In this document: one piece after another, positions 1-64,000 of the stretch
Layout of the letters: every line of letters begins with the position of its first letter
How positions within the stretch are numbered: position 1 is the stretch's first letter
From: Opitutaceae bacterium
GTDB taxonomy: Bacteria > Verrucomicrobiota > Verrucomicrobiia > Opitutales > Opitutaceae
Reading direction: 5' to 3'
Assembly (NCBI GenBank): GCA_016795565.1
Contig: JAEUGW010000054.1
Location: forward strand, 62,001 to 126,000
Length of the DNA: 64,000 nt
Notes under the pieces: model-generated
Told to the model about the DNA's origin: nothing
Seen by the model: only the letters and a program-made list of their open reading frames with translations
The model's database searches: none
Made by a program: the position numbers and the translations under genes

Positions 1-1205
1 GGCCGCCGCGCCGCCCACAGGATCGCCGCGAGGCCCGCGCCGAAGAGCAGCAGCGCGGGCAGCGTGGTCTTCATCAGGAAGGCCACGGGGAAAAACAGCG
101 CCCAGCCCGTCTTGCGGTATTCGCCCATGAAAAAGGCCGGCCGCTCCTTGGCGAACTTGTAGGTGTGGGCGAAGCCCCAGAGATACGCCTCGGGCAGCAG
201 GCGGTGGTCGCGCAGGAAGCCGACGAGCTTCGTCATGCCGGTCGGTTGCGGCGTGCGGAACGCCGGCGTGAACGCGGCGAGCGAGCTGCTGTCGCTCCAC
301 GGCACCTTCTCCTGGTCGAGCACGACGGCCCAGGGGAAATAATAGTCGTGGAAGGCCGACTGTGCGCGGTCGGGCCCCGCAAAGCGGAAGCCGTAGTTGG
401 CCCAGACGAGGACCAGGCTGCCGGCGGCGGCCGCCACCAGCAGCCCGAGCGTGGCGAGCATGACCTGCCCGCGGCGGCGCAACCAGCGCGCGCGGCCCAG
501 GGCCAGCACATACGGCGCGGGGCGCAGCGCGCGCAGCAGCCACAGCACCGCGATGAGCGGCACGATGATGCTGCCCGACATCTTCGAGAGAAAGCAGGCC
601 CCGCAGGCGGCGGCCGCGCCGAGCAGGCGCCACCACGTGGCGCGGTGCAGCAGCCGCCACACGGCCGACAGCGCCGCGAGCGCGCAGGCGGTGAACGCCA
701 GGTCGGAGGTGATGAGCCCGCCGTGCGCGAGCAGGGCGGGGCAGAACACCGCCAGCACCAGGGCCAGCCCGCCGGCGGCGCGGCCGAACAGCCCGCGCGC
801 CCAGCGCCAGATGAGCCAGCAGGTCAGCACGCCGAACAGCGCGATGGCGGCGCGCCCGCGCTGGAGCATCTCGGCCAGCGGGTTGCCGATCCGGTAGAAG
901 AAAATCTCGCCGATGAGGTTGACCTTGGAGTCGATCCAGGTCGGCTCCGTGAGGGCGGGGAACTTCACGTCGTCCATGGCGACCACCGGCAGGGCGGCGA
1001 CCCGCATCGGGAGCGTGCCGTTTTCCGGGTGCAGCCGGTAGTCGTTGAATTTCCAGTAGGAGTAGCCCCCGGTCAGGTGCACGACCTCATCCGCCGTCAC
1101 CCCCATGCGGGGCGAGGTGCTCGCGGCCATCACCCAGTAGAGCAGCAGGGCGAGACCGACGAACAGGCCTTCGGAGAGGCGGCGATGGCGCGGAGACAGG
1201 GCCAT
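1..1205 (-). CDS. GT39/ArnT-like membrane glycosyltransferase, C-terminus cut by window edge
   Basis: About 401 codons are visible; the gene runs off the left edge. The protein starts MALSPRHRR and has a membrane segment at residues 12-27 followed by an acidic first-loop motif TADEVVHL (about residues 38-45), as in GT-C/PMT enzymes that use a polyprenyl-phosphate sugar donor. Many further hydrophobic helices follow. The family transfers a sugar to protein or lipid on the outer face of the inner membrane. It starts 8 bases after the stop of the GT2 gene upstream, so the four genes between 4624 and 1 probably form one operon. The acceptor cannot be told from the sequence. Confidence 0.8.
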   Translation of the reverse strand, partial: MALSPRHRRLSEGLFVGLALLLYWVMAASTSPRMGVTADEVVHLTGGYSYWKFNDYRLHPENGTLPMRVAALPVVAMDDVKFPALTEPTWIDSKVNLIGEIFFYRIGNPLAEMLQRGRAAIALFGVLTCWLIWRWARGLFGRAAGGLALVLAVFCPALLAHGGLITSDLAFTACALAALSAVWRLLHRATWWRLLGAAAACGACFLSKMSGSIIVPLIAVLWLLRALRPAPYVLALGRARWLRRRGQVMLATLGLLVAAAAGSLVLVWANYGFRFAGPDRAQSAFHDYYFPWAVVLDQEKVPWSDSSSLAAFTPAFRTPQPTGMTKLVGFLRDHRLLPEAYLWGFAHTYKFAKERPAFFMGEYRKTGWALFFPVAFLMKTTLPALLLFGAGLAAILWAARR

Positions 1206-1213
1206 GGCGCGGC

Positions 1214-2161
1214 TCAGCGGGAGGGGCCGCGCTTGATGAGATAGAGCGGGCGCTCCTTCACCTCGTCATAGACCCGCGCCAGGTATTCGCCGAGGACGCC
1301 GATGCCGATCAGCTGCACGCCGCCGAGAAACAGCACCAGCGCGGCCAGGGTGGTGAAGCCGGTGGGGGCGGTCTCGATGTTGATCAGGCGCTTGACCACG
1401 TAGTAGAGCCCCAGCGCAAAGCCCGCCGTGCCGACGACGAGGCCGGTGTAGGTGAGCAGGCGCAGCGGCAGGTAGGAGAAGCCGAACACGCCGTCGAAGG
1501 CGTAGCGCGCGAGCCGGCGCAGGGTCTGCTGCGGCTGGCCGGCGGCGCGCTCCTGGCGGTCGTAGTGGATCTCCGCCGTGGCGAAGCCGACCCAGGAGCG
1601 CATGCCGGGGAAGAAGCGGTGCCGCTCGGGCAGGCGGTTCATGGCGTCCACCGCCTGGCGGTCGAGCAGGCCGAAGGTGCCGGTGTTGGCCTCGATGGGA
1701 AAGTCGGAGATGCGGTTGAAGAGGCGGTGGAATACATCCATGCCGAGGCGGCGCGAGCCCGTCTCCTGCCGCGAGCGGCGCACGGCGCGCACCACCTCGG
1801 CCCCGCCGCGCCATTGCGCGACCAGCTCCGGGATGCACTCGGGCGGATCCTGCAGGTCCGCGTCCATGGTGACGACCGCCGCGCCCCCGGCGTGGGCGAG
1901 GCCGGCGGCCAGCGCGGCCTGGAAGCCGAAGTTCCGGCTGAGCTCGAGCAGCGCGAAGCGCGGGTCGCGCGCGGCCTGGGCGCGGACCAGCTCCGCCGAG
2001 CGGTCCCGGCTGCCGTCGTCCACCAGCAGCGCATCCCACGCCACCGCCGGGTGGGCGTCGAAGACCGCGGTCAGGCGCGCCAGCAACTCGGGCAGGACTT
2101 CCTCCTCGTTGAAAATCGGCAGGACGATGGTGACGGAGGATTGGGCCGGGGACGGAGCCAT
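1214..2161 (-). CDS. GT2 polyprenyl-phosphate glycosyltransferase (ArnC/GtrB-like)
   Basis: A cytoplasmic GT-A domain opens with TIVLPIFNEEE and carries the metal-binding motif MDADLQDPPE. The last quarter has two long hydrophobic helices (YTGLVVGTAGFALGLYYVV and LAALVLFLGGVQLIGIGVL). That is the ArnC/GtrB/DPM layout: a sugar is moved from a nucleotide donor to undecaprenyl phosphate, and a GT-C enzyme then uses it, here probably the gene downstream. The start at 2161 (MAPSPAQ) is chosen because the extension to 2200 has no family match. Neither start shows a clear Shine-Dalgarno sequence. The length of 315 residues is normal for the family. Confidence 0.88.
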   Translation of the reverse strand: MAPSPAQSSVTIVLPIFNEEEVLPELLARLTAVFDAHPAVAWDALLVDDGSRDRSAELVRAQAARDPRFALLELSRNFGFQAALAAGLAHAGGAAVVTMDADLQDPPECIPELVAQWRGGAEVVRAVRRSRQETGSRRLGMDVFHRLFNRISDFPIEANTGTFGLLDRQAVDAMNRLPERHRFFPGMRSWVGFATAEIHYDRQERAAGQPQQTLRRLARYAFDGVFGFSYLPLRLLTYTGLVVGTAGFALGLYYVVKRLINIETAPTGFTTLAALVLFLGGVQLIGIGVLGEYLARVYDEVKERPLYLIKRGPSR

Positions 2162-2239
2162 GCTGGTCAGGATGAAGGCAGAAGCGCGCGGGCAGTGCAA
2201 GCGGCCGAACCGTGAAACGGATCTTAATCTCCGCGCGGC

Positions 2240-3919
2240 TCAGGGCGCGGCGGGTGGTGCGTAGATCTCGAAATACACCGTCTGCCCGACGCGCTGGCCG
2301 TGGGCGCGGACCCAGTTCTGCACGGCATAATAGCTCCACCCCGTGCCCAGCGGGGCGAGGGTGTAGCTGAGCTCGGAGATCAGCACGCGCTGCACCAGGA
2401 TGCGGCTGTTGGGCGGGAGTTGGCGGATGGCGCCGGTCATCCGGTCCACGCTGTGCTGATCGTAGCCGAGCTCGGTGATCTGCGGCCACTCGCAGGGCAG
2501 GGGGTTGCGCTGCGGGCTGCGGATCCAGACGGCGGCGCAGTCGGTCAGCAGCGCGTAGGGCGTGCCCTCGGCTTCGAACTGATCGAGCTGCCGCCGCAGG
2601 TCCTGCAGCACGGCAAAGGTGCGGACGTTCGTGCGCAGCCCGGCCGCGCCGGGGAACACCGGGCCGGCCTCGAAGGTCAGCTCCGCCGCCGCGGCATCGC
2701 GGTAGGGATACAGTTGGCGGGCGTGCCGGAACGCCAGGCTGACGACCGCGAGCATCACCAGCGCCGCGAGCGCGGCCCGGCGGCCGCCGGGCGCGGCCGC
2801 CGCCGCGGGTGGCGAGGCCGACAGGTGCGAAGCCCGCCAGATCACCACCAGCAGCAGGCCGGCGGCGAGCGCCGGGCTGTTCCAGCCGATGGAAATGGCG
2901 GTCACCCAGGCGAGCGCCAGGCCGGCGACGAGCGGCAGCCGGTCCGCGGTGAGTCCGCGGCGAATCGCGGCGACGGCCAGCGTCAGCCCCAGCGCGAGTC
3001 CGAAGAGGCCGTAGGCCGCCGCGTGGAAGGGGCCCGGGCCCTGGGTGAGGCGATGGGCCGCCAGGCCGGCCGCAAGCACCGGCACGCCCAGGGCCAGCGC
3101 CCCGGCGGTGGCGGCGTGGCGGGAACCGACGCGGTGGATGAGGGCGGCGGCCAGCGCGCCGGCCGCGATGGCGGGGAGGAAGCCCGGCGCGTCGAGGTAG
3201 TTCTGCCAGGCGACGCTGCGGAAGGCCCCGCCCGGCGAGGTGACTTGCCGGAGGAAATCAGGCAGGCAGCCGGCCGCCAGCGTAGCGCCGAGATAGGCCA
3301 GCGGAGGCAGCGCCGCCCAGAACATCGCGCGCCACTTGCGCGGATCGGGGATGGCCAGCAGGAGGAGCGGGCCGAACAGCGCGAAATTCTGCCGGCAGAG
3401 CGCGGCGAGCCCGGCGCAAACGAACGCCGCGCGGAGGCCGCCCGGCGTGCCGCGCGCGGCGAGCCACACGGCGGCGGTGCCGAGCAACAGTCCGTCCAGG
3501 CTGTGCCAGGCCATGACCGGGAAGACGTGCGCGGTGAGGAAAAACGCGGCGGCATACAGCGGGTAGCGCACGCTCCAGGCGGCGCGGCCGGGCTGCGCCA
3601 AGCCGCTCCACAGCCAGGCGATGCCGCCGATGGTGAGCCAGCCCCACAGGCGGGAGAGCCAGATGGTGTAGTCGCCGCCCAGCCACACCAGCGGGATTTG
3701 CAAGACGGCGGAAAGGGCGGGCCGCACGAAGATGAAGTCCCGGTGGGGGAATTCGCCGTCGGCCATGCGCCGTGCCACGGCCTGCATCCAGCCGTCGTCG
3801 GTCGGGTTGAAGCCGATCCATGAAAATCCGAGGTGGCAGGCCAGCGGCAGCAACGGCCAGGCCCACGGGGCCAGGCGGGCCAGCGGCGGGGAGGCGGGGG
3901 CGGGGGCGCTGGCGTGCAC
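2240..3919 (-). CDS. GT-C type multi-pass membrane glycosyltransferase
   Basis: This 559-residue polytopic protein has roughly ten to twelve hydrophobic stretches and a soluble C-terminal third. The first periplasmic loop holds GFNPTDDGWM and GEFPHRDFIFVRPALS, resembling the catalytic acidic loop of GT-C enzymes. It lies 15 bases after a DPM1-like GT2 gene and 78 bases before the ArnC-like gene. A role as the membrane transferase using a polyprenyl-linked sugar is inferred from this context. No close family could be named from the sequence alone. Confidence 0.7.
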   Translation of the reverse strand: MHASAPAPASPPLARLAPWAWPLLPLACHLGFSWIGFNPTDDGWMQAVARRMADGEFPHRDFIFVRPALSAVLQIPLVWLGGDYTIWLSRLWGWLTIGGIAWLWSGLAQPGRAAWSVRYPLYAAAFFLTAHVFPVMAWHSLDGLLLGTAAVWLAARGTPGGLRAAFVCAGLAALCRQNFALFGPLLLLAIPDPRKWRAMFWAALPPLAYLGATLAAGCLPDFLRQVTSPGGAFRSVAWQNYLDAPGFLPAIAAGALAAALIHRVGSRHAATAGALALGVPVLAAGLAAHRLTQGPGPFHAAAYGLFGLALGLTLAVAAIRRGLTADRLPLVAGLALAWVTAISIGWNSPALAAGLLLVVIWRASHLSASPPAAAAAPGGRRAALAALVMLAVVSLAFRHARQLYPYRDAAAAELTFEAGPVFPGAAGLRTNVRTFAVLQDLRRQLDQFEAEGTPYALLTDCAAVWIRSPQRNPLPCEWPQITELGYDQHSVDRMTGAIRQLPPNSRILVQRVLISELSYTLAPLGTGWSYYAVQNWVRAHGQRVGQTVYFEIYAPPAAP

Positions 3920-3934
3920 GCGGAGCCGGGCCGC

Positions 3935-4624
3935 TCAGCCGAGGTTGTATTTCACGATGGCGTAGAGGGCGCGGAAGCCGTCGCGCCAGCCGATCTTCTT
4001 CCCCTCGGCGTAGGTGCGGCCGTAGTAGCTGATGCCCACCTCGTAGATGCGGCACTCGGGCAGCTTCGCCACCTTGGCCGTGATCTCCGGCTCGAAGCCG
4101 AACCGGTTTTCCTGGATCTTGATCTGCGCGAGAATCTCGCGGCGGAACAGCTTGTAGCAGGTCTCCATGTCCGTGAGGTTGAGGTTGGTGAACATGTTCG
4201 AGAGCAGCGTGAGGAAGCGGTTGCCGACCATGTGCCAGAAATAGACGACGCGGTGCGCCTCGGCGCCCATGAAGCGCGAGCCGAAGACCACGTCGGCCTT
4301 GCCGTCGAGCACGGGCTTGAGCAGGCGCGGGTATTCCTGCGGATCGTATTCGAGGTCGGCGTCCTGCACGATGACGACGTCGCCCGTCGCGGCGGCGAAG
4401 CCCGTGCGCAGCGCGGCGCCCTTGCCCTGGTTGAACTCGTGGTAGATGACGCGGGTCACCAGCGGCTCGATCTCGGCGCGCAGGAGGTCGCGGGTGCCGT
4501 CGGCCGAGCAGTCATCCACGATGATGATCTCCTTGTCGGCCACCGGCGCGGCGCGCACGGCGTCCACGATGGTGCGGATGGTTTTGCGCTCGTTGTAGCA
4601 GGGAATGACGATCGAGAGCTTCAT
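3935..4624 (-). CDS. GT2 dolichyl/polyprenyl-phosphate sugar transferase (DPM1-like)
   Basis: This 229-residue single-domain GT-A enzyme starts [16 protein letters not shown]. It has the nucleotide-binding motif [16 protein letters not shown] near residue 35 and the metal motif [13 protein letters not shown] near residue 83. It lacks the C-terminal membrane pair seen in the ArnC-like paralogue two genes downstream, matching bacterial DPM1-like enzymes that charge a polyprenyl phosphate at the membrane surface. It is the first gene of the minus-strand glycosyltransferase run and faces the divergent gene at 4729. Confidence 0.88.
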
Positions 4625-4728
4625 GCAGCAGGGGCCGTCACGCTAGCGGCGGTCCCGGGCTAGGAAAGCCTTTTCAAGCCGGTGCCTCCGCCCTTGACGG
4701 CGGCGAAGCGCCCCGGGCATGGTGCGCC

Positions 4729-5406
4729 ATGGCCGAATCCGCTCCGCGTCCCAACCGCCCCCTGCTGCTCAAGTTGATCGCGGCGGGAGTCGGGGTGCTC
4801 GTGGTGGCCGCCCTCGTGGCGCGCGGCCTCGACCTGAAAGGGCTGCTGGCGCAGGGGCTGGCGCTGATCCGCGACGCGGGGCCGGCGGCCTTTTTCGGCG
4901 CGATGGCCCTGCTGCCCTCGTTTGGCGTGCCGCTGTCGCCCTTTTCCCTGACGGCCGGGTCGGTCTTTGCGGCCAGCCTGGGCATGCCGCTGGTCATCGG
5001 CCTGGCGCTGGCGGCCATCTCCTTCAACATCCTGTTCTCCTATTTTCTCGCCCGCCGGGCGTTCCGGCCGCTGCTGGAGAAACTGGTGGTCAGGCTGGGC
5101 TACAAGTTGCCCGCGGTCGCGGCCGACGACGCCACCGACCTCATCATCCTGCTGCGCGTCACCCCGGGCGTGCCGTTTCCCGTGCAAAATTACCTCCTGG
5201 GCCTCGCGCAGGTGCCGGTGGTCAGGTATGCGGTGATCTCCTTCGCCGTGCAGTGGTCGTTCAACACGGCCTTCATCCTCTTCGGCGACGCGCTGCTGCA
5301 CGGGAAGGGCAAGCTGGCGCTGCTCGGCCTGGGCGGCCTGGCGGCGCTCACCGCGGGCACGCACCTCGTGCGGAAACACTACGGGCGGAAGAAATCCGGC
5401 GCATGA
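4729..5406 (+). CDS. VTT-domain membrane protein (TVP38/TMEM64, DedA superfamily)
   Basis: The 225-residue protein has an N-terminal membrane helix (residues 13-30) and the VTT core: a re-entrant LPSFGVPLSPFSLTAGSVF segment and the RVTPGVPFPVQNYLLGL motif with conserved Pro and Gly. Relatives act as lipid scramblases or flippases in the inner membrane. The stop overlaps the xseA start as ATGA (5403-5406), so the two are translationally coupled. The link to a DNA exonuclease is probably only shared transcription. The second of two nearby ATGs (4719 and 4729) is used because it alone gives this frame. Confidence 0.85.
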   Translation: MAESAPRPNRPLLLKLIAAGVGVLVVAALVARGLDLKGLLAQGLALIRDAGPAAFFGAMALLPSFGVPLSPFSLTAGSVFAASLGMPLVIGLALAAISFNILFSYFLARRAFRPLLEKLVVRLGYKLPAVAADDATDLIILLRVTPGVPFPVQNYLLGLAQVPVVRYAVISFAVQWSFNTAFILFGDALLHGKGKLALLGLGGLAALTAGTHLVRKHYGRKKSGA

Positions 5407-6683
5407 AACCGGCCGACACCTCCCTCGGGGATGCCGGGCGGGTGCAGGGCGTCACCGAGTTCACCCGCCGCGTGAAGGAGCTGCTCGAGGGCGGCCTCGC
5501 CCCCTGCTGGGTTGCGGGGGAAGTCTCGAACCTCCGCGCGCAGGCCAGCGGCCATGTGTATTTTTCCCTCAAGGACGCCGGCGCGCAGCTCGGCTGCGTG
5601 CTTTTCCGCGGCGACGCCGCGCGCCAGGGCCTGGCCCTGCGCGACGGGTTGCAGGTGCTGGCCTACGGCGAGGTCAGCGTCTATGAGGCGCGCGGCCAGT
5701 ATCAGCTGGTGGTGCGGGCGCTCATCGACCACGGCGCCGGCCGGCTCCGGCAGGAGTTCGAGCAGCTCAAGCAGCGCCTCGCCGCGGAGGGGCTCTTCGC
5801 TGCCGCCCGCAAGCAGCCGCTGCCGCTCCTGCCGCGCACCGTGGGCTTCATCACATCGCCCACCGGCGCGGCGGTGCAGGATTTCATCCGCATTCTCACG
5901 CGGCGCGGCTGGACCGGCCGGCTTGTCATCCTCCCGGCCAAGGTGCAGGGCGAGGGTGCCGCCGCCGAGCTGACCGCCATGGTGCGCACCGCCGAGGCGC
6001 TGAATATCTTCGACCTGCTCGTCATCGGCCGGGGCGGCGGCAGCGCCGAGGACCTGTGGGCCTTCAACGAGGAGCCGCTGGTGCGCGCCGTCGCGGACTG
6101 CGGCGTGCCCATCATCTCGGCCGTCGGCCACGAGATCGACACCACGCTCTGCGACTACGCCGCCGACGCGCGCGCCGAGACGCCCAGCGGCGCGGCCGAG
6201 CTCATCTCCAGCCACTATCTCGCTGCGACCGAGCGCCTGCAGGCCGCCGCCGCCGGCATGGCGGCCGCACTCGAAAACGCCCTCGCCGGGGCCGCCGGCA
6301 AACTCGACCACGCGCGCAGCCGCCTGCGGTTGCTGGCTCCGACCGCGGTCATCGAGTCGAACCACCTGCGGCTCGACGACCTCGGCAACCGCCTCGGCGC
6401 GGCGCTGCGCTCCGCGGTGCAGGGCCGGCGCGAAACCCTCGGCGCGGCGCGGCTGCGCCTGGTGTCCGCCTCGCCGGAAAAACGCGTCCAACTCGAGTCC
6501 CACCGCCTGCTCGCGCTGTGGAAGCGCCTGGAGTCGGCCAGCCCGGCCTCGGTGCTCAAGCGCGGCTACGCCATCGTGCGCGACGAGTCGGGCCAGCCGG
6601 TTGCCCGCGCCATGGGCCTCAAGCCCGGCCAGGCACTGGTCAACGAGTTCCACGACGGCCAGGTGCGCGTGCGGGCGGAATAG
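5403..6683 (+). CDS. xseA: Exodeoxyribonuclease VII large subunit
   Basis: This 426-residue protein has an N-terminal OB fold (VAGEVSNLRAQASGHVYFSL, residues 38-57), the catalytic core with FITSPTGAAVQD and VIGRGGGSAEDLWAFNEE, then the DYAADARAETPSGAAEL segment and a long helical region ending in an RGYAIV stretch. ExoVII degrades single-stranded DNA to oligonucleotides in both directions. The start at 5403 gives the family N-terminus; an in-frame extension upstream runs inside the VTT gene and is not coding. No small-subunit gene (xseB) follows, so it must lie elsewhere. Confidence 0.96.
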   Translation: MKPADTSLGDAGRVQGVTEFTRRVKELLEGGLAPCWVAGEVSNLRAQASGHVYFSLKDAGAQLGCVLFRGDAARQGLALRDGLQVLAYGEVSVYEARGQYQLVVRALIDHGAGRLRQEFEQLKQRLAAEGLFAAARKQPLPLLPRTVGFITSPTGAAVQDFIRILTRRGWTGRLVILPAKVQGEGAAAELTAMVRTAEALNIFDLLVIGRGGGSAEDLWAFNEEPLVRAVADCGVPIISAVGHEIDTTLCDYAADARAETPSGAAELISSHYLAATERLQAAAAGMAAALENALAGAAGKLDHARSRLRLLAPTAVIESNHLRLDDLGNRLGAALRSAVQGRRETLGAARLRLVSASPEKRVQLESHRLLALWKRLESASPASVLKRGYAIVRDESGQPVARAMGLKPGQALVNEFHDGQVRVRAE

Positions 6684-6750
6684 AGCGGGCATTGGTGACT
6701 CTTATGGAGGCGGGTTTGCCAAAGCGCGCTTTTGACTCATTCTTTTTTCC

Positions 6751-7386
6751 ATGAAGCCCCGGTCACTCTGGATCACCGCCCTGGTTGGCGCAGCCGCGCT
6801 GGCTGCCGCCGGGCTCACCGCCGCCGACAACAAGATGAAATCCACCCACCTGCCCGCCGCCAAGGATGCCCTGCAATGCAAGCCCGGCGAGATCTCCGCC
6901 TGCGGCCTGCCGTCGAACGTCGTCATCGACATGAGCAAGACGAAGGTGCGGCGCACCGACGCGGAGTGGCAAAAGCTGCTCACGCCGCGCCAGTTTCAGG
7001 TCGCGCGCCAGCAGGGCACGGAGCCGCCGTTCCAGAACGAATACTGGGATCATCACGCCGACGGCGTCTATTTCTCCGTGTGCAGCGACACGCCGCTGTT
7101 CGACAGCCGCGACAAGTTCGACTCCGGCACGGGCTGGCCGAGCTTCACCAAGCCGATCGAGCAGGCGCTGGTCGGCGAGACCAAGGACACCAGTTACGGC
7201 ATGGTGCGCATCGAGGTGCACAGCAACGTGGACGGCGCGCACCTCGGGCATGTGTTTGACGACGGCCCGCGTCCGACCGGCCTGCGCTACTGCATCAACT
7301 CCGCCTCACTCCGCTTCATGCCCCGCGCCGAATACGAGGCGTGGGTGGCGAAGAACAGCACCGCGAAACAGAAACCTGAAAGCTGA
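6751..7386 (+). CDS. msrB: Exported peptide-methionine (R)-S-oxide reductase
   Basis: The protein has a signal peptide ([16 protein letters not shown], residues 10-25) and then an MsrB domain with [19 protein letters not shown] and the catalytic [11 protein letters not shown] cysteine. It reduces the R epimer of oxidised methionine, here probably in the periplasm. The two CxxC zinc pairs of E. coli MsrB are absent; only a single Cys (SVCSDTP) remains in the first position. The GCGWPSF resolving cysteine of some MsrBs is Thr here. It stands alone, 67 bases after xseA and convergent with the next gene. Confidence 0.93.
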
Positions 7387-7418
7387 GACCTGAAACCCGA
7401 AGGGGTTTAGGCAGAACC

Positions 7419-8480
7419 TTACGCCGCGCGGCGGCGCCAGACGGCAAGGCCCAGCACCCCGGCGCCGAACAGCAGCGCGCAGGTGGACGGCTCGGGGATG
7501 GCAGCGACCGAATAGCCGAGGTCCTGCAGGAAAGCGGCGTCGAGTTCCGTCAGTGTCTTGCGCGTGCCCGTGACGATGGACGGGCCCATCACGACCTCTT
7601 GGGAAAGGGAGCCAGCCAGAGTCAGGCTCATTGTGTTGTCGGCGATGTGTGCGCCGCTGCCGGTGTCGATGAGATTGGCGCCCGTGCCGTGCTCCGCGAT
7701 GGCCTGCGTGCCCAACCAGGAGGCGCCGCTGACATTGCCGTCCCAGGTCGCCCCCGTGCCGAAGCCCATCGAGTGGAGGATCTCGTGGAGGGCGACGGAG
7801 TAGAAGTCATTGAGGCCGCCCCCGACGCCGGTCGCGTGGTTGAAGTGCCAGTAAGTGCTGAGGTCGCCGTCGGCCGAGCCGTTGTTATCGGCGTCGTTGT
7901 CGAACCAGAGAGTGCCGGCGATGGCGCCATAGTTGAGACTGTAGGCGCCATCGGTGGCGCCGAGGGTGAAGTTGCCGCTGAAGTTGCCGATCACCGGGCC
8001 GCCGCCGCGCATCATGACGGCGTTCGACGCGGTGTTCATGGCGCTGACGGCCGCCACCCAGTTTGACTCCGTGCCGCCGCCGCCGAAGTTGAGCCCCATG
8101 CCCGCCGGTCCGCCCTGGCCGAGCGTGGACCCGCTGAGTGAGCGCATGCCCACGAACACCCGGAATTCGCCAGCGGCGGCGGAATAGCTGGTCAGCTCGA
8201 CGGCCGCCGCCGTGGTGGGATTGGAGAAGGACAGCTTCCAGTCAGCCGTCGCGGTGGTGCCGCTGACGTTGCCGGTGAAACTCATGCTCGACGGCGAAAT
8301 CGCGCCGAGCGGCGAGGTGATGAGATTGCTGAGATCGGTGGCGGCCTGCTCGAGAGCGGCCTTGGCGACGAGGTTGGAGGTGAAAAATCCGGTCGAGTCG
8401 TAGGTGTAGTCGAGGACGACGGTGAACGCCTGGGCCTTCGCGGCGAACAGAGCGACCAGGAGGAAGCGGGACGTCTTCAT
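7419..8480 (-). CDS. PEP-CTERM sorted zinc metalloprotease-like protein
   Basis: A short signal peptide (RFLLVALFAAKAQA) is followed by a Gly/Ala/Ser/Asn-rich exported region and a zinc site HEILHSMGFG near residue 238, giving the HExxHxxGF core of metzincin-like proteases. The protein ends in a PEP-CTERM tail: IPEPST, a hydrophobic helix and WRRRAA. In the family that tail is cut by an exosortase and the protein is displayed at the surface or secreted. No exosortase lies in the window. Activity is inferred from the zinc motif only; the substrate is unknown. Confidence 0.85.
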   Translation of the reverse strand: MKTSRFLLVALFAAKAQAFTVVLDYTYDSTGFFTSNLVAKAALEQAATDLSNLITSPLGAISPSSMSFTGNVSGTTATADWKLSFSNPTTAAAVELTSYSAAAGEFRVFVGMRSLSGSTLGQGGPAGMGLNFGGGGTESNWVAAVSAMNTASNAVMMRGGGPVIGNFSGNFTLGATDGAYSLNYGAIAGTLWFDNDADNNGSADGDLSTYWHFNHATGVGGGLNDFYSVALHEILHSMGFGTGATWDGNVSGASWLGTQAIAEHGTGANLIDTGSGAHIADNTMSLTLAGSLSQEVVMGPSIVTGTRKTLTELDAAFLQDLGYSVAAIPEPSTCALLFGAGVLGLAVWRRRAA

Positions 8481-8567
8481 GGGCGGGCGGGGTGCACCCG
8501 GCAGCCTGCCGGGCAGCGTCCCAAAGGCAACCCAGCAGTCGGGGTGTGTAGTGGTTATTAGGCACCC

Positions 8568-9950
8568 CTATTTGCCCGGGCCGTCGGCCCAGGGATAGAG
8601 GCGGAACTTCCTGGTCTGCTCCTGATAGATCTCGGCGCGGGCGGCCCAGTTTTTCAGGAAGGGGGGCACGTCGATCCGGCCGCCGGCGCGCTGCAACTCG
8701 GCGAACCATGCGTTGGAGCCGACATGAATCTTGAAGGAGCGTTGTTCCGCGGCGGTCAGCGAGCTGAAGGGATTGAGCCGCTCCCATTTGGCGGCCTGCT
8801 TGTGCATGTAGAAGGAGAGCTCGGTGGGGTTCCACTTTTCCCAGTCGGTGACCTCGACATAGACGCCGGTCAGCGGCTTGCCGTCGCTGCCGGTGCCGGT
8901 GCGCTTGGCGAAGGCCACGCCGGGAATTTTCCACGCCTCCATCGCCTTGATGATCTCGTCGGGGGACTTCTTCGGGTAGCCGATGCCCCGGAACGGGAAA
9001 TCCCTGCCGATGCCCCAGGTCCAGTTGCTGTTTTGCGTGCCAAGCCCGACCATGGCGTAGCCGATGGCGGCCTCGAAGGTGGGGATGTTGGGCGAGGTCG
9101 CGATCCAGCGCAGGCCGGTGTCGGGCCAGCGCATCGCCCGGTTCCAGCCGCGCATCGGGATGACGGTGAGCCGGCCCCGCGCGCGGACCTTCTCGGGGAG
9201 ATCCAGCCGGGCGACCGCGACGGAACCCTCCTTGGCCATCCGGGCAATCTCGCCGATGGTCAGGCCGTGCACGTAGGGCATGCGCGGGTAGCCGCCGACG
9301 CCGCTCATGTTCGTCTCGTCGAGCGGCGGACCGTCAACCTTCAGGCCGCCGAGCGGGTTGGGCCGGTCGAGCACGATGACTTCCACGCCGTTGGCGAAGC
9401 ACGCCTCCAGCGCGCGGCGCATGATGACAATGTAGGTGTAGGAGCGTGCGCCGATGTCCTGCAGGTCAATGACGAGGGCATCAAGGCCCTTCACCATGGC
9501 CATGGCCTTCTCGCGGCCCTGGCCGTAGAGCGCATGCACGGGCAGGCCGGTGCGCGGGTCGGTGGTGTCCTTGAAGTTTTCCCCCGCCTTGACCACGCCC
9601 TCGAAGCCGTGCTCAGGCGCGAAGAGCGCGACGAGCTTCGACTGCGGCGCGCGGCGCAGGACGGTGAGCGTGCTCTCGCCGCGGCGGTTGACGCCGGCGG
9701 GATGCGAGAGCAGGCCGATTTTTTTCCCGGCGATCGCCTTGAAGCCCTCGGCCTCGAGCACGTCGATGCCCAGCATGACTGGCGGCAGCTTCTCGGGCGG
9801 GAGGACCGGGGCGGTGGGTGCCACGGCCGGCGCGGGCGGCGGGGCTTTCGCGGGCGGCTTGGTCGCGCAGCCGGCGCAACCCAGGATGAGGCTGAGGGCG
9901 CCGGTGACCACGGCTCCGAGGGACAGTTGCACGAGTGACCGGCGGGACAT
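8568..9950 (-). CDS. DUF1343 lipoprotein, NamZ-type exo-beta-N-acetylmuramidase
   Basis: The chosen start MSRRSLVQ gives a signal peptide ending in a lipobox (LILGC), a Pro/Ala linker, and then the DUF1343 core with GLLSHPAGVNRRGEST, FAPEHGFEG, VIDLQDIGARSYTY and VLDRPNPLGG. Characterised NamZ enzymes remove MurNAc from the non-reducing end of peptidoglycan fragments during wall recycling. Mature length is about 435 residues. Met1 at 10007 is possible but would put 19 charged residues before the signal peptide. The gene is 60 bases downstream of the DAHP synthase gene. Confidence 0.88.
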   Translation of the reverse strand: MSRRSLVQLSLGAVVTGALSLILGCAGCATKPPAKAPPPAPAVAPTAPVLPPEKLPPVMLGIDVLEAEGFKAIAGKKIGLLSHPAGVNRRGESTLTVLRRAPQSKLVALFAPEHGFEGVVKAGENFKDTTDPRTGLPVHALYGQGREKAMAMVKGLDALVIDLQDIGARSYTYIVIMRRALEACFANGVEVIVLDRPNPLGGLKVDGPPLDETNMSGVGGYPRMPYVHGLTIGEIARMAKEGSVAVARLDLPEKVRARGRLTVIPMRGWNRAMRWPDTGLRWIATSPNIPTFEAAIGYAMVGLGTQNSNWTWGIGRDFPFRGIGYPKKSPDEIIKAMEAWKIPGVAFAKRTGTGSDGKPLTGVYVEVTDWEKWNPTELSFYMHKQAAKWERLNPFSSLTAAEQRSFKIHVGSNAWFAELQRAGGRIDVPPFLKNWAARAEIYQEQTRKFRLYPWADGPGK

Positions 9951-10010
9951 GCGCCGTGATTTCTGAAAATGCCCGGCGGGCATGGCGAGGAGAATCGCGG
10001 CCGGCAAACC

Positions 10011-11078
10011 TCAGGCCGTCCGCTGGCGGCGGGCGGCGGCGGCCTGCGCCAGCGTTTCCAGCACCGGCACGGTCTCGTCGAAGCTGAGGCAGGCGTCGGT
10101 GATGCTTTGACCGGGCGTCAGCGGGCGGCCGGGCTCGTGCTTCTGCGCGCCGCCGACGAGATGGCTCTCCAGCATGACGCCGATGATCGCGCGCTCGCCG
10201 CCGGCGACCTGCGCGGCGAGATCGGCGGCGACCTGGGGCTGGTGGTCGTGCTGCTTGCCGCTGTTGCCGTGACTGCAGTCAACCAGCACGGCCGGCAGCG
10301 CGGCGGATTTTTTGAGGAGACTGACGGCCTGCGTGATGTGCTTGGCGTCGTAGTTCGGCCCGGTGCGGCTGCCGCCGCGGAGCACGAGGTGGCACTCGGG
10401 GTTGCCCGTGGTGCCAAGCACGGCGGGGGCGCCCTCGCGGGTGAGCGAGGGGAAGCAGTGCGGGTGCCGCGCGGAGACGATGGCGTCCACCGCCACCTGC
10501 AGGTCGCCGTCGGTGCGGTTCTTGAAACCGACGGGCATCGAGAGGCCGGAGGCGAGCTCGCGGTGGATCTGGCTCTCGGCGGTGCGCGCGCCGATGGCGG
10601 CCCACGAGACGAGGTCGGCGTAATACTGGCCGAGCGTGGTGTCGAGGAACTCGGTGCCGATGGGCAGGCCGGCGGCGTTGATATCGAGCAGCAGCCGGCG
10701 GGCGAGGCGCAGGCCGGTGTTGACCTGGAAGCTGCCGTCGAGGCGCGGGTCGTTGATCAGGCCCTTCCAGCCGATGGTCGTGCGGGGCTTTTCGAAATAG
10801 ACGCGCATCACGACCAGCAGGTCGCGGGCGAGGCGGTCGGCCACGGGCTTCAGTTTCTTCGCGTAGTCGAGTGCCGCCGCCGGATCGTGGATGGAGCAGG
10901 GCCCGACGATCGCCAGCAGCCGGTCGTCGCGGCCGAACAGGATGTCGCCCACCGCCCGGCGGCCCGCCTGGACCAGCGTGGCGCCGGCCTCGAGCAGGGG
11001 CAGGTCCTCCTCCAGGATGGCGGGGGAGAGCAGCGGGCGCGCGGTGCTGATGCGGAGGTCGGAGGTGGGCAGGCGCAT
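10011..11078 (-). CDS. aroG: 3-deoxy-7-phosphoheptulonate synthase, type I-alpha
   Basis: The enzyme condenses phosphoenolpyruvate and erythrose 4-phosphate in the first shikimate step. The class I TIM barrel is clear: VGPCSIHDP near residue 61, MRVYFEKPRTTIGWKGLINDP, GTEFLD, WAAIGARTAESQIHRE, VGFKNRTDG, LRGG and VDCSHGNSGK. At 355 residues it matches the AroF/G/H type of E. coli, with the regulatory site inside the barrel. The ATG at 11078 is preferred over a TTG at 11099. A second, different DAHP synthase lies at 15203-16255, so two isoenzymes with different control are expected. Confidence 0.95.
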   Translation of the reverse strand: MRLPTSDLRISTARPLLSPAILEEDLPLLEAGATLVQAGRRAVGDILFGRDDRLLAIVGPCSIHDPAAALDYAKKLKPVADRLARDLLVVMRVYFEKPRTTIGWKGLINDPRLDGSFQVNTGLRLARRLLLDINAAGLPIGTEFLDTTLGQYYADLVSWAAIGARTAESQIHRELASGLSMPVGFKNRTDGDLQVAVDAIVSARHPHCFPSLTREGAPAVLGTTGNPECHLVLRGGSRTGPNYDAKHITQAVSLLKKSAALPAVLVDCSHGNSGKQHDHQPQVAADLAAQVAGGERAIIGVMLESHLVGGAQKHEPGRPLTPGQSITDACLSFDETVPVLETLAQAAAARRQRTA

Positions 11079-11165
11079 GGGCGGTGGTTCAGTGAACAAA
11101 CCCCCGCCCCAAATGCACGGAGATTTTCATCGCGGCGGCCACGGGTGGGGCGATAAAGCTGCGGG

Positions 11166-12164
11166 ATGCTTTCCCTTTGCCAACACGGCTACGAAGCCCT
11201 CCTCGAGCGCGAACTCACCGGGGCAGGCTTGTCCGTGGCGGAGAAGGGGGTGGGCTGGGCGCTGTCCGCGGAGGGTGAGACCGGCGGCCTGGCCTTCCCG
11301 TCGCTGGTGCTGTTGGCGCCGCGTGAGTTCAAGGGCGAGTCGGTCAACGCGCTGGCGGCGCAGCTGGCGGAGTATTTCCTCGAGAGCCTGCGCGGCGAGA
11401 AGATCGAGGCGGCCTGGCCGTGTGTGTTTCAAACGGTGCCGGAGGTCGTGGGTCTCGGGCGGCGCGCGAGCGGCGTCGAGAAGGCGTTCGATGAGTTGTT
11501 GCGCAAGAAACTAAGCCGCATCGCCAAGCTCGCCACGCCGGATCTGCCGCGCGGCGGGGGCCGGGCGCGCGGGCTGTTCGTTTTTTTCGCCGACTTCGGC
11601 CGGGTGTTCGCGGCGCGCGAGGCGTGGCTCGGCGGCCAGCGCCGCATGGCGGACGATGATGCGGCGCCGTCGCGCTCCTACCTGAAGGTCGAGGAAGCCT
11701 ACCTCGTCCTCGGCCGCGAGCCGGCGGCGGGCGAGACGGTCGTGGACCTCGGCGCGGCGCCCGGCGGCTGGAGTTACAGCGCGGCGAAGCGCGGGGCGAA
11801 AGTCATCGCGGTGGACAACGGCCCGCTCAAGGGCGGCGCGCTCAACCATCCACTGATCGAGCACCGGCTGGAGGATGCGTTCAAATTCGCGCCGCCGCCG
11901 GGCGTGACCCATGACTGGTTGTTCTGCGACCTGGTGGAGGAGCCGCACCATGTGATGCAGAACATCGCCGGCCCCTGGCTGGCGCACCGCTGGTGCCGGC
12001 GCTTCGTCATCAACCTGAAGTTCGGCCACGTGGACTCGCTCGCGTTGTTGCGCGAAATTCGCGCCCCCGATTCGCCCTTCGCCAAGCACGCCACGAATCT
12101 CCGCATCCGCCACTTGTATCACGACCGCGAGGAGTTCACGGTGGTGGGCGAAACCAATTCATGA
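11166..12164 (+). CDS. rlmM: RlmM-like 23S rRNA 2'-O-methyltransferase
   Basis: The N-terminal 160 residues form a THUMP-like RNA-binding region (CQHGYEALLERELTGAG). The C-terminal Rossmann domain has DLGAAPGGWSY for SAM binding. The K-D-K-E tetrad of RrmJ/RlmM 2'-O-methyltransferases can be read as SRSYLKVEE, FCDLVEEP, VINLKFG and REEFTVVG. E. coli RlmM methylates C2498 of 23S rRNA. The protein is 332 residues against about 366 in E. coli. Its stop overlaps the next start as ATGA (12161-12164). Confidence 0.88.
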   Translation: MLSLCQHGYEALLERELTGAGLSVAEKGVGWALSAEGETGGLAFPSLVLLAPREFKGESVNALAAQLAEYFLESLRGEKIEAAWPCVFQTVPEVVGLGRRASGVEKAFDELLRKKLSRIAKLATPDLPRGGGRARGLFVFFADFGRVFAAREAWLGGQRRMADDDAAPSRSYLKVEEAYLVLGREPAAGETVVDLGAAPGGWSYSAAKRGAKVIAVDNGPLKGGALNHPLIEHRLEDAFKFAPPPGVTHDWLFCDLVEEPHHVMQNIAGPWLAHRWCRRFVINLKFGHVDSLALLREIRAPDSPFAKHATNLRIRHLYHDREEFTVVGETNS

Positions 12165-12922
12165 AGCCTTCCGCTCCCAAATCCAAGGAACTGAACGTCT
12201 GCGGCTGGCAGGCGGTGTCGGCGCTGTTCGCCCGTCATCCGGACGAGGTGCAGCGGCTGTTCTTCGACGCGGCCACGGGGCGGCGGGCGGGTGAGTTCTG
12301 CTCGCTGCTCGCGGTGCGGAAGAAGGTTTATCGGCAGGTGGAGCCGGCCGAGCTCGACAAGATCGCCGGCTCGAAGCTGCACGGCGGCATCGTGGCGGTC
12401 ATCACCGAGCGGCCGCTGAAGAAGGTGACGCGCGAGGTGATGGCGGAATGGGCGCGGTCCAAGGCTCCGCTGCTGCTGCTCGACCGGGTGAGCAACGCGA
12501 ACAACGTCGGCGCCATCGTGCGCACGGCGGCGTTTTTCGGCGTGCAGGCCATCATCGTGCCCGACCACCCGGGGCAGGCGCTGCCGGGCGAGGCGGCGTG
12601 GCGCGTGGCCGAGGGCGGCATGGAGTTTGTGGATTTTTTTCGCGTGCCGGCGCTGGCGCCGTTCTGCGCGGAGCTGAAGCGGAGCCATTGCCTCATCGGC
12701 ACCAGCCTGCGCGGCAACCAGCTCTCGCCGAGTGCGGCCCGCGAGCGCGGTCTGCCGCGGCCGCCGGCCATCATCCTTGGCAACGAGGAGCGCGGCATGG
12801 CGCCGGAGGTCATGACGCAGTGCGACCGGCTCGTGAAAATTCCCGGCGCGGACACGGTCGAGTCGCTCAACGTCTCGGCGGCGGCCGCAGTGCTTTGTTG
12901 GGAGTTTTTCGGCCGGAGATAG
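12161..12922 (+). CDS. SpoU/TrmH family RNA 2'-O-methyltransferase
   Basis: The protein is 253 residues long. Residues 1-90 form the L30e-like substrate-binding domain (NVCGWQAVSALFARHPDEVQ). The SPOUT knot domain follows with LDRVSNANNVGAIVRTAAFFG, ILGNEERGM and SLNVSAAAAVLCWE, the three motifs that make the trefoil knot and the SAM pocket. Relatives methylate 23S rRNA G2251 or tRNA Gm18; the exact target is not readable from sequence. It is translationally coupled to the rlmM-like gene, suggesting both act on ribosomal RNA. Confidence 0.93.
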   Translation: MKPSAPKSKELNVCGWQAVSALFARHPDEVQRLFFDAATGRRAGEFCSLLAVRKKVYRQVEPAELDKIAGSKLHGGIVAVITERPLKKVTREVMAEWARSKAPLLLLDRVSNANNVGAIVRTAAFFGVQAIIVPDHPGQALPGEAAWRVAEGGMEFVDFFRVPALAPFCAELKRSHCLIGTSLRGNQLSPSAARERGLPRPPAIILGNEERGMAPEVMTQCDRLVKIPGADTVESLNVSAAAAVLCWEFFGRR

Positions 12923-12928
12923 GGCGGG

Positions 12929-13762
12929 TCAGCGTCCGAACAGCCGGCCGAGCAGGCCGCCCGAGGGGGCGGCGTCGGGGGTGGTTGTGTTCAGCTCGGG
13001 CACGCCGAGCAACGGCTCGAAGTGGCCGGCCTTCTTGTAGAGGATGATGACATCCTGCATGCCCCAGGCCTCCTCCAGGTAGGCGCGCACGATGATGTCG
13101 GGGTAGCGCTGCAGGGTGCGCAGGACCCATTCGGGCGAGCTGAGGGTGAGGCCGTAGTCCTCCTCGGCATTGCTCTCGAAGTAGCGTTGGTAGGCGAAGC
13201 CGGTGCGGGCGTATTCCTCGAGCAGGGCCGCCTTGTCGATGTTCTCGGCGATGTTGCGCCGGCCGCGGGCCAGCAGGCTGGAGACCGAGCGGCCCTGGGT
13301 GGTGAGGACGATGACGCCGCACTCCTTGGTCCACTTCACGAGGCAATCCAGGGTGGCAAGCCAGCGGTCCTGCCGCAGGTGCGTGACGAGCGAGCCGACC
13401 CAGATGAGGTCGAACTGCGCCGTGAAGGGCAGTTGGTGGAGGTCGGCCTGCGAATACACCGGCGCGGCCCCGAACTGCCGCGCGCAGAAATCGACGCCGC
13501 CGCGATCGAGGTCGCAGGCGGTGAGGCTGGCGTAGGGATAATGGGTGCGCAGCCAGCGCAACACCCGGCCGTGGCCGCAGGGCAGGTCGAGGATGGCGGG
13601 ATAGTGCGGCTTGTCGCACAATTCGGAGGAGAAATGGATCAGTTCCAAGGCGCGCCGGCCGAGATCGAAATACTGCTCCGGATTCTCCGTTGCCTGCATG
13701 GTGTCGTGCGGATCGACGGTGCGGTCCACGGCGAGGCGGCTGAAATCATAAAGCGGCTTCAT
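12929..13762 (-). CDS. Class I SAM-dependent methyltransferase, substrate unknown
   Basis: Motif I reads ILDLPCGHGRVLRWL near residue 76, followed by the acidic CDLDR strand end, QADLHQLPF and the FDLIWVGSLVTHL motif. This is the ordinary Rossmann methyltransferase fold. The start at 13762 (MKPLYDFSRLA) is chosen; upstream codons overlap the intergenic region. The last 40 residues are low in structure (NTTTPDAAPSGGLLGRLFGR). It converges with the SpoU gene with 6 bases between stops and is divergent from the oxidoreductase at 13858. The small molecule or macromolecule methylated is not recognisable. Confidence 0.8.
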   Translation of the reverse strand: MKPLYDFSRLAVDRTVDPHDTMQATENPEQYFDLGRRALELIHFSSELCDKPHYPAILDLPCGHGRVLRWLRTHYPYASLTACDLDRGGVDFCARQFGAAPVYSQADLHQLPFTAQFDLIWVGSLVTHLRQDRWLATLDCLVKWTKECGVIVLTTQGRSVSSLLARGRRNIAENIDKAALLEEYARTGFAYQRYFESNAEEDYGLTLSSPEWVLRTLQRYPDIIVRAYLEEAWGMQDVIILYKKAGHFEPLLGVPELNTTTPDAAPSGGLLGRLFGR

Positions 13763-13857
13763 GAGGTGCTGGGGCGCAGCAAGGCGCGGTGGCCGCCGGG
13801 CGTCAACCGTGCTTGCACGCACTTGCCTCGCGCGGCCGGTCGGGGCATACGGAGGCG

Positions 13858-14994
13858 ATGAATCTCCCCATTTGGGAAGACCGCGACTGGCGGCCGTTGC
13901 CGCGGCTCGAGGGACCCGCGCGGGCCGATGTGTGCGTCATCGGGCTGGGCGGCTCCGGCCTGGCGGCGATGGAGGAACTCGGCGCGCTGGGCGTCAGCGC
14001 CGTCGGCCTCGAGGCCGGCGCGGTGGGGGCCGGGGCGGCGGGGCGCAACGGCGGCTTCGTGCTCGCCGGGCTGGCCAGGTTTTTCAACGAGACGGTCGTG
14101 CAGTTCGGCGAGGCGGCGGCCAGCGCGCTCTACCGGCTGACCACCCGGGAAATCCAGCGGCAGGCGGCGGAGATGCCGGAGGTCATCCGGCTTACCGGCT
14201 CCCTGCGGCTGGCGGCCGATGCCGCCGAGCGCGCGGACTGCCAGAAGCATCTCGCGGCGCTGCGCTATTGCGGCTTCGCCGCCGAGCCCTACGCGGGGCC
14301 GGAGGGGGACGGCATCCTGCTGCCGGCGGACGGCGTCATGCAGCCCCTGCACCGGGTGCGGGCCCTCGCGCGGAAATTGCGGCAACGCGACGCCCTGCTC
14401 TACGAAAACTCACCCGTGCGGAAGATCGTGCCCGGCTCGGTCGTGACCGACCGGGGCACCGTTTTCTGCGACACGGTGATCGTGGCGGTGGACGGGCGGC
14501 TGGAAGAAATCCTGCCCGAGCTCCGCCCGCGCGTCCGCACCGCGCGGCTGCAGATGCTGGCCACGGCGCCCGCGCCGGAGGTGAGTTTCCCGCGCCCGGT
14601 TTACTGGCGGCACGGCTACGAATACTGGCAGCAACTGCCCGACCAAAGCGTCGCGCTCGGCGGCTTCCGCGACCATGGCGGCGACGCGGAGTGGACGCAT
14701 GCGGCCGAGCCGACGGAGAAAATCCAGGCCCTGCTCGAGCGCTTCCTGCGGGAAAACCTCAAGGTGCGCGCCCCGGTGACGCATCGTTGGGCGGCTTCCG
14801 TGGCCTACACGGCCGACGGGCTGCCGGTGCTGGAGCAGGTGCGCGACAAGACCTGGGCCGTCGGCGCCTACAGCGGCACGGGGAACATCGTCGGCGCGCT
14901 CAGTGCGCGGGCGGCGGCCCGGCTGGCCTGCGGGCAAACGGCGGAATGGGCGGAATGCCTGGCGGCCGCGCGGGCGCACGCCGCCAAGTCATAA
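13858..14994 (+). CDS. FAD-dependent amino acid/amine oxidase (DAO family)
   Basis: This 378-residue protein has an FAD Rossmann motif VIGLGGSGLAAMEELG (residues 25-40), then the GLEAGAVGAGAAGRNGGFV segment typical of the DadA/PuuB/glycine oxidase group. The C-terminus has GLPVLEQV and the FAD-closing GAYSGTGNIVGALSA. These enzymes oxidise an amine or amino acid carbon-nitrogen bond. An AGGAGG-like Shine-Dalgarno sequence (ggaggcg) ends just before the ATG at 13858 and fixes the start. The substrate is not determined. Confidence 0.85.
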   Translation: MNLPIWEDRDWRPLPRLEGPARADVCVIGLGGSGLAAMEELGALGVSAVGLEAGAVGAGAAGRNGGFVLAGLARFFNETVVQFGEAAASALYRLTTREIQRQAAEMPEVIRLTGSLRLAADAAERADCQKHLAALRYCGFAAEPYAGPEGDGILLPADGVMQPLHRVRALARKLRQRDALLYENSPVRKIVPGSVVTDRGTVFCDTVIVAVDGRLEEILPELRPRVRTARLQMLATAPAPEVSFPRPVYWRHGYEYWQQLPDQSVALGGFRDHGGDAEWTHAAEPTEKIQALLERFLRENLKVRAPVTHRWAASVAYTADGLPVLEQVRDKTWAVGAYSGTGNIVGALSARAAARLACGQTAEWAECLAAARAHAAKS

Positions 14995-15006
14995 GCGGCT
15001 GCGGGA

Positions 15007-15035
15007 TTGACACCCGCCCGCCCGCCGGTCACCTC
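15007..15035 (+). promoter_or_regulatory. Candidate promoter of the phe leader-aroF-pheA operon
   Basis: A perfect TTGACA lies at 15007-15012. The -10 region 17 bases further (about 15030-15035) is GC-rich and poor (CACCTC). Transcription from this promoter would begin near 15042-15044, that is at or next to the GTG of the leader peptide, so the leader could be translated without an upstream Shine-Dalgarno site. This is inferred from position only. Confidence 0.45.
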
Positions 15036-15043
15036 TGACGGCC

Positions 15044-15133
15044 GTGAATCGTTTTGCCGCCAGCTTCAGCTTTACCTTTGCGGGCTACTTTAGCCCGCAG
15101 ACCGCCGGCGGCCTGTCCCAGCGCAAACCCTGA
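15044..15133 (+). CDS. pheL: Phenylalanine-rich leader peptide of aroF-pheA
   Basis: A 29-codon reading frame from GTG to TGA encodes a peptide with Phe at positions 4, 8, 10, 12 and 16 and Tyr at 15 (core SFSFTFAGYF). Five Phe in 13 codons directly upstream of a DAHP synthase-prephenate dehydratase operon is the signature of a ribosome-stalling leader, as in enterobacterial pheL. No Shine-Dalgarno sequence is seen, so leaderless initiation is possible. The GTG start is the least certain point; the Phe run is unaffected by it. Confidence 0.8.
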   Translation: MNRFAASFSFTFAGYFSPQTAGGLSQRKP

Positions 15134-15186
15134 TTCACCCCAGAACCAATTTGCCAAGGAGCCGCCCCATCGGGCGGCTTTTTTAT
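15056..15186 (+). promoter_or_regulatory. Transcription attenuator with competing hairpins
   Basis: Four short segments can pair in alternatives. Strand 1 GCCGCC (15056-15061, among the Phe codons) pairs with strand 2 GGCGGC (15107-15112). Strand 2 also pairs with strand 3 GCCGCC (15161-15166). Strand 3 (GCCGCCC, 15161-15167) pairs with strand 4 (GGGCGGC, 15172-15178), followed by TTTTTTATTT, which is a rho-independent terminator. A further 8-base hairpin lies at 15080-15098. A ribosome stalled at Phe codons covers strand 1, freeing strand 2 to block the terminator. When Phe is plentiful the terminator forms 17 bases before aroF. Confidence 0.8.
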
Positions 15187-15202
15187 TTAACCCATCGCCA
15201 CC

Positions 15203-16255
15203 ATGATCCTGCCCAAGAACAATCGTCTCTCAGCCGAGGAAGTCGCCCAACTGACCGCGATCGTCGCCGAGTTCGGCTGCCGCATCCAGCCGATCGTCGG
15301 CGATGTCCGCAGCATCTACGCCATCGTGGGCGACGAGCGCCACGAGCTGATGATCAGCCGGCTGGAGGGCCTGCCGTTCGTGGACCGCGTGGACACCATC
15401 CAGTCACCGCACAAGCTGATGGACATCAAGTCCGACCTCGCCCGGCACCGGGTGAAAATCGGCGGCGTGACCCTCGGTGACGAGTTGCTGGTCATGGCCG
15501 GCCACTGCACCATCGACCCGAAGAACCCCAACCTCTTCTACGAGACCGCGCAGGCGGTGAAGGAGGCCGGGGCCCACGCGCTCCGCGGCGGCGTGTGGAA
15601 GCCGCGCACCAATCCCTACGCCTTTCAGGGCGACCACAAGTCGCTCGATATCCTGATGGAGGGCTCGCGCCGCACCGGCCTGCCGGTGGACACCGAGGTG
15701 ATGGACGAGGAGCAACTCCGCCTCGCGCTCGCCGCCGGCGTGCAAATCCTCCAGATCGGCGCGCGCAACGCCCTCAACTACTCCTTGCTGCGCCAGGTCG
15801 GCGCCGCCATCGCCGGCAAGCCCGCCGCCGTGCTGCTCAAGCGCGGCATGCACACCGGCACGCTCAACGAGTTCATCTCCGCCGCCGAATACATCGTCAA
15901 CTTCGGCAACCCCAACGTCATCCTCTGCCCGCGCGGCACCCAGCCCGGCCTCGACGGCTATCGCAACCAGCCCGACGAATCCATCACCCCGCTGCTCAAG
16001 GAGCGCACCTGGGCTCCCGTCGTCGTCGATCCCTCCCACTCCGTCGGCAAGGCCGCCTACGTGCCGGCCTGCGCGCTCGCCGCCGTGGCCTACGGGGCCG
16101 ACGGCCTGTGCATCGAGGCACACGTCAGCCCCGCGCGCGGCCTGGGCGACGACCCCAAGCAGGCGGTCACCCCGGCGGTGCTTGCGGAGTTGATTCGGGA
16201 CGCCAAGGCCCTCCATGCTCTGATCCGCACCACCAGCCAGCCCGCCGCCTCATGA
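15203..16255 (+). CDS. aroF: 3-deoxy-7-phosphoheptulonate synthase, type I-beta
   Basis: This 350-residue enzyme catalyses the first shikimate step. Residues 1-75 form a ferredoxin-like regulatory domain (MILPKNNRLS to VDRVDTIQS), as in Thermotoga DAHP synthase, where it binds aromatic amino acids. The barrel has VMAGHCTIDP (Cys in place of the usual PCS/PCA), RGGVWKPRTNPYAFQG, TEVMD, QIGARNALNY, LLKRGM, LCPRG and VVDPSHSVGK. The usual phrase in this subfamily is GPCSVE, so GHCTID is a mild variant. It is followed by pheA with an ATGA overlap and preceded by the Phe leader and attenuator. Confidence 0.95.
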   Translation: MILPKNNRLSAEEVAQLTAIVAEFGCRIQPIVGDVRSIYAIVGDERHELMISRLEGLPFVDRVDTIQSPHKLMDIKSDLARHRVKIGGVTLGDELLVMAGHCTIDPKNPNLFYETAQAVKEAGAHALRGGVWKPRTNPYAFQGDHKSLDILMEGSRRTGLPVDTEVMDEEQLRLALAAGVQILQIGARNALNYSLLRQVGAAIAGKPAAVLLKRGMHTGTLNEFISAAEYIVNFGNPNVILCPRGTQPGLDGYRNQPDESITPLLKERTWAPVVVDPSHSVGKAAYVPACALAAVAYGADGLCIEAHVSPARGLGDDPKQAVTPAVLAELIRDAKALHALIRTTSQPAAS

Positions 16256-17328
16256 AGAAGCAACTCGCCAGGGTCCGGAACCAGATCGACGCGCTCGACC
16301 GCGAGATTGTCGAGCGGCTCAACACCCGCTTGAAGTGCGCCCAGCAGATCGGTGAGATCAAGCGCGGCGCGAAGACCCGCATCTACGTGGCCGAGCGCGA
16401 GGCCGATGTGCTGCGCCGCGTGTCCGCCGCGAACCGCGGCCCGCTCAAGCCCGCCGCCCTCCAGGCCATCTACCGCGAGATCATGTCGGCGGCGCTGGCC
16501 CTGGAGAAACCCCTCTGCGTGGCCTACCTCGGGCCCGAGGCCACCAACACCCACGCCGCCGCCCTCCGCAAGTTCGGCTCGAGCGTGGACTACCGGCCGA
16601 TGGCGACCATCGCCGATATCTTCACCGCCGTCGAGAAGGGCGAGGCCGATTATGGCGTCGTGCCGGTCGAGAACTCCACCGAGGGCGCCGTGCGCGATTC
16701 CCTCGACCTGTTTGTCGAGACGCCGCTCAAGATCGTCGCGGAACTCCACCAGGAGATTGAGCACACGCTGCTCTCCCGCAGCCCGCTGGCGAAGATCAAG
16801 AAGGTCTATTCCAAGGACCAGGCCCTGGCCCAGTGCCGCCGCTGGCTGCAGCGCAACCTGCCGCACGCCCGGCTGGTGGATGTGGACAGCACCGCGCTCG
16901 GCGTGCAGGTCGCCGCCCGGGAGAAGGGTGCCGCCGCCATCGCGCCCCGCCTCGCCGGCGAGCGCTACGGCGTGCCGGTGGCCGCCACGCACATCCAGGA
17001 TCTCAAGAACAACACCTCGCGCTTCGTCTTCCTCGGCCGCGAGGCCTCGGGCTCGGCCGGCAGCGGCCACGACAAGACGAGCCTCCTCGTCTCGCTCCAC
17101 CACGAGCCCGGCGCGCTGCTGCACGCGTTGCAGCCGTTCAACCGCCGCAAGCTGAACCTCACGCGCATCGAGTCGCGCCCGAGCCGGCTGAAGCCGTGGG
17201 ACTACATCTTCTTCCTCGACGTCAAGGGGCACTACGAGGACCCGCAGATGCAGGCCGCGCTCAAGGAGCTCAGCCGGAAATGCCCGCTCGTGAAGTGGCT
17301 CGGCAGCTATCCGGTGGCAAAGAAGTGA
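16252..17328 (+). CDS. pheA: Bifunctional chorismate mutase/prephenate dehydratase (P-protein)
   Basis: Domains in order: AroQ-type chorismate mutase (residues 1-88, with RNQIDALDREIVERLNTR and the IYVAEREADVLRR helix), prephenate dehydratase (from YLGPEATNTHAAA to about 270, with VPVENSTEGAV and NNTSRFVFLG), and a C-terminal ACT domain with PGALLHAL and ESRPSR, the phenylalanine-binding site for feedback inhibition. The enzyme turns chorismate to prephenate and then phenylpyruvate, the Phe precursor. It shares the attenuator-controlled transcript with the DAHP synthase, so Phe controls both expression and activity. Confidence 0.96.
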   Translation: MKKQLARVRNQIDALDREIVERLNTRLKCAQQIGEIKRGAKTRIYVAEREADVLRRVSAANRGPLKPAALQAIYREIMSAALALEKPLCVAYLGPEATNTHAAALRKFGSSVDYRPMATIADIFTAVEKGEADYGVVPVENSTEGAVRDSLDLFVETPLKIVAELHQEIEHTLLSRSPLAKIKKVYSKDQALAQCRRWLQRNLPHARLVDVDSTALGVQVAAREKGAAAIAPRLAGERYGVPVAATHIQDLKNNTSRFVFLGREASGSAGSGHDKTSLLVSLHHEPGALLHALQPFNRRKLNLTRIESRPSRLKPWDYIFFLDVKGHYEDPQMQAALKELSRKCPLVKWLGSYPVAKK

Positions 17329-17341
17329 CCATCGAATGATT

Positions 17342-17434
17342 GTCATCCTGCGCGCAGCGGAGGATCCAGTGGGAAGTTATGCGTGGCATCGGGTGCGCAT
17401 GTTCTGATGGATTCTTCGCTGCGCTCAGAATGAC
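17342..17434. repeat. Dispersed-type inverted repeat, 93 bases
   Basis: Two 26-base arms begin GTCATCCTGCGCGCAGCGG (17342 onward) and end GCTGCGCTCAGAATGAC (to 17434), with few mismatches, around a 41-base loop. It sits between pheA and glgA, has no coding content and looks like a REP/BIME-type element. It may fold in the pheA transcript as a 3' structure. Confidence 0.7.
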
Positions 17435-17487
17435 GGGGCTGGTAATTTAGACTCGTCCGCCCCGGAGGCTTCGGGTTTCCTGCCCAC

Positions 17488-18966
17488 GTGAGCGCGCTGA
17501 AAATCCTTTTCGTCAGCCCCGAGGTGGAGCCGTTCGTCAAGGTCGGCGGCCTGGCCGACATGGTCGGCGCGCTGCCCAAGGAACTCGCCCAGCTCGGCCA
17601 CGAGGTGCGCATCGTCTGCCCCGCCTACGGCTCGGTGAAGCGGGTGGGCGAGTGGCGTGCGCTGGCCGCGCCGCTCGGCGTGGACGTCGGCCCGGTCACG
17701 CAATGGGCGCGCACCTGGGAGACCGTGCTGCCGGACACGGCCGTGCCGGTGTATTTCCTGGAGAACCACGATCATTTCGCCCGGCCGGAGGTTTACACCG
17801 GGCCCTGGGGCGCCTGCGACGACAACGATCGTCGCTTTGCCTTCCTGTGCCGCGGCGCGCTGGCGCTGTGCCAGCAGCTGGACTGGGTGCCCGACGTCAT
17901 CCACGGCCACGACTGGACCACCGGCCTGCTGCCGGTGATGCTGAATACCACGCTGCGCGACACGCCGCTCGGCCGCGCGGCGACGGTCTTCACCATTCAC
18001 AACCTCGAGCACCAGGGCTACGCGCCGGCCCGCGTGGTGGATTATGCACGCCTGCCCTGGGGCGAGTTTCACCGCGACGGCATCGAGGCCGGCGGCATGG
18101 TCAACCTGCTGAAGGCCGGGCTCTACCACGCCACCAAGCTCACCACGGTGAGCCCCACCTACGCGCGGGAGATCCTGACGGCGGAGGGCGGCTTCGGACT
18201 GGAGGGCGTGTTGCGTTTCCGCGCGGGCGACCTCGTGGGCATCCTCAACGGCATCGACGCCGACTCGTGGGATCCGGCGCACGACCGGACGCTGCCGGCG
18301 AACTACTCCGCCACCGACCTGCGGGGCAAGGCGCGGTGCAAGGCGGCCCTGCAACGGCATTTTCAGCTGGAGGAAAATCCGGTCGTGCCGCTCTTCGGCG
18401 TGGTGTCGCGGCTGGTGGCGCAGAAGGGTCTCGATCTGCTCGCCGAGGTGCTGCCGGCCGTGATGGAGCGGATGGCGATCCAGCTGGTGCTGCTCGGCAG
18501 CGGCGACGGGCGGCTGGAAAACACCTTCACGTGGGCGGCGCAGGCCTACCGCGGGCGCTGCGGGGCGCAGATCGGCTTCGATGGCAAGCTGGCGCGGCTC
18601 ATCCAGGCCGGCAGCGACTGCTTCGTCATGCCGAGCCGGGCCGAGCCCTGCGGGCTCACCCAGATGTATGCCATGCGTTATGGCACGCTGCCCCTGGTGC
18701 GCGCCACCGGCGGGCTGGTGGACACGGTGGAGAATTTCGCGGAAGGGCAGGCGCGGGGCACGGGCTTCGTCTTCCATGCCCCCACGGCCGGCGCGCTGGC
18801 CGACACGCTCGGCTGGGTCTGTGCCACCTACTACGATCGCCCGCAGGAATTCGCCGGGTTGCAGCAACGCGCGATGGCGCAGGACTTTTCGTGGAGCCGG
18901 AGCGCCGCGCGCTACGTGGACCTCTACCGCTGGGCAGTCGAGGCGCGAACCGGCGCGCCGGCCTAG
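17488..18966 (+). CDS. glgA: Glycogen synthase, ADP-glucose dependent
   Basis: This GT5 enzyme elongates alpha-1,4-glucan from ADP-glucose. It is 492 residues long from a GTG start. The N-terminal domain begins with the substrate loop KVGGLADMVGALPKEL (residues 14-29) and holds HGHDWTTGLLPV. The C-terminal GT-B half has VSRLVAQKGLDLL and the EPCGLTQMYAMRYGTLPLVR motif with the catalytic Glu. It is followed directly by a convergent small membrane gene whose stop overlaps by 4 bases. No glgB, glgC or glgP lies nearby. Confidence 0.95.
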   Translation: MSALKILFVSPEVEPFVKVGGLADMVGALPKELAQLGHEVRIVCPAYGSVKRVGEWRALAAPLGVDVGPVTQWARTWETVLPDTAVPVYFLENHDHFARPEVYTGPWGACDDNDRRFAFLCRGALALCQQLDWVPDVIHGHDWTTGLLPVMLNTTLRDTPLGRAATVFTIHNLEHQGYAPARVVDYARLPWGEFHRDGIEAGGMVNLLKAGLYHATKLTTVSPTYAREILTAEGGFGLEGVLRFRAGDLVGILNGIDADSWDPAHDRTLPANYSATDLRGKARCKAALQRHFQLEENPVVPLFGVVSRLVAQKGLDLLAEVLPAVMERMAIQLVLLGSGDGRLENTFTWAAQAYRGRCGAQIGFDGKLARLIQAGSDCFVMPSRAEPCGLTQMYAMRYGTLPLVRATGGLVDTVENFAEGQARGTGFVFHAPTAGALADTLGWVCATYYDRPQEFAGLQQRAMAQDFSWSRSAARYVDLYRWAVEARTGAPA

Positions 18967-19394
18967 TAACGGTCCATCACCTGCCACATGACCCAGGTGA
19001 GGCCGACGTTGAAGAGGATCACCCCGCCCAGGCCGAAAATGGCGGTGATGGCATTGGCACCGAGCACGGCCACGGTGCCGACGATGAGAATGTTGCCCCC
19101 GACGAGCATCAGCCAGTAGTCGCGCTTGCGCCGGAATTTGACCTCCCGGATTTCAATTTCGTTCAAACCGCGTTGCTTTTCGACGGCGCGGTTGTGTTGG
19201 AGCGCGGTGTAAACGTCATTGGGGTCGCCCGCCTTCGGACCGGTGGCGCCCTTGGGCGATTTCACCACCGGCCCGGCCATGATGGCCATCTCCTTGGCCG
19301 TGGGCGGCGCGTCCGCCTTGCCCGTGGCGTTGTCGCGCTTGAATTCCCGTTCCTTGAAACCGTAGGTCTTGGGCGGCGGGTCGTCGGGCTCCAT
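18963..19394 (-). CDS. Hypothetical protein with two C-terminal membrane helices
   Basis: The 143-residue protein has a charged, low-complexity N-terminal half rich in Pro, Lys and Asp (MEPDDPPPKTYGFKERE), then RGLNEIEIREVKFRRKRDYW, then two hydrophobic helices (LMLVGGNILIVGTVAVLGA and ITAIFGLGGVILFNVGLTW) and a short tail WQVMDRY. It is not recognised as a named family. The positive stretch before helix 1 predicts both ends in the cytoplasm. It lies 35 bases after the bshA stop when read along the minus strand. Confidence 0.7.
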   Translation of the reverse strand: MEPDDPPPKTYGFKEREFKRDNATGKADAPPTAKEMAIMAGPVVKSPKGATGPKAGDPNDVYTALQHNRAVEKQRGLNEIEIREVKFRRKRDYWLMLVGGNILIVGTVAVLGANAITAIFGLGGVILFNVGLTWVMWQVMDRY

Positions 19395-19429
19395 GGGGGA
19401 AGACTGGCTGGTCGGCGGTGGCGGCTCGA

Positions 19430-20563
19430 CTAAATTCCACCCACCCGCCGGTAAAGCGCCTCGTAGCGCGGGACGATGGCGGCGGCGGAGAATTTTTCAC
19501 GGGCGCGCTGCTGCGCGGCACGGCCAAGCGCAGTGCGGCGGACGGGGTCACGCAGCAGCGTCTCGATGCCGTCCGCCAGGGCGGTGGTGTCGCCGAATGG
19601 CGCAAGCAGGCCGGTCTCGCCGGAAACCGTGACCTCGGGAATGCCGCCGACGGCGAAGGCGGCGCTCGGGCAGCCGGCGCACATGAGCTCGAGGATGCTC
19701 AGGCAAAAGCTCTCCACCTCCGAGGTGAACAGGCCGAGGTCGGCCGCCGCGAGGTAGCACTCGATGTCGGTGACCTTCTCGCGCACGATGAGTCGGTCGG
19801 CCACGCCGAGGCGCTTGGCCGCGGCGAGCAGCGGGGCCGGGTCGGCCCCGGCGAGCACGACGAGCCTGAAGGGCAGGCGCGGTTTCAGCTTCGCCACGGT
19901 GTCGAGCAGCAGGTCGGTGCGCTTGAGCGGGCGCAGGTTCGAGAGGTGCAGCAGCATCGCCTCGCCGTCGGCGAGGCCGAGTTCGCGGCGGATCTCATCG
20001 CGGCAGCGGGCCGTCGCGTGCGGCTCGAAGAAATTGGGGATGACCTCGATGGGCCTTTGCACGCCGAGCAGGCGGACGGTTTCGCCGCGCATGAACTCGG
20101 AGACGGTGGTGATGGCGTCGGAATGCTCGAGGGCGTGCCGGATGGCCGGGCCGTAGCCGGGGTCGCGGCCGAGCAGGGTCGTGTCGGTGCCGTGCAGGGT
20201 GGTGATGATGCGCAGGCGGCGCTCCTCGCGCAGCATGGCGCGGGCAAGGATGGCGGCCGTGGCGTGCGGCACGGCGTAGTGGACGTGCAGGACGTCGAGC
20301 CCGTGCCCGCGGCTGACCTCGGCCATCTTCACCGAGAGCGGCAGAGTGTAGTCGGGATACTTGAACAGGTCGTAGCTGTTGACCGCGACCGGGTGGAAGA
20401 ACACGCGCGGGCCGACGGGCAGGCGGAACGGCGCCTCGTAGCTGATGAAGTGGATCTCGTGGCCGCGCTTGGCGAGTTCCTCGCCGAGTTCCGAGGCGAG
20501 GATGCCGCTGCCGCCGACGGAGGGGTAGCAGGTGATGCCGATCTTGAGCGGACGGTCAGGCAT
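19430..20563 (-). CDS. bshA: N-acetyl-alpha-D-glucosaminyl L-malate synthase
   Basis: This 377-residue GT4 enzyme starts with KIGITCYPSVGGSGILASELG, the BshA N-terminal signature. It continues with HVHYAVPHA, THGTDTTLLG and the C-terminal NFFEPHA, HLSNLRPLKR and SEVESFCLSILELMCAG donor-binding motif. BshA joins UDP-GlcNAc and L-malate, the first bacillithiol step. It is the last gene of a minus-strand run that also carries the BshB deacetylase 101 bases upstream, which supports the specific assignment over a generic GT4 call. Confidence 0.93.
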   Translation of the reverse strand: MPDRPLKIGITCYPSVGGSGILASELGEELAKRGHEIHFISYEAPFRLPVGPRVFFHPVAVNSYDLFKYPDYTLPLSVKMAEVSRGHGLDVLHVHYAVPHATAAILARAMLREERRLRIITTLHGTDTTLLGRDPGYGPAIRHALEHSDAITTVSEFMRGETVRLLGVQRPIEVIPNFFEPHATARCRDEIRRELGLADGEAMLLHLSNLRPLKRTDLLLDTVAKLKPRLPFRLVVLAGADPAPLLAAAKRLGVADRLIVREKVTDIECYLAAADLGLFTSEVESFCLSILELMCAGCPSAAFAVGGIPEVTVSGETGLLAPFGDTTALADGIETLLRDPVRRTALGRAAQQRAREKFSAAAIVPRYEALYRRVGGI

Positions 20564-20579
20564 TTTGGAAATCTATTTC

Positions 20580-20641
20580 AACGCGGAGCTCGCGGAGAAC
20601 ACGGAGGAAATGGCTGGGGCCCCCTTCGCGTCCTCCGCGTT
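20580..20641. repeat. Inverted repeat between bshB and bshA
   Basis: AACGCGGAG (20580-20588) and CTCCGCGTT (20633-20641) form the ends of an imperfect palindrome of about 62 bases. The interior also has GGAGAACACGGAGG opposing CCTTCGCGTCC. It may be one more member of the short intergenic repeats seen in this window. Confidence 0.45.
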
Positions 20642-20664
20642 CCAGTTTTTTGATGAATTCACAT

Positions 20665-21393
20665 TCAGAACCTGCGGGCACCGCGGCCAAGCGCGGCGAG
20701 TGAATCGAAGACCAGCGGGTCGTTCGGCCAGAGAGCCTGCGCATGGGCCACGCCGGCGTCGAGGCCGAGCACGCGGGCCCGGGCCAGCTGCAGCTCCACG
20801 TAGTTGCGCGTCTTCATTTGCGAGGCGTGCGCCTCCATGGCCTTGGTCCAGGTGGCGACGATCCCCGGCGCGGAGATATCGATGAGGATCGGCGCTGCGG
20901 GCGGCTGGCTGCCGGGGCTGAGCGCGTAGAAAAGCAACTGGCCGACGGCGTGCGGCGCGTGGCGCTTGAGTGCCCGCAGGCCGCCGTAGCGGGCGAGGCG
21001 GGTGGCATCGCGCACGAGCGTGCCCAGCCGCCAGTGGTCCGGGTGCTGGTTGGGCTCGGTCGTCGGCGCGAGCACGATGCCCGGCCGGAGCCGGCGGATG
21101 ATGGCGGCGAGTTTCAGGGCATGGGCGGACTTGAGTTCGAGGCGGGCATCGCCGTCGAGGGCGAGGAACTCGACGGTGGTGCCGAGGATCCTCGCGGCGG
21201 CCCTGGCCTCGCGGGTGCGGATGGCCGGCGTGCCATTCGTGCCGGCCTCGCCGCGCGAGCAGACGACAAAATGGATGCGCCGGCCGGCGCGAGTCTCGCG
21301 GGCGATGATGCCGCCGGCCCCAAACTCGATGTCGTCGGGATGCGCCCCGAAGGCGAGAAGAGGCGGGAGGTTCAGGGCAACGGCTTTGGACAT
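20665..21393 (-). CDS. bshB1: Bacillithiol deacetylase BshB1 (PIG-L/LmbE family)
   Basis: This 242-residue zinc deacetylase has FGAHPDDIEFGAGG near residue 16 and the second metal motif NQHPDHWRLG near residue 118, with CSRGEAGTNGTP between them, all typical of BshB1. It removes the acetyl group from GlcNAc-malate to give GlcN-malate. The ATG at 21393 is used; a TTG two codons upstream is the alternative. The neighbouring BshA and BshC-like genes place it in bacillithiol synthesis. Confidence 0.92.
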   Translation of the reverse strand: MSKAVALNLPPLLAFGAHPDDIEFGAGGIIARETRAGRRIHFVVCSRGEAGTNGTPAIRTREARAAARILGTTVEFLALDGDARLELKSAHALKLAAIIRRLRPGIVLAPTTEPNQHPDHWRLGTLVRDATRLARYGGLRALKRHAPHAVGQLLFYALSPGSQPPAAPILIDISAPGIVATWTKAMEAHASQMKTRNYVELQLARARVLGLDAGVAHAQALWPNDPLVFDSLAALGRGARRF

Positions 21394-21449
21394 GAGCAAA
21401 AGGAGCGAGCGGGTTGGTAGTTTAATAGACTACCAAGGGTCGGGGTGAC

Positions 21450-22220
21450 TCAGGCGTCGGTGTAGGCTTCGTCGGAGCGGTCGATGGGGTCGCGGGGGAC
21501 AAAGGTGATCTCGGGGGCGTCGGCGGGGTTGAGGTAGGCTTGCTCGCCGGCGCCGCAGACATAGTGCGTGCAGTGAAGCACGGATTGCATCCAACGCAAC
21601 CGGCTATCGCGGGTCGGGCTGACCTGTTCCTTGGTGAAGGCCACGGGGGGCAGGTCGAGGTAGCGGTCGCCGCCCTCGTGGAGCTTGAGGGCACCGTTGA
21701 TGGACCGGGCGCGGACGATCTCGCCCTCGTGCGGCACGTCCACGAAGAAGTCGGTGATGGCGCACGCGGCGCGGCGCACGGCGGGGTCGCCGGAGCGGAC
21801 AACGCGGATGCCGTCGAGCAGGCCCAGGGCGCGATACATCTCCAGGCAGAAGTCGGCGGCGTTGGCGGCGGCGATTTGCTTGAACAGCGCGACATGGCGG
21901 GGCTCGACGAAGTTGGGGAGCTGGCGGGCGGTGTTGGCCTGCCAGTCGGCAGGGAGGCGCTTGAGGAAGAGCGGGGAGAACTTCCGCTGGAGCTTGCTGA
22001 CGAAGCTGAAGTTGAAGACCTGCGGCTCGCCGGTCTGACGGTGACGCAGGATGGTCTGGGTCTCGCGGGCGTCGTGGTCGCTGTCGTGGAGGAAGAACAC
22101 GATCTCGCCGCCGATCTCCGCCTGGAGGCGGCGGGCGGTCACGAACTTGGCCTGAAGGAAGCGGCGCGGGAAGAATCCGCAGGGCTGCTGGCCGAAACAG
22201 ATGACGGGGGCGGGGGACAA
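21450..22220 (-). CDS. Putative compact BshC-like protein of the bacillithiol locus
   Basis: This 256-residue soluble protein begins VICFGQQPCGFFPRRFLQAKFV, then EIVFFLHDSDHDARET near residue 45. A GQQ loop followed by an (E/S)DHD motif is the active-site pattern I know from BshC, which adds cysteine to GlcN-malate, but BshC is about 540 residues. The rest (HCTHYVCGAGEQAYLNP near the C-terminus) is not recognised. It lies 56 bases upstream of bshB1 in the same direction. The only usable start is TTG at 22220. Function as the Cys-adding enzyme is an inference from motif and context. Confidence 0.6.
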   Translation of the reverse strand: MSPAPVICFGQQPCGFFPRRFLQAKFVTARRLQAEIGGEIVFFLHDSDHDARETQTILRHRQTGEPQVFNFSFVSKLQRKFSPLFLKRLPADWQANTARQLPNFVEPRHVALFKQIAAANAADFCLEMYRALGLLDGIRVVRSGDPAVRRAACAITDFFVDVPHEGEIVRARSINGALKLHEGGDRYLDLPPVAFTKEQVSPTRDSRLRWMQSVLHCTHYVCGAGEQAYLNPADAPEITFVPRDPIDRSDEAYTDA

Positions 22221-22264
22221 GGGAAAGTGAGAGTGAAAGGGAGGGGGATTATCCCCGCCGGCTT

Positions 22265-22338
22265 GTCATCGCGAGGCGCGCACCGAGCGCCGTGGCGATC
22301 CAGCTGGATTGCTTCGTCGCTACGCTCCTCGCAATGAC
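22265..22338. repeat. GTCATCGCGAGG-type inverted repeat, copy 1
   Basis: The element begins GTCATCGCGAGGCGCG and ends CTCCTCGCAATGAC, with GTGGCGATCCAGCTGGATTG inside. The same ends and core occur at 24183-24267 and, shortened, at 36478-36513. It separates the symporter gene from the BshC-like gene and supplies the in-frame stop upstream of the latter. Confidence 0.8.
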
Positions 22339-22352
22339 GATGCAAAACAAAC

Positions 22353-24053
22353 TCATGTGGTGGCGGGCGGGCGGGCGGGCGAGAGCGCCTGGAACAGCAG
22401 GGCGAAGCCGATGCAGGCGGCGCAGCCGATCGGGTTGAGCCAGAGGTAGGCGACGGTGTCCTTGCCGTAGAAGAACAGCCCGAGCAGGAGCAGCTGGGTG
22501 GCGAGGGCCGCCCAGAAGACCGCCGTGCCGCCGACTTTTTTGAAGAAGAAGGCGACGAGAAAGACGCCGAGCAGCGGCGGGTAGAAGACGGACGCGATGA
22601 TGTTCAGCGCCTCGATGAGGTTCTCGGCGAAGCTCACATAGAGCGCGAAGCCGACGGCGAAGAGACCCCAGAACGCGGTGAACCATTTTGCGTTGCGGAC
22701 ATTGCGCGCCTCGTCGTGCGCCGCCAGCGGGCGGAAGGCGCGCCACAGGTCAATGGTGCTGGTGGTGCCGAGGGCGTTGAGCTCGCCGGCCTTCGAGGAC
22801 AGGGCCGAGGCGAACATCACGGCCACGAGCAGGCCCACGACGCCGTGCGGGAGCTGCGTGAGGATGAAGGTGATGAAGACGTAGTCGGAATCGCGGGTCT
22901 TCTTCGCCTCGGGGGCGGCGGCATAGAGCGTGTCGCGCGCCTGCTTGCGCAGGGTGTCGGAGGCCTTTTGCGCGGCCGCAAGCTCGGTGCGGGCGGCGGC
23001 CTCGGCGGTGATATCGCCGCCGGACTGGGCGGCGACCCAGGCGCGGATCTTCTCCTGCTTGGCAGCGTGGAGAACGGCGTGCTGTTCCTCCAGGGCGCGG
23101 AACTCCGCGCCGGCCGGGCCCTGCACCTGCCGCTGCCACGCGGACTGGTTGAACACCAGCGGGGTGTCCGGTTGGAACTGGTAGAAGACGAAAAGCAGTG
23201 CGCCGAGCATCACGATGAAGAATTGCATCGGGATCTTGAAGAGGGCGTTGAACATCAGGCCCAGGCGCCCTTCGCGGAGGGCGGCGCCGCCGATGTAGCG
23301 CTGCACCTGCGACTGGTCGGTGCCGAAATAGGAGAGCGAGAGGAAGAAGCCGCCCAGCAGCCCGCTCCAGAAGGTGTAGCGCAGCTGCGGGTCGGGCGTG
23401 AAGTCCACGGCGTGCAGCTTGCCCATGGCGCCGGCGATGTGCGTGGCATTGGCGGGCAGTTTCAGCAGCAGGATGACGAAGGCCGTGAGCATGCCGGCCC
23501 AGATGACGGCCATCTGCCATTTCTGCGTGAGGTTCACCGCCGCGCTGCCGCCGGTGACGGTGTAAACGATGGCCACGAGGCCGGTGAAGATGATGGTCAG
23601 GTCGAGCCGCCAGCCGAAGGCCGTCGAGAGGATGATGGCCGGCGCGTAGATCGTGACGCCGGCCTGGATGCCGCGCTGGAGCAGGAAGAGGCCCGCGCCG
23701 AGCAGCCGCGTCTTCGTGTCGAAACGCTGCCCGAGGTATTCGTAGGCGGTGTAAACGCCGAGCTTGCGGTAGATGGGCAGGAAGACGGCGCACACCAAAA
23801 TCAGCGCGAGCGGCAGGCCAAAATAATTCTGGATGAAGGCGATGCCGTTCTCGTAGGCCTGGCCGGGCAGCGAGAGGTAGGTGATGGTGCTCGCCTGGGT
23901 GGCCATGACCGAGAGGCCGATGGTGCCCCATTTGGTCGAGTGGTTGCCCTTCAGGTAGGTGTTGAGGTTGTCGGTGTGGCGCGTGCGCCACGTGCCGTAG
24001 GCGGCGATGCCGATGATCGTCCCGAGGAGCACGATCCAGTCGAGGGCGTTCAT
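22353..24053 (-). CDS. Sodium:solute symporter (SSS family)
   Basis: The 566-residue protein has about 13 membrane helices. The SSS core is seen in LSVMATQASTITYLSLPGQAYENG near residue 47 and the FGTDQSQVQRYIGG segment near residue 244. A hydrophilic, partly coiled-coil insert (about residues 300-385, EFRALEEQHAVLHAAKQEK) splits the helices. The substrate is not predictable. The start overlaps the stop of a 45-residue membrane gene by ATGA, so the two should be co-translated. Such symporters often neighbour PIG-L deacetylases, as here. Confidence 0.9.
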   Translation of the reverse strand: MNALDWIVLLGTIIGIAAYGTWRTRHTDNLNTYLKGNHSTKWGTIGLSVMATQASTITYLSLPGQAYENGIAFIQNYFGLPLALILVCAVFLPIYRKLGVYTAYEYLGQRFDTKTRLLGAGLFLLQRGIQAGVTIYAPAIILSTAFGWRLDLTIIFTGLVAIVYTVTGGSAAVNLTQKWQMAVIWAGMLTAFVILLLKLPANATHIAGAMGKLHAVDFTPDPQLRYTFWSGLLGGFFLSLSYFGTDQSQVQRYIGGAALREGRLGLMFNALFKIPMQFFIVMLGALLFVFYQFQPDTPLVFNQSAWQRQVQGPAGAEFRALEEQHAVLHAAKQEKIRAWVAAQSGGDITAEAAARTELAAAQKASDTLRKQARDTLYAAAPEAKKTRDSDYVFITFILTQLPHGVVGLLVAVMFASALSSKAGELNALGTTSTIDLWRAFRPLAAHDEARNVRNAKWFTAFWGLFAVGFALYVSFAENLIEALNIIASVFYPPLLGVFLVAFFFKKVGGTAVFWAALATQLLLLGLFFYGKDTVAYLWLNPIGCAACIGFALLFQALSPARPPATT

Positions 24054-24187
24054 GCGTAGAGACGCGCGAACAGCGTCAGCGCGAGGACCACCAGGAGAAA
24101 ACAGCCGAAGACAAACAGATAGACGCCGCGCCAGGTGCGGAAGCCGGGCACGCCGGGGGAATCGTCGTTATTTTCTTTTTTTGTCAT
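24050..24187 (-). CDS. Small single-pass membrane protein (45 residues)
   Basis: The frame reads ATG to TGA and encodes a polar N-terminus (MTKKENNDDSPGVPGFRTWR), one strong membrane helix (GVYLFVFGCFLLVVLALTLF) and the end ARLYA. The stop overlaps the symporter ATG (24050-24053), a coupling seen for accessory subunits. The positive-inside rule puts the N-terminus in the cytoplasm. Its ATG lies in the last bases of a dispersed repeat, so the repeat supplies the start and no Shine-Dalgarno is visible. Function is unknown; helping the symporter fold or work is a guess from coupling. Confidence 0.75.
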   Translation of the reverse strand: MTKKENNDDSPGVPGFRTWRGVYLFVFGCFLLVVLALTLFARLYA

Positions 24188-24267
24188 CGCGAGGACGGCG
24201 CAGCCGGCCGTGGCGATCCAGCTGCCCGACGCATGGATTGCTTCGTCGCTGCACTTCTCGCAATGAC
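24183..24267. repeat. GTCATCGCGAGG-type inverted repeat, copy 2
   Basis: This 85-base element begins GTCATCGCGAGGACGGCG and ends TTCTCGCAATGAC, with GTGGCGATCCAGCTG and GGATTGCTTCGTCGCT in common with copy 1. It sits between the PIG-L gene and the 45-residue gene and overlaps the first codons of the latter. Confidence 0.8.
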
Positions 24268-24290
24268 GGAAAGAGAATCAGGACGGTTGT

Positions 24291-26789
24291 TCATTTTCCA
24301 AGGGAGACGAGATTCGCGAAGAGCCGGTAGGCACCGGGGACGCCGGCGGGCAACTGGCGGAAAAAGCCGAGGCCGGTGTAAACGTAGTGTCCCTTGCCGT
24401 GGCGCGCGACGAGGAGGCTGCTCCGCAGCGCGGCTTCGCCCGGGTCGCTCATGCCGAGGAGGGCGGCATAGTGCGCCTCGTCCCATTTGCTGGGGAAATA
24501 CGCGCCGCGCTCCTGCACCCAGCCGTCAAAGTCGGCGGCGCGGATCTGGTTCGGCGTGTTGAGCGCCGCGTGATCGGGCGCGAGCAGAGTGACGGGCGCG
24601 GTCTCGTCGGTGACGCGCAGCGCCGGGGCCGGGCCCTCGATGGAGAGGGCGTAGGGTCCGAGCGTCGTGGCGAGCAGGCCGTTGGGGCGGTTGTATTGCG
24701 CGATGACGGTGCCGCCCTGCTCGACCCAGGCGAGCAGGCCGGGGAAGGCGTCCTTCAGGTCGGTGCGCTCGTTGAAGGCGCGCACGCCGATGACGACGGC
24801 GTCGAGGCCCCGGAGTTTTTCGGGCGTGAGGTCGGCGCCGGTGAGGCGGTGGACGACATAACCCATCTGCTCGATGCACTCGGCGACGCTGTCGCCGGCA
24901 CCCGGCAGGTAGCCGACGGTGCGGCCCTTGGTGGCCAGCGGGAAGCTGGCGAGGCGGGCACGCGCCGGGGGCTGGAGCAACTGGACCGGGAGGTGGGCGT
25001 AGCGCAGTTCCTCGCGCTGGTTGGAATAGTCTTGGCCACCGACGGTGGCCACGGCGCGGAGGTGTCCGCTGCCGCCCGAGGAGGGAGAAGTGACAGTGAA
25101 AGTGAGAGTGGTTTTATCTCCAGCGGCGGCGAGGCGGAAGTCCTGTGCGGCGGGGCTGACCTTCCAGCCGGCGGGCACATCGAGGCGGAGCACGCCTTGG
25201 CTGCCGGCGCGCGCGGCCGTGATCTCGATGGTCGCGGTCTTGGTTGCGCCGGGTTCGACCAGGTAGATCTCCGAGTTCAGCGCGAGCGAGACGGGCGGGA
25301 TGACATCGAGATGCTGGCGGCCCGCGTCCGGGGTTTGCGGGACGGGTTCGTCGGGCAGGAGGAGGGTCTGGCCGCCGATGATGAAGGCGTGGGTCAGCGG
25401 CACGGCGGGCGGATTTACCGGTCGGCCGATCAGGGTGGCATCATCCACCCGGGCGATGCCCGCCGCGCCGTCGGCGCGCAGCCAGTAGGGCTGCGTGAGC
25501 GGCGCGTTGGTGAGGAGCACGCCGTTCAGGTTGTCCTCGAGCGCCTGGCCGGCGACGAGCTCGCGGGCGAGCTCGACCGAGCCTTTCAAGGCCGGGCTGC
25601 GGGTGAATGCGTAGCGGACCGGAATGTTGCGAGCGGTGAGGCTGATCGCGTAACGAATCTGGACCGTCTCGCCGGGGACGATCTCGGCCCGGGACACGGT
25701 GGTTTCGACCTTGAGACCGAGGCAGGAGAGGATGATGCGGTCGAGTTGGGCGAGCTTGTCGGTGACGAGCGGATCGGCCGGGAGGGCGGCGAGCTTGGGG
25801 CGGAGCGCGAGCAGGGCCGGCACGGAGGCGGCGGGATCGTCGGAGTTGAACTGCGCGATCGCGGTGGCGGCGAGTTCACCGATTTCCGCGCCGCCGGAAT
25901 AACGCGCCCAGGTGGTGTCCACGCCATCCATCAGGTCGCTGGTCGCCGCGTCACCGGCCAGGAGCATGAAACTCTGCTCATTGGGGCCGGTGCGGGCGCG
26001 GCTGGCGGCGCCGGCGAGGCCTTGCGTCTGGTGCATGGAGCGGCTGCGGGCGGCGATGGTGCCGAATTCCTGGCCGCTGACGGGGTCCGTGCCGCCGATG
26101 TCCTGCTTGAAGACCGGGCCGTTGAGCGGGCCCGGACCGGCGGAGCCGAAGCGGAAGGAATTCCAAAGCACGCGCTTCGGCTGCCAGACGGTCAGTCCCT
26201 GTGCGAGCTGTTCGGGATAGGCTTTGGGGTCGCCGGCGAGCTTGAAAGCCTCGACGGCGAGGATGGCCGACGCCGTGTGGTGGCCATGTCCGCCGCTGCC
26301 GGGCGGGATGGGGAAGCGGGTGACGATGACATCGGGCCGGAACTGGCGGATGACGCGCACCACGTCGCCGAGCACGGCGTCGCGATCCCAGAACTTCAAC
26401 GTCTCCTCGGGCGTCTTGGAGTAGCCGAAGTCAATGGCGCGGGTGAAGAACTGGCGGCCATGGTCGAGGTGGCGGGCGGCGAGGAGTTCCTGGGTGCGGA
26501 GGACGCCGAGTTTTTCATCGAAGTCCTTGCCGAGCTCGTTCTGCCCGCCGTCGCCGCGGGTTAGCGAGAGGTAGGCGGCGCGGTAGCCGCGGCCGAGGGA
26601 GAGCCAGGTGATGAGTTCGGTGTTTTCGTCGTCGGGGTGCGCACCGATGTGCAGGACGGTGCCGGTGGTGGCGAGGCTGCGGAGCTCCTGCCGGATCTCG
26701 GCGGGAGCGAGGGGGGTGAAGGCGGCGGGGGCGGCGGTGGCGGCAGCAGCGAGCAGGAGAAGCGCGCGGGGCCAGAAGGTGAAAGCCAT
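24291..26789 (-). CDS. Exported large PIG-L family deacetylase with C-terminal ThuA-like domain
   Basis: An 832-residue protein with a signal peptide (RALLLLAAAATAAPAA), then a PIG-L/LmbE domain with IGAHPDDENTELI and SGGHGHHTAS metal motifs (residues about 45-230). A long beta-rich middle region (about 370-620) follows, then a Rossmann-like C-terminal part (GLDAVVIGVRAFNERTDLK, GGTVIAQYNRPNG) resembling ThuA-type domains. The family removes acetyl groups from amino sugars; location outside the cytoplasm argues against a direct BshB role. The start at 26789 is set by the signal peptide. Confidence 0.85.
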   Translation of the reverse strand: MAFTFWPRALLLLAAAATAAPAAFTPLAPAEIRQELRSLATTGTVLHIGAHPDDENTELITWLSLGRGYRAAYLSLTRGDGGQNELGKDFDEKLGVLRTQELLAARHLDHGRQFFTRAIDFGYSKTPEETLKFWDRDAVLGDVVRVIRQFRPDVIVTRFPIPPGSGGHGHHTASAILAVEAFKLAGDPKAYPEQLAQGLTVWQPKRVLWNSFRFGSAGPGPLNGPVFKQDIGGTDPVSGQEFGTIAARSRSMHQTQGLAGAASRARTGPNEQSFMLLAGDAATSDLMDGVDTTWARYSGGAEIGELAATAIAQFNSDDPAASVPALLALRPKLAALPADPLVTDKLAQLDRIILSCLGLKVETTVSRAEIVPGETVQIRYAISLTARNIPVRYAFTRSPALKGSVELARELVAGQALEDNLNGVLLTNAPLTQPYWLRADGAAGIARVDDATLIGRPVNPPAVPLTHAFIIGGQTLLLPDEPVPQTPDAGRQHLDVIPPVSLALNSEIYLVEPGATKTATIEITAARAGSQGVLRLDVPAGWKVSPAAQDFRLAAAGDKTTLTFTVTSPSSGGSGHLRAVATVGGQDYSNQREELRYAHLPVQLLQPPARARLASFPLATKGRTVGYLPGAGDSVAECIEQMGYVVHRLTGADLTPEKLRGLDAVVIGVRAFNERTDLKDAFPGLLAWVEQGGTVIAQYNRPNGLLATTLGPYALSIEGPAPALRVTDETAPVTLLAPDHAALNTPNQIRAADFDGWVQERGAYFPSKWDEAHYAALLGMSDPGEAALRSSLLVARHGKGHYVYTGLGFFRQLPAGVPGAYRLFANLVSLGK

Positions 26790-26800
26790 GGGTGGGCGCG

Positions 26801-27397
26801 TTATTTTTTGACGGTGAAGGGCACGGGGTATTGCGTGGTTTCCCACTTCAGGCGGAGGGTGCCGCCGCCGGCCGGGTTGCGCTCGAGGGCCATGGTGAAC
26901 TGGTCGAGCTGGGGCTCGAGGGGTTCCTTGGTGAGCGGGACTCTCGCGAATTCCTGGGTGGCGTCGTAGGGATCGGCGCCCCACTGGCCGAGCCGCTTGT
27001 TGATGAGGAGCTGGGCGGAGCCGTCCTCGGCGAGCAGGGTGTAGAGGGTGTAGGCGCCGGCGGGCAGGTGCGTGCCGGCGAGATCGAGGGGGAGCTGGGT
27101 GATGAAGAGCGTGGCCTCGTCGGCGCCGGTGCGCCAGGGCTTGCCGGCCGGGATGAGCGCGCCCCAGACCTTGCGGAGCTCGCCGGTCTTGGGATTTTTG
27201 GAGTAGGGGCGGCCGTAAACGACGGTGATGCGGCCGGTGTCGATGCGCGCGCTGATGGTGTCGTGCGGGCTGGTGCGCTGGCGCGGCGCGGGGGCTTGCA
27301 CGGAGGACGTGGCCGGGGGCGGCGTGGGTTGCGCACTGATCGTGGCGGTGCCCGCGAGGGCGGCGAGCAGGGTGCAGGCAAGGGGGACGAGCTTCAT
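26801..27397 (-). CDS. Exported DUF2911 protein
   Basis: Signal peptide (LVPLACTLLAALAGTATISAQ) followed by one DUF2911 domain: ISARIDTGRITVVYGRPYSK, VWGALIPAGKPWRTGADEAT and LPAGAYTLYTLL. The domain is a beta sandwich of unknown function common in Bacteroidota and Verrucomicrobiota. It stops 11 bases before the PIG-L start, so the two share a transcript. A second DUF2911 protein lies directly upstream. Confidence 0.85.
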   Translation of the reverse strand: MKLVPLACTLLAALAGTATISAQPTPPPATSSVQAPAPRQRTSPHDTISARIDTGRITVVYGRPYSKNPKTGELRKVWGALIPAGKPWRTGADEATLFITQLPLDLAGTHLPAGAYTLYTLLAEDGSAQLLINKRLGQWGADPYDATQEFARVPLTKEPLEPQLDQFTMALERNPAGGGTLRLKWETTQYPVPFTVKK

Positions 27398-27500
27398 GGG
27401 GTCTCGGGATTTGGGGCCGGATGAACGAGGGGTGAAAGGCGCGCGGGGCGCCGTCGGTGAGACGGCGTCCCGGCGGCGAGGTTTCGGAAGAGCCGGCGGC

Positions 27501-28388
27501 CTACTTCAGGCTGTCGATCAGGGCCTGGTTGAGGCGGGTGTATTCCTGCTTCAGCTCGGCGCCGCGGGTTTCCTGCGCGGCGAGTTCCATGGATAGATTG
27601 GCGGCGGCGATGGCGCCGGCCTTGTCGCCCTTTTTGGCGAGCAGGAGGCCCTTGCGGTAGATCATCCAGTAGGCCTTGGGCTGGGTGGCGAGGCCGGCAT
27701 CCATCCAGGCGAGGGCCTTGTCGAGATCGAGGTTGTTCTCGTAGTAGAACATGGCGGAGCCGAAGTAGGTCATGGGCTTGATGTCGCCGCCCGCGGCCAT
27801 GACCGCCTCGATCTGCGGGACGAGCGCCCCGGCATTGTCGATCTCGACGGTGATGGGCACGCGGGTCTTCTCCCAAGCGAGGGCGAGCGTGGCGGAGCCG
27901 GCGGTGAGATTGGCGACCTCGAAGGTGAGCGACTCGACCGGCGCGGCGAGGGCGACGGGCTTGGCGGTGAAGCGGACCGTGTCATTCTTCTGGTCGTAGG
28001 CGTAGGAACCCCACTGCGGGCGCTCCTTCGCGGCCTGGAGGATGACGGTCCACTCGGCCTTGCCGGGAATGGTGAAGAGTTCGTAGGTGCCGGCGGGGAC
28101 GGCGGTGCCGTTAAGCTTGGCCGGGGTGGAGAGTTTCAGGCGGGTGGCGGTGTCGGCGCCGGTGCGCCAGATGGCGTCGTAGGGCACGAGGCCGCCGAAG
28201 ACCGTGCGGCCCCGGGCGCTGGGGCGGTTGTAGGACACCTCGAGGTCGGCGACGCCGACCTTCTGCTTGATCGAGCCCGCGGGGCTGGCGGCGGGGAACG
28301 CGATGGCGGGGGCTTGGGCAAACAGGCCGGTCGCAAGGACCGACCCGGCAATGAGGAACAACGCGGAGCGGAGATGACGGGGGATCAT
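27501..28388 (-). CDS. Exported DUF2911 protein with helical TPR-like tail
   Basis: The 295-residue protein has a signal peptide (SALFLIAGSVLATGLFAQ), a DUF2911 domain (VGVADLEVSYNRPSARG, VPYDAIWRTGADTATRL, VPAGTYELFTI) and, after about residue 200, a helical tail with a TPR-like pattern (ALAWMDAGLATQPKAYWMIYRKGLLLAKKGDKAGAIAAA). This is the longer of two adjacent DUF2911 proteins, separated by 103 bases. The start at 28388 (MIPRHLRSA) gives a normal signal peptide; an upstream in-frame start adds 12 unlikely residues. Confidence 0.85.
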   Translation of the reverse strand: MIPRHLRSALFLIAGSVLATGLFAQAPAIAFPAASPAGSIKQKVGVADLEVSYNRPSARGRTVFGGLVPYDAIWRTGADTATRLKLSTPAKLNGTAVPAGTYELFTIPGKAEWTVILQAAKERPQWGSYAYDQKNDTVRFTAKPVALAAPVESLTFEVANLTAGSATLALAWEKTRVPITVEIDNAGALVPQIEAVMAAGGDIKPMTYFGSAMFYYENNLDLDKALAWMDAGLATQPKAYWMIYRKGLLLAKKGDKAGAIAAANLSMELAAQETRGAELKQEYTRLNQALIDSLK

Positions 28389-28490
28389 AGGGGTAAGAGA
28401 AGCCAGACCGCGCCGGGATTCCAACCAAATCAGGCGGGAGGGGGCCCGGGTAACCGTCGGCGCGGGAGGACGCAGGTGGTCAGCCCGATG

Positions 28491-29672
28491 TCACGGCGTC
28501 GCCTCGGGCAGGAATTCCGCGTCGGTCAGCTCGAGGGTGATGACGCGGGACGGCCAGGCGGGTTCCTCGACGGCGGTGAGCCGGCCGTAGAGCGCGCGCA
28601 CGATGGGCGTCTTGTCCTTCGGGTCCTTTTGATCCGGCAGGGGGGAAGGCGTGCCGGGACTGACCTGGGCCACCAGGCGATAGCGGGCCAGCTCACTCCG
28701 CTGCTCGGCGAACTCCACGCGGCCGGTGGCGGCGTCGTAGCTTTTGACCGGGCCGGCGAAACGGTAAATCTTCCGCAGCCAGCCGTTGTAGAGGCGCTCG
28801 CGCTGGAGGTTTTTGACGACATCGTTCTTCGGACGGTAGATGCCGGTGGTGGCGCGCGGCACGGGCGAATCGTCGGGCAGCCACACGGCGCGCAGCAGCT
28901 CGGCGGGATCGAGCAGGGGGAAGGCCGTGCCGAGGATGGGAAGGACCTTTGTCTCCGCGCCGTCGGTGACCGTGGCGGAGACCTCCATGGGCGGAAAATC
29001 CCGGGCCTGCAGCGTGAGCTTGTGCGTGCCGGCCGCGATGGGGTCGAAGAAGAGCGGGGTCTTGTTGTAGGCCTTGCCCTGCCAGACGACGGTGGCACCG
29101 GCGGGGAAGCTGTCCACGACCAGGCGGCCATGGGGCAGGCGCACGGTGGCGGAGGCTTCCTGGCCCGCGATGATGGTGACGGTGTGGGCGACCGGCGGCC
29201 AGGACGGGTATTCGAGGGAGAGGGCGGTTTCGCCGGCGGGCAACTGCGGGATGGTCTGCGGTGTCTTGCCGAGCAAGGCCTTGCCCAGCTTCACGAGCGC
29301 GCCGCTCGGGACGGTGTCGAGCTTGAGCGAGCCGCTCGGGAAATTGAGTTCGACGGTGGTGGTCTGTCCGGTTTGCACGGTCGCCTCGGCCTTGGCTTCG
29401 GGCCAGCCTTCCAGGGTGGCGGTCACGGCGTATTTGCCCGGCAGCAGGCTGGCGAACGGCTGGCCGGCCTCGCCCTCGTGCGCGGCGCCGTCGGCACCCG
29501 TCACCTTGATCGCGGCCGACGCGAGGTTGGACTTCACGAGCAGGGAGCCGGTGGTGCGCGCGGTCTCGGCGGCCTGCGCGGCCTTCACTTCCTCGGGCGA
29601 CTTGCTGCAGCCGGCGGAAAGCAGGATGAACACGGCCGCGAGGGCGAGGCAGGGAAAACGCCGAAGGTTCAT
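28491..29672 (-). CDS. PEGA-repeat lipoprotein
   Basis: The 393-residue protein has a lipobox (LLSAGCSKS, Cys near residue 22). Three PEGA-type beta repeats follow: GSLLVKSNLASAAIKVTG, GSLKLDTVPSGALVKLG and GRLVVDSFPAGATVVWQG, each closing with a GY/GK-P-type phrase. The C-terminal 130 residues (NLQRERLYNGWLRKIYRF) are not recognised. PEGA proteins are surface or periplasmic scaffolds. An upstream open stretch in the same frame lies in another gene's region and is not coding. The start at 29672 is fixed by the signal peptide. Confidence 0.85.
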   Translation of the reverse strand: MNLRRFPCLALAAVFILLSAGCSKSPEEVKAAQAAETARTTGSLLVKSNLASAAIKVTGADGAAHEGEAGQPFASLLPGKYAVTATLEGWPEAKAEATVQTGQTTTVELNFPSGSLKLDTVPSGALVKLGKALLGKTPQTIPQLPAGETALSLEYPSWPPVAHTVTIIAGQEASATVRLPHGRLVVDSFPAGATVVWQGKAYNKTPLFFDPIAAGTHKLTLQARDFPPMEVSATVTDGAETKVLPILGTAFPLLDPAELLRAVWLPDDSPVPRATTGIYRPKNDVVKNLQRERLYNGWLRKIYRFAGPVKSYDAATGRVEFAEQRSELARYRLVAQVSPGTPSPLPDQKDPKDKTPIVRALYGRLTAVEEPAWPSRVITLELTDAEFLPEATP

Positions 29673-29838
29673 GGGGGTGGGGCTTGTCACCTGTCTAATT
29701 TGTGCGGCGCGGCCGGCAACGGATTTTTGGTAAGATGCCGGTGAAATAACCACTGAGACACGAAAGGCTCCACGCAAAGGTGCGAAGGCGCGGAGAATTA
29801 ACCACGGAACACACCGAACACAGGGAAGGAGCTTGCGC

Positions 29839-29860
29839 GGGAGGCGACCTATCGCCTCCC
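29839..29860 (-). terminator. Hairpin after the VOC gene
   Basis: GGGAGGCGA (29839-29847) and TCGCCTCCC (29852-29860) form a perfect 9-base stem with a 4-base loop, 9 bases past the VOC stop codon. There is no clear U-run, so it may be a stabilising 3' structure rather than a rho-independent terminator. The rest of 29673-29838 shows only AACCACGGAACAC-type low-information sequence. Confidence 0.45.
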
Positions 29861-29869
29861 GCCCATCGC

Positions 29870-30361
29870 CTATTGCCCGGCGACCGCGGCCTTGATCTTC
29901 GCGATGTCTATCTTGTCCATTTCCATCATGGCCGCGAAGGCGCGTTGGGCGGTCTTGCCGCCGGCGGTCATGGCGTCGGTCAGGACGCGCGGGGTGATCT
30001 GCCAGTTCACGCCCCACTTGTCCTTGCACCAGCCGCAGCAGCTCGGTTTGCCGCCGTGCTTGATGATGGCGTTCCAGTAGCGGTCGGTCTGCTCCTGGGT
30101 GTCGGTGGCGACCTGGAAGGAGAAGGCCTCGGTCTGCTTGAAGGCCGGGCCGCCGTTGAGGCCGAGGCACGGGATGCCGAGGACGGTGAACCCGACGGTC
30201 AGCACCTGGCCCTTCTTGCCCGACGGGAAGTCGCTCGGGGCCTTGTGGACGGCCGTGACCTTGGAGTCGGGGAAAATCTTCGAATAAAACTTCGCGGCCG
30301 CGAGGGCGTCCTTCTCATACCAGAGGCAGATCGTGTTCTTGGGGGCTTTGCGCTTTTTCAT
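29870..30361 (-). CDS. VOC family protein (PhnB-like glyoxalase fold)
   Basis: This 163-residue protein starts MKKRKAPKNTICLWYEKDA and contains AAKFYSKIFPDSKV, LGIPCLGLNGGP and the CGWCKDKWGVNWQITP segment, as in PhnB-type proteins of the vicinal oxygen chelate fold. Such proteins bind small molecules; many are enzymes or resistance proteins of unknown substrate. The start at 30361 is chosen over an upstream start whose extra 22 residues do not fit the family. Confidence 0.85.
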   Translation of the reverse strand: MKKRKAPKNTICLWYEKDALAAAKFYSKIFPDSKVTAVHKAPSDFPSGKKGQVLTVGFTVLGIPCLGLNGGPAFKQTEAFSFQVATDTQEQTDRYWNAIIKHGGKPSCCGWCKDKWGVNWQITPRVLTDAMTAGGKTAQRAFAAMMEMDKIDIAKIKAAVAGQ

Positions 30362-30543
30362 ATAGATAACAACGAATGAAGACCACGACACCGGACAATC
30401 GGAACAACTATTCGTCCATGGGTTCAAATTTCACGTTCAACGCGTCGGCGCAGGAAGCGATGGGCGGCGATTACCTCCGGGAAAGTGAGGTCAATAGAGA
30501 GGCATGACACTGGGCCATGCCCCGACTGTGGCTGGTCGCTTGC

Positions 30544-31647
30544 TCAGAGCGCACGGCTGGACTTCATGGCGTAGGGGCGGACGCGCCGCACCAACTCGAC
30601 GTGGAATTGGGTGGCGTGGCTCCAAGCGGCGAAATGACCGCCGCCCTCGATGCGCACCAACTCCTTGTGTGGCGCTTTGATCGAGTTGTAATACTCCTCC
30701 GCCAGCGTCGGGGGCGTCACATGGTCGTCAGTGCCTTGGAACAGGAAGACCGGAACTTGGAAATCGAAGCCAAGGGTCGACAAATTCGTGCTCAGGATTT
30801 TCTGATAGAGGGACCAGGTGGGCACCGCCATGAATCCCCGCATGCGGTTCCACTCGTCGCCTAGCGTGTAGTTGGGTGGAGGCGACAGGAAGCTGCGCTG
30901 TAGTTCCGCCATGGCGGTCGAGTCAGCCCGCGCCTGGTAACGCTGGGCGCACTGGAAAAAGCCATTAGCCTGCTGCCGGCTGGAAAAGGGCGGCGGGCCG
31001 ATGGCCGCCAGCTCACGTTGGCTCCGGGCGTCGCCGTGCGCCTTGGCCAGTTCAACCAAGCGTGCATATTCCAGCGCCACGCTGCGGGGCAGATCGCTCG
31101 CCTGCCCGGTGCCGACAAAAGCGTGGAAGAGTTCCGGCCGACTTTTCACCATTCTCGTCCCGAGGATGGATCCGAAGGAATGTCCGAGCAGGATGATCTT
31201 ATCCTGACCGAGTCGCTGGTGGAGGTGCTCGGCCACCTCGATGCCATCCTGCGCCATGCGCTCGATGTTCATGGTCCCCGCGATCCCGGGTCCGGTGGCC
31301 GCCAGAGTCTTGCCGGCACCCCGCTCATCCCACAGCACGACGGTGAAGTCCTTTTCCCACGCGGCGAACAGGCGCGTCACCGGCAGCCATGTTCCGCCCG
31401 GCCCGCCATGGACGCAGAGCAACACCGGGTTGTTCCGATCCTGGCCGCGGACCTGGATCCACTGCTTGATGCCGCCAATCTCGATGTAGCCGGCTTCGTC
31501 GATGCCGCCGGCCGAGGTGATTGCGAACGTCTTTTCATTCGCGTGCTGGCGGATCGTGCGCAGCACGAGCAATGCCGCGATGCCGGCCGCGATCACCACA
31601 AGAAGGGTGAGGATGACGTTCCGGGCGATTTTCAATGAACGGCGCAT
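30544..31647 (-). CDS. Membrane-anchored alpha/beta hydrolase (proline iminopeptidase-like)
   Basis: Residues 8-30 form a membrane helix (ARNVILTLLVVIAAGIAALLV). The hydrolase domain has the oxyanion motif HGGPGGTW, WDERGAGKT, the nucleophile elbow GHSFGSILG (Ser), and a later acid and His in FQGTDDHVTPP and EGGGHFAAW. HGGPGG plus DERGAG marks the prolyl aminopeptidase-like group. A peptide or amide substrate at the membrane is inferred. It stands alone, 180 bases upstream of the VOC gene. Confidence 0.85.
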   Translation of the reverse strand: MRRSLKIARNVILTLLVVIAAGIAALLVLRTIRQHANEKTFAITSAGGIDEAGYIEIGGIKQWIQVRGQDRNNPVLLCVHGGPGGTWLPVTRLFAAWEKDFTVVLWDERGAGKTLAATGPGIAGTMNIERMAQDGIEVAEHLHQRLGQDKIILLGHSFGSILGTRMVKSRPELFHAFVGTGQASDLPRSVALEYARLVELAKAHGDARSQRELAAIGPPPFSSRQQANGFFQCAQRYQARADSTAMAELQRSFLSPPPNYTLGDEWNRMRGFMAVPTWSLYQKILSTNLSTLGFDFQVPVFLFQGTDDHVTPPTLAEEYYNSIKAPHKELVRIEGGGHFAAWSHATQFHVELVRRVRPYAMKSSRAL

Positions 31648-31751
31648 GGGATTTGGGGTTCGGAGGTGGAGCCGGCGATTTTGGCGGAATCAGGTGCGAT
31701 GAATACCCGGTTGGCGCTGTGCTACTAGCAGCTTCTCGCAGGAATACGCAA

Positions 31752-33263
31752 TCATAGTGCGGGTTGCACGGCCGTCGTGCCGACAGCCAGTTTTTTGGAG
31801 CATGGGCGGTGGGCGCGGAGGCTGAGAACGAGGGCGACCACGATGAACACGGTCGCGGCCGAAAAGGTCATGCGGGTGGCCAAAGCCACGGTGTCCGGGC
31901 CGGGTGGAGCCGCATCCCTGGTGGCCAAGGCGAAGACGCCGCCCAAGAGCGACACGCCGGTGATGAGACCGAGATTTCTGGAGAGGTTCAGCAAACCGGA
32001 GATCAGGCCGCGTTGATCAGACGCGGCACTGTGCATCACGGCCGTGTTGTTGGCCGTCTGAAACAGCGAGTAGCCGGCTGTCATGACGGCGACCGGGATC
32101 AAGTAGCCGGCCATGCCGCAGCATTGCGGCAGCAGCGCCAGTGCGAGGCAGCCGGCTCCGGCTCCGATCAGCCCAAAAACCGTCGTCCGGCGCGTTCCGA
32201 TCCACCAGGCGGCCGGCCAGACCGGCCACGAGCGCGGCCATCAGCGGCCCAACAGACAGCGCGAGGCCCATCTTTCCTGGGGGCACGGCCAGCGTTTGCG
32301 CAAGATAGAAGGGCCCCACAACTAGGGTGGACATCATCACGGCCGCCACCAACAGGCTCATAGCGAGACCCGAGCGCAGGGCGTCGGCTTCCAGCAATTC
32401 CATGCGCAACAGCGGCGATGCGGTCCTTTTCTGCATTCGCAGAAAGAAGACCATTCCGCTGGCCGCAAGCCCGAGAAGCGCAAGTTTCCGACACCGAAGC
32501 CGTCATGCTGACGTGTAAATCCGAGCGCGTAAGCCGCCACGCTCAGGGCTAGCAGCACCATGCCAGATATATCGAAGTCGCCCAACCGGGCGGTCCGGGC
32601 CCCGCGATCAGCCGGCAGATGGCAGAGCAGAAGCGCAAAGGCGCCGAGCCCGAGCGGGACATTGACGAGAAATATCGATGGCCAGCCGAACGCCGAGATA
32701 AGCAGCCCGCCGAGCGCCGGACCGAGGGCGGTGCCGATCGCGGACATGCTGCCCAGCAGTCCCATCGCCCGGCCGGTTTGGTCCTTCGCGGTCAGATCTC
32801 CGATGAGGGCAACGCTGAGGGCCATCATTGTAGCCGCGCCGATTCCCTGGATAAACCGGATGGCGATCAGCCAGCCCAGGTCCGGGGCGAATGCGCAGGC
32901 TCCTGCGGTGGTTGTGAACAAGGCGATCCCGGCCAGCAACAGCCGCCGCCGGCCCACGATATCGGCCAGTTGGCCCACACAAACAATCAGGGACGTGATT
33001 GCCAGGACGAAGGAGATGACGGTCCACTGTGCCGCCTGGGTCGAAGCCTGGAAGGCGCTCGTGAGGGTCGGCAGTGCAACATTCACGATGCTGGTATTGA
33101 GCGTGGACAAGAGGACGGCCAGCGAGAGGCCCACGAGGGCGAGCGTGGGGGAGCGCCGTTCTGAACCGGTTGGATCGGGGAGCTGTGGCGCGGAGTGCGT
33201 ATCGTTGGCGGGGTTCACTTCGGCAGCATAGTCGGTTCCAAACCAAGGCGGAAGGCGCGGCAT
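31752..33263 (-). pseudogene. MFS drug-efflux gene (DHA2/EmrB-QacA type) broken by two frameshifts
   Basis: Three consecutive reading frames together make one transporter. The first (from ATG 33263) has LSTLNTSIVNVALPTL, VCVGQLADIVGRRRLL and helices up to GFGVGNLRF. Near 32478-32488 one base is missing and the next frame goes on with ALLGLAASGMVFFL to GRLVDR. Near 32196-32206 a second shift leads to GTRRTTVFGLIGAGAG and the last helices. The second shift fits loss of 5 bases from a GATCG tandem. The gene is divergent from a LysR regulator. Assembly error cannot be excluded for either site. Confidence 0.8.
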
Positions 33264-33269
33264 CTGCAC

Positions 33270-33286
33270 TTTGATAGTGCATCAAA
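33270..33286. promoter_or_regulatory. LysR-type operator
   Basis: TTTGAT-AGTGC-ATCAAA is a perfect 6-base dyad with a 5-base spacer, matching the T-N11-A pattern of LysR boxes. It lies between the MFS start and the regulator start (33318), the usual site for a divergent LysR regulator to control both genes. Confidence 0.65.
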
Positions 33287-33317
33287 CGCCATGTCTGGCA
33301 GGCTCGCGCCAGCGCCC

Positions 33318-34229
33318 ATGACCCACCCGGACCTGAACTTGCTCGTCGCGTTGGACGCCTTGCTGGCGGAGGGAAGCGTCGCGCGGGCCGCCAAGCGACT
33401 TCGCCTGAGCCCGTCGGCCATGAGCCGGACCTTGGCGCGGCTCCGCGCGGCCACGGGGGATCCCCTGCTGGTTCGCGCGGGCCGCGGCCTGGTTTATTCC
33501 CCACGCGCGCTCGAACTCCGGGCGGAAGTAGGGCACGTGGTGGGCCAAGCCATGCGGATGCTGGATCCGGTGGAGCAACCGATCGTGAAGGAGGTGAAGC
33601 GAACATTCACCCTGCGGACCAGCGACGGCTTTGTGGAGAATTTCGGTTCGAGGCTCCTGGCGCGAATTGCCGCGACGGCCCCGGGCATCACGATCCATTT
33701 CGTGCAGAAGGTCACCCGGGACGGCGCCCTGCTCCGCGATGGAACGGTGGATATGGAGACGGGGGTGGTCGGCACGACACTTAGTCCCGAGATTCGCACC
33801 CAGGCGCTTTTCCGCGACCGGCTTGTAGGTGTGGTGCGCAAAGGCCACCCGCTCAGTCGCGGAAAGATGACGGCGGCGCGCTACCTGGCAGCGGATCACA
33901 TCCTCGTCTTTCGAGGAGAAGCCGAGAAGGGCCCGGTCGATGCTGATCTGGCAGCGCAGGGGATGGAGCGGAAGATCGGAACCATGCTCACCGGTTTTTC
34001 GGCAGCCCTGACCCTTGCCCGCTCGACCGACTTGGTCGCGACCGTGCCCGAACGTCACACGGCGGATCTCCGGACCGGACTGCACACTTTTGCGCTGCCG
34101 TTCCGGACGCGGGAGCTGACGGTTTCATTGCTATGGCATCCGCGCATGGACGCCGATCCGGCCCACCGATGGCTGCGAGATCAGATCCGGCAGGCCTGCG
34201 CCTCGGCGGTGCCTGCGCGGTGGAGATAG
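33318..34229 (+). CDS. LysR family transcriptional regulator
   Basis: The 303-residue regulator has an N-terminal winged helix (LNLLVALDALLAEGSVARAAKRLRLSPSAMSRTLARL) and a substrate-binding domain starting near residue 90 (TFTLRTSDGFVENFG). The start at 33318 (MTHPDLNLL) gives the family N-terminus; an upstream in-frame start would run through the operator. It faces the broken MFS gene and probably controlled it. The inducer is unknown. Confidence 0.92.
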   Translation: MTHPDLNLLVALDALLAEGSVARAAKRLRLSPSAMSRTLARLRAATGDPLLVRAGRGLVYSPRALELRAEVGHVVGQAMRMLDPVEQPIVKEVKRTFTLRTSDGFVENFGSRLLARIAATAPGITIHFVQKVTRDGALLRDGTVDMETGVVGTTLSPEIRTQALFRDRLVGVVRKGHPLSRGKMTAARYLAADHILVFRGEAEKGPVDADLAAQGMERKIGTMLTGFSAALTLARSTDLVATVPERHTADLRTGLHTFALPFRTRELTVSLLWHPRMDADPAHRWLRDQIRQACASAVPARWR

Positions 34230-34305
34230 CGGACAATTTCTACCAAGCCACGCAAACAGACAGAAAGGCATCCTGACGGACGGGTATAGGTGACGCAGAT
34301 CGAGC

Positions 34306-34431
34306 AAAGAAAAACGCCGGCTCGAGGGCCGGCGTTGGAGAACGAGAAAGATTACGAGAAAGAGAACGATTGCTCAGCGGTATTCCTCGTTGGTGTTGGC
34401 GTTCCGCCTTCGCCGAGGCTACGGACGGCAG
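34306..34431 (-). repeat. rng 3'-end remnant, copy C
   Basis: Read on the minus strand: a TCCG-GCGAAGG hairpin module, then codons for NANTNEEYR and a TGA stop (34374-34403), the T/C-rich stretch CAATCGTTCTCTTTCTCGTA and a terminator hairpin with arms CGCCGGC and GCCGGCG followed by a T run (34306-34336). The peptide equals the last nine residues of RNase G encoded at 36675, with one synonymous change and a different stop codon. Confidence 0.8.
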
Positions 34432-34443
34432 GGGAGGCGATGG

Positions 34444-34700
34444 TCACGACGTGGCGAAGGCGATGAGAGGGGCGTAGTCGCCCTGGTCGGCGGATTGGAG
34501 GGCGGCGATGTATTGCCTGCGCGCGAGGCCGGGTTGGACGAGGTCGAGGCTCGCGCCCCAGGTGAGCGCGAGCTGGCCGCGCGCGGCGACGACGATGTCG
34601 GCCAGCAGGCGGGCGTGCCGGCCGTTGCCGTTCGGCCAGGGATGGATCACGACCATGCGGTGGTGCAGGCGCACGGCGATCTCGACGGGCGGACAAGCCG
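34444..34700 (-). pseudogene. Fragment of a Fic-domain mobile mystery protein B
   Basis: About 84 codons encode PPVEIAVRLHHRMVVIHP, the Fic motif HPWPNGNGRHAR and the end QYIAALQSADQGDYAPLIAF, as in the C-terminal half of mobile mystery protein B. The N-terminal half is missing: upstream codons in this frame match nothing, and another frame (about 34700-34850) carries an unrelated remnant ending VALIAPDRR. It therefore appears to be a decayed Fic gene next to an intact one. Confidence 0.65.
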
Positions 34701-34891
34701 TAGCCACTGCTGCGACGATCGGGAGCGATGAGGGCGACGGTGCGATCATCCAGACCCTGCTCTTGCACGTAGCGATCAAGCCCGGCCGAGGGGTCTTCGG
34801 GCAGGGGCTCCGTGCGCGGGAGAAAGACGACGAGGAGAGGCGGCGCTGGAGCCTAGCCGCGCAAGCGTGGCAGACTTGGTCGGCGCGGGTG

Positions 34892-36028
34892 TCACAAAGA
34901 CGGCGGGGACTTGAGCAGGTATTTGGTGCTGCGGCCACCGGCGGGGCCGGCGGCCAAGAGACCGGCGGCGAGCAGCGCTTGGATGTCGCGCAGGGCGGTG
35001 TCGAGCGAGCACTCCACGAGTTTGGCGTAGCGCGAGGTCGAAAGCTCCGGGTCGGGGCCGTCGAGCAGGGCGTTGATCACGAGGCGCTGCCGGTCGCTAA
35101 TCGTGGTCGCCTGGACATGGTTGATCCAATCCCAAGTGGCGGCTTTGCGGATGACGCCGGCCGAGATAGCCTCGGCGCGTTGCAGGGCGCGGTCGAGGCA
35201 GGCGAGGAACCACGCAAGCCAGGGGGTGATGTCCGTCGTTCCTTTCTGACCCCGCTCCAGCGCCTGATAGTATTGCTTTTTTTCCGCCTCGATCTGCGCC
35301 GACATGCTGTAGAAGCGCAGGGCCGAACCGTCGGCGCGCGCCAGCGCCAGATCGGCGATGGCGCGGCTGACGCGCCCGTTGCCATCTTGGAACGGGTGGA
35401 TGGTGACAAACCAGAAGTGGGCGATGCCGGCGCGCAACACCGGGTCGGTTCCGTCGGGGGTCTCGAACCATCGGAGAAAGTGGTCCACTTCTCCGGGGAT
35501 ACGGCCGGCGGCTGGGGCCTCGAAGTGGATGTTTTTACGGCGAATCCGATCGCGGCTGATCGGGCCAGAGACGACCTGCATCGGATCCATGTCGGGCGTG
35601 CGCCACTGTCCGACCAAGATACGCTGCATGCCGCTGCGACCGCCCGGAAAAAGCGACGACTGCCAGGCCAGCAGCCGTTCGGTCGTCAATGGTTCGGCGT
35701 ATTTCTGGGTGGCATCGAGCATCATTTCGACGGCACCCTCGACGTAGCGATCCTTCGCCGCGAGGTCGGCGGAGGGCAGACCGAGGCGGCGGGAGATCGA
35801 GGAGCGCACGGTGGACGGATCGAACTTGGTGCCTTCGATGGCGCTCGACTGGATGATCTCGGTGGTGAGGCTTTCCAGCGCAGCCTCCGAGCGGAAGCGA
35901 ACCCCCAGTCCCTTCATGTGGCCCAGCAGATGGCCTTGGCGATGACGGACGCCCACCAGAGACGAGGTCAACTCGGCCTCGTTCCAGGTCAGATTTGGCC
36001 AGGTCGGGCTTTGGTGGATGTAGGCCAT
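34892..36028 (-). CDS. Fic family protein with N-terminal inhibitory helix and C-terminal winged helix
   Basis: This 378-residue protein has a DUF4172-like N-terminus with the inhibitory motif SSAIEG (S-x-x-x-E-G, near residue 62), the catalytic HPFQDGNGRVSR (near residue 212) and a C-terminal helix-turn-helix (DRQRLVINALLDG, SLDTALRDIQALLAAGL). Fic enzymes transfer AMP or similar groups to target proteins; the motif here marks a class II enzyme held off by its own helix. The ATG at 36028 is preferred to a TTG two codons upstream. A large palindrome lies 24 bases upstream, and the winged helix suggests autoregulation. Confidence 0.9.
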   Translation of the reverse strand: MAYIHQSPTWPNLTWNEAELTSSLVGVRHRQGHLLGHMKGLGVRFRSEAALESLTTEIIQSSAIEGTKFDPSTVRSSISRRLGLPSADLAAKDRYVEGAVEMMLDATQKYAEPLTTERLLAWQSSLFPGGRSGMQRILVGQWRTPDMDPMQVVSGPISRDRIRRKNIHFEAPAAGRIPGEVDHFLRWFETPDGTDPVLRAGIAHFWFVTIHPFQDGNGRVSRAIADLALARADGSALRFYSMSAQIEAEKKQYYQALERGQKGTTDITPWLAWFLACLDRALQRAEAISAGVIRKAATWDWINHVQATTISDRQRLVINALLDGPDPELSTSRYAKLVECSLDTALRDIQALLAAGLLAAGPAGGRSTKYLLKSPPSL

Positions 36029-36051
36029 GGCCAATTAATTGAGCAATGTTT

Positions 36052-36112
36052 GCGGCGAATACAAGTGTTATTCACCGCATAGAATGCGGTGAATAACAAA
36101 GGTATTCGCCGC
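36052..36112. promoter_or_regulatory. 61-base palindromic operator ahead of the Fic gene
   Basis: The site is GCGGCGAATAC, 3 bases, TGTTATTCACCGCAT, 3 bases, ATGCGGTGAATAACA, 3 bases, GTATTCGCCGC. Both the outer 11-base arms and the inner 15-base arms are exact inverted repeats about 36082. Each arm contains the half-site GCGG(T/C)GAATA, so there are four half-sites. It lies just upstream of the Fic start and probably binds the Fic winged helix or another dimeric repressor. Confidence 0.75.
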
Positions 36113-36156
36113 AAGGTGGTGGAGATGCGAAGGGCGGTTGAGCCAGGACGAGGCGG

Positions 36157-36298
36157 AAAAGAAAACGCCCGGCGGTGAGGCCGGGCGTTTGGGAGAAGGA
36201 GAAGGATAACGAGAAAGAGAACGATTGCTTAGCGATACTCTTCGTTGGTGTTCGCGTTCCTCCTTCGCCAAGGCTTCGGCGGACAAGTGATGATCTTG
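36157..36298 (-). repeat. rng 3'-end remnant, copy B
   Basis: Minus strand: codons for K-I-I (36288-36297), a 29-base TTGTCCGCCGAAGCC/GGCGAAGG module (36259-36287), codons for NANTNEEYR and TAA (36229-36258), the same T/C-rich stretch as rng, and a terminator with arms AACGCCCGGC and GCCGGGCGTT (36165-36190). The hairpin module is inserted inside what would be the RNase G tail. Confidence 0.8.
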
Positions 36299-36308
36299 GC
36301 CAAACAAT

Positions 36309-36332
36309 AGCGCCGGTCGCATGACCGGCGCT
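36309..36332 (-). terminator. Terminator-like hairpin
   Basis: AGCGCCGGTC and GACCGGCGCT form a perfect 10-base stem with loop GCAT. On the minus strand it is followed by ATTGTTTGG, a weak T-rich tail. It stands between two rng remnants with no gene of its own. Confidence 0.5.
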
Positions 36333-36337
36333 GAAGT

Positions 36338-36476
36338 TAGAGCACTTCAAATTGAAGTATGGCCGGAACGGTTTCGGGTGGGCGCCGGTTTCCATACCGG
36401 CGCCGGCGAGCGCACCATGTCGCCGATATGGAAATCGGCGACCACCTGTGGCTACACCTTTTTTGGAACTGCTCTA
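36338..36476. mobile_element. MITE-like element with two complementary-loop hairpins
   Basis: The ends are inverted repeats: TAGAGCACTTC (36338-36348) and GAACTGCTCTA (36466-36476), one mismatch. Inside are two perfect hairpins, GGCGCCGGT-TTCCAT-ACCGGCGCC (36381-36404) and GTCGCCGAT-ATGGAA-ATCGGCGAC (36419-36442). The two loops are exact reverse complements. There is no coding capacity. It is 139 bases, the size of a non-autonomous element; no transposase is in the window. Confidence 0.6.
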
Positions 36477-36477
36477 G

Positions 36478-36513
36478 CTAGATCGCCATGGCGGCAGAGC
36501 CGCCTCGCGATGA
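36478..36513. repeat. GTCATCGCGAGG-type repeat, partial copy 3
   Basis: TAGATCGCCATGGCGGCAGA followed by GCCGCCTCGCGATGAC matches the ends of the repeats at 22265 and 24183, but the centre is shortened. It directly abuts the stop codon of the rng remnant D. Confidence 0.6.
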
Positions 36514-36516
36514 CAA

Positions 36517-36588
36517 TCAACGATACTCCTCGTTCGTGTTCGCGTTGATGATCTTGATCCACCTTCGCCGAGCCTACGGCGGACAAGA
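36517..36588 (-). repeat. rng 3'-end remnant, copy D
   Basis: Minus strand: a TTGTCCGCCGTAGGC/CGGCGAAGG module (36560-36588) followed by codons for [13 protein letters not shown] and TGA. Four or more synonymous differences from the true rng end are present while the peptide is unchanged. The T/C stretch and terminator found after the other copies are missing and replaced by the GTCATCGCGAGG repeat. Confidence 0.75.
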
Positions 36589-36602
36589 GTTCTCGACGTT
36601 CT

Positions 36603-36635
36603 AAAAGAAAACGCCCGGCGGTTAGGCCGAGCGTT
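36603..36635 (-). terminator. Rho-independent terminator of rng
   Basis: Minus strand: AACGCTCGGC and GCCGGGCGTT pair (one T-G pair) around CTAACC, followed by TTTCTTTT. It lies 39 bases past the rng stop codon, after the T/C-rich stretch shared with copies B and C. Confidence 0.8.
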
Positions 36636-36674
36636 TGGGAGAACGAGAAGGATAACGAGAAAGAGAACGATTGC

Positions 36675-38420
36675 TTAGCGATATTCCTCGTTGGTGTTGG
36701 CGTTAATAATTTTGAAGTTTTCGACGTGGTAGTTGGGGTCGGCGCGGAAGGCCAGTTTCACGCCGTAGGTCTTCTCGACGCGGACGAGCAGCTCGGAGTC
36801 TTCGGAGCGCAGGCGTTCCAGAATGGACGGGTGCACGTGGACGCGGAGGGAGTATTCCTTGCCGTCCTTGCGGGCTTGGAGACGGCGGGCGACGGACGAG
36901 AGCTTGCGTTGCAGCTCGACGGACATCGTCGTGGCGGACTTCACCATCGCGCGGCCGCGGCAATAGGGGCAGCTGGTGTAGAGGTTGGCCGAGAGCGACT
37001 CCTGCTGGCGCTGGCGGGTCATCTGCATGATGCCGAGCGAGCTGATGGGCAGGATGTGGGTCTTGGCTTTGTCCTCCGACATGAGCTCGACCATCTTGTC
37101 GAAGACGGCGTTGCGGTGGCGGCGCTCCTTCATGTCGATGAAGTCCATGATCACGAGGCCGCCGATGTTGCGGAGCCGGATCTGGCGCGCGATCTCGACC
37201 GCGGCCTCCATGTTGACCTGGAAGATGGTGTTCTTCTCGTCGCCGGAGCGGCTCTTGTGGGAGCCGGTGTTGACGTCGATGGAGATGAGGGCCTCGGTCT
37301 CGTCGATCACGATCTCGCCGCCGGAGGGCAGGGGGACGCGGCGCTGGAAGGTCTGCTCAATCTGGCGCTCGATGTTGTAGCGTTCGAAGACTGGGATGGA
37401 GTCCTTGTAGTGCGCGATCTTGCCCTTGGAGCGGGAGGAGATCTGGCCGACGTATTCCTGCGTGCGCTTGTAGTCGTCCTCGTTGTCCACGAGCACGCGG
37501 TCGATGTCCTCGGTGAGGAAGTCGCGCACGGTGCGCTCGACGATGTCGGGCTCTTGGTAGAGGCAGGCGGGGGCGCGGTCGGTCTCCATCTTGCGCTGGA
37601 TCTCGGTCCACTTGGCGAGGAGGAGGTGGAGGTCGCGGACGAAGTAGCGGGGCTTCTTGCCCTCGCCGGCGGTGCGGACGATGACGCCCATGCCCTCGGG
37701 GATGGTGAGCTCGTTGATGAGGGTCTTGAGGCGCTTGCGCTCGGCGGGGTCCTCGATCTTGCGGGAGATGCCGCAGCCGTCGGAGAACGGGGTGAGGATG
37801 AGGTAGCGGCCGGGCAGGGAGAGGTTGGTCGTGGTGCGCGGGCCCTTGGTGCCGATGGGGCCCTTGGTGACCTGGATGACGATCTCGGAGCCCGGCGGGT
37901 AGAGGCCGGGGATGTCCTTCACGGTGGGCTCGGCCTTGCGCGGGCCGGCATCCTTCTTCTTGTTGACGCGGACGACCTCGACGGAGGAGTCGGCGGCGGC
38001 GGGGAGCATGTCCCAGTAGTGGAGGAAGGCGTTCTTGTTGTAGCCGATGTCCACGAAGGCGGCCTTGAGGCCGGGGTCGAGGTTCTTGACGCGGCCCTTG
38101 TAGATGCCGCCGACCATGCGGGAGTCGGACTCGCGCTCGATCTCGAAGCGGTCGAGGGTGCCGTCCACGAGGAGCGCGACGCGCTTCTCGAGGGGCTCGG
38201 AGTTGATGACGAGTTCGCGGAAGGTGCCCTTTTCCTTCCGGAAGATGCTCAGGATTTTCTGGAGGATGGGCCGGTCGGCGGCGCGTTCCTTGGAATCCTT
38301 GCGCAGCTGCTCGGCGGTAAGGGGCTCCGTGTGCTTCTGGGGCGGGGGCTGCTGAAGTTCTTCTTCATGGCGTGAGGCGGCGTCCGCAGGGGAGCCGGAG
38401 TTGGTGGGCTGGTCGTTCAT
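36675..38420 (-). CDS. rng: Ribonuclease G/E
   Basis: This 581-residue endonuclease cuts single-stranded AU-rich RNA in rRNA and tRNA maturation and mRNA decay. Residues 1-70 are polar and unstructured. The S1 domain follows ([20 protein letters not shown]). The catalytic DNase I-like part has [10 protein letters not shown] and [14 protein letters not shown] with the metal-binding Asp residues. CPYCRGR is the zinc-link. The C-terminus NANTNEEYR is copied three times downstream. The start MNDQPTN at 38420 is chosen; an extension to 38501 is possible. It lies 104 bases downstream of rodA. Confidence 0.95.
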
Positions 38421-38524
38421 GGTGGGGTTGGTCCCGGGTGGTTGTGACGGGGCGCCCGTGTCCAGCAGGCTGTGTGCAGGAGATTCCGGCAAAACGGTCA
38501 ATATGGCGTGGCAGGAGACCCATG

Positions 38525-39757
38525 TTAGAAGTCCCTCCGAAACCGATAGACGCTTTGGACCAGTCCTTGCAGCAAGCAGCAGCTGAGCACGAAGGTGCCG
38601 CCGTAGCTGATGAAGGGGAGCGGTATGCCTTTAACCGGCATCAGGCCGATGGTCATGGCGATGTTGACGAACACATGCACGGCGAAGAGCACCGTGACAC
38701 CCAGCGCCAGTAAGGCGCCGAAGCGGTCGCGGGCGAGCCCGGCGATCCGCAGTCCGTTCCACAACACCACGCCAAACAATCCGATGACGGTGATGCTTCC
38801 CAAAAATCCCTTCTCCTCGGCGATGACCGAGAAAATAAAGTCGTTGTGCGCGACGGCGCGCGGCAGGTAGCCGAGCTTGGCCTGCGTGCCCTCGGTCCAG
38901 CCCTTGCCGGTGAGGCCGCCGGAGCCGACGGAGATGAGCGACTGGCGGCTGTTCCAGCCGATGCCCATGGGGTCCACCTTGTCCGGCATGGCAAAATTCA
39001 GCACGCGGTCCCGCTGATAATCCTTCAGGGGGAGGAGGGAGTGTTTCTCGTATTTACCCCGGTCCTTGATGTAGTCCAGGTGGTTCTCCTCCATGAAGTT
39101 GGCGTAGTTCCAGACATCGAGGGCGACAATGCCGACGAGGAGGGCGAACACGCCCAAGGCCCCGGCAAAGAACCGCGTCGAGAGATTGGAAACGTAAAGC
39201 ATGGCGAAGACCATCGGCGCGATCACGAGGGCGCTGCCGAGGTCGGGTTCGGCGATTATCAACAGCATGGGTATGCCCACCGCAAGGGCCAATTTTACGA
39301 GCACCTGGAGCGAGTCCTTGACCGTGCCGAGGCGCGAGCCGGTGAGGATGGAGGCGGTGGCGAAAAGCACCGCGATCTTGGCGAATTCCGAGGGTTGGAA
39401 GGCACCGAGCCCGGGGAGGTCGAGCCAGCGGCGGGCCCCCATGTTGTGGGTGGTGCCGATGCCCGGAATCAGCACCAAGAGCAGGAGCGCGATGGCGAAC
39501 AGGTAGACAAAGTGCGCGTATTTCAGCCACAGCCGGTAATCGAGCAGCGCGGTCGTGAGGTAGATGACCGCCCCCATCGCCAGCCAGACCAGCTGCTTGG
39601 TCCAGTCGTGCTGCTCGGTCGCGAGTTGGGCGCTGTAGATGAAAAAAACGCCGAACAGGCTCAGCACCAAGAGGCACGCGGGAGTTATCCCGTCGAAGCG
39701 CTCACGCGTGGTGAGCTTGAAAAAGCTGGCGAGGTCGAAGCGGCGAAGCAGGTGCAC
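38525..39757 (-). CDS. rodA: Rod shape-determining SEDS glycosyltransferase
   Basis: The 410-residue protein has ten membrane segments and the SEDS signature: [16 protein letters not shown] near residue 137, [46 protein letters not shown] and [11 protein letters not shown] near the end. RodA polymerises lateral-wall peptidoglycan together with a class B PBP in the elongasome. The pairing with rng downstream is common in Gram-negatives (mre/rod-rng), though mreBCD is not in the window. The first residues [15 protein letters not shown] are basic, as expected for a cytoplasmic N-terminus. Confidence 0.96.
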
Positions 39758-39808
39758 GAGGTAGGAAGCCCGCCACTAAACAGCCGGGTTGGTCGCTGGC
39801 AACGGTTT

Positions 39809-39884
39809 CTGTAGCGGCGGTCTATGACCGCCGGATAAGGGGAGGGTGAGTCGATAGTCGGCGGTCATAGACCGGCCGCTACAG
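39809..39884. repeat. Inverted repeat between rodA and rny
   Basis: CTGTAGCGGCGGTCTATGAC (39809 onward) is matched by GTCATAGACCGGCCGCTACAG ending at 39884, with one extra base in the right arm and a loop of about 30 bases. It sits in the divergent rodA-rny gap (39758-39960), which otherwise shows no clear promoter motif. Both gene starts lie more than 50 bases away. Confidence 0.7.
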
Positions 39885-39960
39885 GGCTGCCCCATCTGTA
39901 AAACCGACCCTTTGTAAGGTTGCCAAGCGGGGTGGCGCACCTAGGGTCGCCACCCCTGAG

Positions 39961-41544
39961 ATGCTGACCTTCATCGCAGCCACCAAGCCAATCGTCGCGC
40001 CCGGTGCGGCCGAGCCGTATCTGTGGGCCTTGATGCTGGCCGCCCTGGTCGGCGCCGCCGGCGGATTCCTTGGCGTCTGGCTCCTGGCGCGGCAGCGCCG
40101 CCGCCTCGCCGTGCAGAGCGCCGCCGCCCATCTGGAACTGGCCAAGCGGGAGGCCGCCGTCGCGGCGCAGGAAATCATCAACCAGGCCGAGGGGGAGATC
40201 CGCGACCGCGAGGCGGAGCTGAACCGGGATTTCGACCGCCGCAAGATCGAGATTGAGCTGATGCTGCGCGAAATCCGTTCCCACGAGGAATCCCTGGGCT
40301 TGCTGGATCACCAGCTGGAGCAGCGGCAGGAGCGCCTCGCCCGCGAAACCGCCGCCATCCGGCAGGCCCGCGACGCCATGCGCGACCTCTCCCGCAGCCT
40401 GCGCAAGCGCCTCGAGGGCGTCGCCGCGCTCGACGGCGAGGAGGTCCGCCAGCAGCTGCGCGAGGAAGTGGTCTTCGAATGCCAGGAGGAACTGCGCGCC
40501 CTGCGCAAGGAACTGTTGGAAAAATCCGAGCAGGATCTCGTGCACGAGGGCCAGCGCATCCTCGTCGCCACGATGCAGCGGCTGGCCAGCAAGCCGAACA
40601 ACGACCTCACGGCCACCATTGTCCAGCTGCCCAACGAGGAGATGAAGGGCCGCATCATCGGCCGCGAGGGCCGCAACATCAAATCCTTCGAGGCCGCGAC
40701 CAGCACCTCCCTGCTGATCGACGAGTCGCCGCAGATGGTGCTCATCTCCTCGTTCGACCCGGTGCGCCGGGAGGTGGCCAAGCTCGCGCTGGAGGGGCTC
40801 ATCAAGGACGGGCGCATCCATCCCGCCAGCATCGAGGAGTTTGTCAGCCGCGCGCGGCAGGACCTGGAGCTGCACGTGGCGCAGATCGGCGAGGAAGCCG
40901 TGGACCGCCTGAAAATCTCCGGCCTGCATCCCGAGAGCATCAAGCTCCTGGGCAAGCTCCGCTTTCGCTTCTCCTACAACCAGAATGTCCTCGACCACTC
41001 CATCGAGGTGGCCCAGCTCTGCGCCATGCTGGCGGCCGAGCTCGGCCTGGAGCCGCAGGTGGCCAAGCGCGCCGGCCTGCTGCACGACATCGGCAAGGCC
41101 ATCGAGGGCGAGTATGAGGGCAGCCACGCGCTCATCGGCGCGGACTTCATCCGCCGCTACGGCGAGACCGACATCGTGGTCAACGCCGTCGCCGCCCACC
41201 ACGCCGAGGTGAAGCCCGAGACGGTTTACGCGGGGCTCGTCATCCTCGCCGACGCCATCTCCGCCTCCCGGCCCGGCGCCCGGGCCGAGTCCATGACCTC
41301 CTACATCGAGCGGCTCGGCCGCCTCGAGAAACTGGCGATGACGATGCCCGGCGTGCAGCTGGCCTTCGCCATCCAGGCCGGCCGCGAGGTGCGGGTCGTG
41401 GTGCAGCCGAGCGTGGTCACCGACGACCAGGCCCAGGCCCTGGCCAAGACGCTGCGCCTGAAGATCGAGCAGGAACTCGACTACCCGAGCACCATCAAGA
41501 TCACCGTCATCCGCGAACAGCGCTACACCGAGACGGCAACCTGA
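39961..41544 (+). CDS. rny: Ribonuclease Y
   Basis: This 527-residue membrane-anchored endonuclease starts mRNA decay. An N-terminal membrane helix (YLWALMLAALVGAAGGFLGVWLLA) is followed by a long coiled coil (about residues 50-200), a KH domain (GRIIGREGRNIKSFE) and an HD domain (LLHDIGKAIEGEYEGSHALIG, AAHHAEV). With RNase G encoded just across rodA, the window carries two of the main endonucleases of RNA turnover. Confidence 0.96.
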   Translation: MLTFIAATKPIVAPGAAEPYLWALMLAALVGAAGGFLGVWLLARQRRRLAVQSAAAHLELAKREAAVAAQEIINQAEGEIRDREAELNRDFDRRKIEIELMLREIRSHEESLGLLDHQLEQRQERLARETAAIRQARDAMRDLSRSLRKRLEGVAALDGEEVRQQLREEVVFECQEELRALRKELLEKSEQDLVHEGQRILVATMQRLASKPNNDLTATIVQLPNEEMKGRIIGREGRNIKSFEAATSTSLLIDESPQMVLISSFDPVRREVAKLALEGLIKDGRIHPASIEEFVSRARQDLELHVAQIGEEAVDRLKISGLHPESIKLLGKLRFRFSYNQNVLDHSIEVAQLCAMLAAELGLEPQVAKRAGLLHDIGKAIEGEYEGSHALIGADFIRRYGETDIVVNAVAAHHAEVKPETVYAGLVILADAISASRPGARAESMTSYIERLGRLEKLAMTMPGVQLAFAIQAGREVRVVVQPSVVTDDQAQALAKTLRLKIEQELDYPSTIKITVIREQRYTETAT

Positions 41545-41545
41545 C

Positions 41546-41614
41546 TTGGACAGAATTAACAGAATGGACAAAATCCGGCCCAGCCGTTCTGTGAATTTTG
41601 TTCATTCTGTCCAA
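41546..41614. repeat. Inverted repeat between rny and queF
   Basis: TTGGACAGAAT (41546-41556) and ATTCTGTCCAA (41604-41614) are exact inverted repeats, and inner parts (GGACAAAAT, ATTTTGTTC) also pair. It is AT-richer than its surroundings and may act as a bidirectional 3' structure after rny. Confidence 0.65.
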
Positions 41615-41622
41615 ACACCCAG

Positions 41623-41976
41623 ATGGCCAATAAAAACATCCTCGAGACCTTCCCGAATCCCGCGCCGCACCGCGATTTTCTCATCGAGCACACGCACCAC
41701 GAGTTCACCTCGGTGTGCCCGATGACGGGCCATCCGGATTTCGCCGACATCACCGTCCGCTACGTGGCGGACAAAAAGTGCGTCGAGCTGAAGTCGCTGA
41801 AGCTCTATTTCCACGCCTACCGCAACGAGGGCATCTTCTTCGAGGCGGCGACCAACCAGATCTGCGATGACCTCGGCAACGCGCTCAAGCCGCGCAGCCT
41901 GACAATCATTTCGAAGTGGAAAGCCCGCGGCGGCTTCTCGTCCGTCGTCACGGCGGAGTGGAAGAAGAAGCGGTAA
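41623..41976 (+). CDS. queF: NADPH-dependent preQ0 reductase (preQ1 synthase)
   Basis: This 117-residue, type I (YkvM-like) QueF reduces 7-cyano-7-deazaguanine to preQ1 for queuosine in tRNA. The thioimide-forming Cys is in SVCPMTGHPDFAD (near residue 32) and the signature is ELKSLKLYFHAYRNEG. No other que gene and no preQ1 riboswitch were seen next to it. Confidence 0.95.
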   Translation: MANKNILETFPNPAPHRDFLIEHTHHEFTSVCPMTGHPDFADITVRYVADKKCVELKSLKLYFHAYRNEGIFFEAATNQICDDLGNALKPRSLTIISKWKARGGFSSVVTAEWKKKR

Positions 41977-41987
41977 GGCAGAGGTAA

Positions 41988-42060
41988 CCACGAAATACAC
42001 AAAACACACTAAATCTCCGAAGAGGGGTTTTGATTTTCGTGTATTTGGTATGTTTCGTGG
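41988..42060. repeat. Inverted repeat between queF and the exonuclease gene
   Basis: CCACGAAATACACAAAAC (41988 onward) is opposed by TTTTCGTGTATTTGG and closed by TTTCGTGG (42053-42060). This is a palindromic intergenic element of about 73 bases that ends 10 bases before the next start codon, so it may fold over the ribosome site. Confidence 0.6.
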
Positions 42061-42070
42061 CGGCACTCTG

Positions 42071-42736
42071 ATGCATTGGGCCGACATACAGATTCACTTC
42101 ATCGATTTCGAGGGCAGTGCCGCGAGCGGCATCCTGGAACTCGGGGTGGTGACGCTGCTGGGCGGGGAGATCGTCACGGCGCACACGCGGCTGTGCCGGG
42201 CGACCGGACCGGTGGCGGCGGACGACACCAAGGTCCACGGGCTGAGCGCCGACGGGCTGGCCAGCCAGGCGTATTTCGCGGCGGAGTGGGAGCGCTTCGC
42301 GGGGTTGCGGGAGACAGGGCCGCTGGCCGCGCACTTCGCCCCGGTGGAGAACTCACTCCTGCGCAAGGTGTGGCCCTATCCGCGCCAATCGCCGGATTTC
42401 GCGCGTCCGGGCAAGCTCGCGAACGAGTGGGGACCGTGGATTGATACGGGCCGGCTTTATCCGCAGCTCCTTCCCCGGCTCGGGTCGGTGCGGCTGGAGG
42501 ATCTGGTTGTCCGGCAGGGATTGCAGGCCGAGTTGGAGGCCGCCTCGCGCCAGCACTGCCCGCCGGAGCGGCGCCGCTACCACGCGGCGCTCTACGATGC
42601 GTTGGCCGGGGCGCTGCTGCTGCGGGCCTTGCTCAAGCGGCCGGAGTGCGCGGCGGCGACGATCCCGTGGTTGCTGCAGATGAGCACGCTCGACGCGGAC
42701 AAGCGCGGCGCGCTGCAGCAGGGGGATTTGTTCTGA
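42071..42736 (+). CDS. DnaQ-like 3'-5' exonuclease (DEDDh fold)
   Basis: This 221-residue protein begins with Exo I IHFIDFEG (Asp and Glu, residues 8-15), an Exo II-like region LAAHFAPVENSLLRK in which the usual NxxFD Asp is not evident, and Exo III YHAALYDALAGALLL with His and Asp. Relatives act as proofreading or repair exonucleases. The missing Exo II Asp makes activity uncertain. The start at 42071 (MHWADIQ) is used; an in-frame ATG at 42050 falls in the upstream repeat. Confidence 0.75.
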   Translation: MHWADIQIHFIDFEGSAASGILELGVVTLLGGEIVTAHTRLCRATGPVAADDTKVHGLSADGLASQAYFAAEWERFAGLRETGPLAAHFAPVENSLLRKVWPYPRQSPDFARPGKLANEWGPWIDTGRLYPQLLPRLGSVRLEDLVVRQGLQAELEAASRQHCPPERRRYHAALYDALAGALLLRALLKRPECAAATIPWLLQMSTLDADKRGALQQGDLF

Positions 42737-42815
42737 GGGTTTTCGCGCAGGGGTGGACCTTGTGTCCGCCCGGGTCGGTTGAAAGGCGCAGACGAGCTGC
42801 GCCCCTACACGGGGC

Positions 42816-44186
42816 TCACAGCCCGTGCTGGTCCACGAGATAAACCAGCGCGGCCATCGCGGCGGCGCCGAGCTCGAGCTCGCGCTTGTTCACCTTGTCG
42901 AGGGAGTCCTCGGCGGTGTGGTGGATGTCGAAGTAGCGCTGCGAGTCCGGCGTGAGGCCGGCGACGGTCGCGCCGTGGGCGAGCAGCGGGCCGACATCGG
43001 CGCCGCCGGTGCCCTTCTGGAAATGGCCCACGCCGTAGGGGGCGAAGAGGGGCTGCCAGCGCGCGGCGAGTTGGTGGGCGTTGCCGGCGGCGTTGCCCAG
43101 GTTGAAGCTGCGCGGCTGGTAGCCGCCGCTGTCGGTCTCCAGGGCCAGCACATGGATCTCGTTCTTCGCTTTGGCCGCCGTGGAGTAGGCCGTGGCGCCG
43201 CGCAGTCCGTTTTCCTCGTTGGTGAAGAGCACGACGCGCAGCGTGTGGCGCGGGGTGTAGCCGACGGCCTTGAGCAGGCGCAGCACCTCGATGGATTGCA
43301 CGCAGCCGGCGCCGTCGTCGTGCGCGCCGGGCGCGATGTCCCAGGAGTCCAGGTGGCCGCCGACGAGGATGATTTTTTCCGGGAAAGCCGAGCCCTTGAG
43401 CTCGCCGAGGACGTTGTGCGACAACGCGTCCTCGAGGGTGCGGGAGTGCACCTGCATTTCCACCGTCAGGGCCGGATCCTGCCTGAGCGCCGCGCTCAGG
43501 CGGTCGGCGGCGACGGTGCTGAGCGCGACGGCGGGAATGCGCGGGGTGCCGGGCGGGAAGGTGGTGTTGCCGGTGTGGGGATGATCGTCGAGCGTGAGGG
43601 TGAGTGAGCGCACGAGCACGCCGACGGCCCCGAGTTTGGCGGCCGCGGCCGGGCCGCGGTTGCGCTGGTCACCGGCTTCACTGTAGGCGAGGCCGGTGGA
43701 GATGTGCCGGGGGTTCATCGGCCGGTTGAAGAAGGCGATCTTGCCCTTCACATCGGCGGTGGCGAGGGCGTCGAGGGACTGCAGCTCAACGACCGGGGCG
43801 GTGAGTCCGTCTGCGGGGGTGGCGCCGGAGTTGCCGAGGGCTGCGGCGGCGAGGGAGTGAGTGCCCAGCCTGACACTCTCGGGCGCGCCGCGCTCCCAGT
43901 GCGGCACCGTGACGGGCTGGAGCTCGGTGCGGTCGGCGCCGGAGGCCTGGAGCAAGGCCTCGCCCCAGCGGACGGCGCCTTCGAGGTTTTTCGAGCCGGC
44001 GAGGCGGCCGGGATGTTTTGTGACCAGCGTGCGGAGATTCTCGTAGGCCGGGCTGGTGGTGAGTGCGGCCGTGTAGAGCGCGCGGAGCATCTGCTCATCG
44101 GCACTCGGCGCATCGGCTGCAATCAGCGAATTGAGGCAGACGGCAGCACCCAGCGCGATGGGGGTGAGGCGGGGCAATAAGCGCAT
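42816..44186 (-). CDS. Exported M28 family zinc aminopeptidase/carboxypeptidase Q-like
   Basis: The 456-residue protein has a signal peptide (IALGAAVCLNSLIAAD), a PA-like insert (about residues 120-235) and the M28 catalytic part: GGHLDSWDIAPGAHDDGAG with His and Asp metal ligands, FTNEENGLRGA with the catalytic Glu pair, ETDSGGY and a late HHTAEDS His. Members release single amino acids from peptide ends in the periplasm. It stands alone; the gap to 42736 contains a short palindrome (GGCGCAGACGAGCTGCGCC). Confidence 0.9.
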   Translation of the reverse strand: MRLLPRLTPIALGAAVCLNSLIAADAPSADEQMLRALYTAALTTSPAYENLRTLVTKHPGRLAGSKNLEGAVRWGEALLQASGADRTELQPVTVPHWERGAPESVRLGTHSLAAAALGNSGATPADGLTAPVVELQSLDALATADVKGKIAFFNRPMNPRHISTGLAYSEAGDQRNRGPAAAAKLGAVGVLVRSLTLTLDDHPHTGNTTFPPGTPRIPAVALSTVAADRLSAALRQDPALTVEMQVHSRTLEDALSHNVLGELKGSAFPEKIILVGGHLDSWDIAPGAHDDGAGCVQSIEVLRLLKAVGYTPRHTLRVVLFTNEENGLRGATAYSTAAKAKNEIHVLALETDSGGYQPRSFNLGNAAGNAHQLAARWQPLFAPYGVGHFQKGTGGADVGPLLAHGATVAGLTPDSQRYFDIHHTAEDSLDKVNKRELELGAAAMAALVYLVDQHGL

Positions 44187-44247
44187 CGGGGCAAGATTGC
44201 CGGGCCGCTCCGGCTGGCAAGCGGGGAGTGCGGCGGCACCGGCACAG

Positions 44248-45879
44248 TCAGGGTGGGAAACGGGCGGTCAGATCGCGGCGGAGGTAGATCCGGGAGTCGG
44301 AGACGGTTTCCACGAGGGTGTAGTTCGCATCGATAAAATCACGCAGGGCGGCGAAGCGCTCGTGCTGGGTCTCCCCGCCTCGGCGGAAGAAAAAGAAGTC
44401 GGCCGGGCCCATCGTGTCCACGAAGACGACGGGCGGGCGGGCGGTGAGGGCGTGCAGGTAGCGGGCTTGGTAGAATTCCTGCCGGGCGGAAGGCACGACC
44501 TGCCAGAAGACGATGAGGTCGGGCGTGGCGGAGACCGTCTGGGTGAAAACGTAGAGGGCGGGCTGCCAGCCCCAGACGGCGAGGCCGTCGCCAGGCCGCG
44601 TGTGGCGTTGGAGCGCCTCGATGAGCGGGCGTGGCACCGCCGCCCGCATCGGCAGGATGGCGCGCAGGTAGCCCGGATGCCGGAAGTGATGCATCACAAC
44701 CGGAGCGGCCAACGCGGCGAGGAGCGCGATCGCAATGCCGGCACGGCGCAGGGCGGAGGCCCTCTCGAGGAGCGCCCCGAGCCACGGTGCCGCCGCCCCG
44801 AGGAGCAGGAGCAGCGGTGTGACGAGCAGGAGAAAGTAATGGGCGAACGGCTTGTTCGGGAAATAAATCGCGAACAGGGTCGTCGCGACGAGCCCTGCGG
44901 CCAGCGCGAGGAAGCCCCGGTCGGGCCTGGTCCGGGCGCGGAAAAGCCCGACGATGGCCAGGGCCGCGGCTCCGGCCACGGGCCAGAGGAACCAGCCGAA
45001 GCCGAAGAGCATGTCCGGTCGCGGCGGCTCGTTGTTGAAATACTTCCGGCCCTGAGCGGCGTAGCCGAGGAGATTGGTCTCAAGGTAGCGGATGCGAAAA
45101 TCGACGAAGGCCCCCGCCGCGGCGGCGGAGCCGACAAAGAGCAGCGCGGGCAACGCGGCACCCGCGAGCAACGCGCCCAGCCCGCGGCCCCGGCTCGACC
45201 GGAACGCAATGATGGCGGCGGCCACCAGCAGCCACGCGGCGGATGGCGCAACCTGGAGCTTGGCGAACGGCGCCGCCCCGCAACAGAGGCCGACGGCGAA
45301 CAGCCGCCGCGCCGACACCGGCCCGGCGGCGGGCAGCAGGGCCACGGCGATCATCAGCAACAGGGCGGGCGGCAGCTCGCTGGGGTATTGGGAAATCTCG
45401 GGATCCTGGTTGAAGATGAACAGCGCCCAGCCGGGCAGGGCGAGGAGGCGCGCGAGGCCCTCGGGCATCCGCCGGGCCAGCGCGACCAGCAGGCTGGACA
45501 GCAGCAGGATGGTCAGGAGCGCGCCGACGACGCGGGCCGAGGTGTAGTCCACGCGGGCGCCGAGGAGGGAGGGCAGGAGCAGCGGCCATTGGTTGAGCGG
45601 GCCGTGCGTGGTGCCGTCCACATCGCGCCAGAAAACCGGGCGCTCGGACAGGACGAGTGCGCCGGCGATCATCTGGCTTTCGTCGGGATTCCAGAGCTGG
45701 AAATTGGCGCGGAGCGCGTCGCGCTGGCCGAGGAGCAGCGCGGCGGCGAGCAGCGCGAGAAAGACGCGGCGCTTGGCCCACCACCCGCGCAGGTCCGGCC
45801 GGGCGGTGCGGGCGACCGCGAGCCCGGCGGCCGCGAGGAAGGCGAGAAGACCGGGCATGTCCGGATTCACGGCGGGCAC
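44248..45879 (-). CDS. GT39-like GT-C membrane glycosyltransferase
   Basis: The 543-residue protein has about 11 hydrophobic segments. The first extracytoplasmic loop has the acidic motif FQLWNPDESQMIAGAL near residue 65, and DGTTHGPLNQWPLL follows, as in PMT_2 enzymes. It is the fourth GT-C or polyprenyl-sugar-type protein in the window. It starts 7 bases after the corA stop from a GTG (45879); an ATG seven codons later is the alternative. Substrate unknown. Confidence 0.75.
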   Translation of the reverse strand: MPAVNPDMPGLLAFLAAAGLAVARTARPDLRGWWAKRRVFLALLAAALLLGQRDALRANFQLWNPDESQMIAGALVLSERPVFWRDVDGTTHGPLNQWPLLLPSLLGARVDYTSARVVGALLTILLLSSLLVALARRMPEGLARLLALPGWALFIFNQDPEISQYPSELPPALLLMIAVALLPAAGPVSARRLFAVGLCCGAAPFAKLQVAPSAAWLLVAAAIIAFRSSRGRGLGALLAGAALPALLFVGSAAAAGAFVDFRIRYLETNLLGYAAQGRKYFNNEPPRPDMLFGFGWFLWPVAGAAALAIVGLFRARTRPDRGFLALAAGLVATTLFAIYFPNKPFAHYFLLLVTPLLLLLGAAAPWLGALLERASALRRAGIAIALLAALAAPVVMHHFRHPGYLRAILPMRAAVPRPLIEALQRHTRPGDGLAVWGWQPALYVFTQTVSATPDLIVFWQVVPSARQEFYQARYLHALTARPPVVFVDTMGPADFFFFRRGGETQHERFAALRDFIDANYTLVETVSDSRIYLRRDLTARFPP

Positions 45880-45886
45880 CGGGCGC

Positions 45887-46858
45887 TCAGAACCACTTTT
45901 TCTTCTTCAGGTAGACCGCCATCATCACTGTCGTAAGCAGGGTGATGCCCAGGGCGTAATTGTAGCCGTGGCGCGACTGGAGCTCGTGCATGAACTCGAA
46001 GTTCATGCCATACCAGGTGCCGATGACCATCACGGGCAGGGTGATGGCAGTGAGGGCGGTGAGGAACTTGATGCCCTCGTTGGCCTCGCCGGCGGCCTTG
46101 TTGAGATAGATGTCGAAGGCCATCATCAGCCGCTCGTGGTAGCCGGTGACCGCCTCCTCGTAGCGGACGAGGTTGTCGCGCAGATCGCGGAAATAGGGGA
46201 GGAGCTTGGGGCGGATCATCTTGCTGTCGCCGCGGGCGAGGCGCTCGATGACGTCGCGTTGCGGCCGCACGATCTGCCGGAGCTTGGTGAAGTCGCGGCG
46301 CACCTCGAGCAGCTCGCCGACGAACTGCTTGTCCGAATCCCGCGTGAGCACGGCGTCCTCGATCTCCTCCAGTTTGGTGTGTAGCTCGGCGACCATGGGG
46401 GCGTAGTTGTCCACGATCAGATCGAGCAGGGAGTGGGCGAGGCGGTCGGGGCCGCGCGGGCCGATGCCGACATTCTTGGCCAGGCGCTCGATCAGGGTGG
46501 TGACCGAGCGCAGGGGGGTGCGGTGGAAGGTGACGAGGTATTCCTTGCCAAGGAAGAGATCGAGCTCGGTGGTGGCGAACTTGTCCGCCTGGGAAAAATC
46601 CACCGCGTGGGTGACCATGAACAGATAGTCCTCGTAGTCCTCGACCTTCGGCAGCGGGCTGGGCGTCATGCAGTCCTCGATGGCGAGGGGGTGGAACTGG
46701 AAGAGGCCCTCGAGGACGTGCTTGATCTCGTCGTCGGTGGGGTTGTCGAGGTCCACCCACACGATCAGTCCCTTGTCGCCGTGGACGAGACGCAGGGCCT
46801 CGAGCTCGAGATCCTGTCCCACGAGCTTGCCCTCGCTGAAGATGAAGGAATGGATCAT
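45887..46858 (-). CDS. corA: CorA family magnesium/cobalt transporter
   Basis: A 323-residue CorA: a cytoplasmic alpha/beta funnel (residues 1-260), then two C-terminal helices. TM1 ends in the selectivity motif IGTWYGMNFEFM, followed by LGITLLTTVMMAVYL and a basic tail KKKKWF. It forms a homopentameric Mg2+ channel in the inner membrane. The GT-C gene follows after 7 bases, probably on the same transcript. Confidence 0.95.
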   Translation of the reverse strand: MIHSFIFSEGKLVGQDLELEALRLVHGDKGLIVWVDLDNPTDDEIKHVLEGLFQFHPLAIEDCMTPSPLPKVEDYEDYLFMVTHAVDFSQADKFATTELDLFLGKEYLVTFHRTPLRSVTTLIERLAKNVGIGPRGPDRLAHSLLDLIVDNYAPMVAELHTKLEEIEDAVLTRDSDKQFVGELLEVRRDFTKLRQIVRPQRDVIERLARGDSKMIRPKLLPYFRDLRDNLVRYEEAVTGYHERLMMAFDIYLNKAAGEANEGIKFLTALTAITLPVMVIGTWYGMNFEFMHELQSRHGYNYALGITLLTTVMMAVYLKKKKWF

Positions 46859-46942
46859 GCGTTTGCGGCGATGCTGCGCGGCCGCGCGACAGTGGCAAGC
46901 CCCGCGTGCAGGTGGAACCGGCGCTCCGCGTCGGTTGTTTTA

Positions 46943-46994
46943 TGGAGGGCTCAGCTCCAGCTGAGCCGCGGCCCAGCTGGAGCTGGGCCCTCCA
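46943..46994. repeat. Near-perfect 52-base hairpin between the IIA gene and corA
   Basis: Arms TGGAGGGC-TCAGCTCCAGCTGAGC (46943-46966) and GCCCAGCTGGAGCTGGGCCCTCCA (46971-46994) pair over 24 bases with two wobble positions and loop CGCG. It sits between two minus-strand genes (47017 upstream, 46858 downstream) and could act as a transcript-stabilising or dispersed REP-like element. No U-run. Confidence 0.7.
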
Positions 46995-47016
46995 CGGATC
47001 GTCGCACAGGGTGCGG

Positions 47017-47496
47017 CTATTTCGCCGGGCCGAGGACCTTGTCCTCGAGCTCCTTCACCGTGGCGATGAACTCCTCGGGGGTCTTGGCGGCGAACATCGC
47101 CTCGCGCTGCGGGGCCTCCTTGATCAGGCGGCAGAGCGAGCCGACGAGCATCAGGTAATCGCCGGGATTGGACTTGGGGGTGCCGAGCACAAACATGAGC
47201 CGCACCTGCTGGTCGCAGTTCTCGAAGTGCACGCTGCTGTCGCTGCGGCCGACGGCGATGACGATCTTCTTCACGTGCTCGGTGCGGGCGTGGGGCAGGG
47301 CGATCTCGTTGCCGAGGCAGGTGGTGTCGAGGCGCTCGCGGGCGAGGAGTTCCTGGTAGAAGCCCGGGAAGCTGGCGACGTTCGGATCACTCTCCAGCAG
47401 CTTGGCCACCTCGTTGATGGCGGCGGTGCGCTTGGTGCTGACGAGGGCGAGATTGATGCGTTCGGGCGAGAGGAGGCTGGAGAGGCGGGCGGCCAT
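47017..47496 (-). CDS. ptsN: PTS IIA domain protein (PtsN/EIIA-Fru type)
   Basis: This 159-residue single-domain PTS IIA protein has the phospho-His motif GNEIALPHARTEHVK near residue 69 and FVLGTPKSNPGDYL and the C-terminal KTPEEFIATVKELE. The phosphate comes from HPr or NPr. Stand-alone EIIA of this type is often regulatory (EIIA-Ntr) rather than transport-linked, and no EIIB or EIIC gene is nearby. The start at 47496 (MAARLSSLL) is chosen; an upstream start adds ten residues. Confidence 0.88.
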   Translation of the reverse strand: MAARLSSLLSPERINLALVSTKRTAAINEVAKLLESDPNVASFPGFYQELLARERLDTTCLGNEIALPHARTEHVKKIVIAVGRSDSSVHFENCDQQVRLMFVLGTPKSNPGDYLMLVGSLCRLIKEAPQREAMFAAKTPEEFIATVKELEDKVLGPAK

Positions 47497-47622
47497 GCAG
47501 GGGGCGGATGACAGAAAGAGACTCACGCCCCGGGCGGTTGCAAGGCCGGAGTAGGCGGCGCGGCGCGCGAAATTGCGTTGCGGTGTCGTGCGGGGGAAGG
47601 TGAGGCAGGCGGAGGGGCCCGT

Positions 47623-47820
47623 TCACTCGTCGCCGAGCGAGAAGATCTTCTCAACCGGCAGGCGAAAGAGGCGCGCGATCCGCAGGGCGAGGGGCAGGCT
47701 GGGGTCGTATTTCTCGGTTTCGATGGCGTTGATCGTCTGCCGCGAGACGCCGAGGCGCTCCGCCAGTTCGCCCTGCGACCAGCCTTTGGCGGCGCGGAGT
47801 TCCGGAACCTGGTTCTTCAT
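47623..47820 (-). CDS. Small XRE-family helix-turn-helix regulator
   Basis: The whole protein is one HTH domain of 65 residues (MKNQVPELRAAKGWSQGELAERLGVSRQTINAIETEKYDPSLP), resembling YozG/YgzD-type regulators. Its ATG overlaps the stop of the upstream membrane gene by ATGA, a standard pair in which the regulator controls its own operon. A palindromic site fitting an XRE dimer is found at 48235-48272. Confidence 0.92.
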   Translation of the reverse strand: MKNQVPELRAAKGWSQGELAERLGVSRQTINAIETEKYDPSLPLALRIARLFRLPVEKIFSLGDE

Positions 47821-48224
47821 TGGTAGCGGCGCTTGAGCCCCGCCAGGATCAGGAAGTAGGGCAGCGTGGCCGGAATCCAAAAGGCGTGAACCGGGATAAA
47901 GGCCAGGCCGACGGCGTCCAGCCGGCCGAGCAGCATGAAAACGCCGAGGGCAATCGGGAAGGCGCAGGCCAGCGCCTCCGTGCGGATCTTTTGCTGCAGC
48001 TCGTCCTGGCTGCGCATGAAATCCATCTCGCCGCGCCAGAGCGCATAGACCATGGCGGCGGCGGCCACGCCGGCCACCGGCAGCCATTGCCAAAGGGGGC
48101 GCTGGGCCTCGATCAGTTGGTCGGCAAACCGGTTGGCGACAATGAAGGTGAACAAGGCGAGCAGATAGGGCGTCTTGCTGATCTTGGGGGAGGTGGGTTT
48201 GTCCGGGTGAGGCGAGGGAGTCAT
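47817..48224 (-). CDS. Four-helix membrane protein paired with the XRE regulator
   Basis: The 135-residue protein has about four hydrophobic segments (PYLLALFTFIVANRF, WLPVAGVAAAAMVYALW, IALGVFMLLGRLDAVGLAF, WIPATLPYFLILAGL) and a conserved-looking cytoplasmic loop FMRSQDELQQKIRTEALA. This QDELQ-x-KI motif recurs in membrane proteins encoded beside small XRE regulators. The role is unknown. The start at 48224 follows the operator-promoter region. Confidence 0.8.
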   Translation of the reverse strand: MTPSPHPDKPTSPKISKTPYLLALFTFIVANRFADQLIEAQRPLWQWLPVAGVAAAAMVYALWRGEMDFMRSQDELQQKIRTEALACAFPIALGVFMLLGRLDAVGLAFIPVHAFWIPATLPYFLILAGLKRRYQ

Positions 48225-48234
48225 GCGATGAGGA

Positions 48235-48272
48235 TGTAAAGCAAACTTGTCACATGTCAAGCGTGCTTTACA
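48235..48272. promoter_or_regulatory. Operator-promoter of the membrane protein-XRE pair
   Basis: A dyad centred at 48253.5: outer arms TGTAAAGCA (48235-48243) and TGCTTTACA (48264-48272), inner TTG and CAA (48247-48249, 48258-48260). On the minus strand it contains TTGACA and, 15 bases later, TTACAT, a plausible promoter for the pair. An XRE repressor bound here would block RNA polymerase. Confidence 0.7.
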
Positions 48273-48280
48273 CGCTGGTG

Positions 48281-48313
48281 AAAGAAAAAGGCGCGCCGCG
48301 AGGGGCGCGCCTT
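48281..48313 (-). terminator. Rho-independent terminator of gyrA
   Basis: Minus strand: AAGGCGCGCC and GGCGCGCCTT form a perfect 10-base stem with a 6-base loop, followed by TTTCTTT. It is 14 bases past the gyrA stop codon. Confidence 0.9.
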
Positions 48314-48326
48314 GTCGTTGGCGGGG

Positions 48327-50891
<2,565 letters not shown>

Positions 50892-50921
50892 GGGGAAAGT
50901 AGCGAGTAACGAGTAGCGAGG

Positions 50922-51074
50922 TTAGGCTTTGAGTAATTTCCACTTGCGCCCCTTCAGTCGCAATTTCTTCGGATCGATTCCGATGGCGTCTGAACGAGAT
51001 ACGACTTCGAACAACTCGTGCGTAGATGGGCCGAGCCGTTCGTCTCGAATCTGTAGATAGGGGCGACGGTTCAT
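50922..51074 (-). CDS. 50-residue basic protein downstream of the PIN toxin
   Basis: The frame starts with ATG overlapping the PIN stop codon by ATGA (51071-51074) and encodes MNRRPYLQIRDERL, then STHELFEVVSRSD and a basic end KKLRLKGRKWKLLKA. It is co-translated with the toxin and ends 30 bases before gyrA. No family is recognised. It could be a second antitoxin, an RNA-binding accessory, or an inert remnant; only coupling and length are seen. Confidence 0.65.
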   Translation of the reverse strand: MNRRPYLQIRDERLGPSTHELFEVVSRSDAIGIDPKKLRLKGRKWKLLKA

Positions 51075-51511
51075 GGCAGCTTGAGGTCGGCCCAGACGGA
51101 GGTTTCCAATTGTGTCGGGAAATGCCTGGGGTTGTTGGTGATCAGCACGGCTTTGGCTTGGATCGCTTGGGCGGCGACGATCACGTCGGCGTTCAGTTCC
51201 TTGGGGTGGCCGACAGGCCGACCGGTGCGGCGCAGATCAGCCCAAAAGGCCGCAGCGAGGCGCATGGCCGCCGTGTTGATGGGCAGGTAGCGGCCGAAGT
51301 AGTGCAGATCGTTGAGCCGGCGGAGCGAGCGGCGCCTCCGTTCGAGAATGAGATTTCGCCGCACCTCGAAGTCGGAAATTTCAGGGAACACGAAGATCGT
51401 GCCGGCTTCGTAGTGGGCGGCAAACCAGCGGTTGAGTTCCGGATGTCGTTGCGGATCCGGATGGGAAAGCAGGCCCAGTGGACCGGAATCGATGGCGAGG
51501 ACGAGCGGCAT
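51071..51511 (-). CDS. PIN-domain ribonuclease toxin (VapC-like)
   Basis: This 146-residue PIN domain begins MPLVLAIDSGPLGLLSHP with the first catalytic Asp, then FPEISDFEVRRNL with the Glu, and NADVIVAAQA with the second Asp. The fourth acidic site reads ITNNPRHF, with Asn in a place often Asp. Such toxins cut tRNA or other RNA. The ATG at 51511 is chosen; an earlier start at 51529 would overlap the upstream gene. It is preceded by a 100-residue probable antitoxin. Confidence 0.85.
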   Translation of the reverse strand: MPLVLAIDSGPLGLLSHPDPQRHPELNRWFAAHYEAGTIFVFPEISDFEVRRNLILERRRRSLRRLNDLHYFGRYLPINTAAMRLAAAFWADLRRTGRPVGHPKELNADVIVAAQAIQAKAVLITNNPRHFPTQLETSVWADLKLP

Positions 51512-51518
51512 CAGCGGA

Positions 51519-51821
51519 TCATCCGGCACGTTCGCGGTTCATCCGCTCCAGCATGCGGTCGTAGCTTTCGCATTCGGCGGGCGAAGGCGGGTTCTGGCGG
51601 TCCTCATCATTCCAGGCGGCAAACAGGGCTTTGACTGCGGCGGCACGGGATTTGCGCTCAGCCGCGGAAGGAGCGGGTTCCGGAAATCGTCGGATATAGT
51701 CGGCTTGAGCCAGGCGGACAGCGGCGAGAAGCTCCCTCTCGTCGGCAGTCATGCGGGTGTTCAGGCGACGAAGTTTGCTGCGGCGATTAGTTGGGCGTTT
51801 GGCTGGGATGAGAGTTTTCAC
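51519..51821 (-). CDS. Probable antitoxin partner of the PIN toxin
   Basis: The 100-residue charged protein starts from GTG with AAGGAG 8 bases upstream. The basic N-terminus (MKTLIPAKRPTNRRSKLRRLN) is followed by helices (TADERELLAAVRLAQADYIRRF) and a polar C-terminus (PAECESYDRMLERMNRE). It lies 7 bases before the PIN gene in the usual antitoxin-first order. The family is not recognised; the role rests on position. Confidence 0.7.
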   Translation of the reverse strand: MKTLIPAKRPTNRRSKLRRLNTRMTADERELLAAVRLAQADYIRRFPEPAPSAAERKSRAAAVKALFAAWNDEDRQNPPSPAECESYDRMLERMNRERAG

Positions 51822-51890
51822 GTTGGACTCCTTGGCTGACAGTTCGGACGTTAAGGGAACAATTCGGATTACAAGTTAGAGGACGATGGA

Positions 51891-54413
<2,523 letters not shown>

Positions 54414-54690
54414 TTAGAGCGAAAATGAGTTGAAAAAAGGTCACGCAAACCGGGTCTGCCGACAAGGGTTTTTTCGCGATTTTCCGAGTTATTTTCCGCG
54501 TAAAAAACACACGCTCAAAACCTTGATGCCCAGCATTTAGAAACAGCCTCTTTTTATGCGAAAATTACGGCTGTCGCCGGTCCGGACAACAAGCGCGTTT
54601 CAGGCCAAATTTCGGTCCTCGATACCGACCGGCCTCGCGGCGGAAAGTTTCGTTTGACCGCAGGGCGCGCCGCGCCGCAATGTCGCCGCC
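54414..54690. other. AT-rich divergent intergenic region upstream of gyrB
   Basis: 277 bases between the divergent gyrB and zinc-ribbon genes. It is much AT-richer than the flanks, especially 54430-54560 with several T and A runs (AAAAAAGG, GGGTTTTTTCGCG, TTTTTATGCG). It must hold both promoters, but no good -35/-10 pair could be chosen. No RNA gene or reading frame was found. Confidence 0.5.
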
Positions 54691-55398
54691 ATGGCTGCTC
54701 TCGATTTGTCCACCCTGCTGGCGCTGCAAGAATCCGACACGAGGCGACTGGGCATCGAGCACCAACTGCAGGCGGCACCCCGCGAAATCGCGGCGGTCGA
54801 GGCGCGGATCGCGGCGGAGAAGGCCGCCATCGAGGCCGCCAAGGCCGAGTGGCACGCCTTGGAATCGAAGAAGAAGCTGCTCGAGGTCGAGATCAAGAGC
54901 GCCGAGGGCAAGGTCGCCAAATACCGCACGCAGCAGCTCGAGGTGCGCAAGAACGACGAATACAAGGCCCTCACGCACGAGATCGAGACCACCGAGGCGG
55001 CCATCGGCGGCTTCGAGGAGGAGGAGCTGAAGGTGATGTATGCGATCGACGAGGCGAAGAAGCGCTTCGCCGCCGCCGAGGCCGAGTTGAAGCAGAATAT
55101 TTCCGGTCACGAGGGCAAGATCCGCATCCTGCGCGAGCGCGAGGCGCAGCTGCAGGCCGAGCATCAGGCGGCGGTGGCCGCGGTGGCGGCGGCCCGCCCG
55201 GCGGTGCCGGCGTCGCAATTGAAGATTTACGACCGGGTGGCGATCAGGCCCGGGCACCCGGTCTGCGTGGCGGTAAACGGCGGCCTCTGCGGCGGTTGCC
55301 ACCTGAAGGTGCCGCCCCACATCGTCTCCGCCGCGAAAACCGGCGCGGAAATTGCCACTTGCGACCAGTGCGGCCGGGTGGTCTATTGGGCGTCCTAG
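54691..55398 (+). CDS. Coiled-coil protein with C-terminal C4 zinc ribbon (DUF164/zf-RING_7)
   Basis: The 235-residue protein is a long antiparallel coiled coil (about residues 20-180, with EVRKNDEYKALTHEIETTE) ending in a zinc ribbon CGGCHLKVPPHIVSAAK...CDQCGRVVYW, with Cys at two CxxC knuckles. Relatives (CT398, YbgI-neighbour zinc ribbon proteins) bind nucleic acid or partner proteins; exact role unknown. Its stop codon TAG (55396-55398) lies inside the first stem of RNase P RNA. Confidence 0.88.
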   Translation: MAALDLSTLLALQESDTRRLGIEHQLQAAPREIAAVEARIAAEKAAIEAAKAEWHALESKKKLLEVEIKSAEGKVAKYRTQQLEVRKNDEYKALTHEIETTEAAIGGFEEEELKVMYAIDEAKKRFAAAEAELKQNISGHEGKIRILREREAQLQAEHQAAVAAVAAARPAVPASQLKIYDRVAIRPGHPVCVAVNGGLCGGCHLKVPPHIVSAAKTGAEIATCDQCGRVVYWAS

Positions 55399-55806
55399 TT
55401 TCGGGGCCAGATCTTCGCTCCGCGTTCTTTGAACCAGGAGAGGAAAGTCCGGACACCACAGGGCGGGATTCCCCACGAAAGCGGGGGCGGGTCGCTTCAA
55501 GGCGGCCTGACGGAAAGTGTCACAGAGAACAGACCGCCCCGCGGGCAACCGCGAGGCAAGGGTGAAAAGGTGGGGTAAGAGCCCACCGCGCCGAAGGCAA
55601 CGACGGCGGCACGAAAAACCCAATCCGGTGCAAGACTAAATAGGGGACTCGGCGGCCCGTCGGACAGTCCCGGGTTAGTCGCACCCCAGGCGTCGGCGCA
55701 AGCCGGCAGTCCGGGGAGACCCGCCTTCGGGCGGGCCTAGAGAAATGAAGATCACGGTGCCGTTCGCGGCACCCGACAGAATCCGGCTTACCGGCTTCGA
55801 AACTAG
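55395..55806 (+). ncRNA. rnpB: RNase P RNA, bacterial class A
   Basis: Conserved core blocks are seen: GAGGAAAGTCCGGAC (55439-55453), AGGGTGAAA, the GAACAGA-type block, GAGAAATGAAGAT, and the 3' ACAGAATCCGGCTTA near 55778. The P1 stem pairs CTAGTTTCG (55395-55403) with CGAAACTAG (55798-55806). It is the ribozyme that trims tRNA 5' ends. P1 reaches into the stop codon of the upstream gene. Confidence 0.93.
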
Positions 55807-55813
55807 ACCCTAC

Positions 55814-55855
55814 GCGGGGCGCGCGGCCAAAAGCTGCGCGCCCCGCTCCATTTTT
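55814..55855 (+). terminator. Terminator of rnpB
   Basis: GCGGGGCGCGC (55814-55824) and GCGCGCCCCGC (55836-55846) form an 11-base stem with a loop of 11 bases, followed by TCCATTTTT. It lies 7 bases past the RNase P 3' end. Between here and rpsT (55856-56010) there is a TTGACT at 55957 with no clear -10. Confidence 0.85.
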
Positions 55856-56010
55856 ACAGGATGCTGGGGGTGGAGGCGGCCCCAGGACGCGCTTTCAAGC
55901 CCCAACCAACCCGTCCGGAGGCCGGGTTCCACTCCGGAAGCATAACGGGAAAGCGCTTGACTCACCCCGGGGATTTTGGGTCTTTCGCCCTTCCAAATTT
56001 TCCAACCACC

Positions 56011-56277
56011 ATGGCCAACACCAAGTCCGCTATCAAAGCCGCCCGCAAGTCGCTCCGCAACGCCGCCCGGAACCAGGCCACCAAGACCCGCCTGAAATCC
56101 CTCGCCAAGGCCGTCGCCGCCGCCGCCAAGGGCACCGATGCCGAGAAGACCCGCGCCGCCGCCATCGCCTACAGCTCCGCCCTCGACAAGGCCGTCAAGA
56201 GCAACGTCATTCACCGCAACTCGGCCTCGAACCACAAGGCGCAGCTCGCCAAGCATCTCTTCCCCGCGAAGAAGTAA
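56011..56277 (+). CDS. rpsT: 30S ribosomal protein bS20
   Basis: This 88-residue Lys/Ala-rich helical protein starts MANTKSAIKAARKSLRNAAR and includes ALDKAVKSNVIHRNSASNHKAQLAKHL, typical of S20, which binds the 5' domain of 16S rRNA. Length is normal. The start at 56011 is fixed by the family N-terminus; a longer in-frame start runs through noncoding sequence. A strong terminator follows. Confidence 0.97.
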   Translation: MANTKSAIKAARKSLRNAARNQATKTRLKSLAKAVAAAAKGTDAEKTRAAAIAYSSALDKAVKSNVIHRNSASNHKAQLAKHLFPAKK

Positions 56278-56300
56278 GCGGACCGACAGCGACAATTTTT

Positions 56301-56333
56301 GCCCCGCGCGCCCCACCGCCGCGGGGCTTTTTG
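56301..56333 (+). terminator. Terminator of rpsT
   Basis: GCCCCGCG (56301-56308) and CGCGGGGC (56320-56327) form a perfect stem followed by TTTTTG, 23 bases past the rpsT stop codon. Confidence 0.9.
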
Positions 56334-56379
56334 TTGGCTGCCGCCGGCCGATGAAGGGTTGAGTTTGCCGGCGGGATTG

Positions 56380-59268
56380 ATGTTCATCGCCGCGCCCGTG
56401 CAACCAAAGTGCGAACTCCACCTCGCCCGCGACTGGGATGCCGCCTGGCGCGAGATCGTGCGCCCGTGGCTGGCTGCGCCCGCGGTGTTGCGGCGCGATT
56501 ACGTGCTCGTGCCGACACGCGGCCAGGCGCACGCGCTCAAGCTGCGCTGCGTGCGCGAGGGCCTGCCGCTGCTGGGGGTGGAATTTCTCACGCCCCGGCT
56601 CGCGCGCCAGAAATGGGTCGCACTGGCCCCGCCCGCCCGTCCGGCGCTGGGCCGCGAACTGCTGCTGCTCAACCTGCGCGCGCTCATCGAGGAACGGCTG
56701 GCGCCGCTCGCGCCGGAGGCGCCGGCCTGGGGCCTCTGGAAAAGCCTGCAGAGCGACCCGGAAGGGGCGCTCGACTCCTTTGACGAGCTGATGCAGGCGG
56801 GTTTCACGGCGCGGGATTTTCCGCTGCCGCCGCTGCGGGACGTCTTTGGCGAGTTGGAGCAACGTGTGGCGCAGGCGGGATATGATTTCGCGCCGCGCCA
56901 AAGTATCGCCGCGGCCACGGCACCCGCGTCGGCCACCCCGCGGTTGGGCGGCCGGTTGCTGCTCTACGGCTTTGCCGTGGAGCACGGGCGCGAGTTCGCC
57001 TCGCTCGTGGCGCTCGCGCGGCACGCTAGCGAGGTCACCGTGCTGCTGCCCGGGCCGGAATTCGGCCGGAAGGACGGAGACGAGCGTTGGGTCGAGGCGT
57101 GGGAAAAGGCGCTGGGGGTCGAGGCCCTGCCGCTGGACGCGCCTGAGGCGGCAGGGGCTGGCGCCGCAATCGCGCGCCTGTGGACTGACGGAAGCGGCGG
57201 GGCGGGGGACGCCACGCTGCTGGTCGGGCACACGCGCGCCGATGAGATGCAGCTGGTCGCGGACGAAATCTCCCGGCGGCTGGCGGCGGGGGCGGACAAC
57301 CTCGCCGTCATTTTCCCGCGAGCCGGGGCGGCGCACCTGCGCCTGGTGCGGCTCCTCGCGGAGCGCGGACTGCCGTTCAATGACCTGTTGGAAACGGCCG
57401 GACCGGTGGCGGCGGACACCCAATTGCAGCGCGCCCTGCTGGATTTCTACGCTCGCGGCGCGCGTCTCGAGGAATTGATGGCACTGTGGCCGCTGCTGCA
57501 CGCGATCGGGCACACCCAGCTCCAGGCGGGACTGGCGCGCGATGTGTGCGAGCGGGTCTTTGACGCCCGGCAGACGCACCAGCTGGTGCCCGTGCTGCCC
57601 GACCTCGCGGCCCGCGAGCGGCCGGAGTGGCGGGAGGTGGCGCGCGTGGCCGGGCTGCTGCTGCCCGCGTGGCCGGACCGGCTCACCCTGGCGGAGGCCT
57701 TGGCGCGCTTCGCGACCGTGGGCGGGCGCTTCGGCCTGTCGGCAGCCGAATCGTGGCCGGCGCTCGCGACCTATGCCCAGCAAGATCGGCGGGCGTTTCC
57801 CGCCAAGGTGGTGCTGGCGGCGCTGGCTTCATTCCTGCCGGAAAAAAGCGCGGCGACCGGCGCACCGGGGCGCGGGTTATTCGCGCCGGTCACGCTCACC
57901 ACCTGGCGGCGCGCGGCGTCGCTGGCCTGGTCGGACATCATCTTCGCGGAGAGCAACGCCGGCGTCTGGCCGCTGCGCACGGAGTCCGGTTGCTGGCTGA
58001 CGGACGAGCAGCGGGAGGCCTTGAACCGGCGGGTCCCGGCGGGCCTCGGGCTGCTCACCAGCGACAGCCGCGCCTGGGTGGAGAAACAGGGTTGGGCGGA
58101 GCTCGCGGCCAACACGCGGAGTGGCGTGGGTTTTTCCGCGGCCCTGTTCGACGAGGAGGAGCCGGAGCTGAAGCTGGCACCCAATGCGTGGCTGGAGCGC
58201 GTGATGCTGGCCGGCGGGGCGGCGGAGGCGGCTGCGGGCTTGGAAGAACAATTCGCCCGGTTGGCGCGGGAAGCCGCGCCGCCGGTCGCGGCGGAAGGTG
58301 CGGTGGTTGGACCATGGTTCGACATCTGGCGGCGGCGGCGCGACCCGGGCGCGGCGTTCGACGAGCATTTCCTGTGCGGTGACCCCCGGGTGACCCGGCC
58401 GGCGGAACTGTCGCCCCGGTTGATCGAGCGGGCGGTGCAGGATCCGGCGGAGCTGTGGTTTGAGGGCGTGCTGCGGCTGCAGCGCGTCGGCTGGGCCCCC
58501 TTGGTGCGGGCGCGGAAGAAGTCGCTCGGCTCGCTGGTGCACCGGGTGCTGGCGGCGGCGCTGCGCGGAGTTCCGGTCGAGGGCATTTTCCGGGAATTGC
58601 CCGCCGAGGGGGATGCCCGCGCGAAGCTGGCGGCGGAACTCGCGAAGCTGCGCGGCCACTGGCCGCGCGACCGCTACTGGGATTCCTTCCACGCCGAGTT
58701 GGGGGAAATGGCGGCCGGTTTGCTGGCCCAGGTCTACCGCCTGCCGGCGGGCCGGTTTGTCGCGGTGGAAGCCAAGTTGCCGGCGGGCACCGCCATCCGG
58801 CTCGGCGGAGAGGATGAGCGGCTGGGCATCGCGGGCCGGATGGATCTCGTGTTGAGCGACCGGCCGGAGTGGGCGGGGGCGCAGGTGGCGGTGGTGGATT
58901 TCAAGACCGGCGCTGATGCGCGCCTGTCGGCCCGGGCGATGGCGCGCGGCGCATCGCTGCAACTCGGCCTCTATCTCGCAGCGGTCGGGACCCTCGGGGT
59001 GGCTGGTGCACAGGTGTGGATGTTGAAGCCGGATGCGGGCAAACCCTCCCGGCTTGGCCTGAGTGAGCTGCCCGAGGCGCTGGCCTCCCTGGCGCAACTG
59101 GGCCGGCACCTGGCAACGGGCCGTTACGGCGCGCGGACGGCGGATCGGACGGATTTTTCGCACGGCTATGAATGGCCGCTGGCCTGCACGCCGATTCGGC
59201 ACGCGCTGTTGGAGCAGAAGTTTGCGGCGACCTTCGGTGCCGCGGCGGCGGAGGTGACCGATGAGTGA
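56380..59268 (+). CDS. addB: AddB-like nuclease/inactive helicase subunit
   Basis: This 962-residue protein has an inactive helicase-like N-terminal half (VLVPTRGQAHALKLRC, TLLVGHTRADEMQLVADEIS) and a C-terminal PD-(D/E)XK nuclease (HRVL, AGRMDLVL, VAVVDFKTG), the AddB/RexB layout. With AddA it forms the helicase-nuclease that resects double-strand breaks. The four Fe-S Cys of Bacillus AddB are not evident. The ATG at 56380 is chosen; the nearer 56299 start overlaps the rpsT terminator. It overlaps addA by 8 bases. Confidence 0.85.
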   Translation: MFIAAPVQPKCELHLARDWDAAWREIVRPWLAAPAVLRRDYVLVPTRGQAHALKLRCVREGLPLLGVEFLTPRLARQKWVALAPPARPALGRELLLLNLRALIEERLAPLAPEAPAWGLWKSLQSDPEGALDSFDELMQAGFTARDFPLPPLRDVFGELEQRVAQAGYDFAPRQSIAAATAPASATPRLGGRLLLYGFAVEHGREFASLVALARHASEVTVLLPGPEFGRKDGDERWVEAWEKALGVEALPLDAPEAAGAGAAIARLWTDGSGGAGDATLLVGHTRADEMQLVADEISRRLAAGADNLAVIFPRAGAAHLRLVRLLAERGLPFNDLLETAGPVAADTQLQRALLDFYARGARLEELMALWPLLHAIGHTQLQAGLARDVCERVFDARQTHQLVPVLPDLAARERPEWREVARVAGLLLPAWPDRLTLAEALARFATVGGRFGLSAAESWPALATYAQQDRRAFPAKVVLAALASFLPEKSAATGAPGRGLFAPVTLTTWRRAASLAWSDIIFAESNAGVWPLRTESGCWLTDEQREALNRRVPAGLGLLTSDSRAWVEKQGWAELAANTRSGVGFSAALFDEEEPELKLAPNAWLERVMLAGGAAEAAAGLEEQFARLAREAAPPVAAEGAVVGPWFDIWRRRRDPGAAFDEHFLCGDPRVTRPAELSPRLIERAVQDPAELWFEGVLRLQRVGWAPLVRARKKSLGSLVHRVLAAALRGVPVEGIFRELPAEGDARAKLAAELAKLRGHWPRDRYWDSFHAELGEMAAGLLAQVYRLPAGRFVAVEAKLPAGTAIRLGGEDERLGIAGRMDLVLSDRPEWAGAQVAVVDFKTGADARLSARAMARGASLQLGLYLAAVGTLGVAGAQVWMLKPDAGKPSRLGLSELPEALASLAQLGRHLATGRYGARTADRTDFSHGYEWPLACTPIRHALLEQKFAATFGAAAAEVTDE

Positions 59269-62200
59269 GCGCCTGACCGACCACGCGGCGCGCGAGCGCT
59301 TCCGCGATGAATGGGACCGGAACTTTGCCGTGAGCGCGAACGCGGGCTCCGGCAAGACCACGGCCATCTCCGAGCGGCTGGCGGCGCTGGCGCTGCGCGA
59401 GGGCGGCGCGGAGCAACTGCGGAAAACCGCGATCGTGACCTTCACCAAGAAGGCCGCGGCCCAGATCGGCCAGCGCGCGCGGGCCGTGCTCGTGCGACGG
59501 CTGGCGGAGGCGGGGCGGACGGACCTGGCGCCGCTCGATCACCTGGAACGCGCGTTCTTCGGCACGATCCACAGCTTCTGCCTGCTGCTGGCGCAACGCT
59601 ACGGCCAGGCACTCGGGCTGAACCTCAATCCGGCGGTGATCGAGGGCGCGGACATGGAGGAGGCGCTGTGGGAGGAGTTCCTGGAGCAGGATGCGATGCA
59701 GTTCACCACGCTCGCGCCGGCGCAGATCGAGGCATTTTTGCGGCATGCGCCGCTCGATTCGATCTTCGGGCTCGCGCGCGACCTCGACCGCGGCACGGCC
59801 GTGCGGCTGCATGCGACGAAGATCGCCGCAGCGCCCCCGGGGCCGTCCCACGGCGCGCTGTCCATGATCCTCGCGGCAACCAGCAAGGGGAGGGGCGTGG
59901 AACCGCTGAAACACAACCAAGCCCAGGCCGAGGAATGGCGCCGGCGTTTCCGGGAGGAGCGCGGCTTCCTGCCGTTGCCGAAGCCGCAGGGCACGGCGGC
60001 AAACATCGAGGAGCTTTATGCGGCCTACCTGGCGCCGGTGAAGGCCTGGCTGGCGGAGGCCGGCGCCGTGCTGGCGGGCGAACTCGCGCTGCGCTACCGC
60101 GCGTGGCGCTTTGAGCGCGGCGTGCAGACCTATGCGGATCAGGTGGAGGCCGCGTTCGAGGTGCTGCACGACGCGGCGACCCTCGAGCGCATCCGTGCCG
60201 AGGGCTGGCGCATCGTGCTCGACGAGGCGCAGGACACGGATCCGCAGCAATTCGAGGTGCTGGTCGAGATCACGCGGCCGGTGGGCGCGCCGTTGGGCAC
60301 CTGGCCGGCGCGGGGCGGCGCCGGGCCGCGGCCGGGGCATTTCTGCATGGTCGGCGACGGGCAGCAGTCGATCTACAGCTCGCGGGCGGACGTGCGGAAT
60401 TTCCAGAGGCACCTCGAGGCATTTGCCTGCGGGGACGGCGGCGAGCGGATAACCTTCGACGTGACTTTCCGCGCGCCGCACGCGGTGATCGGGCTCCTGA
60501 ATGCCACGCTGCCGGCGGCCTTCGGGCCGGCCCGGGAACACAATGGCGGGTTGCCGCCGGCGGACGGGGCCCCGGCTCCGCGGCTGCAGGTTCACTACGA
60601 GGCGCTGGCGGCCGGGCCGCGGAACGAGCCGGGCGCGGCCAGCGTGCTGCCGCTGATTCCGGCGGCCCCCAAAACCAAGGTCGAGATCCGGCTGGCGGGG
60701 GAGGTGCGGCAGGTCGCCGCGTGGCTGCGCGAAAAAGGGCCGGCCGGGGTGGGGGCGCGGCATTGGGGCGAGGTATGCATCCTCGCGCCGCGCAATGAGT
60801 GGCTGGTCACGGCGCGCAAGGAACTCGAGGCGGCCGGTTTGAAGACGGCCCTGCAAATGCGGAAGAACCGCAACGGCGACAATCCCGCCTATGCCTGGCT
60901 GACCGGTCTGCTGGCGGCAGTCTGCGACCCGGAAAACACTTTTGAATGGGTGGGGGTGTTGCGCGAGGTTTTCACCGTCAGCGACGCCTTGATCGCCGCC
61001 GAGCTCGGGCCGGACCGGAAATTCAACTGGGAGACGCCGGAGAAACATGCGGCGCCGCTGCGGACGGCGCTGGAGGTGCTGCGGCCCTTTGTCAGTCGCG
61101 TCGAAGCCGAGGGCGAGCCCTTGGAGCGGTTCGTGCACGACTTGGTGCAGGCAACGGCGTTGCAGGAGAAGGCCCGGCTGATTGACCCGAGCGGAGCGCT
61201 GAACAGTGAATTGGAGCGGCTGCTGGCGCACGCGGCGGAACTCGGTCTCGAAGGGGCGGGGCCGCGCGCCTGGCTGGGAGAATTGCTGGCCGGACTGGAG
61301 GCCGGTCGGCCCGCCGGGAAACCGAGTGACGATGCGATCAACCTGCTGACGTCGCATTCGGCCAAGGGTCTGGAGTGGCCGGTGGTCATCCCCATCGGGT
61401 TGTGGCGCGAGATTGGCAAGCGCGACGAGACCGGCCTGCGGCTGTTGCCTGATGCGGCCGGGGTGCAACGGGTGTATTTTGACGGCGCCAGCCTGCCGGC
61501 GACGATGAAGGAATCACGCGAGCGCGAGCGGCTGCGCGAACTGGTGCGGTTGCTCTATGTGACGCTGACGCGGGCACGTCGCGTGCTCGTGCTGCCGATG
61601 GGGGAGACGGCCGACGAGGGAAGTTTTCTGGATTTGTGGGGAGCGGACCTGACGAAGCTGCCCGGGGTGGCGGAGACCCGCTTTGCATTGCCGACGGCCC
61701 GGCCTGAAACGACGCGGCGGGCACCGATGCAGATCGCTGGCGCGACGGGTGGCGCGCGGGTGGATTTCCCGCAGCGGTTGCTGCCCCACCAACTGGCGCA
61801 AAAGCCGGATACGGTGCGCGCGCTTCGGCACGAATCGGGGGAGGGCGAACCGGTGCCGACCGGACGCGAGGATCCGATCGAATATGGCCTGTGGTGGCAC
61901 GAAACCATGGAGTTCCTTCCCTGGCACGCAGACGAAGTGGAGCTTGAAAGCTATCTGAAGGACCGGCTGGCGGCCGCAGCGAAACAGGACTTTGCGCCGC
62001 GGGGCGAGAGCGAGCTCGCGAAGTTGCGGGCGAGTGGGTTGTGGCGGGAATTGCGTTCGCCGCGCTGGCGGATTTTAACCGAGGTCAGTGTCGTGGCGCC
62101 ACTGCGACAGGCCGGTTGGGTGGATGGGGTCATCGATCTGGTGGCGCAGGACGAGGCGGGAGGAAGGCTGTTGGTCGTCGATTGGAAAACCAACCGCCGA

Positions 62201-62371
62201 CGAATGGGGGAGACGGACCGGATATTGGTGCAACGCTTGGTCGAGGAGTATAGGACGCAGCTGGAGGCTTATGGGACTTGTCTGCGGCATTTTTTTCCCG
62301 AGCAGGCCATCGAACTGGGCGTGTATGCGACCGGATCGGGTGACTGGCAGGGATGGCAAGCCGGCCCTTGA
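59261..62371 (+). CDS. addA: AddA-like UvrD helicase-nuclease
   Basis: A 1036-residue SF1 helicase: Walker A SANAGSGKTTAISERL, Ia TFTKKAAAQIG, II VLDEAQDTDPQQF, III VGDGQQSIYSSRADVRNF, IV TFRAPHAVIG, V LTSHSAKGLEWPVVI, VI LLYVTLTRARRVLVLP. The C-terminal RecB-family nuclease has GVIDLVAQD and VVDWKTNRR. It translocates on DNA and degrades broken ends up to Chi-like sites. The 8-base overlap with addB couples the two subunits. Confidence 0.92.
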   Translation: MSERLTDHAARERFRDEWDRNFAVSANAGSGKTTAISERLAALALREGGAEQLRKTAIVTFTKKAAAQIGQRARAVLVRRLAEAGRTDLAPLDHLERAFFGTIHSFCLLLAQRYGQALGLNLNPAVIEGADMEEALWEEFLEQDAMQFTTLAPAQIEAFLRHAPLDSIFGLARDLDRGTAVRLHATKIAAAPPGPSHGALSMILAATSKGRGVEPLKHNQAQAEEWRRRFREERGFLPLPKPQGTAANIEELYAAYLAPVKAWLAEAGAVLAGELALRYRAWRFERGVQTYADQVEAAFEVLHDAATLERIRAEGWRIVLDEAQDTDPQQFEVLVEITRPVGAPLGTWPARGGAGPRPGHFCMVGDGQQSIYSSRADVRNFQRHLEAFACGDGGERITFDVTFRAPHAVIGLLNATLPAAFGPAREHNGGLPPADGAPAPRLQVHYEALAAGPRNEPGAASVLPLIPAAPKTKVEIRLAGEVRQVAAWLREKGPAGVGARHWGEVCILAPRNEWLVTARKELEAAGLKTALQMRKNRNGDNPAYAWLTGLLAAVCDPENTFEWVGVLREVFTVSDALIAAELGPDRKFNWETPEKHAAPLRTALEVLRPFVSRVEAEGEPLERFVHDLVQATALQEKARLIDPSGALNSELERLLAHAAELGLEGAGPRAWLGELLAGLEAGRPAGKPSDDAINLLTSHSAKGLEWPVVIPIGLWREIGKRDETGLRLLPDAAGVQRVYFDGASLPATMKESRERERLRELVRLLYVTLTRARRVLVLPMGETADEGSFLDLWGADLTKLPGVAETRFALPTARPETTRRAPMQIAGATGGARVDFPQRLLPHQLAQKPDTVRALRHESGEGEPVPTGREDPIEYGLWWHETMEFLPWHADEVELESYLKDRLAAAAKQDFAPRGESELAKLRASGLWRELRSPRWRILTEVSVVAPLRQAGWVDGVIDLVAQDEAGGRLLVVDWKTNRRRMGETDRILVQRLVEEYRTQLEAYGTCLRHFFPEQAIELGVYATGSGDWQGWQAGP

Positions 62372-62438
62372 CGAGGGAAAAGGCTTTACAGGGTAGAACA
62401 GAGGCCGCACTTTTCGCTCCCAAACCACTCTTAAACCT

Positions 62439-62540
62439 ATGGGTAACCTGAAAAAGAAACGGCGTCTGAAGATGTCGAAACACAAACGCCGGAAGCGCCT
62501 CAAGGCGAACCGTCACAAGAAGCGCACGTGGCAGAAATAG
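62439..62540 (+). CDS. bS22-type small ribosomal protein (AURKAIP1/COX24 domain)
   Basis: A 33-residue, strongly basic peptide: [20 protein letters not shown] then [13 protein letters not shown]. The MSKHKRRKR[11 protein letters not shown] phrase is the AURKAIP1/COX24 domain shared by bacterial bS22 and mitochondrial mS38, which sits on 16S rRNA near the decoding site. No Shine-Dalgarno sequence is seen. It lies 67 bases past addA and is followed by its own terminator. Confidence 0.92.
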
Positions 62541-62574
62541 TGCCGCCTTGGCCCAAGTAGGCCGATTTACCGCA

Positions 62575-62600
62575 AACCCGCCCGTAGTGGCGGGTTTTTT
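62575..62600 (+). terminator. Terminator after the bS22-type gene
   Basis: AACCCGCC and GGCGGGTT form a perfect 8-base stem with loop CGTAGT, followed by TTTT, 34 bases past the stop codon. Confidence 0.9.
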
Positions 62601-62810
62601 GCGTTCTAGGATAGATAGTTAGAAAGTAAAACATTAGGGAAACTGTTGGGGCACAGCGAAAGGATTGTAGTTTTCGTCTTGTCAGGTGGGTAAGTGCCCC
62701 GTATCCAGCATGTCCTGCAAATGAGTTTTACCCAATCTGCGTGGTGACTTAGCAAACCCGCCGCGCTGATTAATCCGTAAGAACCCACCCCACCTACCAC
62801 CTGCCCCGGC
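62601..62810 (+). promoter_or_regulatory. Probable promoter and leader of the pilus operon
   Basis: 210 bases without a gene, AT-rich at the 5' end (62601-62640). GGGGCAC (62649-62655) can pair with GTGCCCC (62693-62699 region), and GGGTAA with TTACCC further on, so the transcript leader may be structured. No match to a riboswitch consensus that I know. The promoter could not be fixed. Confidence 0.35.
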
Positions 62811-63851
62811 ATGTTTCTCGCGAAAAAATCGAAAGGCTTTTGCGTTGAAGTCGGCGACCACTCGACGCTGGTAGCCCGGCTATCCCAGCCGGAGGCGCCC
62901 TATGTGGTCGAGGAGCTCAAAGAGTTCTCTGCGACTGACATCGGGGCGCTCACCGAATGGATCAAGGGGTCCGATGGCAAAGGTTCGAGCGGCTATGCCC
63001 ATGCGACCTGCGGGGTTTATCCAGCCAAGCGCATCATCCGGCGCCACACCCTGGACGTGAAGAAGGTCAAGGATCCCACCTATTTTAACGAGATCTACAC
63101 CCAGCAGTTCCGGGTTGATTCCGAGAAATACACCATCAAGGCCCTGAATTTTGACGACGGCGGGGAATACGACTTGGGCAAGGCGAACCAGAAGGAAGTG
63201 CTGTTTTGCGGTTTGCCCTCCGAGGAGATCATCACGATCCAAGACAAATTGCTTGAGCTGGGCGTGTATCCGGAGCGCTTGGAACTCGGCACGGTGGCGA
63301 CGATGGGCGGGTTGATCAACTACCTGAAATTCAAGCAGAGCAAATCCCCGGTGCTGCTGCTCGAGATCGGCGAAGAGTCGACCCAAAGCTACATCCTCAG
63401 TGCCGATGGGGTGGATATCTCCCGGCCTATTCCCAGTGGCATCGCCGCGATGATTCCGGTGGTGCAGAAGGAACTGGGCCTCAAGGACGAGGAATCAGCC
63501 AAGAAGCTTTTTTACTCCAACACGTTTGATTTCACCAGCATGGGCGGAGCCTTGGTGAAGAAACTCCTGAAGGAGCTGCAATCATCCATCGGTTTCTATG
63601 AGGTGCAGACCGGCCAGTCCATCGGCAGTGTGTTCTGCACCCAGTTGCCCTCCACGCTGAGCTGGCTGGGGACGACCATGGCGGGGTCGCTCGGTGTGCC
63701 GGTAATGAAAATGGACGTGCTGCCATGGCTTGGGTCGCTCAATATCACGCTGGCTGAAGGTGTGAGCCTGGGCTCCGCCGAGGAGCGTTGGGTCGGCCTA
63801 TTCTCCCTGATCGCTTCATACCAAAATGCTGTCCCTGACGAAAAAAAGTGA
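62811..63851 (+). CDS. pilM: PilM-like actin-fold protein of a type IV pilus/secretion system
   Basis: The 346-residue protein begins MFLAKKSKGFCVEVGDHSTLV, like the first strand-turn of PilM. LLLEIGEESTQSYILSADGVDISRPIPSG carries the second phosphate loop of the actin fold, and KKLLKELQSSIGFYEVQTG matches the pilus ATPase-like helix. PilM binds PilN at the inner membrane in pilus assembly. The following gene looks like PilN, with a 26-base overlap. Divergence from classical PilM is considerable, so the role is probable rather than certain. Confidence 0.75.
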   Translation: MFLAKKSKGFCVEVGDHSTLVARLSQPEAPYVVEELKEFSATDIGALTEWIKGSDGKGSSGYAHATCGVYPAKRIIRRHTLDVKKVKDPTYFNEIYTQQFRVDSEKYTIKALNFDDGGEYDLGKANQKEVLFCGLPSEEIITIQDKLLELGVYPERLELGTVATMGGLINYLKFKQSKSPVLLLEIGEESTQSYILSADGVDISRPIPSGIAAMIPVVQKELGLKDEESAKKLFYSNTFDFTSMGGALVKKLLKELQSSIGFYEVQTGQSIGSVFCTQLPSTLSWLGTTMAGSLGVPVMKMDVLPWLGSLNITLAEGVSLGSAEERWVGLFSLIASYQNAVPDEKK

Positions 63852-64000
63852 CGCCCAGCCGGTAGTGGCGCCGCTCTGGCACACGAACTTCCGCAACTTT
63901 GACCGGTTGCCGGACACGAAGGTCGTGCGCACGACCTTCTTCATTAACACGGCGGCCGGCGCCCTGGCTGTCGCGCTATTGCTCTGGCTCGGCTACCGGG
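63826..64000 (+). CDS. pilN: PilN-like membrane protein, truncated by window edge
   Basis: 58 codons are visible: a polar start MLSLTKKSDAQPVVAPLWH, the PilN-like NFRNFDRLPDTKVVRTTFF segment, then a membrane helix (AAGALAVALLLWLGYR) cut by the right edge. The short cytoplasmic N-terminus and single helix fit PilN, whose N-terminal peptide docks on PilM. It overlaps the pilM-like gene by 26 bases. Confidence 0.65.
   Translation, partial: MLSLTKKSDAQPVVAPLWHTNFRNFDRLPDTKVVRTTFFINTAAGALAVALLLWLGYR

Follow-up and report, generated by a model that had tools for sequence, protein, structure and literature searches.

Leader-peptide attenuation is known chiefly from Proteobacteria and Actinobacteria, the only phyla that a 2010 survey listed for leader peptides before it added Firmicutes, with a histidine case (PMC2965389). 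Three described systems come closest to the locus reported here, a small ORF ahead of aroF-pheA in a member of the Opitutaceae. The pheL-pheA (Rfam RF01859, Phe_leader) and pheST attenuators of E. coli share with it a Phe-rich leader peptide, alternative hairpins and an intrinsic terminator, and E. coli pheA, like its Opitutaceae counterpart, encodes a chorismate mutase-prephenate dehydratase. In C. glutamicum, as here, an aromatic leader peptide (AroR, with Phe-Tyr-Phe) precedes a DAHP synthase gene, aroF (PMC11802643, PMC4046766), and transcription of that operon is reported to rise under Phe limitation (Neshat 2014, as cited in PMC11802643). In Acholeplasma, an aromatic uORF ahead of aroF has been proposed; as in our locus, the uORFC-13-1 motif combines a short ORF carrying one or more Phe codons with a terminator upstream of aroF (PMC8632094). 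Sequence comparison indicates that the Opitutaceae element is very probably a transcription attenuator of the ribosome-mediated kind, through which tRNA-Phe charging adjusts expression of aroF-pheA.

The window (the whole 64-kb stretch of DNA that we analysed) contains the features listed in Table 1. The product of the first structural gene matches the Pfam families DAHP_synth_1 and DAHP_snth_FXD above their cut-offs, and its best NCBIfam match, PRK08673, lies below its cut-off. With a chorismate mutase-prephenate dehydratase encoded by the second gene, the operon makes the amino acid that the leader would sense. A second DAHP synthase gene, of type I-alpha (aroFGH family), lies on the minus strand (10011-11099), 4 kb away from aroF, and an inverted-repeat-like stretch occupies positions 17340-17440, 3' of pheA.

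Table 1. Features of the aroF-pheA leader and operon (positions in the window)
Feature	Position	Strand	Remarks
Predicted -35 element, TTGACA	15007..15012	+	perfect in 44 of 44 homologous leaders
Putative -10 region, CACCTCT	15030..15036	+	poor match to TATAAT; tentative assignment
Phe-rich leader peptide ORF	15044..15133	+	29 aa, GTG start, TGA stop
Region 1, GCCGCC	15056..15061	+	can pair with region 2; missing in some relatives
Hairpin P1 inside the ORF	15077..15101	+	conserved; loop at last Tyr-Phe codons
Region 2, GGCGGC	15107..15112	+	antiterminator 5' arm; first base 15 nt past last Phe codon
GCAAA, 5' arm of second antiterminator stem	15123..15127	+	
TTTGC, 3' arm of second antiterminator stem	15150..15154	+	
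Region 3, GGAGCCGCCCC	15158..15168	+	common to antiterminator and terminator
Region 4, GGGCGGCT, with T run (15179-15184)	15172..15184	+	intrinsic terminator
aroF, type I-beta DAHP synthase with ferredoxin-like regulatory domain	15203..16255	+	ATG at 15203
pheA, chorismate mutase-prephenate dehydratase with ACT domain	16255..17329	+	ATG at 16255

The leader ORF encodes the peptide MNRFAASFSFTFAGYFSPQTAGGLSQRKP, with Phe at residues 4, 8, 10, 12 and 16 and a single Tyr. A first-pass annotation of this DNA had called a 29-codon frame with five Phe codons in 13 positions, and that description is exact. The window has no second small ORF, on the plus or the minus strand, that starts with ATG or GTG and carries at least five Phe in 13 codons; about 0.01 such ORFs per 64 kb would be expected in first-order Markov sequence, where none was found with a terminator within 110 nt.

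AroF relatives were gathered from genomes of the family and from named genomes, and the named relatives of the locus belong to Lacunisphaera, Opitutus and other Opitutaceae. A leader-peptide profile search identified 51 leaders in Opitutaceae, 44 of them distinct, all of which precede aroF. With a covariance model, strong matches (65 bits or more) were found in 51 of 252 family genomes, representing 10 genera, and a short-leader form occurs in an eleventh genus (for example MSFARAFFAYFWFGYRLAD at L112). A recognisable leader is absent from many Opitutaceae genomes that have aroF. Most of the weak model matches elsewhere in the phylum (E-values of 1e-6 to 0.05) correspond to bare terminators or to unrelated sequence, and we left these weak matches out of the counts; two other contigs of the window's own genome (C31 and C4) bear matches that no biosynthetic gene follows and that resemble ordinary terminators. 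In SAR324, aromatic-rich small ORFs, one with Trp-Trp, lie upstream of aroF at four loci (L102, L103, L105 and L108; for example WFYYYFFAFRRLPG), with alternative CCTGCCC/GGGCAGG pairings and without a T run.

These leaders keep their aromatic codons. Phe accounts for 226 of 1202 leader codons (19%) versus 215 of 11454 aroF codons (1.9%), the leader being a short ORF rich in codons for the amino acid made by the operon. TTT makes up 67% of Phe codons in leaders versus 23% in aroF; the minor Phe codon of the gene is the major one of its leader. In the alignment, whose consensus is roughly MNRFAAYYFSFGFWGYFTPKxxGGCREN, Phe occupies column 41 in 38 of 39 leaders, and columns 56 and 59 hold Tyr or Phe in all 39. 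Thus, the comparison across Opitutaceae that the first-pass annotation had proposed finds the aromatic codons conserved. Tyr codons are also enriched (93 of 1202), and YYF runs occur in some relatives, so we considered that the attenuator might sense Tyr besides Phe, or aromatic amino acids generally, particularly as AroF feeds the synthesis of all of them. We regard this as unlikely, however: Phe is far commoner, the window leader has its lone Tyr, pheA serves only Phe, and Tyr availability has no effect at C. glutamicum aroR despite its Phe-Tyr-Phe (PMC11802643).

Several observations bear on the coding capacity of the leader. Indels within the ORFs are multiples of three; the lone one-base indel in aligned ORF columns, in L116 and L134, falls past their earlier stop codon. 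Among close pairs, 43% of single-base codon differences are synonymous, versus 23% for random changes, an excess that is supporting rather than decisive because RNA structure constrains the same bases. Codon-position entropy of the leaders was uninformative. From this coding signature, we infer that the leader ORF is translated.

The predicted fold of the 155-nt leader is 3.6 SD lower in energy than those of dinucleotide shuffles, with 0 of 200 shuffles as low. The first-pass annotation had placed GCCGCC at 15056, GGCGGC at 15107, GCCGCC (in region 3) at 15161 and GGGCGGC (the beginning of region 4) at 15172, followed by a T run. All are exactly as given, and its arms and terminator are retained in our model, but it lacked hairpin P1, the GCAAA:TTTGC stem and the upstream TTGACA. 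An intrinsic terminator of 9-11 pairs thus lies between the leader ORF and aroF. In the alignment of relatives, 92.5% of its cells are paired, and two-sided changes occur in four pairs at its base (0/500 shuffles). P1 and the 1:2 pairing together have 36 two-sided cells (0/500 shuffles). P1 is conserved in most relatives, in a register that shifts between clades, and exceeds synonymously recoded versions in stability (mean z -1.4). The second antiterminator stem is GCAAA:TTTGC in the window and GCGAAA:TTTCGC in other clades; its arms pair at -7.8 kcal/mol with their own partner versus -5.6 +/- 0.28 with permuted partners (0/5000). Hence, of the pairings proposed earlier (1:2, 2:3 and 3:4), the last is backed by compensatory changes, as are P1 and the second antiterminator stem in the proposed test for covariation across Opitutaceae, whereas the 1:2 pairing (GCCGCC:GGCGGC), although present in most relatives, is lost in several; where region 1 is lost, the conserved protector is P1. 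The GGCGGC:GCCGCC arms are invariant, so covariation cannot probe the 2:3 core. Since the permutation and shuffle tests correct for relatedness only in part, the weight of this evidence is on different clades using different base pairs. RNAalifold recovered the terminator alone from the whole alignment, because the helices are mutually exclusive and the P1 register differs between clades. A consensus scanner called neither the predicted promoter nor the terminator.

The geometry of the leader is also consistent with attenuation. Mean energies are -21 kcal/mol for the antiterminator and -18 kcal/mol for the terminator; the two structures share region 3, and the antiterminator would be free to form when a ribosome stalls. 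In 38 of 42 leaders, region 2 begins 15 nt past the last aromatic codon. In ribosome footprints, this is approximately the reach of a stalled ribosome. The leader stop codon lies 0-21 nt past region 2; this puts it inside the antiterminator's 5' half, and a ribosome terminating there would disrupt that structure. Conservation of residues beyond Phe (GYFxP...GG), as in arrest peptides, raises the alternative of nascent-peptide arrest, or of a ligand-binding RNA, in place of codon-dependent stalling. However, the conservation of these residues is explained by their codons, which form the arms of P1 and region 2, and Phe/Tyr interchange and variable C-termini argue against recognition of the peptide; nor is there a T-box or riboswitch among the weak Rfam matches. 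We consider this alternative highly improbable. No curated T-box or aptamer model matched in the 64-kb window, where the sole Rfam match above threshold is a class A RNase P RNA (55399-55806, plus strand, 214 bits).

A TTGACA element precedes every one of the 44 distinct leaders, with its first base 36-38 nt (41 in one case) ahead of the start codon, and is likewise present in short-leader variants (L112, L115, L136 and L145). A CA is kept 23 nt past the first base of the -35 element in nearly all relatives. No Shine-Dalgarno sequence is visible between TTGACA and the start codon in the 44 leaders. With ordinary sigma-70 spacing from TTGACA, the transcript is predicted to begin with the leader's initiation codon, and the RNA on which the leader is translated is probably leaderless. 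The placement of TTGACA is the most distinctive feature, the start itself being a prediction from spacing with a poor -10 match. GTG is the start codon in 18 of 39 aligned leaders, and a leaderless GTG start may be inefficient.

The terminator lies about 170 nt past the stop codon of an upstream oxidoreductase gene (13789-14994), so it could merely end that gene, the Phe-rich ORF being accidental. We give this explanation almost no credence. Upstream sequence was sufficient at 31 loci: the module follows an FAD oxidoreductase gene at 13 of them and an RluA-type synthase gene or other sequence at 18, and leader and terminator stay with aroF throughout this variation; moreover, the ORF is conserved and coding, and is preceded by a perfect TTGACA. 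At eight loci (L003, L004, L005, L006, L032, L035, L037 and L041), an extra 100-350 nt, partly repeat-like, lies in the gap between terminator and aroF.

The attenuator proposed in the first-pass annotation is thus supported by both aromatic-codon conservation and compensatory changes, and we suggest that it works as follows. Transcription would start on the leader start codon or no more than a few bases from it, and a ribosome would load onto the leaderless, or nearly leaderless, RNA. When Phe-tRNA is scarce, the ribosome would stall at a Phe codon, mostly TTT; even at the last of these it would cover region 1 and P1, leaving region 2, 15 nt on, free. Region 2 could then base-pair with region 3, and GCAAA with TTTGC, forming the antiterminator before region 4 is transcribed, and RNA polymerase would continue into aroF-pheA. 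When Phe-tRNA is plentiful, the ribosome would reach the stop codon and disrupt the antiterminator, such that region 3 pairs with region 4 and transcription ends at the T run. In an untranslated leader, P1 and the 1:2 pairing would sequester region 2, making termination the default.

Three genera, among them that of the window, have secondary covariance-model matches (about 1e-10 to 1e-5) ahead of ilvD. The ilvD leader of the window's own genome (contig C43 of G000, about 46764-46922; L239) encodes MSNVALIVLITVAVALLVAEPNTHGRLVKATSS and is rich in Ile/Val/Leu codons. It has GGGCGGC inside the ORF, a GCCGCC...GGCGGC terminator, and TTGACA 42 nt ahead of the start codon; ilvB and leuA lie downstream of ilvD on the same strand. 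The layout is like that of the Phe element, but with Ile/Val/Leu codons and ilvD in place of Phe and aroF. Ile/Val/Leu-rich ilvD leaders occur in relatives too (L207, L223-L227, L229-L231, L234-L236 and L241). There is an even chance, in our estimation, that Opitutaceae use a modular leaderless attenuator, a single scaffold recoded for Phe at aroF-pheA and for Ile/Val/Leu at the ilvD operon. The scaffold would be GGGCGGC in the ORF plus the GCCGCC...GGCGGC terminator; the promoter would make the RNA begin with the leader's start codon, and the first ribosome would trail the polymerase without a ribosome-binding site. We found no Trp leader at trpE of the genus, which in most cases has a glmS-like gene as its immediate upstream neighbour, and so rejected trpE as a further attenuated gene. 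In another Verrucomicrobiota family, a Leu-rich small ORF, MIRSGLLRRLLLLLLLEG, lies ahead of a terminator (L209, 1501-1638), which suggests that there may be more such attenuators.

This well-supported attenuator family from Verrucomicrobiota, together with a second element serving a different pathway in the same genome, indicates that leader-peptide attenuation is more widespread, and the Opitutaceae covariance model offers a means of finding more attenuators. If leaderless, the Phe leader would be a good case for transcription-translation coupling that starts without a ribosome-binding site. We found no description of leader-peptide attenuation in Verrucomicrobiota or Opitutus in the open literature, although an earlier prediction may exist in a broad comparative survey (Lopatovskaya 2010). 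The novelty claimed in the first-pass annotation appears to hold for the lineage but is too strong for the gene, since DAHP synthase leaders are known in C. glutamicum and proposed in Acholeplasma. Unlike E. coli pheL, the Opitutaceae leader has aroF as the first gene of the operon, a hairpin within its coding region and no visible Shine-Dalgarno sequence, and it is not matched by RF01859 (20 bits versus a threshold of 55). C. glutamicum aroR, which we liken by description and not by sequence, is actinobacterial and has its three aromatic codons in a row. The Acholeplasma motif belongs to another phylum, has a ribosome-binding site, and encodes at least one Phe within its U run (PMC8632094). 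Thus, attenuation as a principle is already known, even ahead of DAHP synthase genes; what appears to be new is the lineage, together with the RNA family and the parallel element at ilvD.

Follow-up and report, generated by a model that had tools for sequence, protein, structure and literature searches.

In a 64,000-nucleotide window from an Opitutaceae genome (3.5 Mb; hereafter G000), the 3' end of rng, which encodes an RNase G/E family protein, is followed by three displaced copies of itself (B, C, and D; the resident end is A) (Table 1). These copies are rng ends of distinct lineages, and we see an even chance that they are former ends of the resident gene, discarded through one-sided homologous import, with a palindrome marking the second junction. 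As the preliminary description had it, the peptide NANTNEEYR plus a stop codon occurs four times, at the positions reported there; all four are on the minus strand. G000 has only one full-length rng, and the degenerate pattern NAxT(N/G/S/D)EEYR plus stop has exactly four matches in the 3.5-Mb genome, all behind this gene (none for the reversed-pattern control); in 252 genomes of the family, a single copy of this pattern is the norm. Copy D, present at 36517, proved longer than previously described, with the HVEN codons located beyond the 30-nt palindrome; its codons up to the stop have the same sequence as the displaced copy in G007. Copy B differs from A in 3 codons and copy C in 2, including the stop; over 14 codons, D differs from A in 8 synonymous and 1 nonsynonymous codons. 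The last codons of the resident rng lean toward AT (GC3 z = -2.8 for the last 30 codons).

Table 1. Features of the rng region (window coordinates)
Feature	Position	Strand	Basis
rng (RNase G/E family), resident	36675..38501	-	ORF, 608 aa
Resident 3' end, copy A	36675-36704	-	Last codons of rng
3' UTR of resident rng: pyrimidine (T/C) stretch and terminator hairpin	36606..36674	-	Sequence
Outer piece of displaced end D, ACGTCGAGAACT (HVEN codons)	36588..36599	-	By-eye alignment to rng
30-nt REP-like palindrome inside displaced end D, CTTGTCCGCCGTAGGCTCGGCGAAGGTGGA	36558..36587	-	Zero-mismatch member of genomic set
Displaced rng end D and stop	36517..36557	-	rng codons starting F/I; NANTNEEYR and stop at 36517-36546
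Outer piece of displaced end B, AAGATCATCA (KII codons)	36288..36298	-	Sequence
REP-like palindrome inside displaced end B	36259..36287	-	Zero mismatches
Displaced rng end B and stop, then T/C stretch and terminator	36229..36258	-	Sequence
DUF4172-Fic protein, 380 aa, HPFQDGNGR motif, between B and C	34892..36034	-	Pfam DUF4172 4.8e-28, Fic 1.4e-15
Second Fic gene remnant (mobile mystery protein B type), truncated, beside copy C	34444..34938	-	TIGR02613 8.8e-29 (profile positions 107-185 only, under the curated cut-off)
REP-like palindrome abutting displaced end C, GTCCGTAGCCTCGGCGAAGGCGG, immediately 5' of AACGCC	34404..34426	-	Sequence
Displaced rng end C and stop, then T/C stretch and terminator	34374..34403	-	Sequence
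LysR-type regulator, first gene past the displaced ends	33195..34229	+	Pfam LysR_substrate, HTH_1

The copies are nearest to the rng ends of different relatives and not to one another: B to G010 (1 difference), C to G004 (1), D to G013, G017, and G007 (1 each), and A to G018 (2), in a comparison of 30 nt per copy in which, with copies of 30-50 nt in G000, placement among the relatives is weak. A further case comes from another member of the family, G142. Compared with its two nearest genus-mates, the body of its rng shows 95% identity, the displaced end 88-90%, and the resident end only 74-76%, the last being nearest (88%) to G003, which belongs to another genus. This shows directly that the displaced end is genus-typical, i.e., native, and the resident end foreign; thus, the gene end has been replaced and the old one pushed downstream, in agreement with the earlier proposal that incoming DNA repeatedly restores the rng end and displaces its predecessor. 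Among 11 pairs of displaced and resident ends, there are 94 synonymous and 9 nonsynonymous codon differences; GC3 is 0.63 for the resident ends and 0.84 for the displaced ones, and the resident end is the AT-richer one in 10 of the 11 pairs. With differences nearly all synonymous and lineages distinct, the copies derive, as had been suggested, from rng genes that evolved under selection and not from a recent local duplication. A local tandem duplication of the rng end with subsequent drift would account for the adjacent, same-strand placement of the copies and for the mere 2 of 30 nt that separate A from C. However, we consider it highly improbable, given that the copies are not under selection and yet have changed almost only at synonymous sites, that the displaced and resident ends of G142 come from different lineages, and that the resident and displaced ends of an SDR gene, discussed below, show multistep codon switches such as CGC to AGA.

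Displaced rng ends are found in about 7 of the 122 Opitutaceae rng loci, namely, those of G000 (three ends), G007, G029, G142, G152, G173, and L253. They always lie downstream of rng on the same strand, and none was seen upstream or on the opposite strand in the 80 rng loci scanned. G152 and G069 are given little weight because their tails are spread over two contigs, where strain mixture or assembly branching is possible. The displaced edges range from 9 to about 53 codons, and the stop-to-stop inserts are short, about 70-160 bp (111-112 bp in L253 and G142), with some inserts measuring merely ~40 bp from the stop to the displaced end. Over its last ~100 codons, rng shows elevated synonymous divergence; the 3' end of the neighboring rodA does not.

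The same footprint is seen at other genes. A scan of 1.22 Mb of G000 revealed the arrangement of a gene with an AT-richer, recoded 3' end, its stop, a spacer, a palindrome, and the GC-rich old 3' end; in the search for repeats around palindromes, the protein level was more sensitive than the nucleotide level. Beyond rng, the genes involved are the SDR gene (in G000, G007, and G020), a LuxR-type gene, and a TIM-barrel gene, and an amidohydrolase gene has a displaced-end footprint with a two-gene insert and no palindrome. High-scoring tandem paralogues (scores of 137, 120, 92, and 90) were set aside, as they look like whole neighboring genes. The displaced edges of the SDR gene differ between species (25, 17, and 9 codons). 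In G000, the imported SDR tract covers ~62 codons and the displaced copy 25, and in rng of G142 the imported tract probably also reaches further upstream than the displaced copy, just as one-sided import predicts.

In most displaced-end cases, a REP-like palindrome lies at or near the nonhomologous edge. The palindromes in D and B are zero-mismatch members of a genomic set of 29, compared to 3 in the control. Of the 7 displaced-end loci, 4 have the palindrome no more than 150 nt from the rng stop, as do 0 of the 115 others (hypergeometric, 4e-6). The edges of rng in G029, G152, and G173 and of the amidohydrolase gene lack it, which counts against the explanation that we favor below. Classical REPs carry a GTAG at the palindrome foot; here, GTAG is internal to the palindrome. 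To our knowledge, limited by the extent of our literature check, no REPs have been described that separate a gene from a displaced version of its end. Matches to the Y1 transposase were found in all 8 genomes searched, including five Y1_Tnp matches in G000. In principle, a REP-associated Y1 transposase could produce small circles, each consisting of a gene 3' end and a REP, that integrate into the homologous gene by single crossover, in the manner proposed for rhs. The presence of the transposase in all 8 genomes, the frequent abutment of palindrome and displaced copy, and the short inserts would fit; furthermore, TnpA-REP cuts and rejoins single-stranded REP DNA (PMC8266576), and circles have been proposed for rhs, where they account for fragments of variable length (PMC2935791). 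Nevertheless, such circles seem unlikely to be the source: the displaced copy should then be no shorter than the foreign tract, and the opposite holds for the SDR gene and probably for G142, the GTAG is not where classical REPs have it, and 30-75 nt of homology is short for RecA.

The T/C stretch that copies B and C were reported to have in common is real. However, its motif has 85 matches in G000, often as inverted pairs ~60 bp apart, and 0 in the control. Since the stretch and terminator are a dispersed repeat, we rejected them as a sign of common origin.

We favor one-sided homologous import over a dedicated att-site element. In the proposed scenario, DNA from another bacterium or element, taken up by transformation or a similar route, would carry the 3' part of an rng homologue together with the DNA downstream of it, such as a terminator, a palindrome, or a Fic gene. 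It would recombine with the resident rng by homology on one side (homology-facilitated illegitimate recombination), and its other, nonhomologous end would be joined inside the 3' end of the resident gene, with the palindrome, as a hairpin or as a site cut by the REP transposase, setting the second junction. As a result, rng would gain a complete foreign 3' end and its last 9-17 native codons would be moved downstream; three such rounds would yield the stack A-D-B-C, and which copy is the oldest likewise depends on this reconstruction. A foreign tract homologous to the recipient on one side is seen in the mosaics of the G142 rng and the G000 SDR gene, and the second junction lacks extended homology, with the palindrome or cargo joined to the native tail at points that differ between cases. 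One point against the scenario is the one-way shift toward AT, which donors drawn at random from this GC-rich family would not produce; the resident ends may instead have come from AT-rich mobile elements. The foreign and displaced edges coincide in the L253 rng and in the LuxR-type gene, which also counts against one-sided import because an att-type crossover would give the same result.

Mobile DNA is usually AT-rich, and the consistently AT-rich resident ends are among the features that would also fit integrative elements that attach at gene 3' ends and bring a synonymously diverged copy of that end, as prophage e14 does at icd, if their interiors and recombinases had been lost and only attR fossils, a palindrome, or small cargo remained. 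The icdC fragment left by e14 is the same kind of footprint, and Fic, HTH, and AAA-type cargo is found between the ends. We regard this explanation as possible but rather doubtful. There is no tyrosine or serine recombinase near any locus searched: neither PF00589 nor PF00239 matches were found near rng in the displaced-end genomes searched (the L253 genome was left out), and the degraded PF00589 matches on the rng contig of G029 are about 70 kb away. Further, displaced edges vary at one gene between species, several inserts (L253, G142) are far too small, and the SDR imported tract exceeds the displaced copy. The previously envisaged dedicated element with the rng 3' end as its target is not supported: there is no integrase nearby and the edges vary (9-53 codons), and the ~40-bp inserts and the same footprint at unrelated genes also speak against it. 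No similar islands were found in the phage collection, and plasmid records contained only distant RNase G/E homologues with <60% identity.

The earlier view of Fic as cargo is plausible. Fic genes adjoin rng in G007, G018, and G099 as well: G018 has an intact gene of the mobile mystery protein B type behind rng, and G099 has there a DNA stretch 75% identical to the DUF4172-Fic region of G000. The copy C junction, in which a Fic fragment, the palindrome, and the rng tail meet, is common to G000 and G007. On the far side, the LysR/MFS/hydrolase block also adjoins rng in G101; it is inverted relative to G000, and G101 was therefore rejected as a simple preinsertion site.

The rng 3' end also seems to serve Tn7-like transposons as an attachment site. 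In G017, an apparently complete one lies directly behind rng, and about 20 other loci have similar end repeats after the rng stop. Tn7-type insertion, however, takes place beyond the stop codon and does not disturb the coding end; on its own, it therefore cannot displace coding tails. At the G000 rng, there are no such end repeats beside the tails and no TniQ was found in G000; the combination of tnsABC, tniQ/tnsD, and terminal arrays of TnsB sites was seen in G017 only. Accordingly, we rejected TnsABC-TnsD transposition as the direct cause in G000, and displaced ends in general are very improbable direct products of it, but it may be the reason for the hotspot at this position.

Taken more broadly, the data raise the tentative possibility that Opitutaceae harbor an undescribed process, marked by REP-like palindromes and perhaps driven by a Y1 transposase, that replaces the 3' ends of ordinary genes with AT-richer ends recoded at synonymous sites, the old end being left beyond a palindrome, and that recurs at the same genes (rng, SDR) across species. 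Displaced ends are fossils of normally invisible import events at housekeeping genes without toxin-type selection. They reveal a replacement of gene 3' ends across genera with the protein unchanged, which would create mosaic genes and false signals of fast synonymous evolution. The palindrome at the nonhomologous junction offers a testable handle on the resolution of one-sided recombination, and the involvement of a REP transposase, if any, would suggest a role for this domesticated transposase class of unclear function.

Several known systems are comparable. In the case of e14, the displaced icd end is the 165-bp icdC, in which only 2 of the 12 changes alter amino acids (PMC11148124); there, too, the resident 3' end is recoded, the native end lies downstream in the same orientation, and the differences are mostly synonymous. 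In contrast to icdC, the cases described here have no integrase found nearby, variable edges instead of one fixed crossover core, inserts down to ~110 bp, several unrelated genes hit, and a palindrome at most edges. Integrase-less hotspots of horizontal transfer beside core genes are similar in that accessory genes come and go at the border of a core gene, the adjacent end of which seems to undergo more recombination than is usual. However, the published model (Oliveira et al. 2017, PMC5635113) invokes a double homologous crossover in the flanking core genes, and this does not leave displaced gene ends behind. Further parallels come from the rhs genes, whose tips are displaced by homologous recombination (PMC2935791), and from the T6SS immunity arrays, for which a comparable model has been published (PMC5361080). 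In these systems, a conserved upstream part anchors the recombination, and old gene ends pile up downstream as an array of fragments of varying length. However, those are polymorphic toxin tips or immunity genes, whereas here they are ends of housekeeping genes that encode nearly the same peptide, so that no benefit of swapping is apparent. Finally, the palindrome resembles REP/RAYT and other short palindromic elements in being short (24-30 nt) and dispersed, with dozens of matches per genome, some of them apparently in frame within coding sequence, and in the presence of Y1 transposase genes.

In the window, which comes from an Opitutaceae genome, the gene for RNase G, rng, is followed by displaced copies of its own 3' end. 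The preliminary description had listed four copies of the NANTNEEYR tail with its stop, and all of them were found, the resident end A and the displaced ends D, B and C; the 3.5-Mb genome has no others. End D is longer, reading (F/I) plus 12 residues, with HVEN codons on the far side of a 30-nt palindrome. End B has KII codons on the far side of a palindrome like that of D, and end C directly abuts its palindrome. A Fic gene (DUF4172-Fic) sits between B and C, and a truncated mobile-mystery-B-type fragment adjoins C. These two genes have relatives behind rng in three other family genomes (G007, G018, and G099), and G007 also has the Fic fragment-palindrome-rng end junction seen at C. A MITE-like inverted repeat separates D from B, and a LysR/MFS/alpha-beta hydrolase block lies beside rng in two genera in opposite orientation.

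Coordinates of the features discussed in the text
Feature	Location	Strand	Remarks
rng end A (resident)	window 36675	minus	NANTNEEYR + stop
Displaced end D	window 36517	minus	NANTNEEYR + stop
Displaced end B	window 36229	minus	NANTNEEYR + stop
Displaced end C	window 34374	minus	NANTNEEYR + stop
Pyrimidine-rich element	window 36637-36674, 36192-36228, 34335-34373		ATCGTTCTC(G/T)TTCTCNTAATC
MITE-like inverted repeat	window 36300-36475		TAGAGCAGTTCC..GAAGTGCTCTA
LysR/MFS/alpha-beta hydrolase block	window 30544-34229		behind rng in G101
Apparently in-frame REP-like palindromes	contig C33, 7745 (L148) and 8924 (L156)		
Amidohydrolase gene	contig C27, 842 (L395)	minus	
Tn7-like transposon, G017	contig C63, ~1-24555 (L290, L291)		rng at 24569
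Example direct-repeat arrays	L209, L208, L257, L267, L247, G095, G103, G154		

As a rule, the 252 family genomes have a single rng end each. Extra ends occur in this genome (three), G007, G029, G142, G152, G173, and locus L253, every one downstream of rng and on the same strand; no displaced end was seen upstream or on the other strand in 80 scanned loci. The closest rng belongs to a different species for each copy (G010 for B, G004 for C, G013/G017/G007 for D, and G018 for A; 1-2 of 30 nt different), a placement that is weak, as the displaced copies are very short. The relatives (Lacunisphaera, Opitutus, and Oleiharenicola) are mostly metagenome-assembled genomes. In 11 resident-displaced pairs, 94 codon differences are synonymous and 9 non-synonymous, so both members must have evolved as working gene ends. 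Neither chance nor local duplication fits these data, which bear out the earlier claim that the copies stem from rng genes under selection. The T/C stretch with terminator, already noted for copies B and C, turned out to be uninformative on common origin: this element, common to A, B, and C, has 85 matches in the genome (control, 0), often as inverted pairs ~60 bp apart, and is possibly a termination-related 3' UTR element.

Which end is old is best seen in G142. Against the two closest members of its genus, the rng body shows 95% identity, the displaced end 88-90%, and the resident end only 74-76%; the resident end, with codons markedly AT-richer than the remainder of the gene, is closest (88%) to that of G003, from another genus. 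Informative sites, which are few, switch from native to foreign at about codon -30, and the displaced copy begins at codon -24. Thus, rng had its end replaced, with the native one displaced. In L253 the layout is the same (stop, ~10 nt, palindrome, displaced end). Within the genus, synonymous divergence rises over the last ~100 rng codons, with no such rise where the adjacent gene rodA has its 3' end. GC3 falls strongly in the last 30 rng codons of G012, G004, G013, and G009 (z, -3.7 to -6.8), which suggests further replaced ends, although no displaced copy was detected in these four genomes.

The palindrome (24-30 nt, akin to CCGCCGTAGCCTTGGCGAAGGCGG or CAGCCATAGCCTTGGCGACGGCTG) gives dozens of matches in each genome. 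Y1 transposase matches were found in all eight genomes searched. Some palindromes lie inside genes, apparently in frame, including two in coiled-coil-type coding sequence on contig C33, which resemble the palindromic elements inside Rickettsia genes. A palindrome within 150 nt of the rng stop is present at 4 of 122 loci, all among the 7 displaced-end loci (hypergeometric, 4e-6), so in most cases it goes with the non-homologous edge; it is absent from that edge in G029, G152, and G173.

The footprint is not restricted to rng. Scanning the palindromes of this genome revealed three unrelated genes with the gene-palindrome-old-end layout: an SDR of the 3-ketoacyl-ACP reductase family (22/24 tail residues and 56/75 nt identical) and two genes whose products we take, from our reading of the sequences rather than a family search, to be a LuxR-type regulator (22 residues identical; 53/69 nt) and a TIM-barrel protein (11/14 residues; 30/45 nt). 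A second displaced SDR end lies another 1.4 kb along, and the SDR orthologues of G007 and G020 carry displaced ends of their own, likewise behind a palindrome but with different edges (25, 17, and 9 codons). In G000, the genome of the window, the foreign SDR tract spans ~62 codons (identity to G004 drops from 0.92 to ~0.7) and the displaced copy 25. The direction of change is well shown only in G142 and less strongly in L253 and the SDR. A scan anchored on stop codons and run over 1.22 Mb (a third of the genome) picked up rng, the SDR, the TIM-barrel gene, and an amidohydrolase gene with a ~35-codon old 3' end behind a 600-bp insert, which lacks the palindrome; with shuffled partners as a control, nothing comparable emerged bar one paralogue match. 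The two small opposite-strand genes of this insert look like a toxin-antitoxin pair and have no NCBIfam matches.

Directly behind rng, G017 has an apparently complete Tn7-like transposon with restriction-type cargo, two TniQ/TnsD proteins (PF15978, 7.7e-38), a TnsA-type protein (match below its cut-off), and TnsB- and TnsC-type proteins assigned from gene order and sequence (TnsB had no Pfam match). Its end repeats, GACATTAATG, begin 12 nt past the rng stop, and G013 has a solo Tn7-like end at the same position. Similar arrays were counted by eye behind rng in ~20 other Opitutaceae loci. Within the first 75 nt past the rng stop, short direct repeats form arrays of at least four kinds (GACATTAAT.., GGTTAATTCTGTTTT.., GGTAGAAATCACGAGGAGT..), which start ~10 nt past the stop and resemble the arrays to which transposase binds at Tn7-like ends, or their scars. 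Judged from these sequences, the rng 3' end resembles an attachment site of the TnsD type. In its main text, a large survey of Tn7 target selectors mentions neither rng nor RNase G nor ribonuclease. Such targeting may explain why the rng spot is busy; it does not account for the displaced ends.

The best-supported explanation, to which we give an even chance, is one-sided homologous import (homology-facilitated illegitimate recombination): a foreign 3' end would enter by homology on one side, with the second junction falling at or near a palindrome. Such import would account for foreign resident ends, displaced native ends no longer than the foreign tract, edges that vary, the arbitrary choice of genes and cargo, and the lack of recombinases; no tyrosine or serine recombinase was found near the displaced-end loci searched. 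Import alone leaves unexplained the higher AT content of the resident end in 10 of 11 pairs, a bias that would fit mobile elements bearing gene ends, as prophage e14 carries the icd 3' end and leaves icdC as the displaced end (PMC11148124). We regard an att-type element of this kind as about half as likely as import. Displacement of gene ends has been published for the C termini of rhs (PMC2935791) and, in sequential form, for T6SS loci (PMC5361080); unlike in those systems, the swapped ends in Opitutaceae encode nearly the same peptide.
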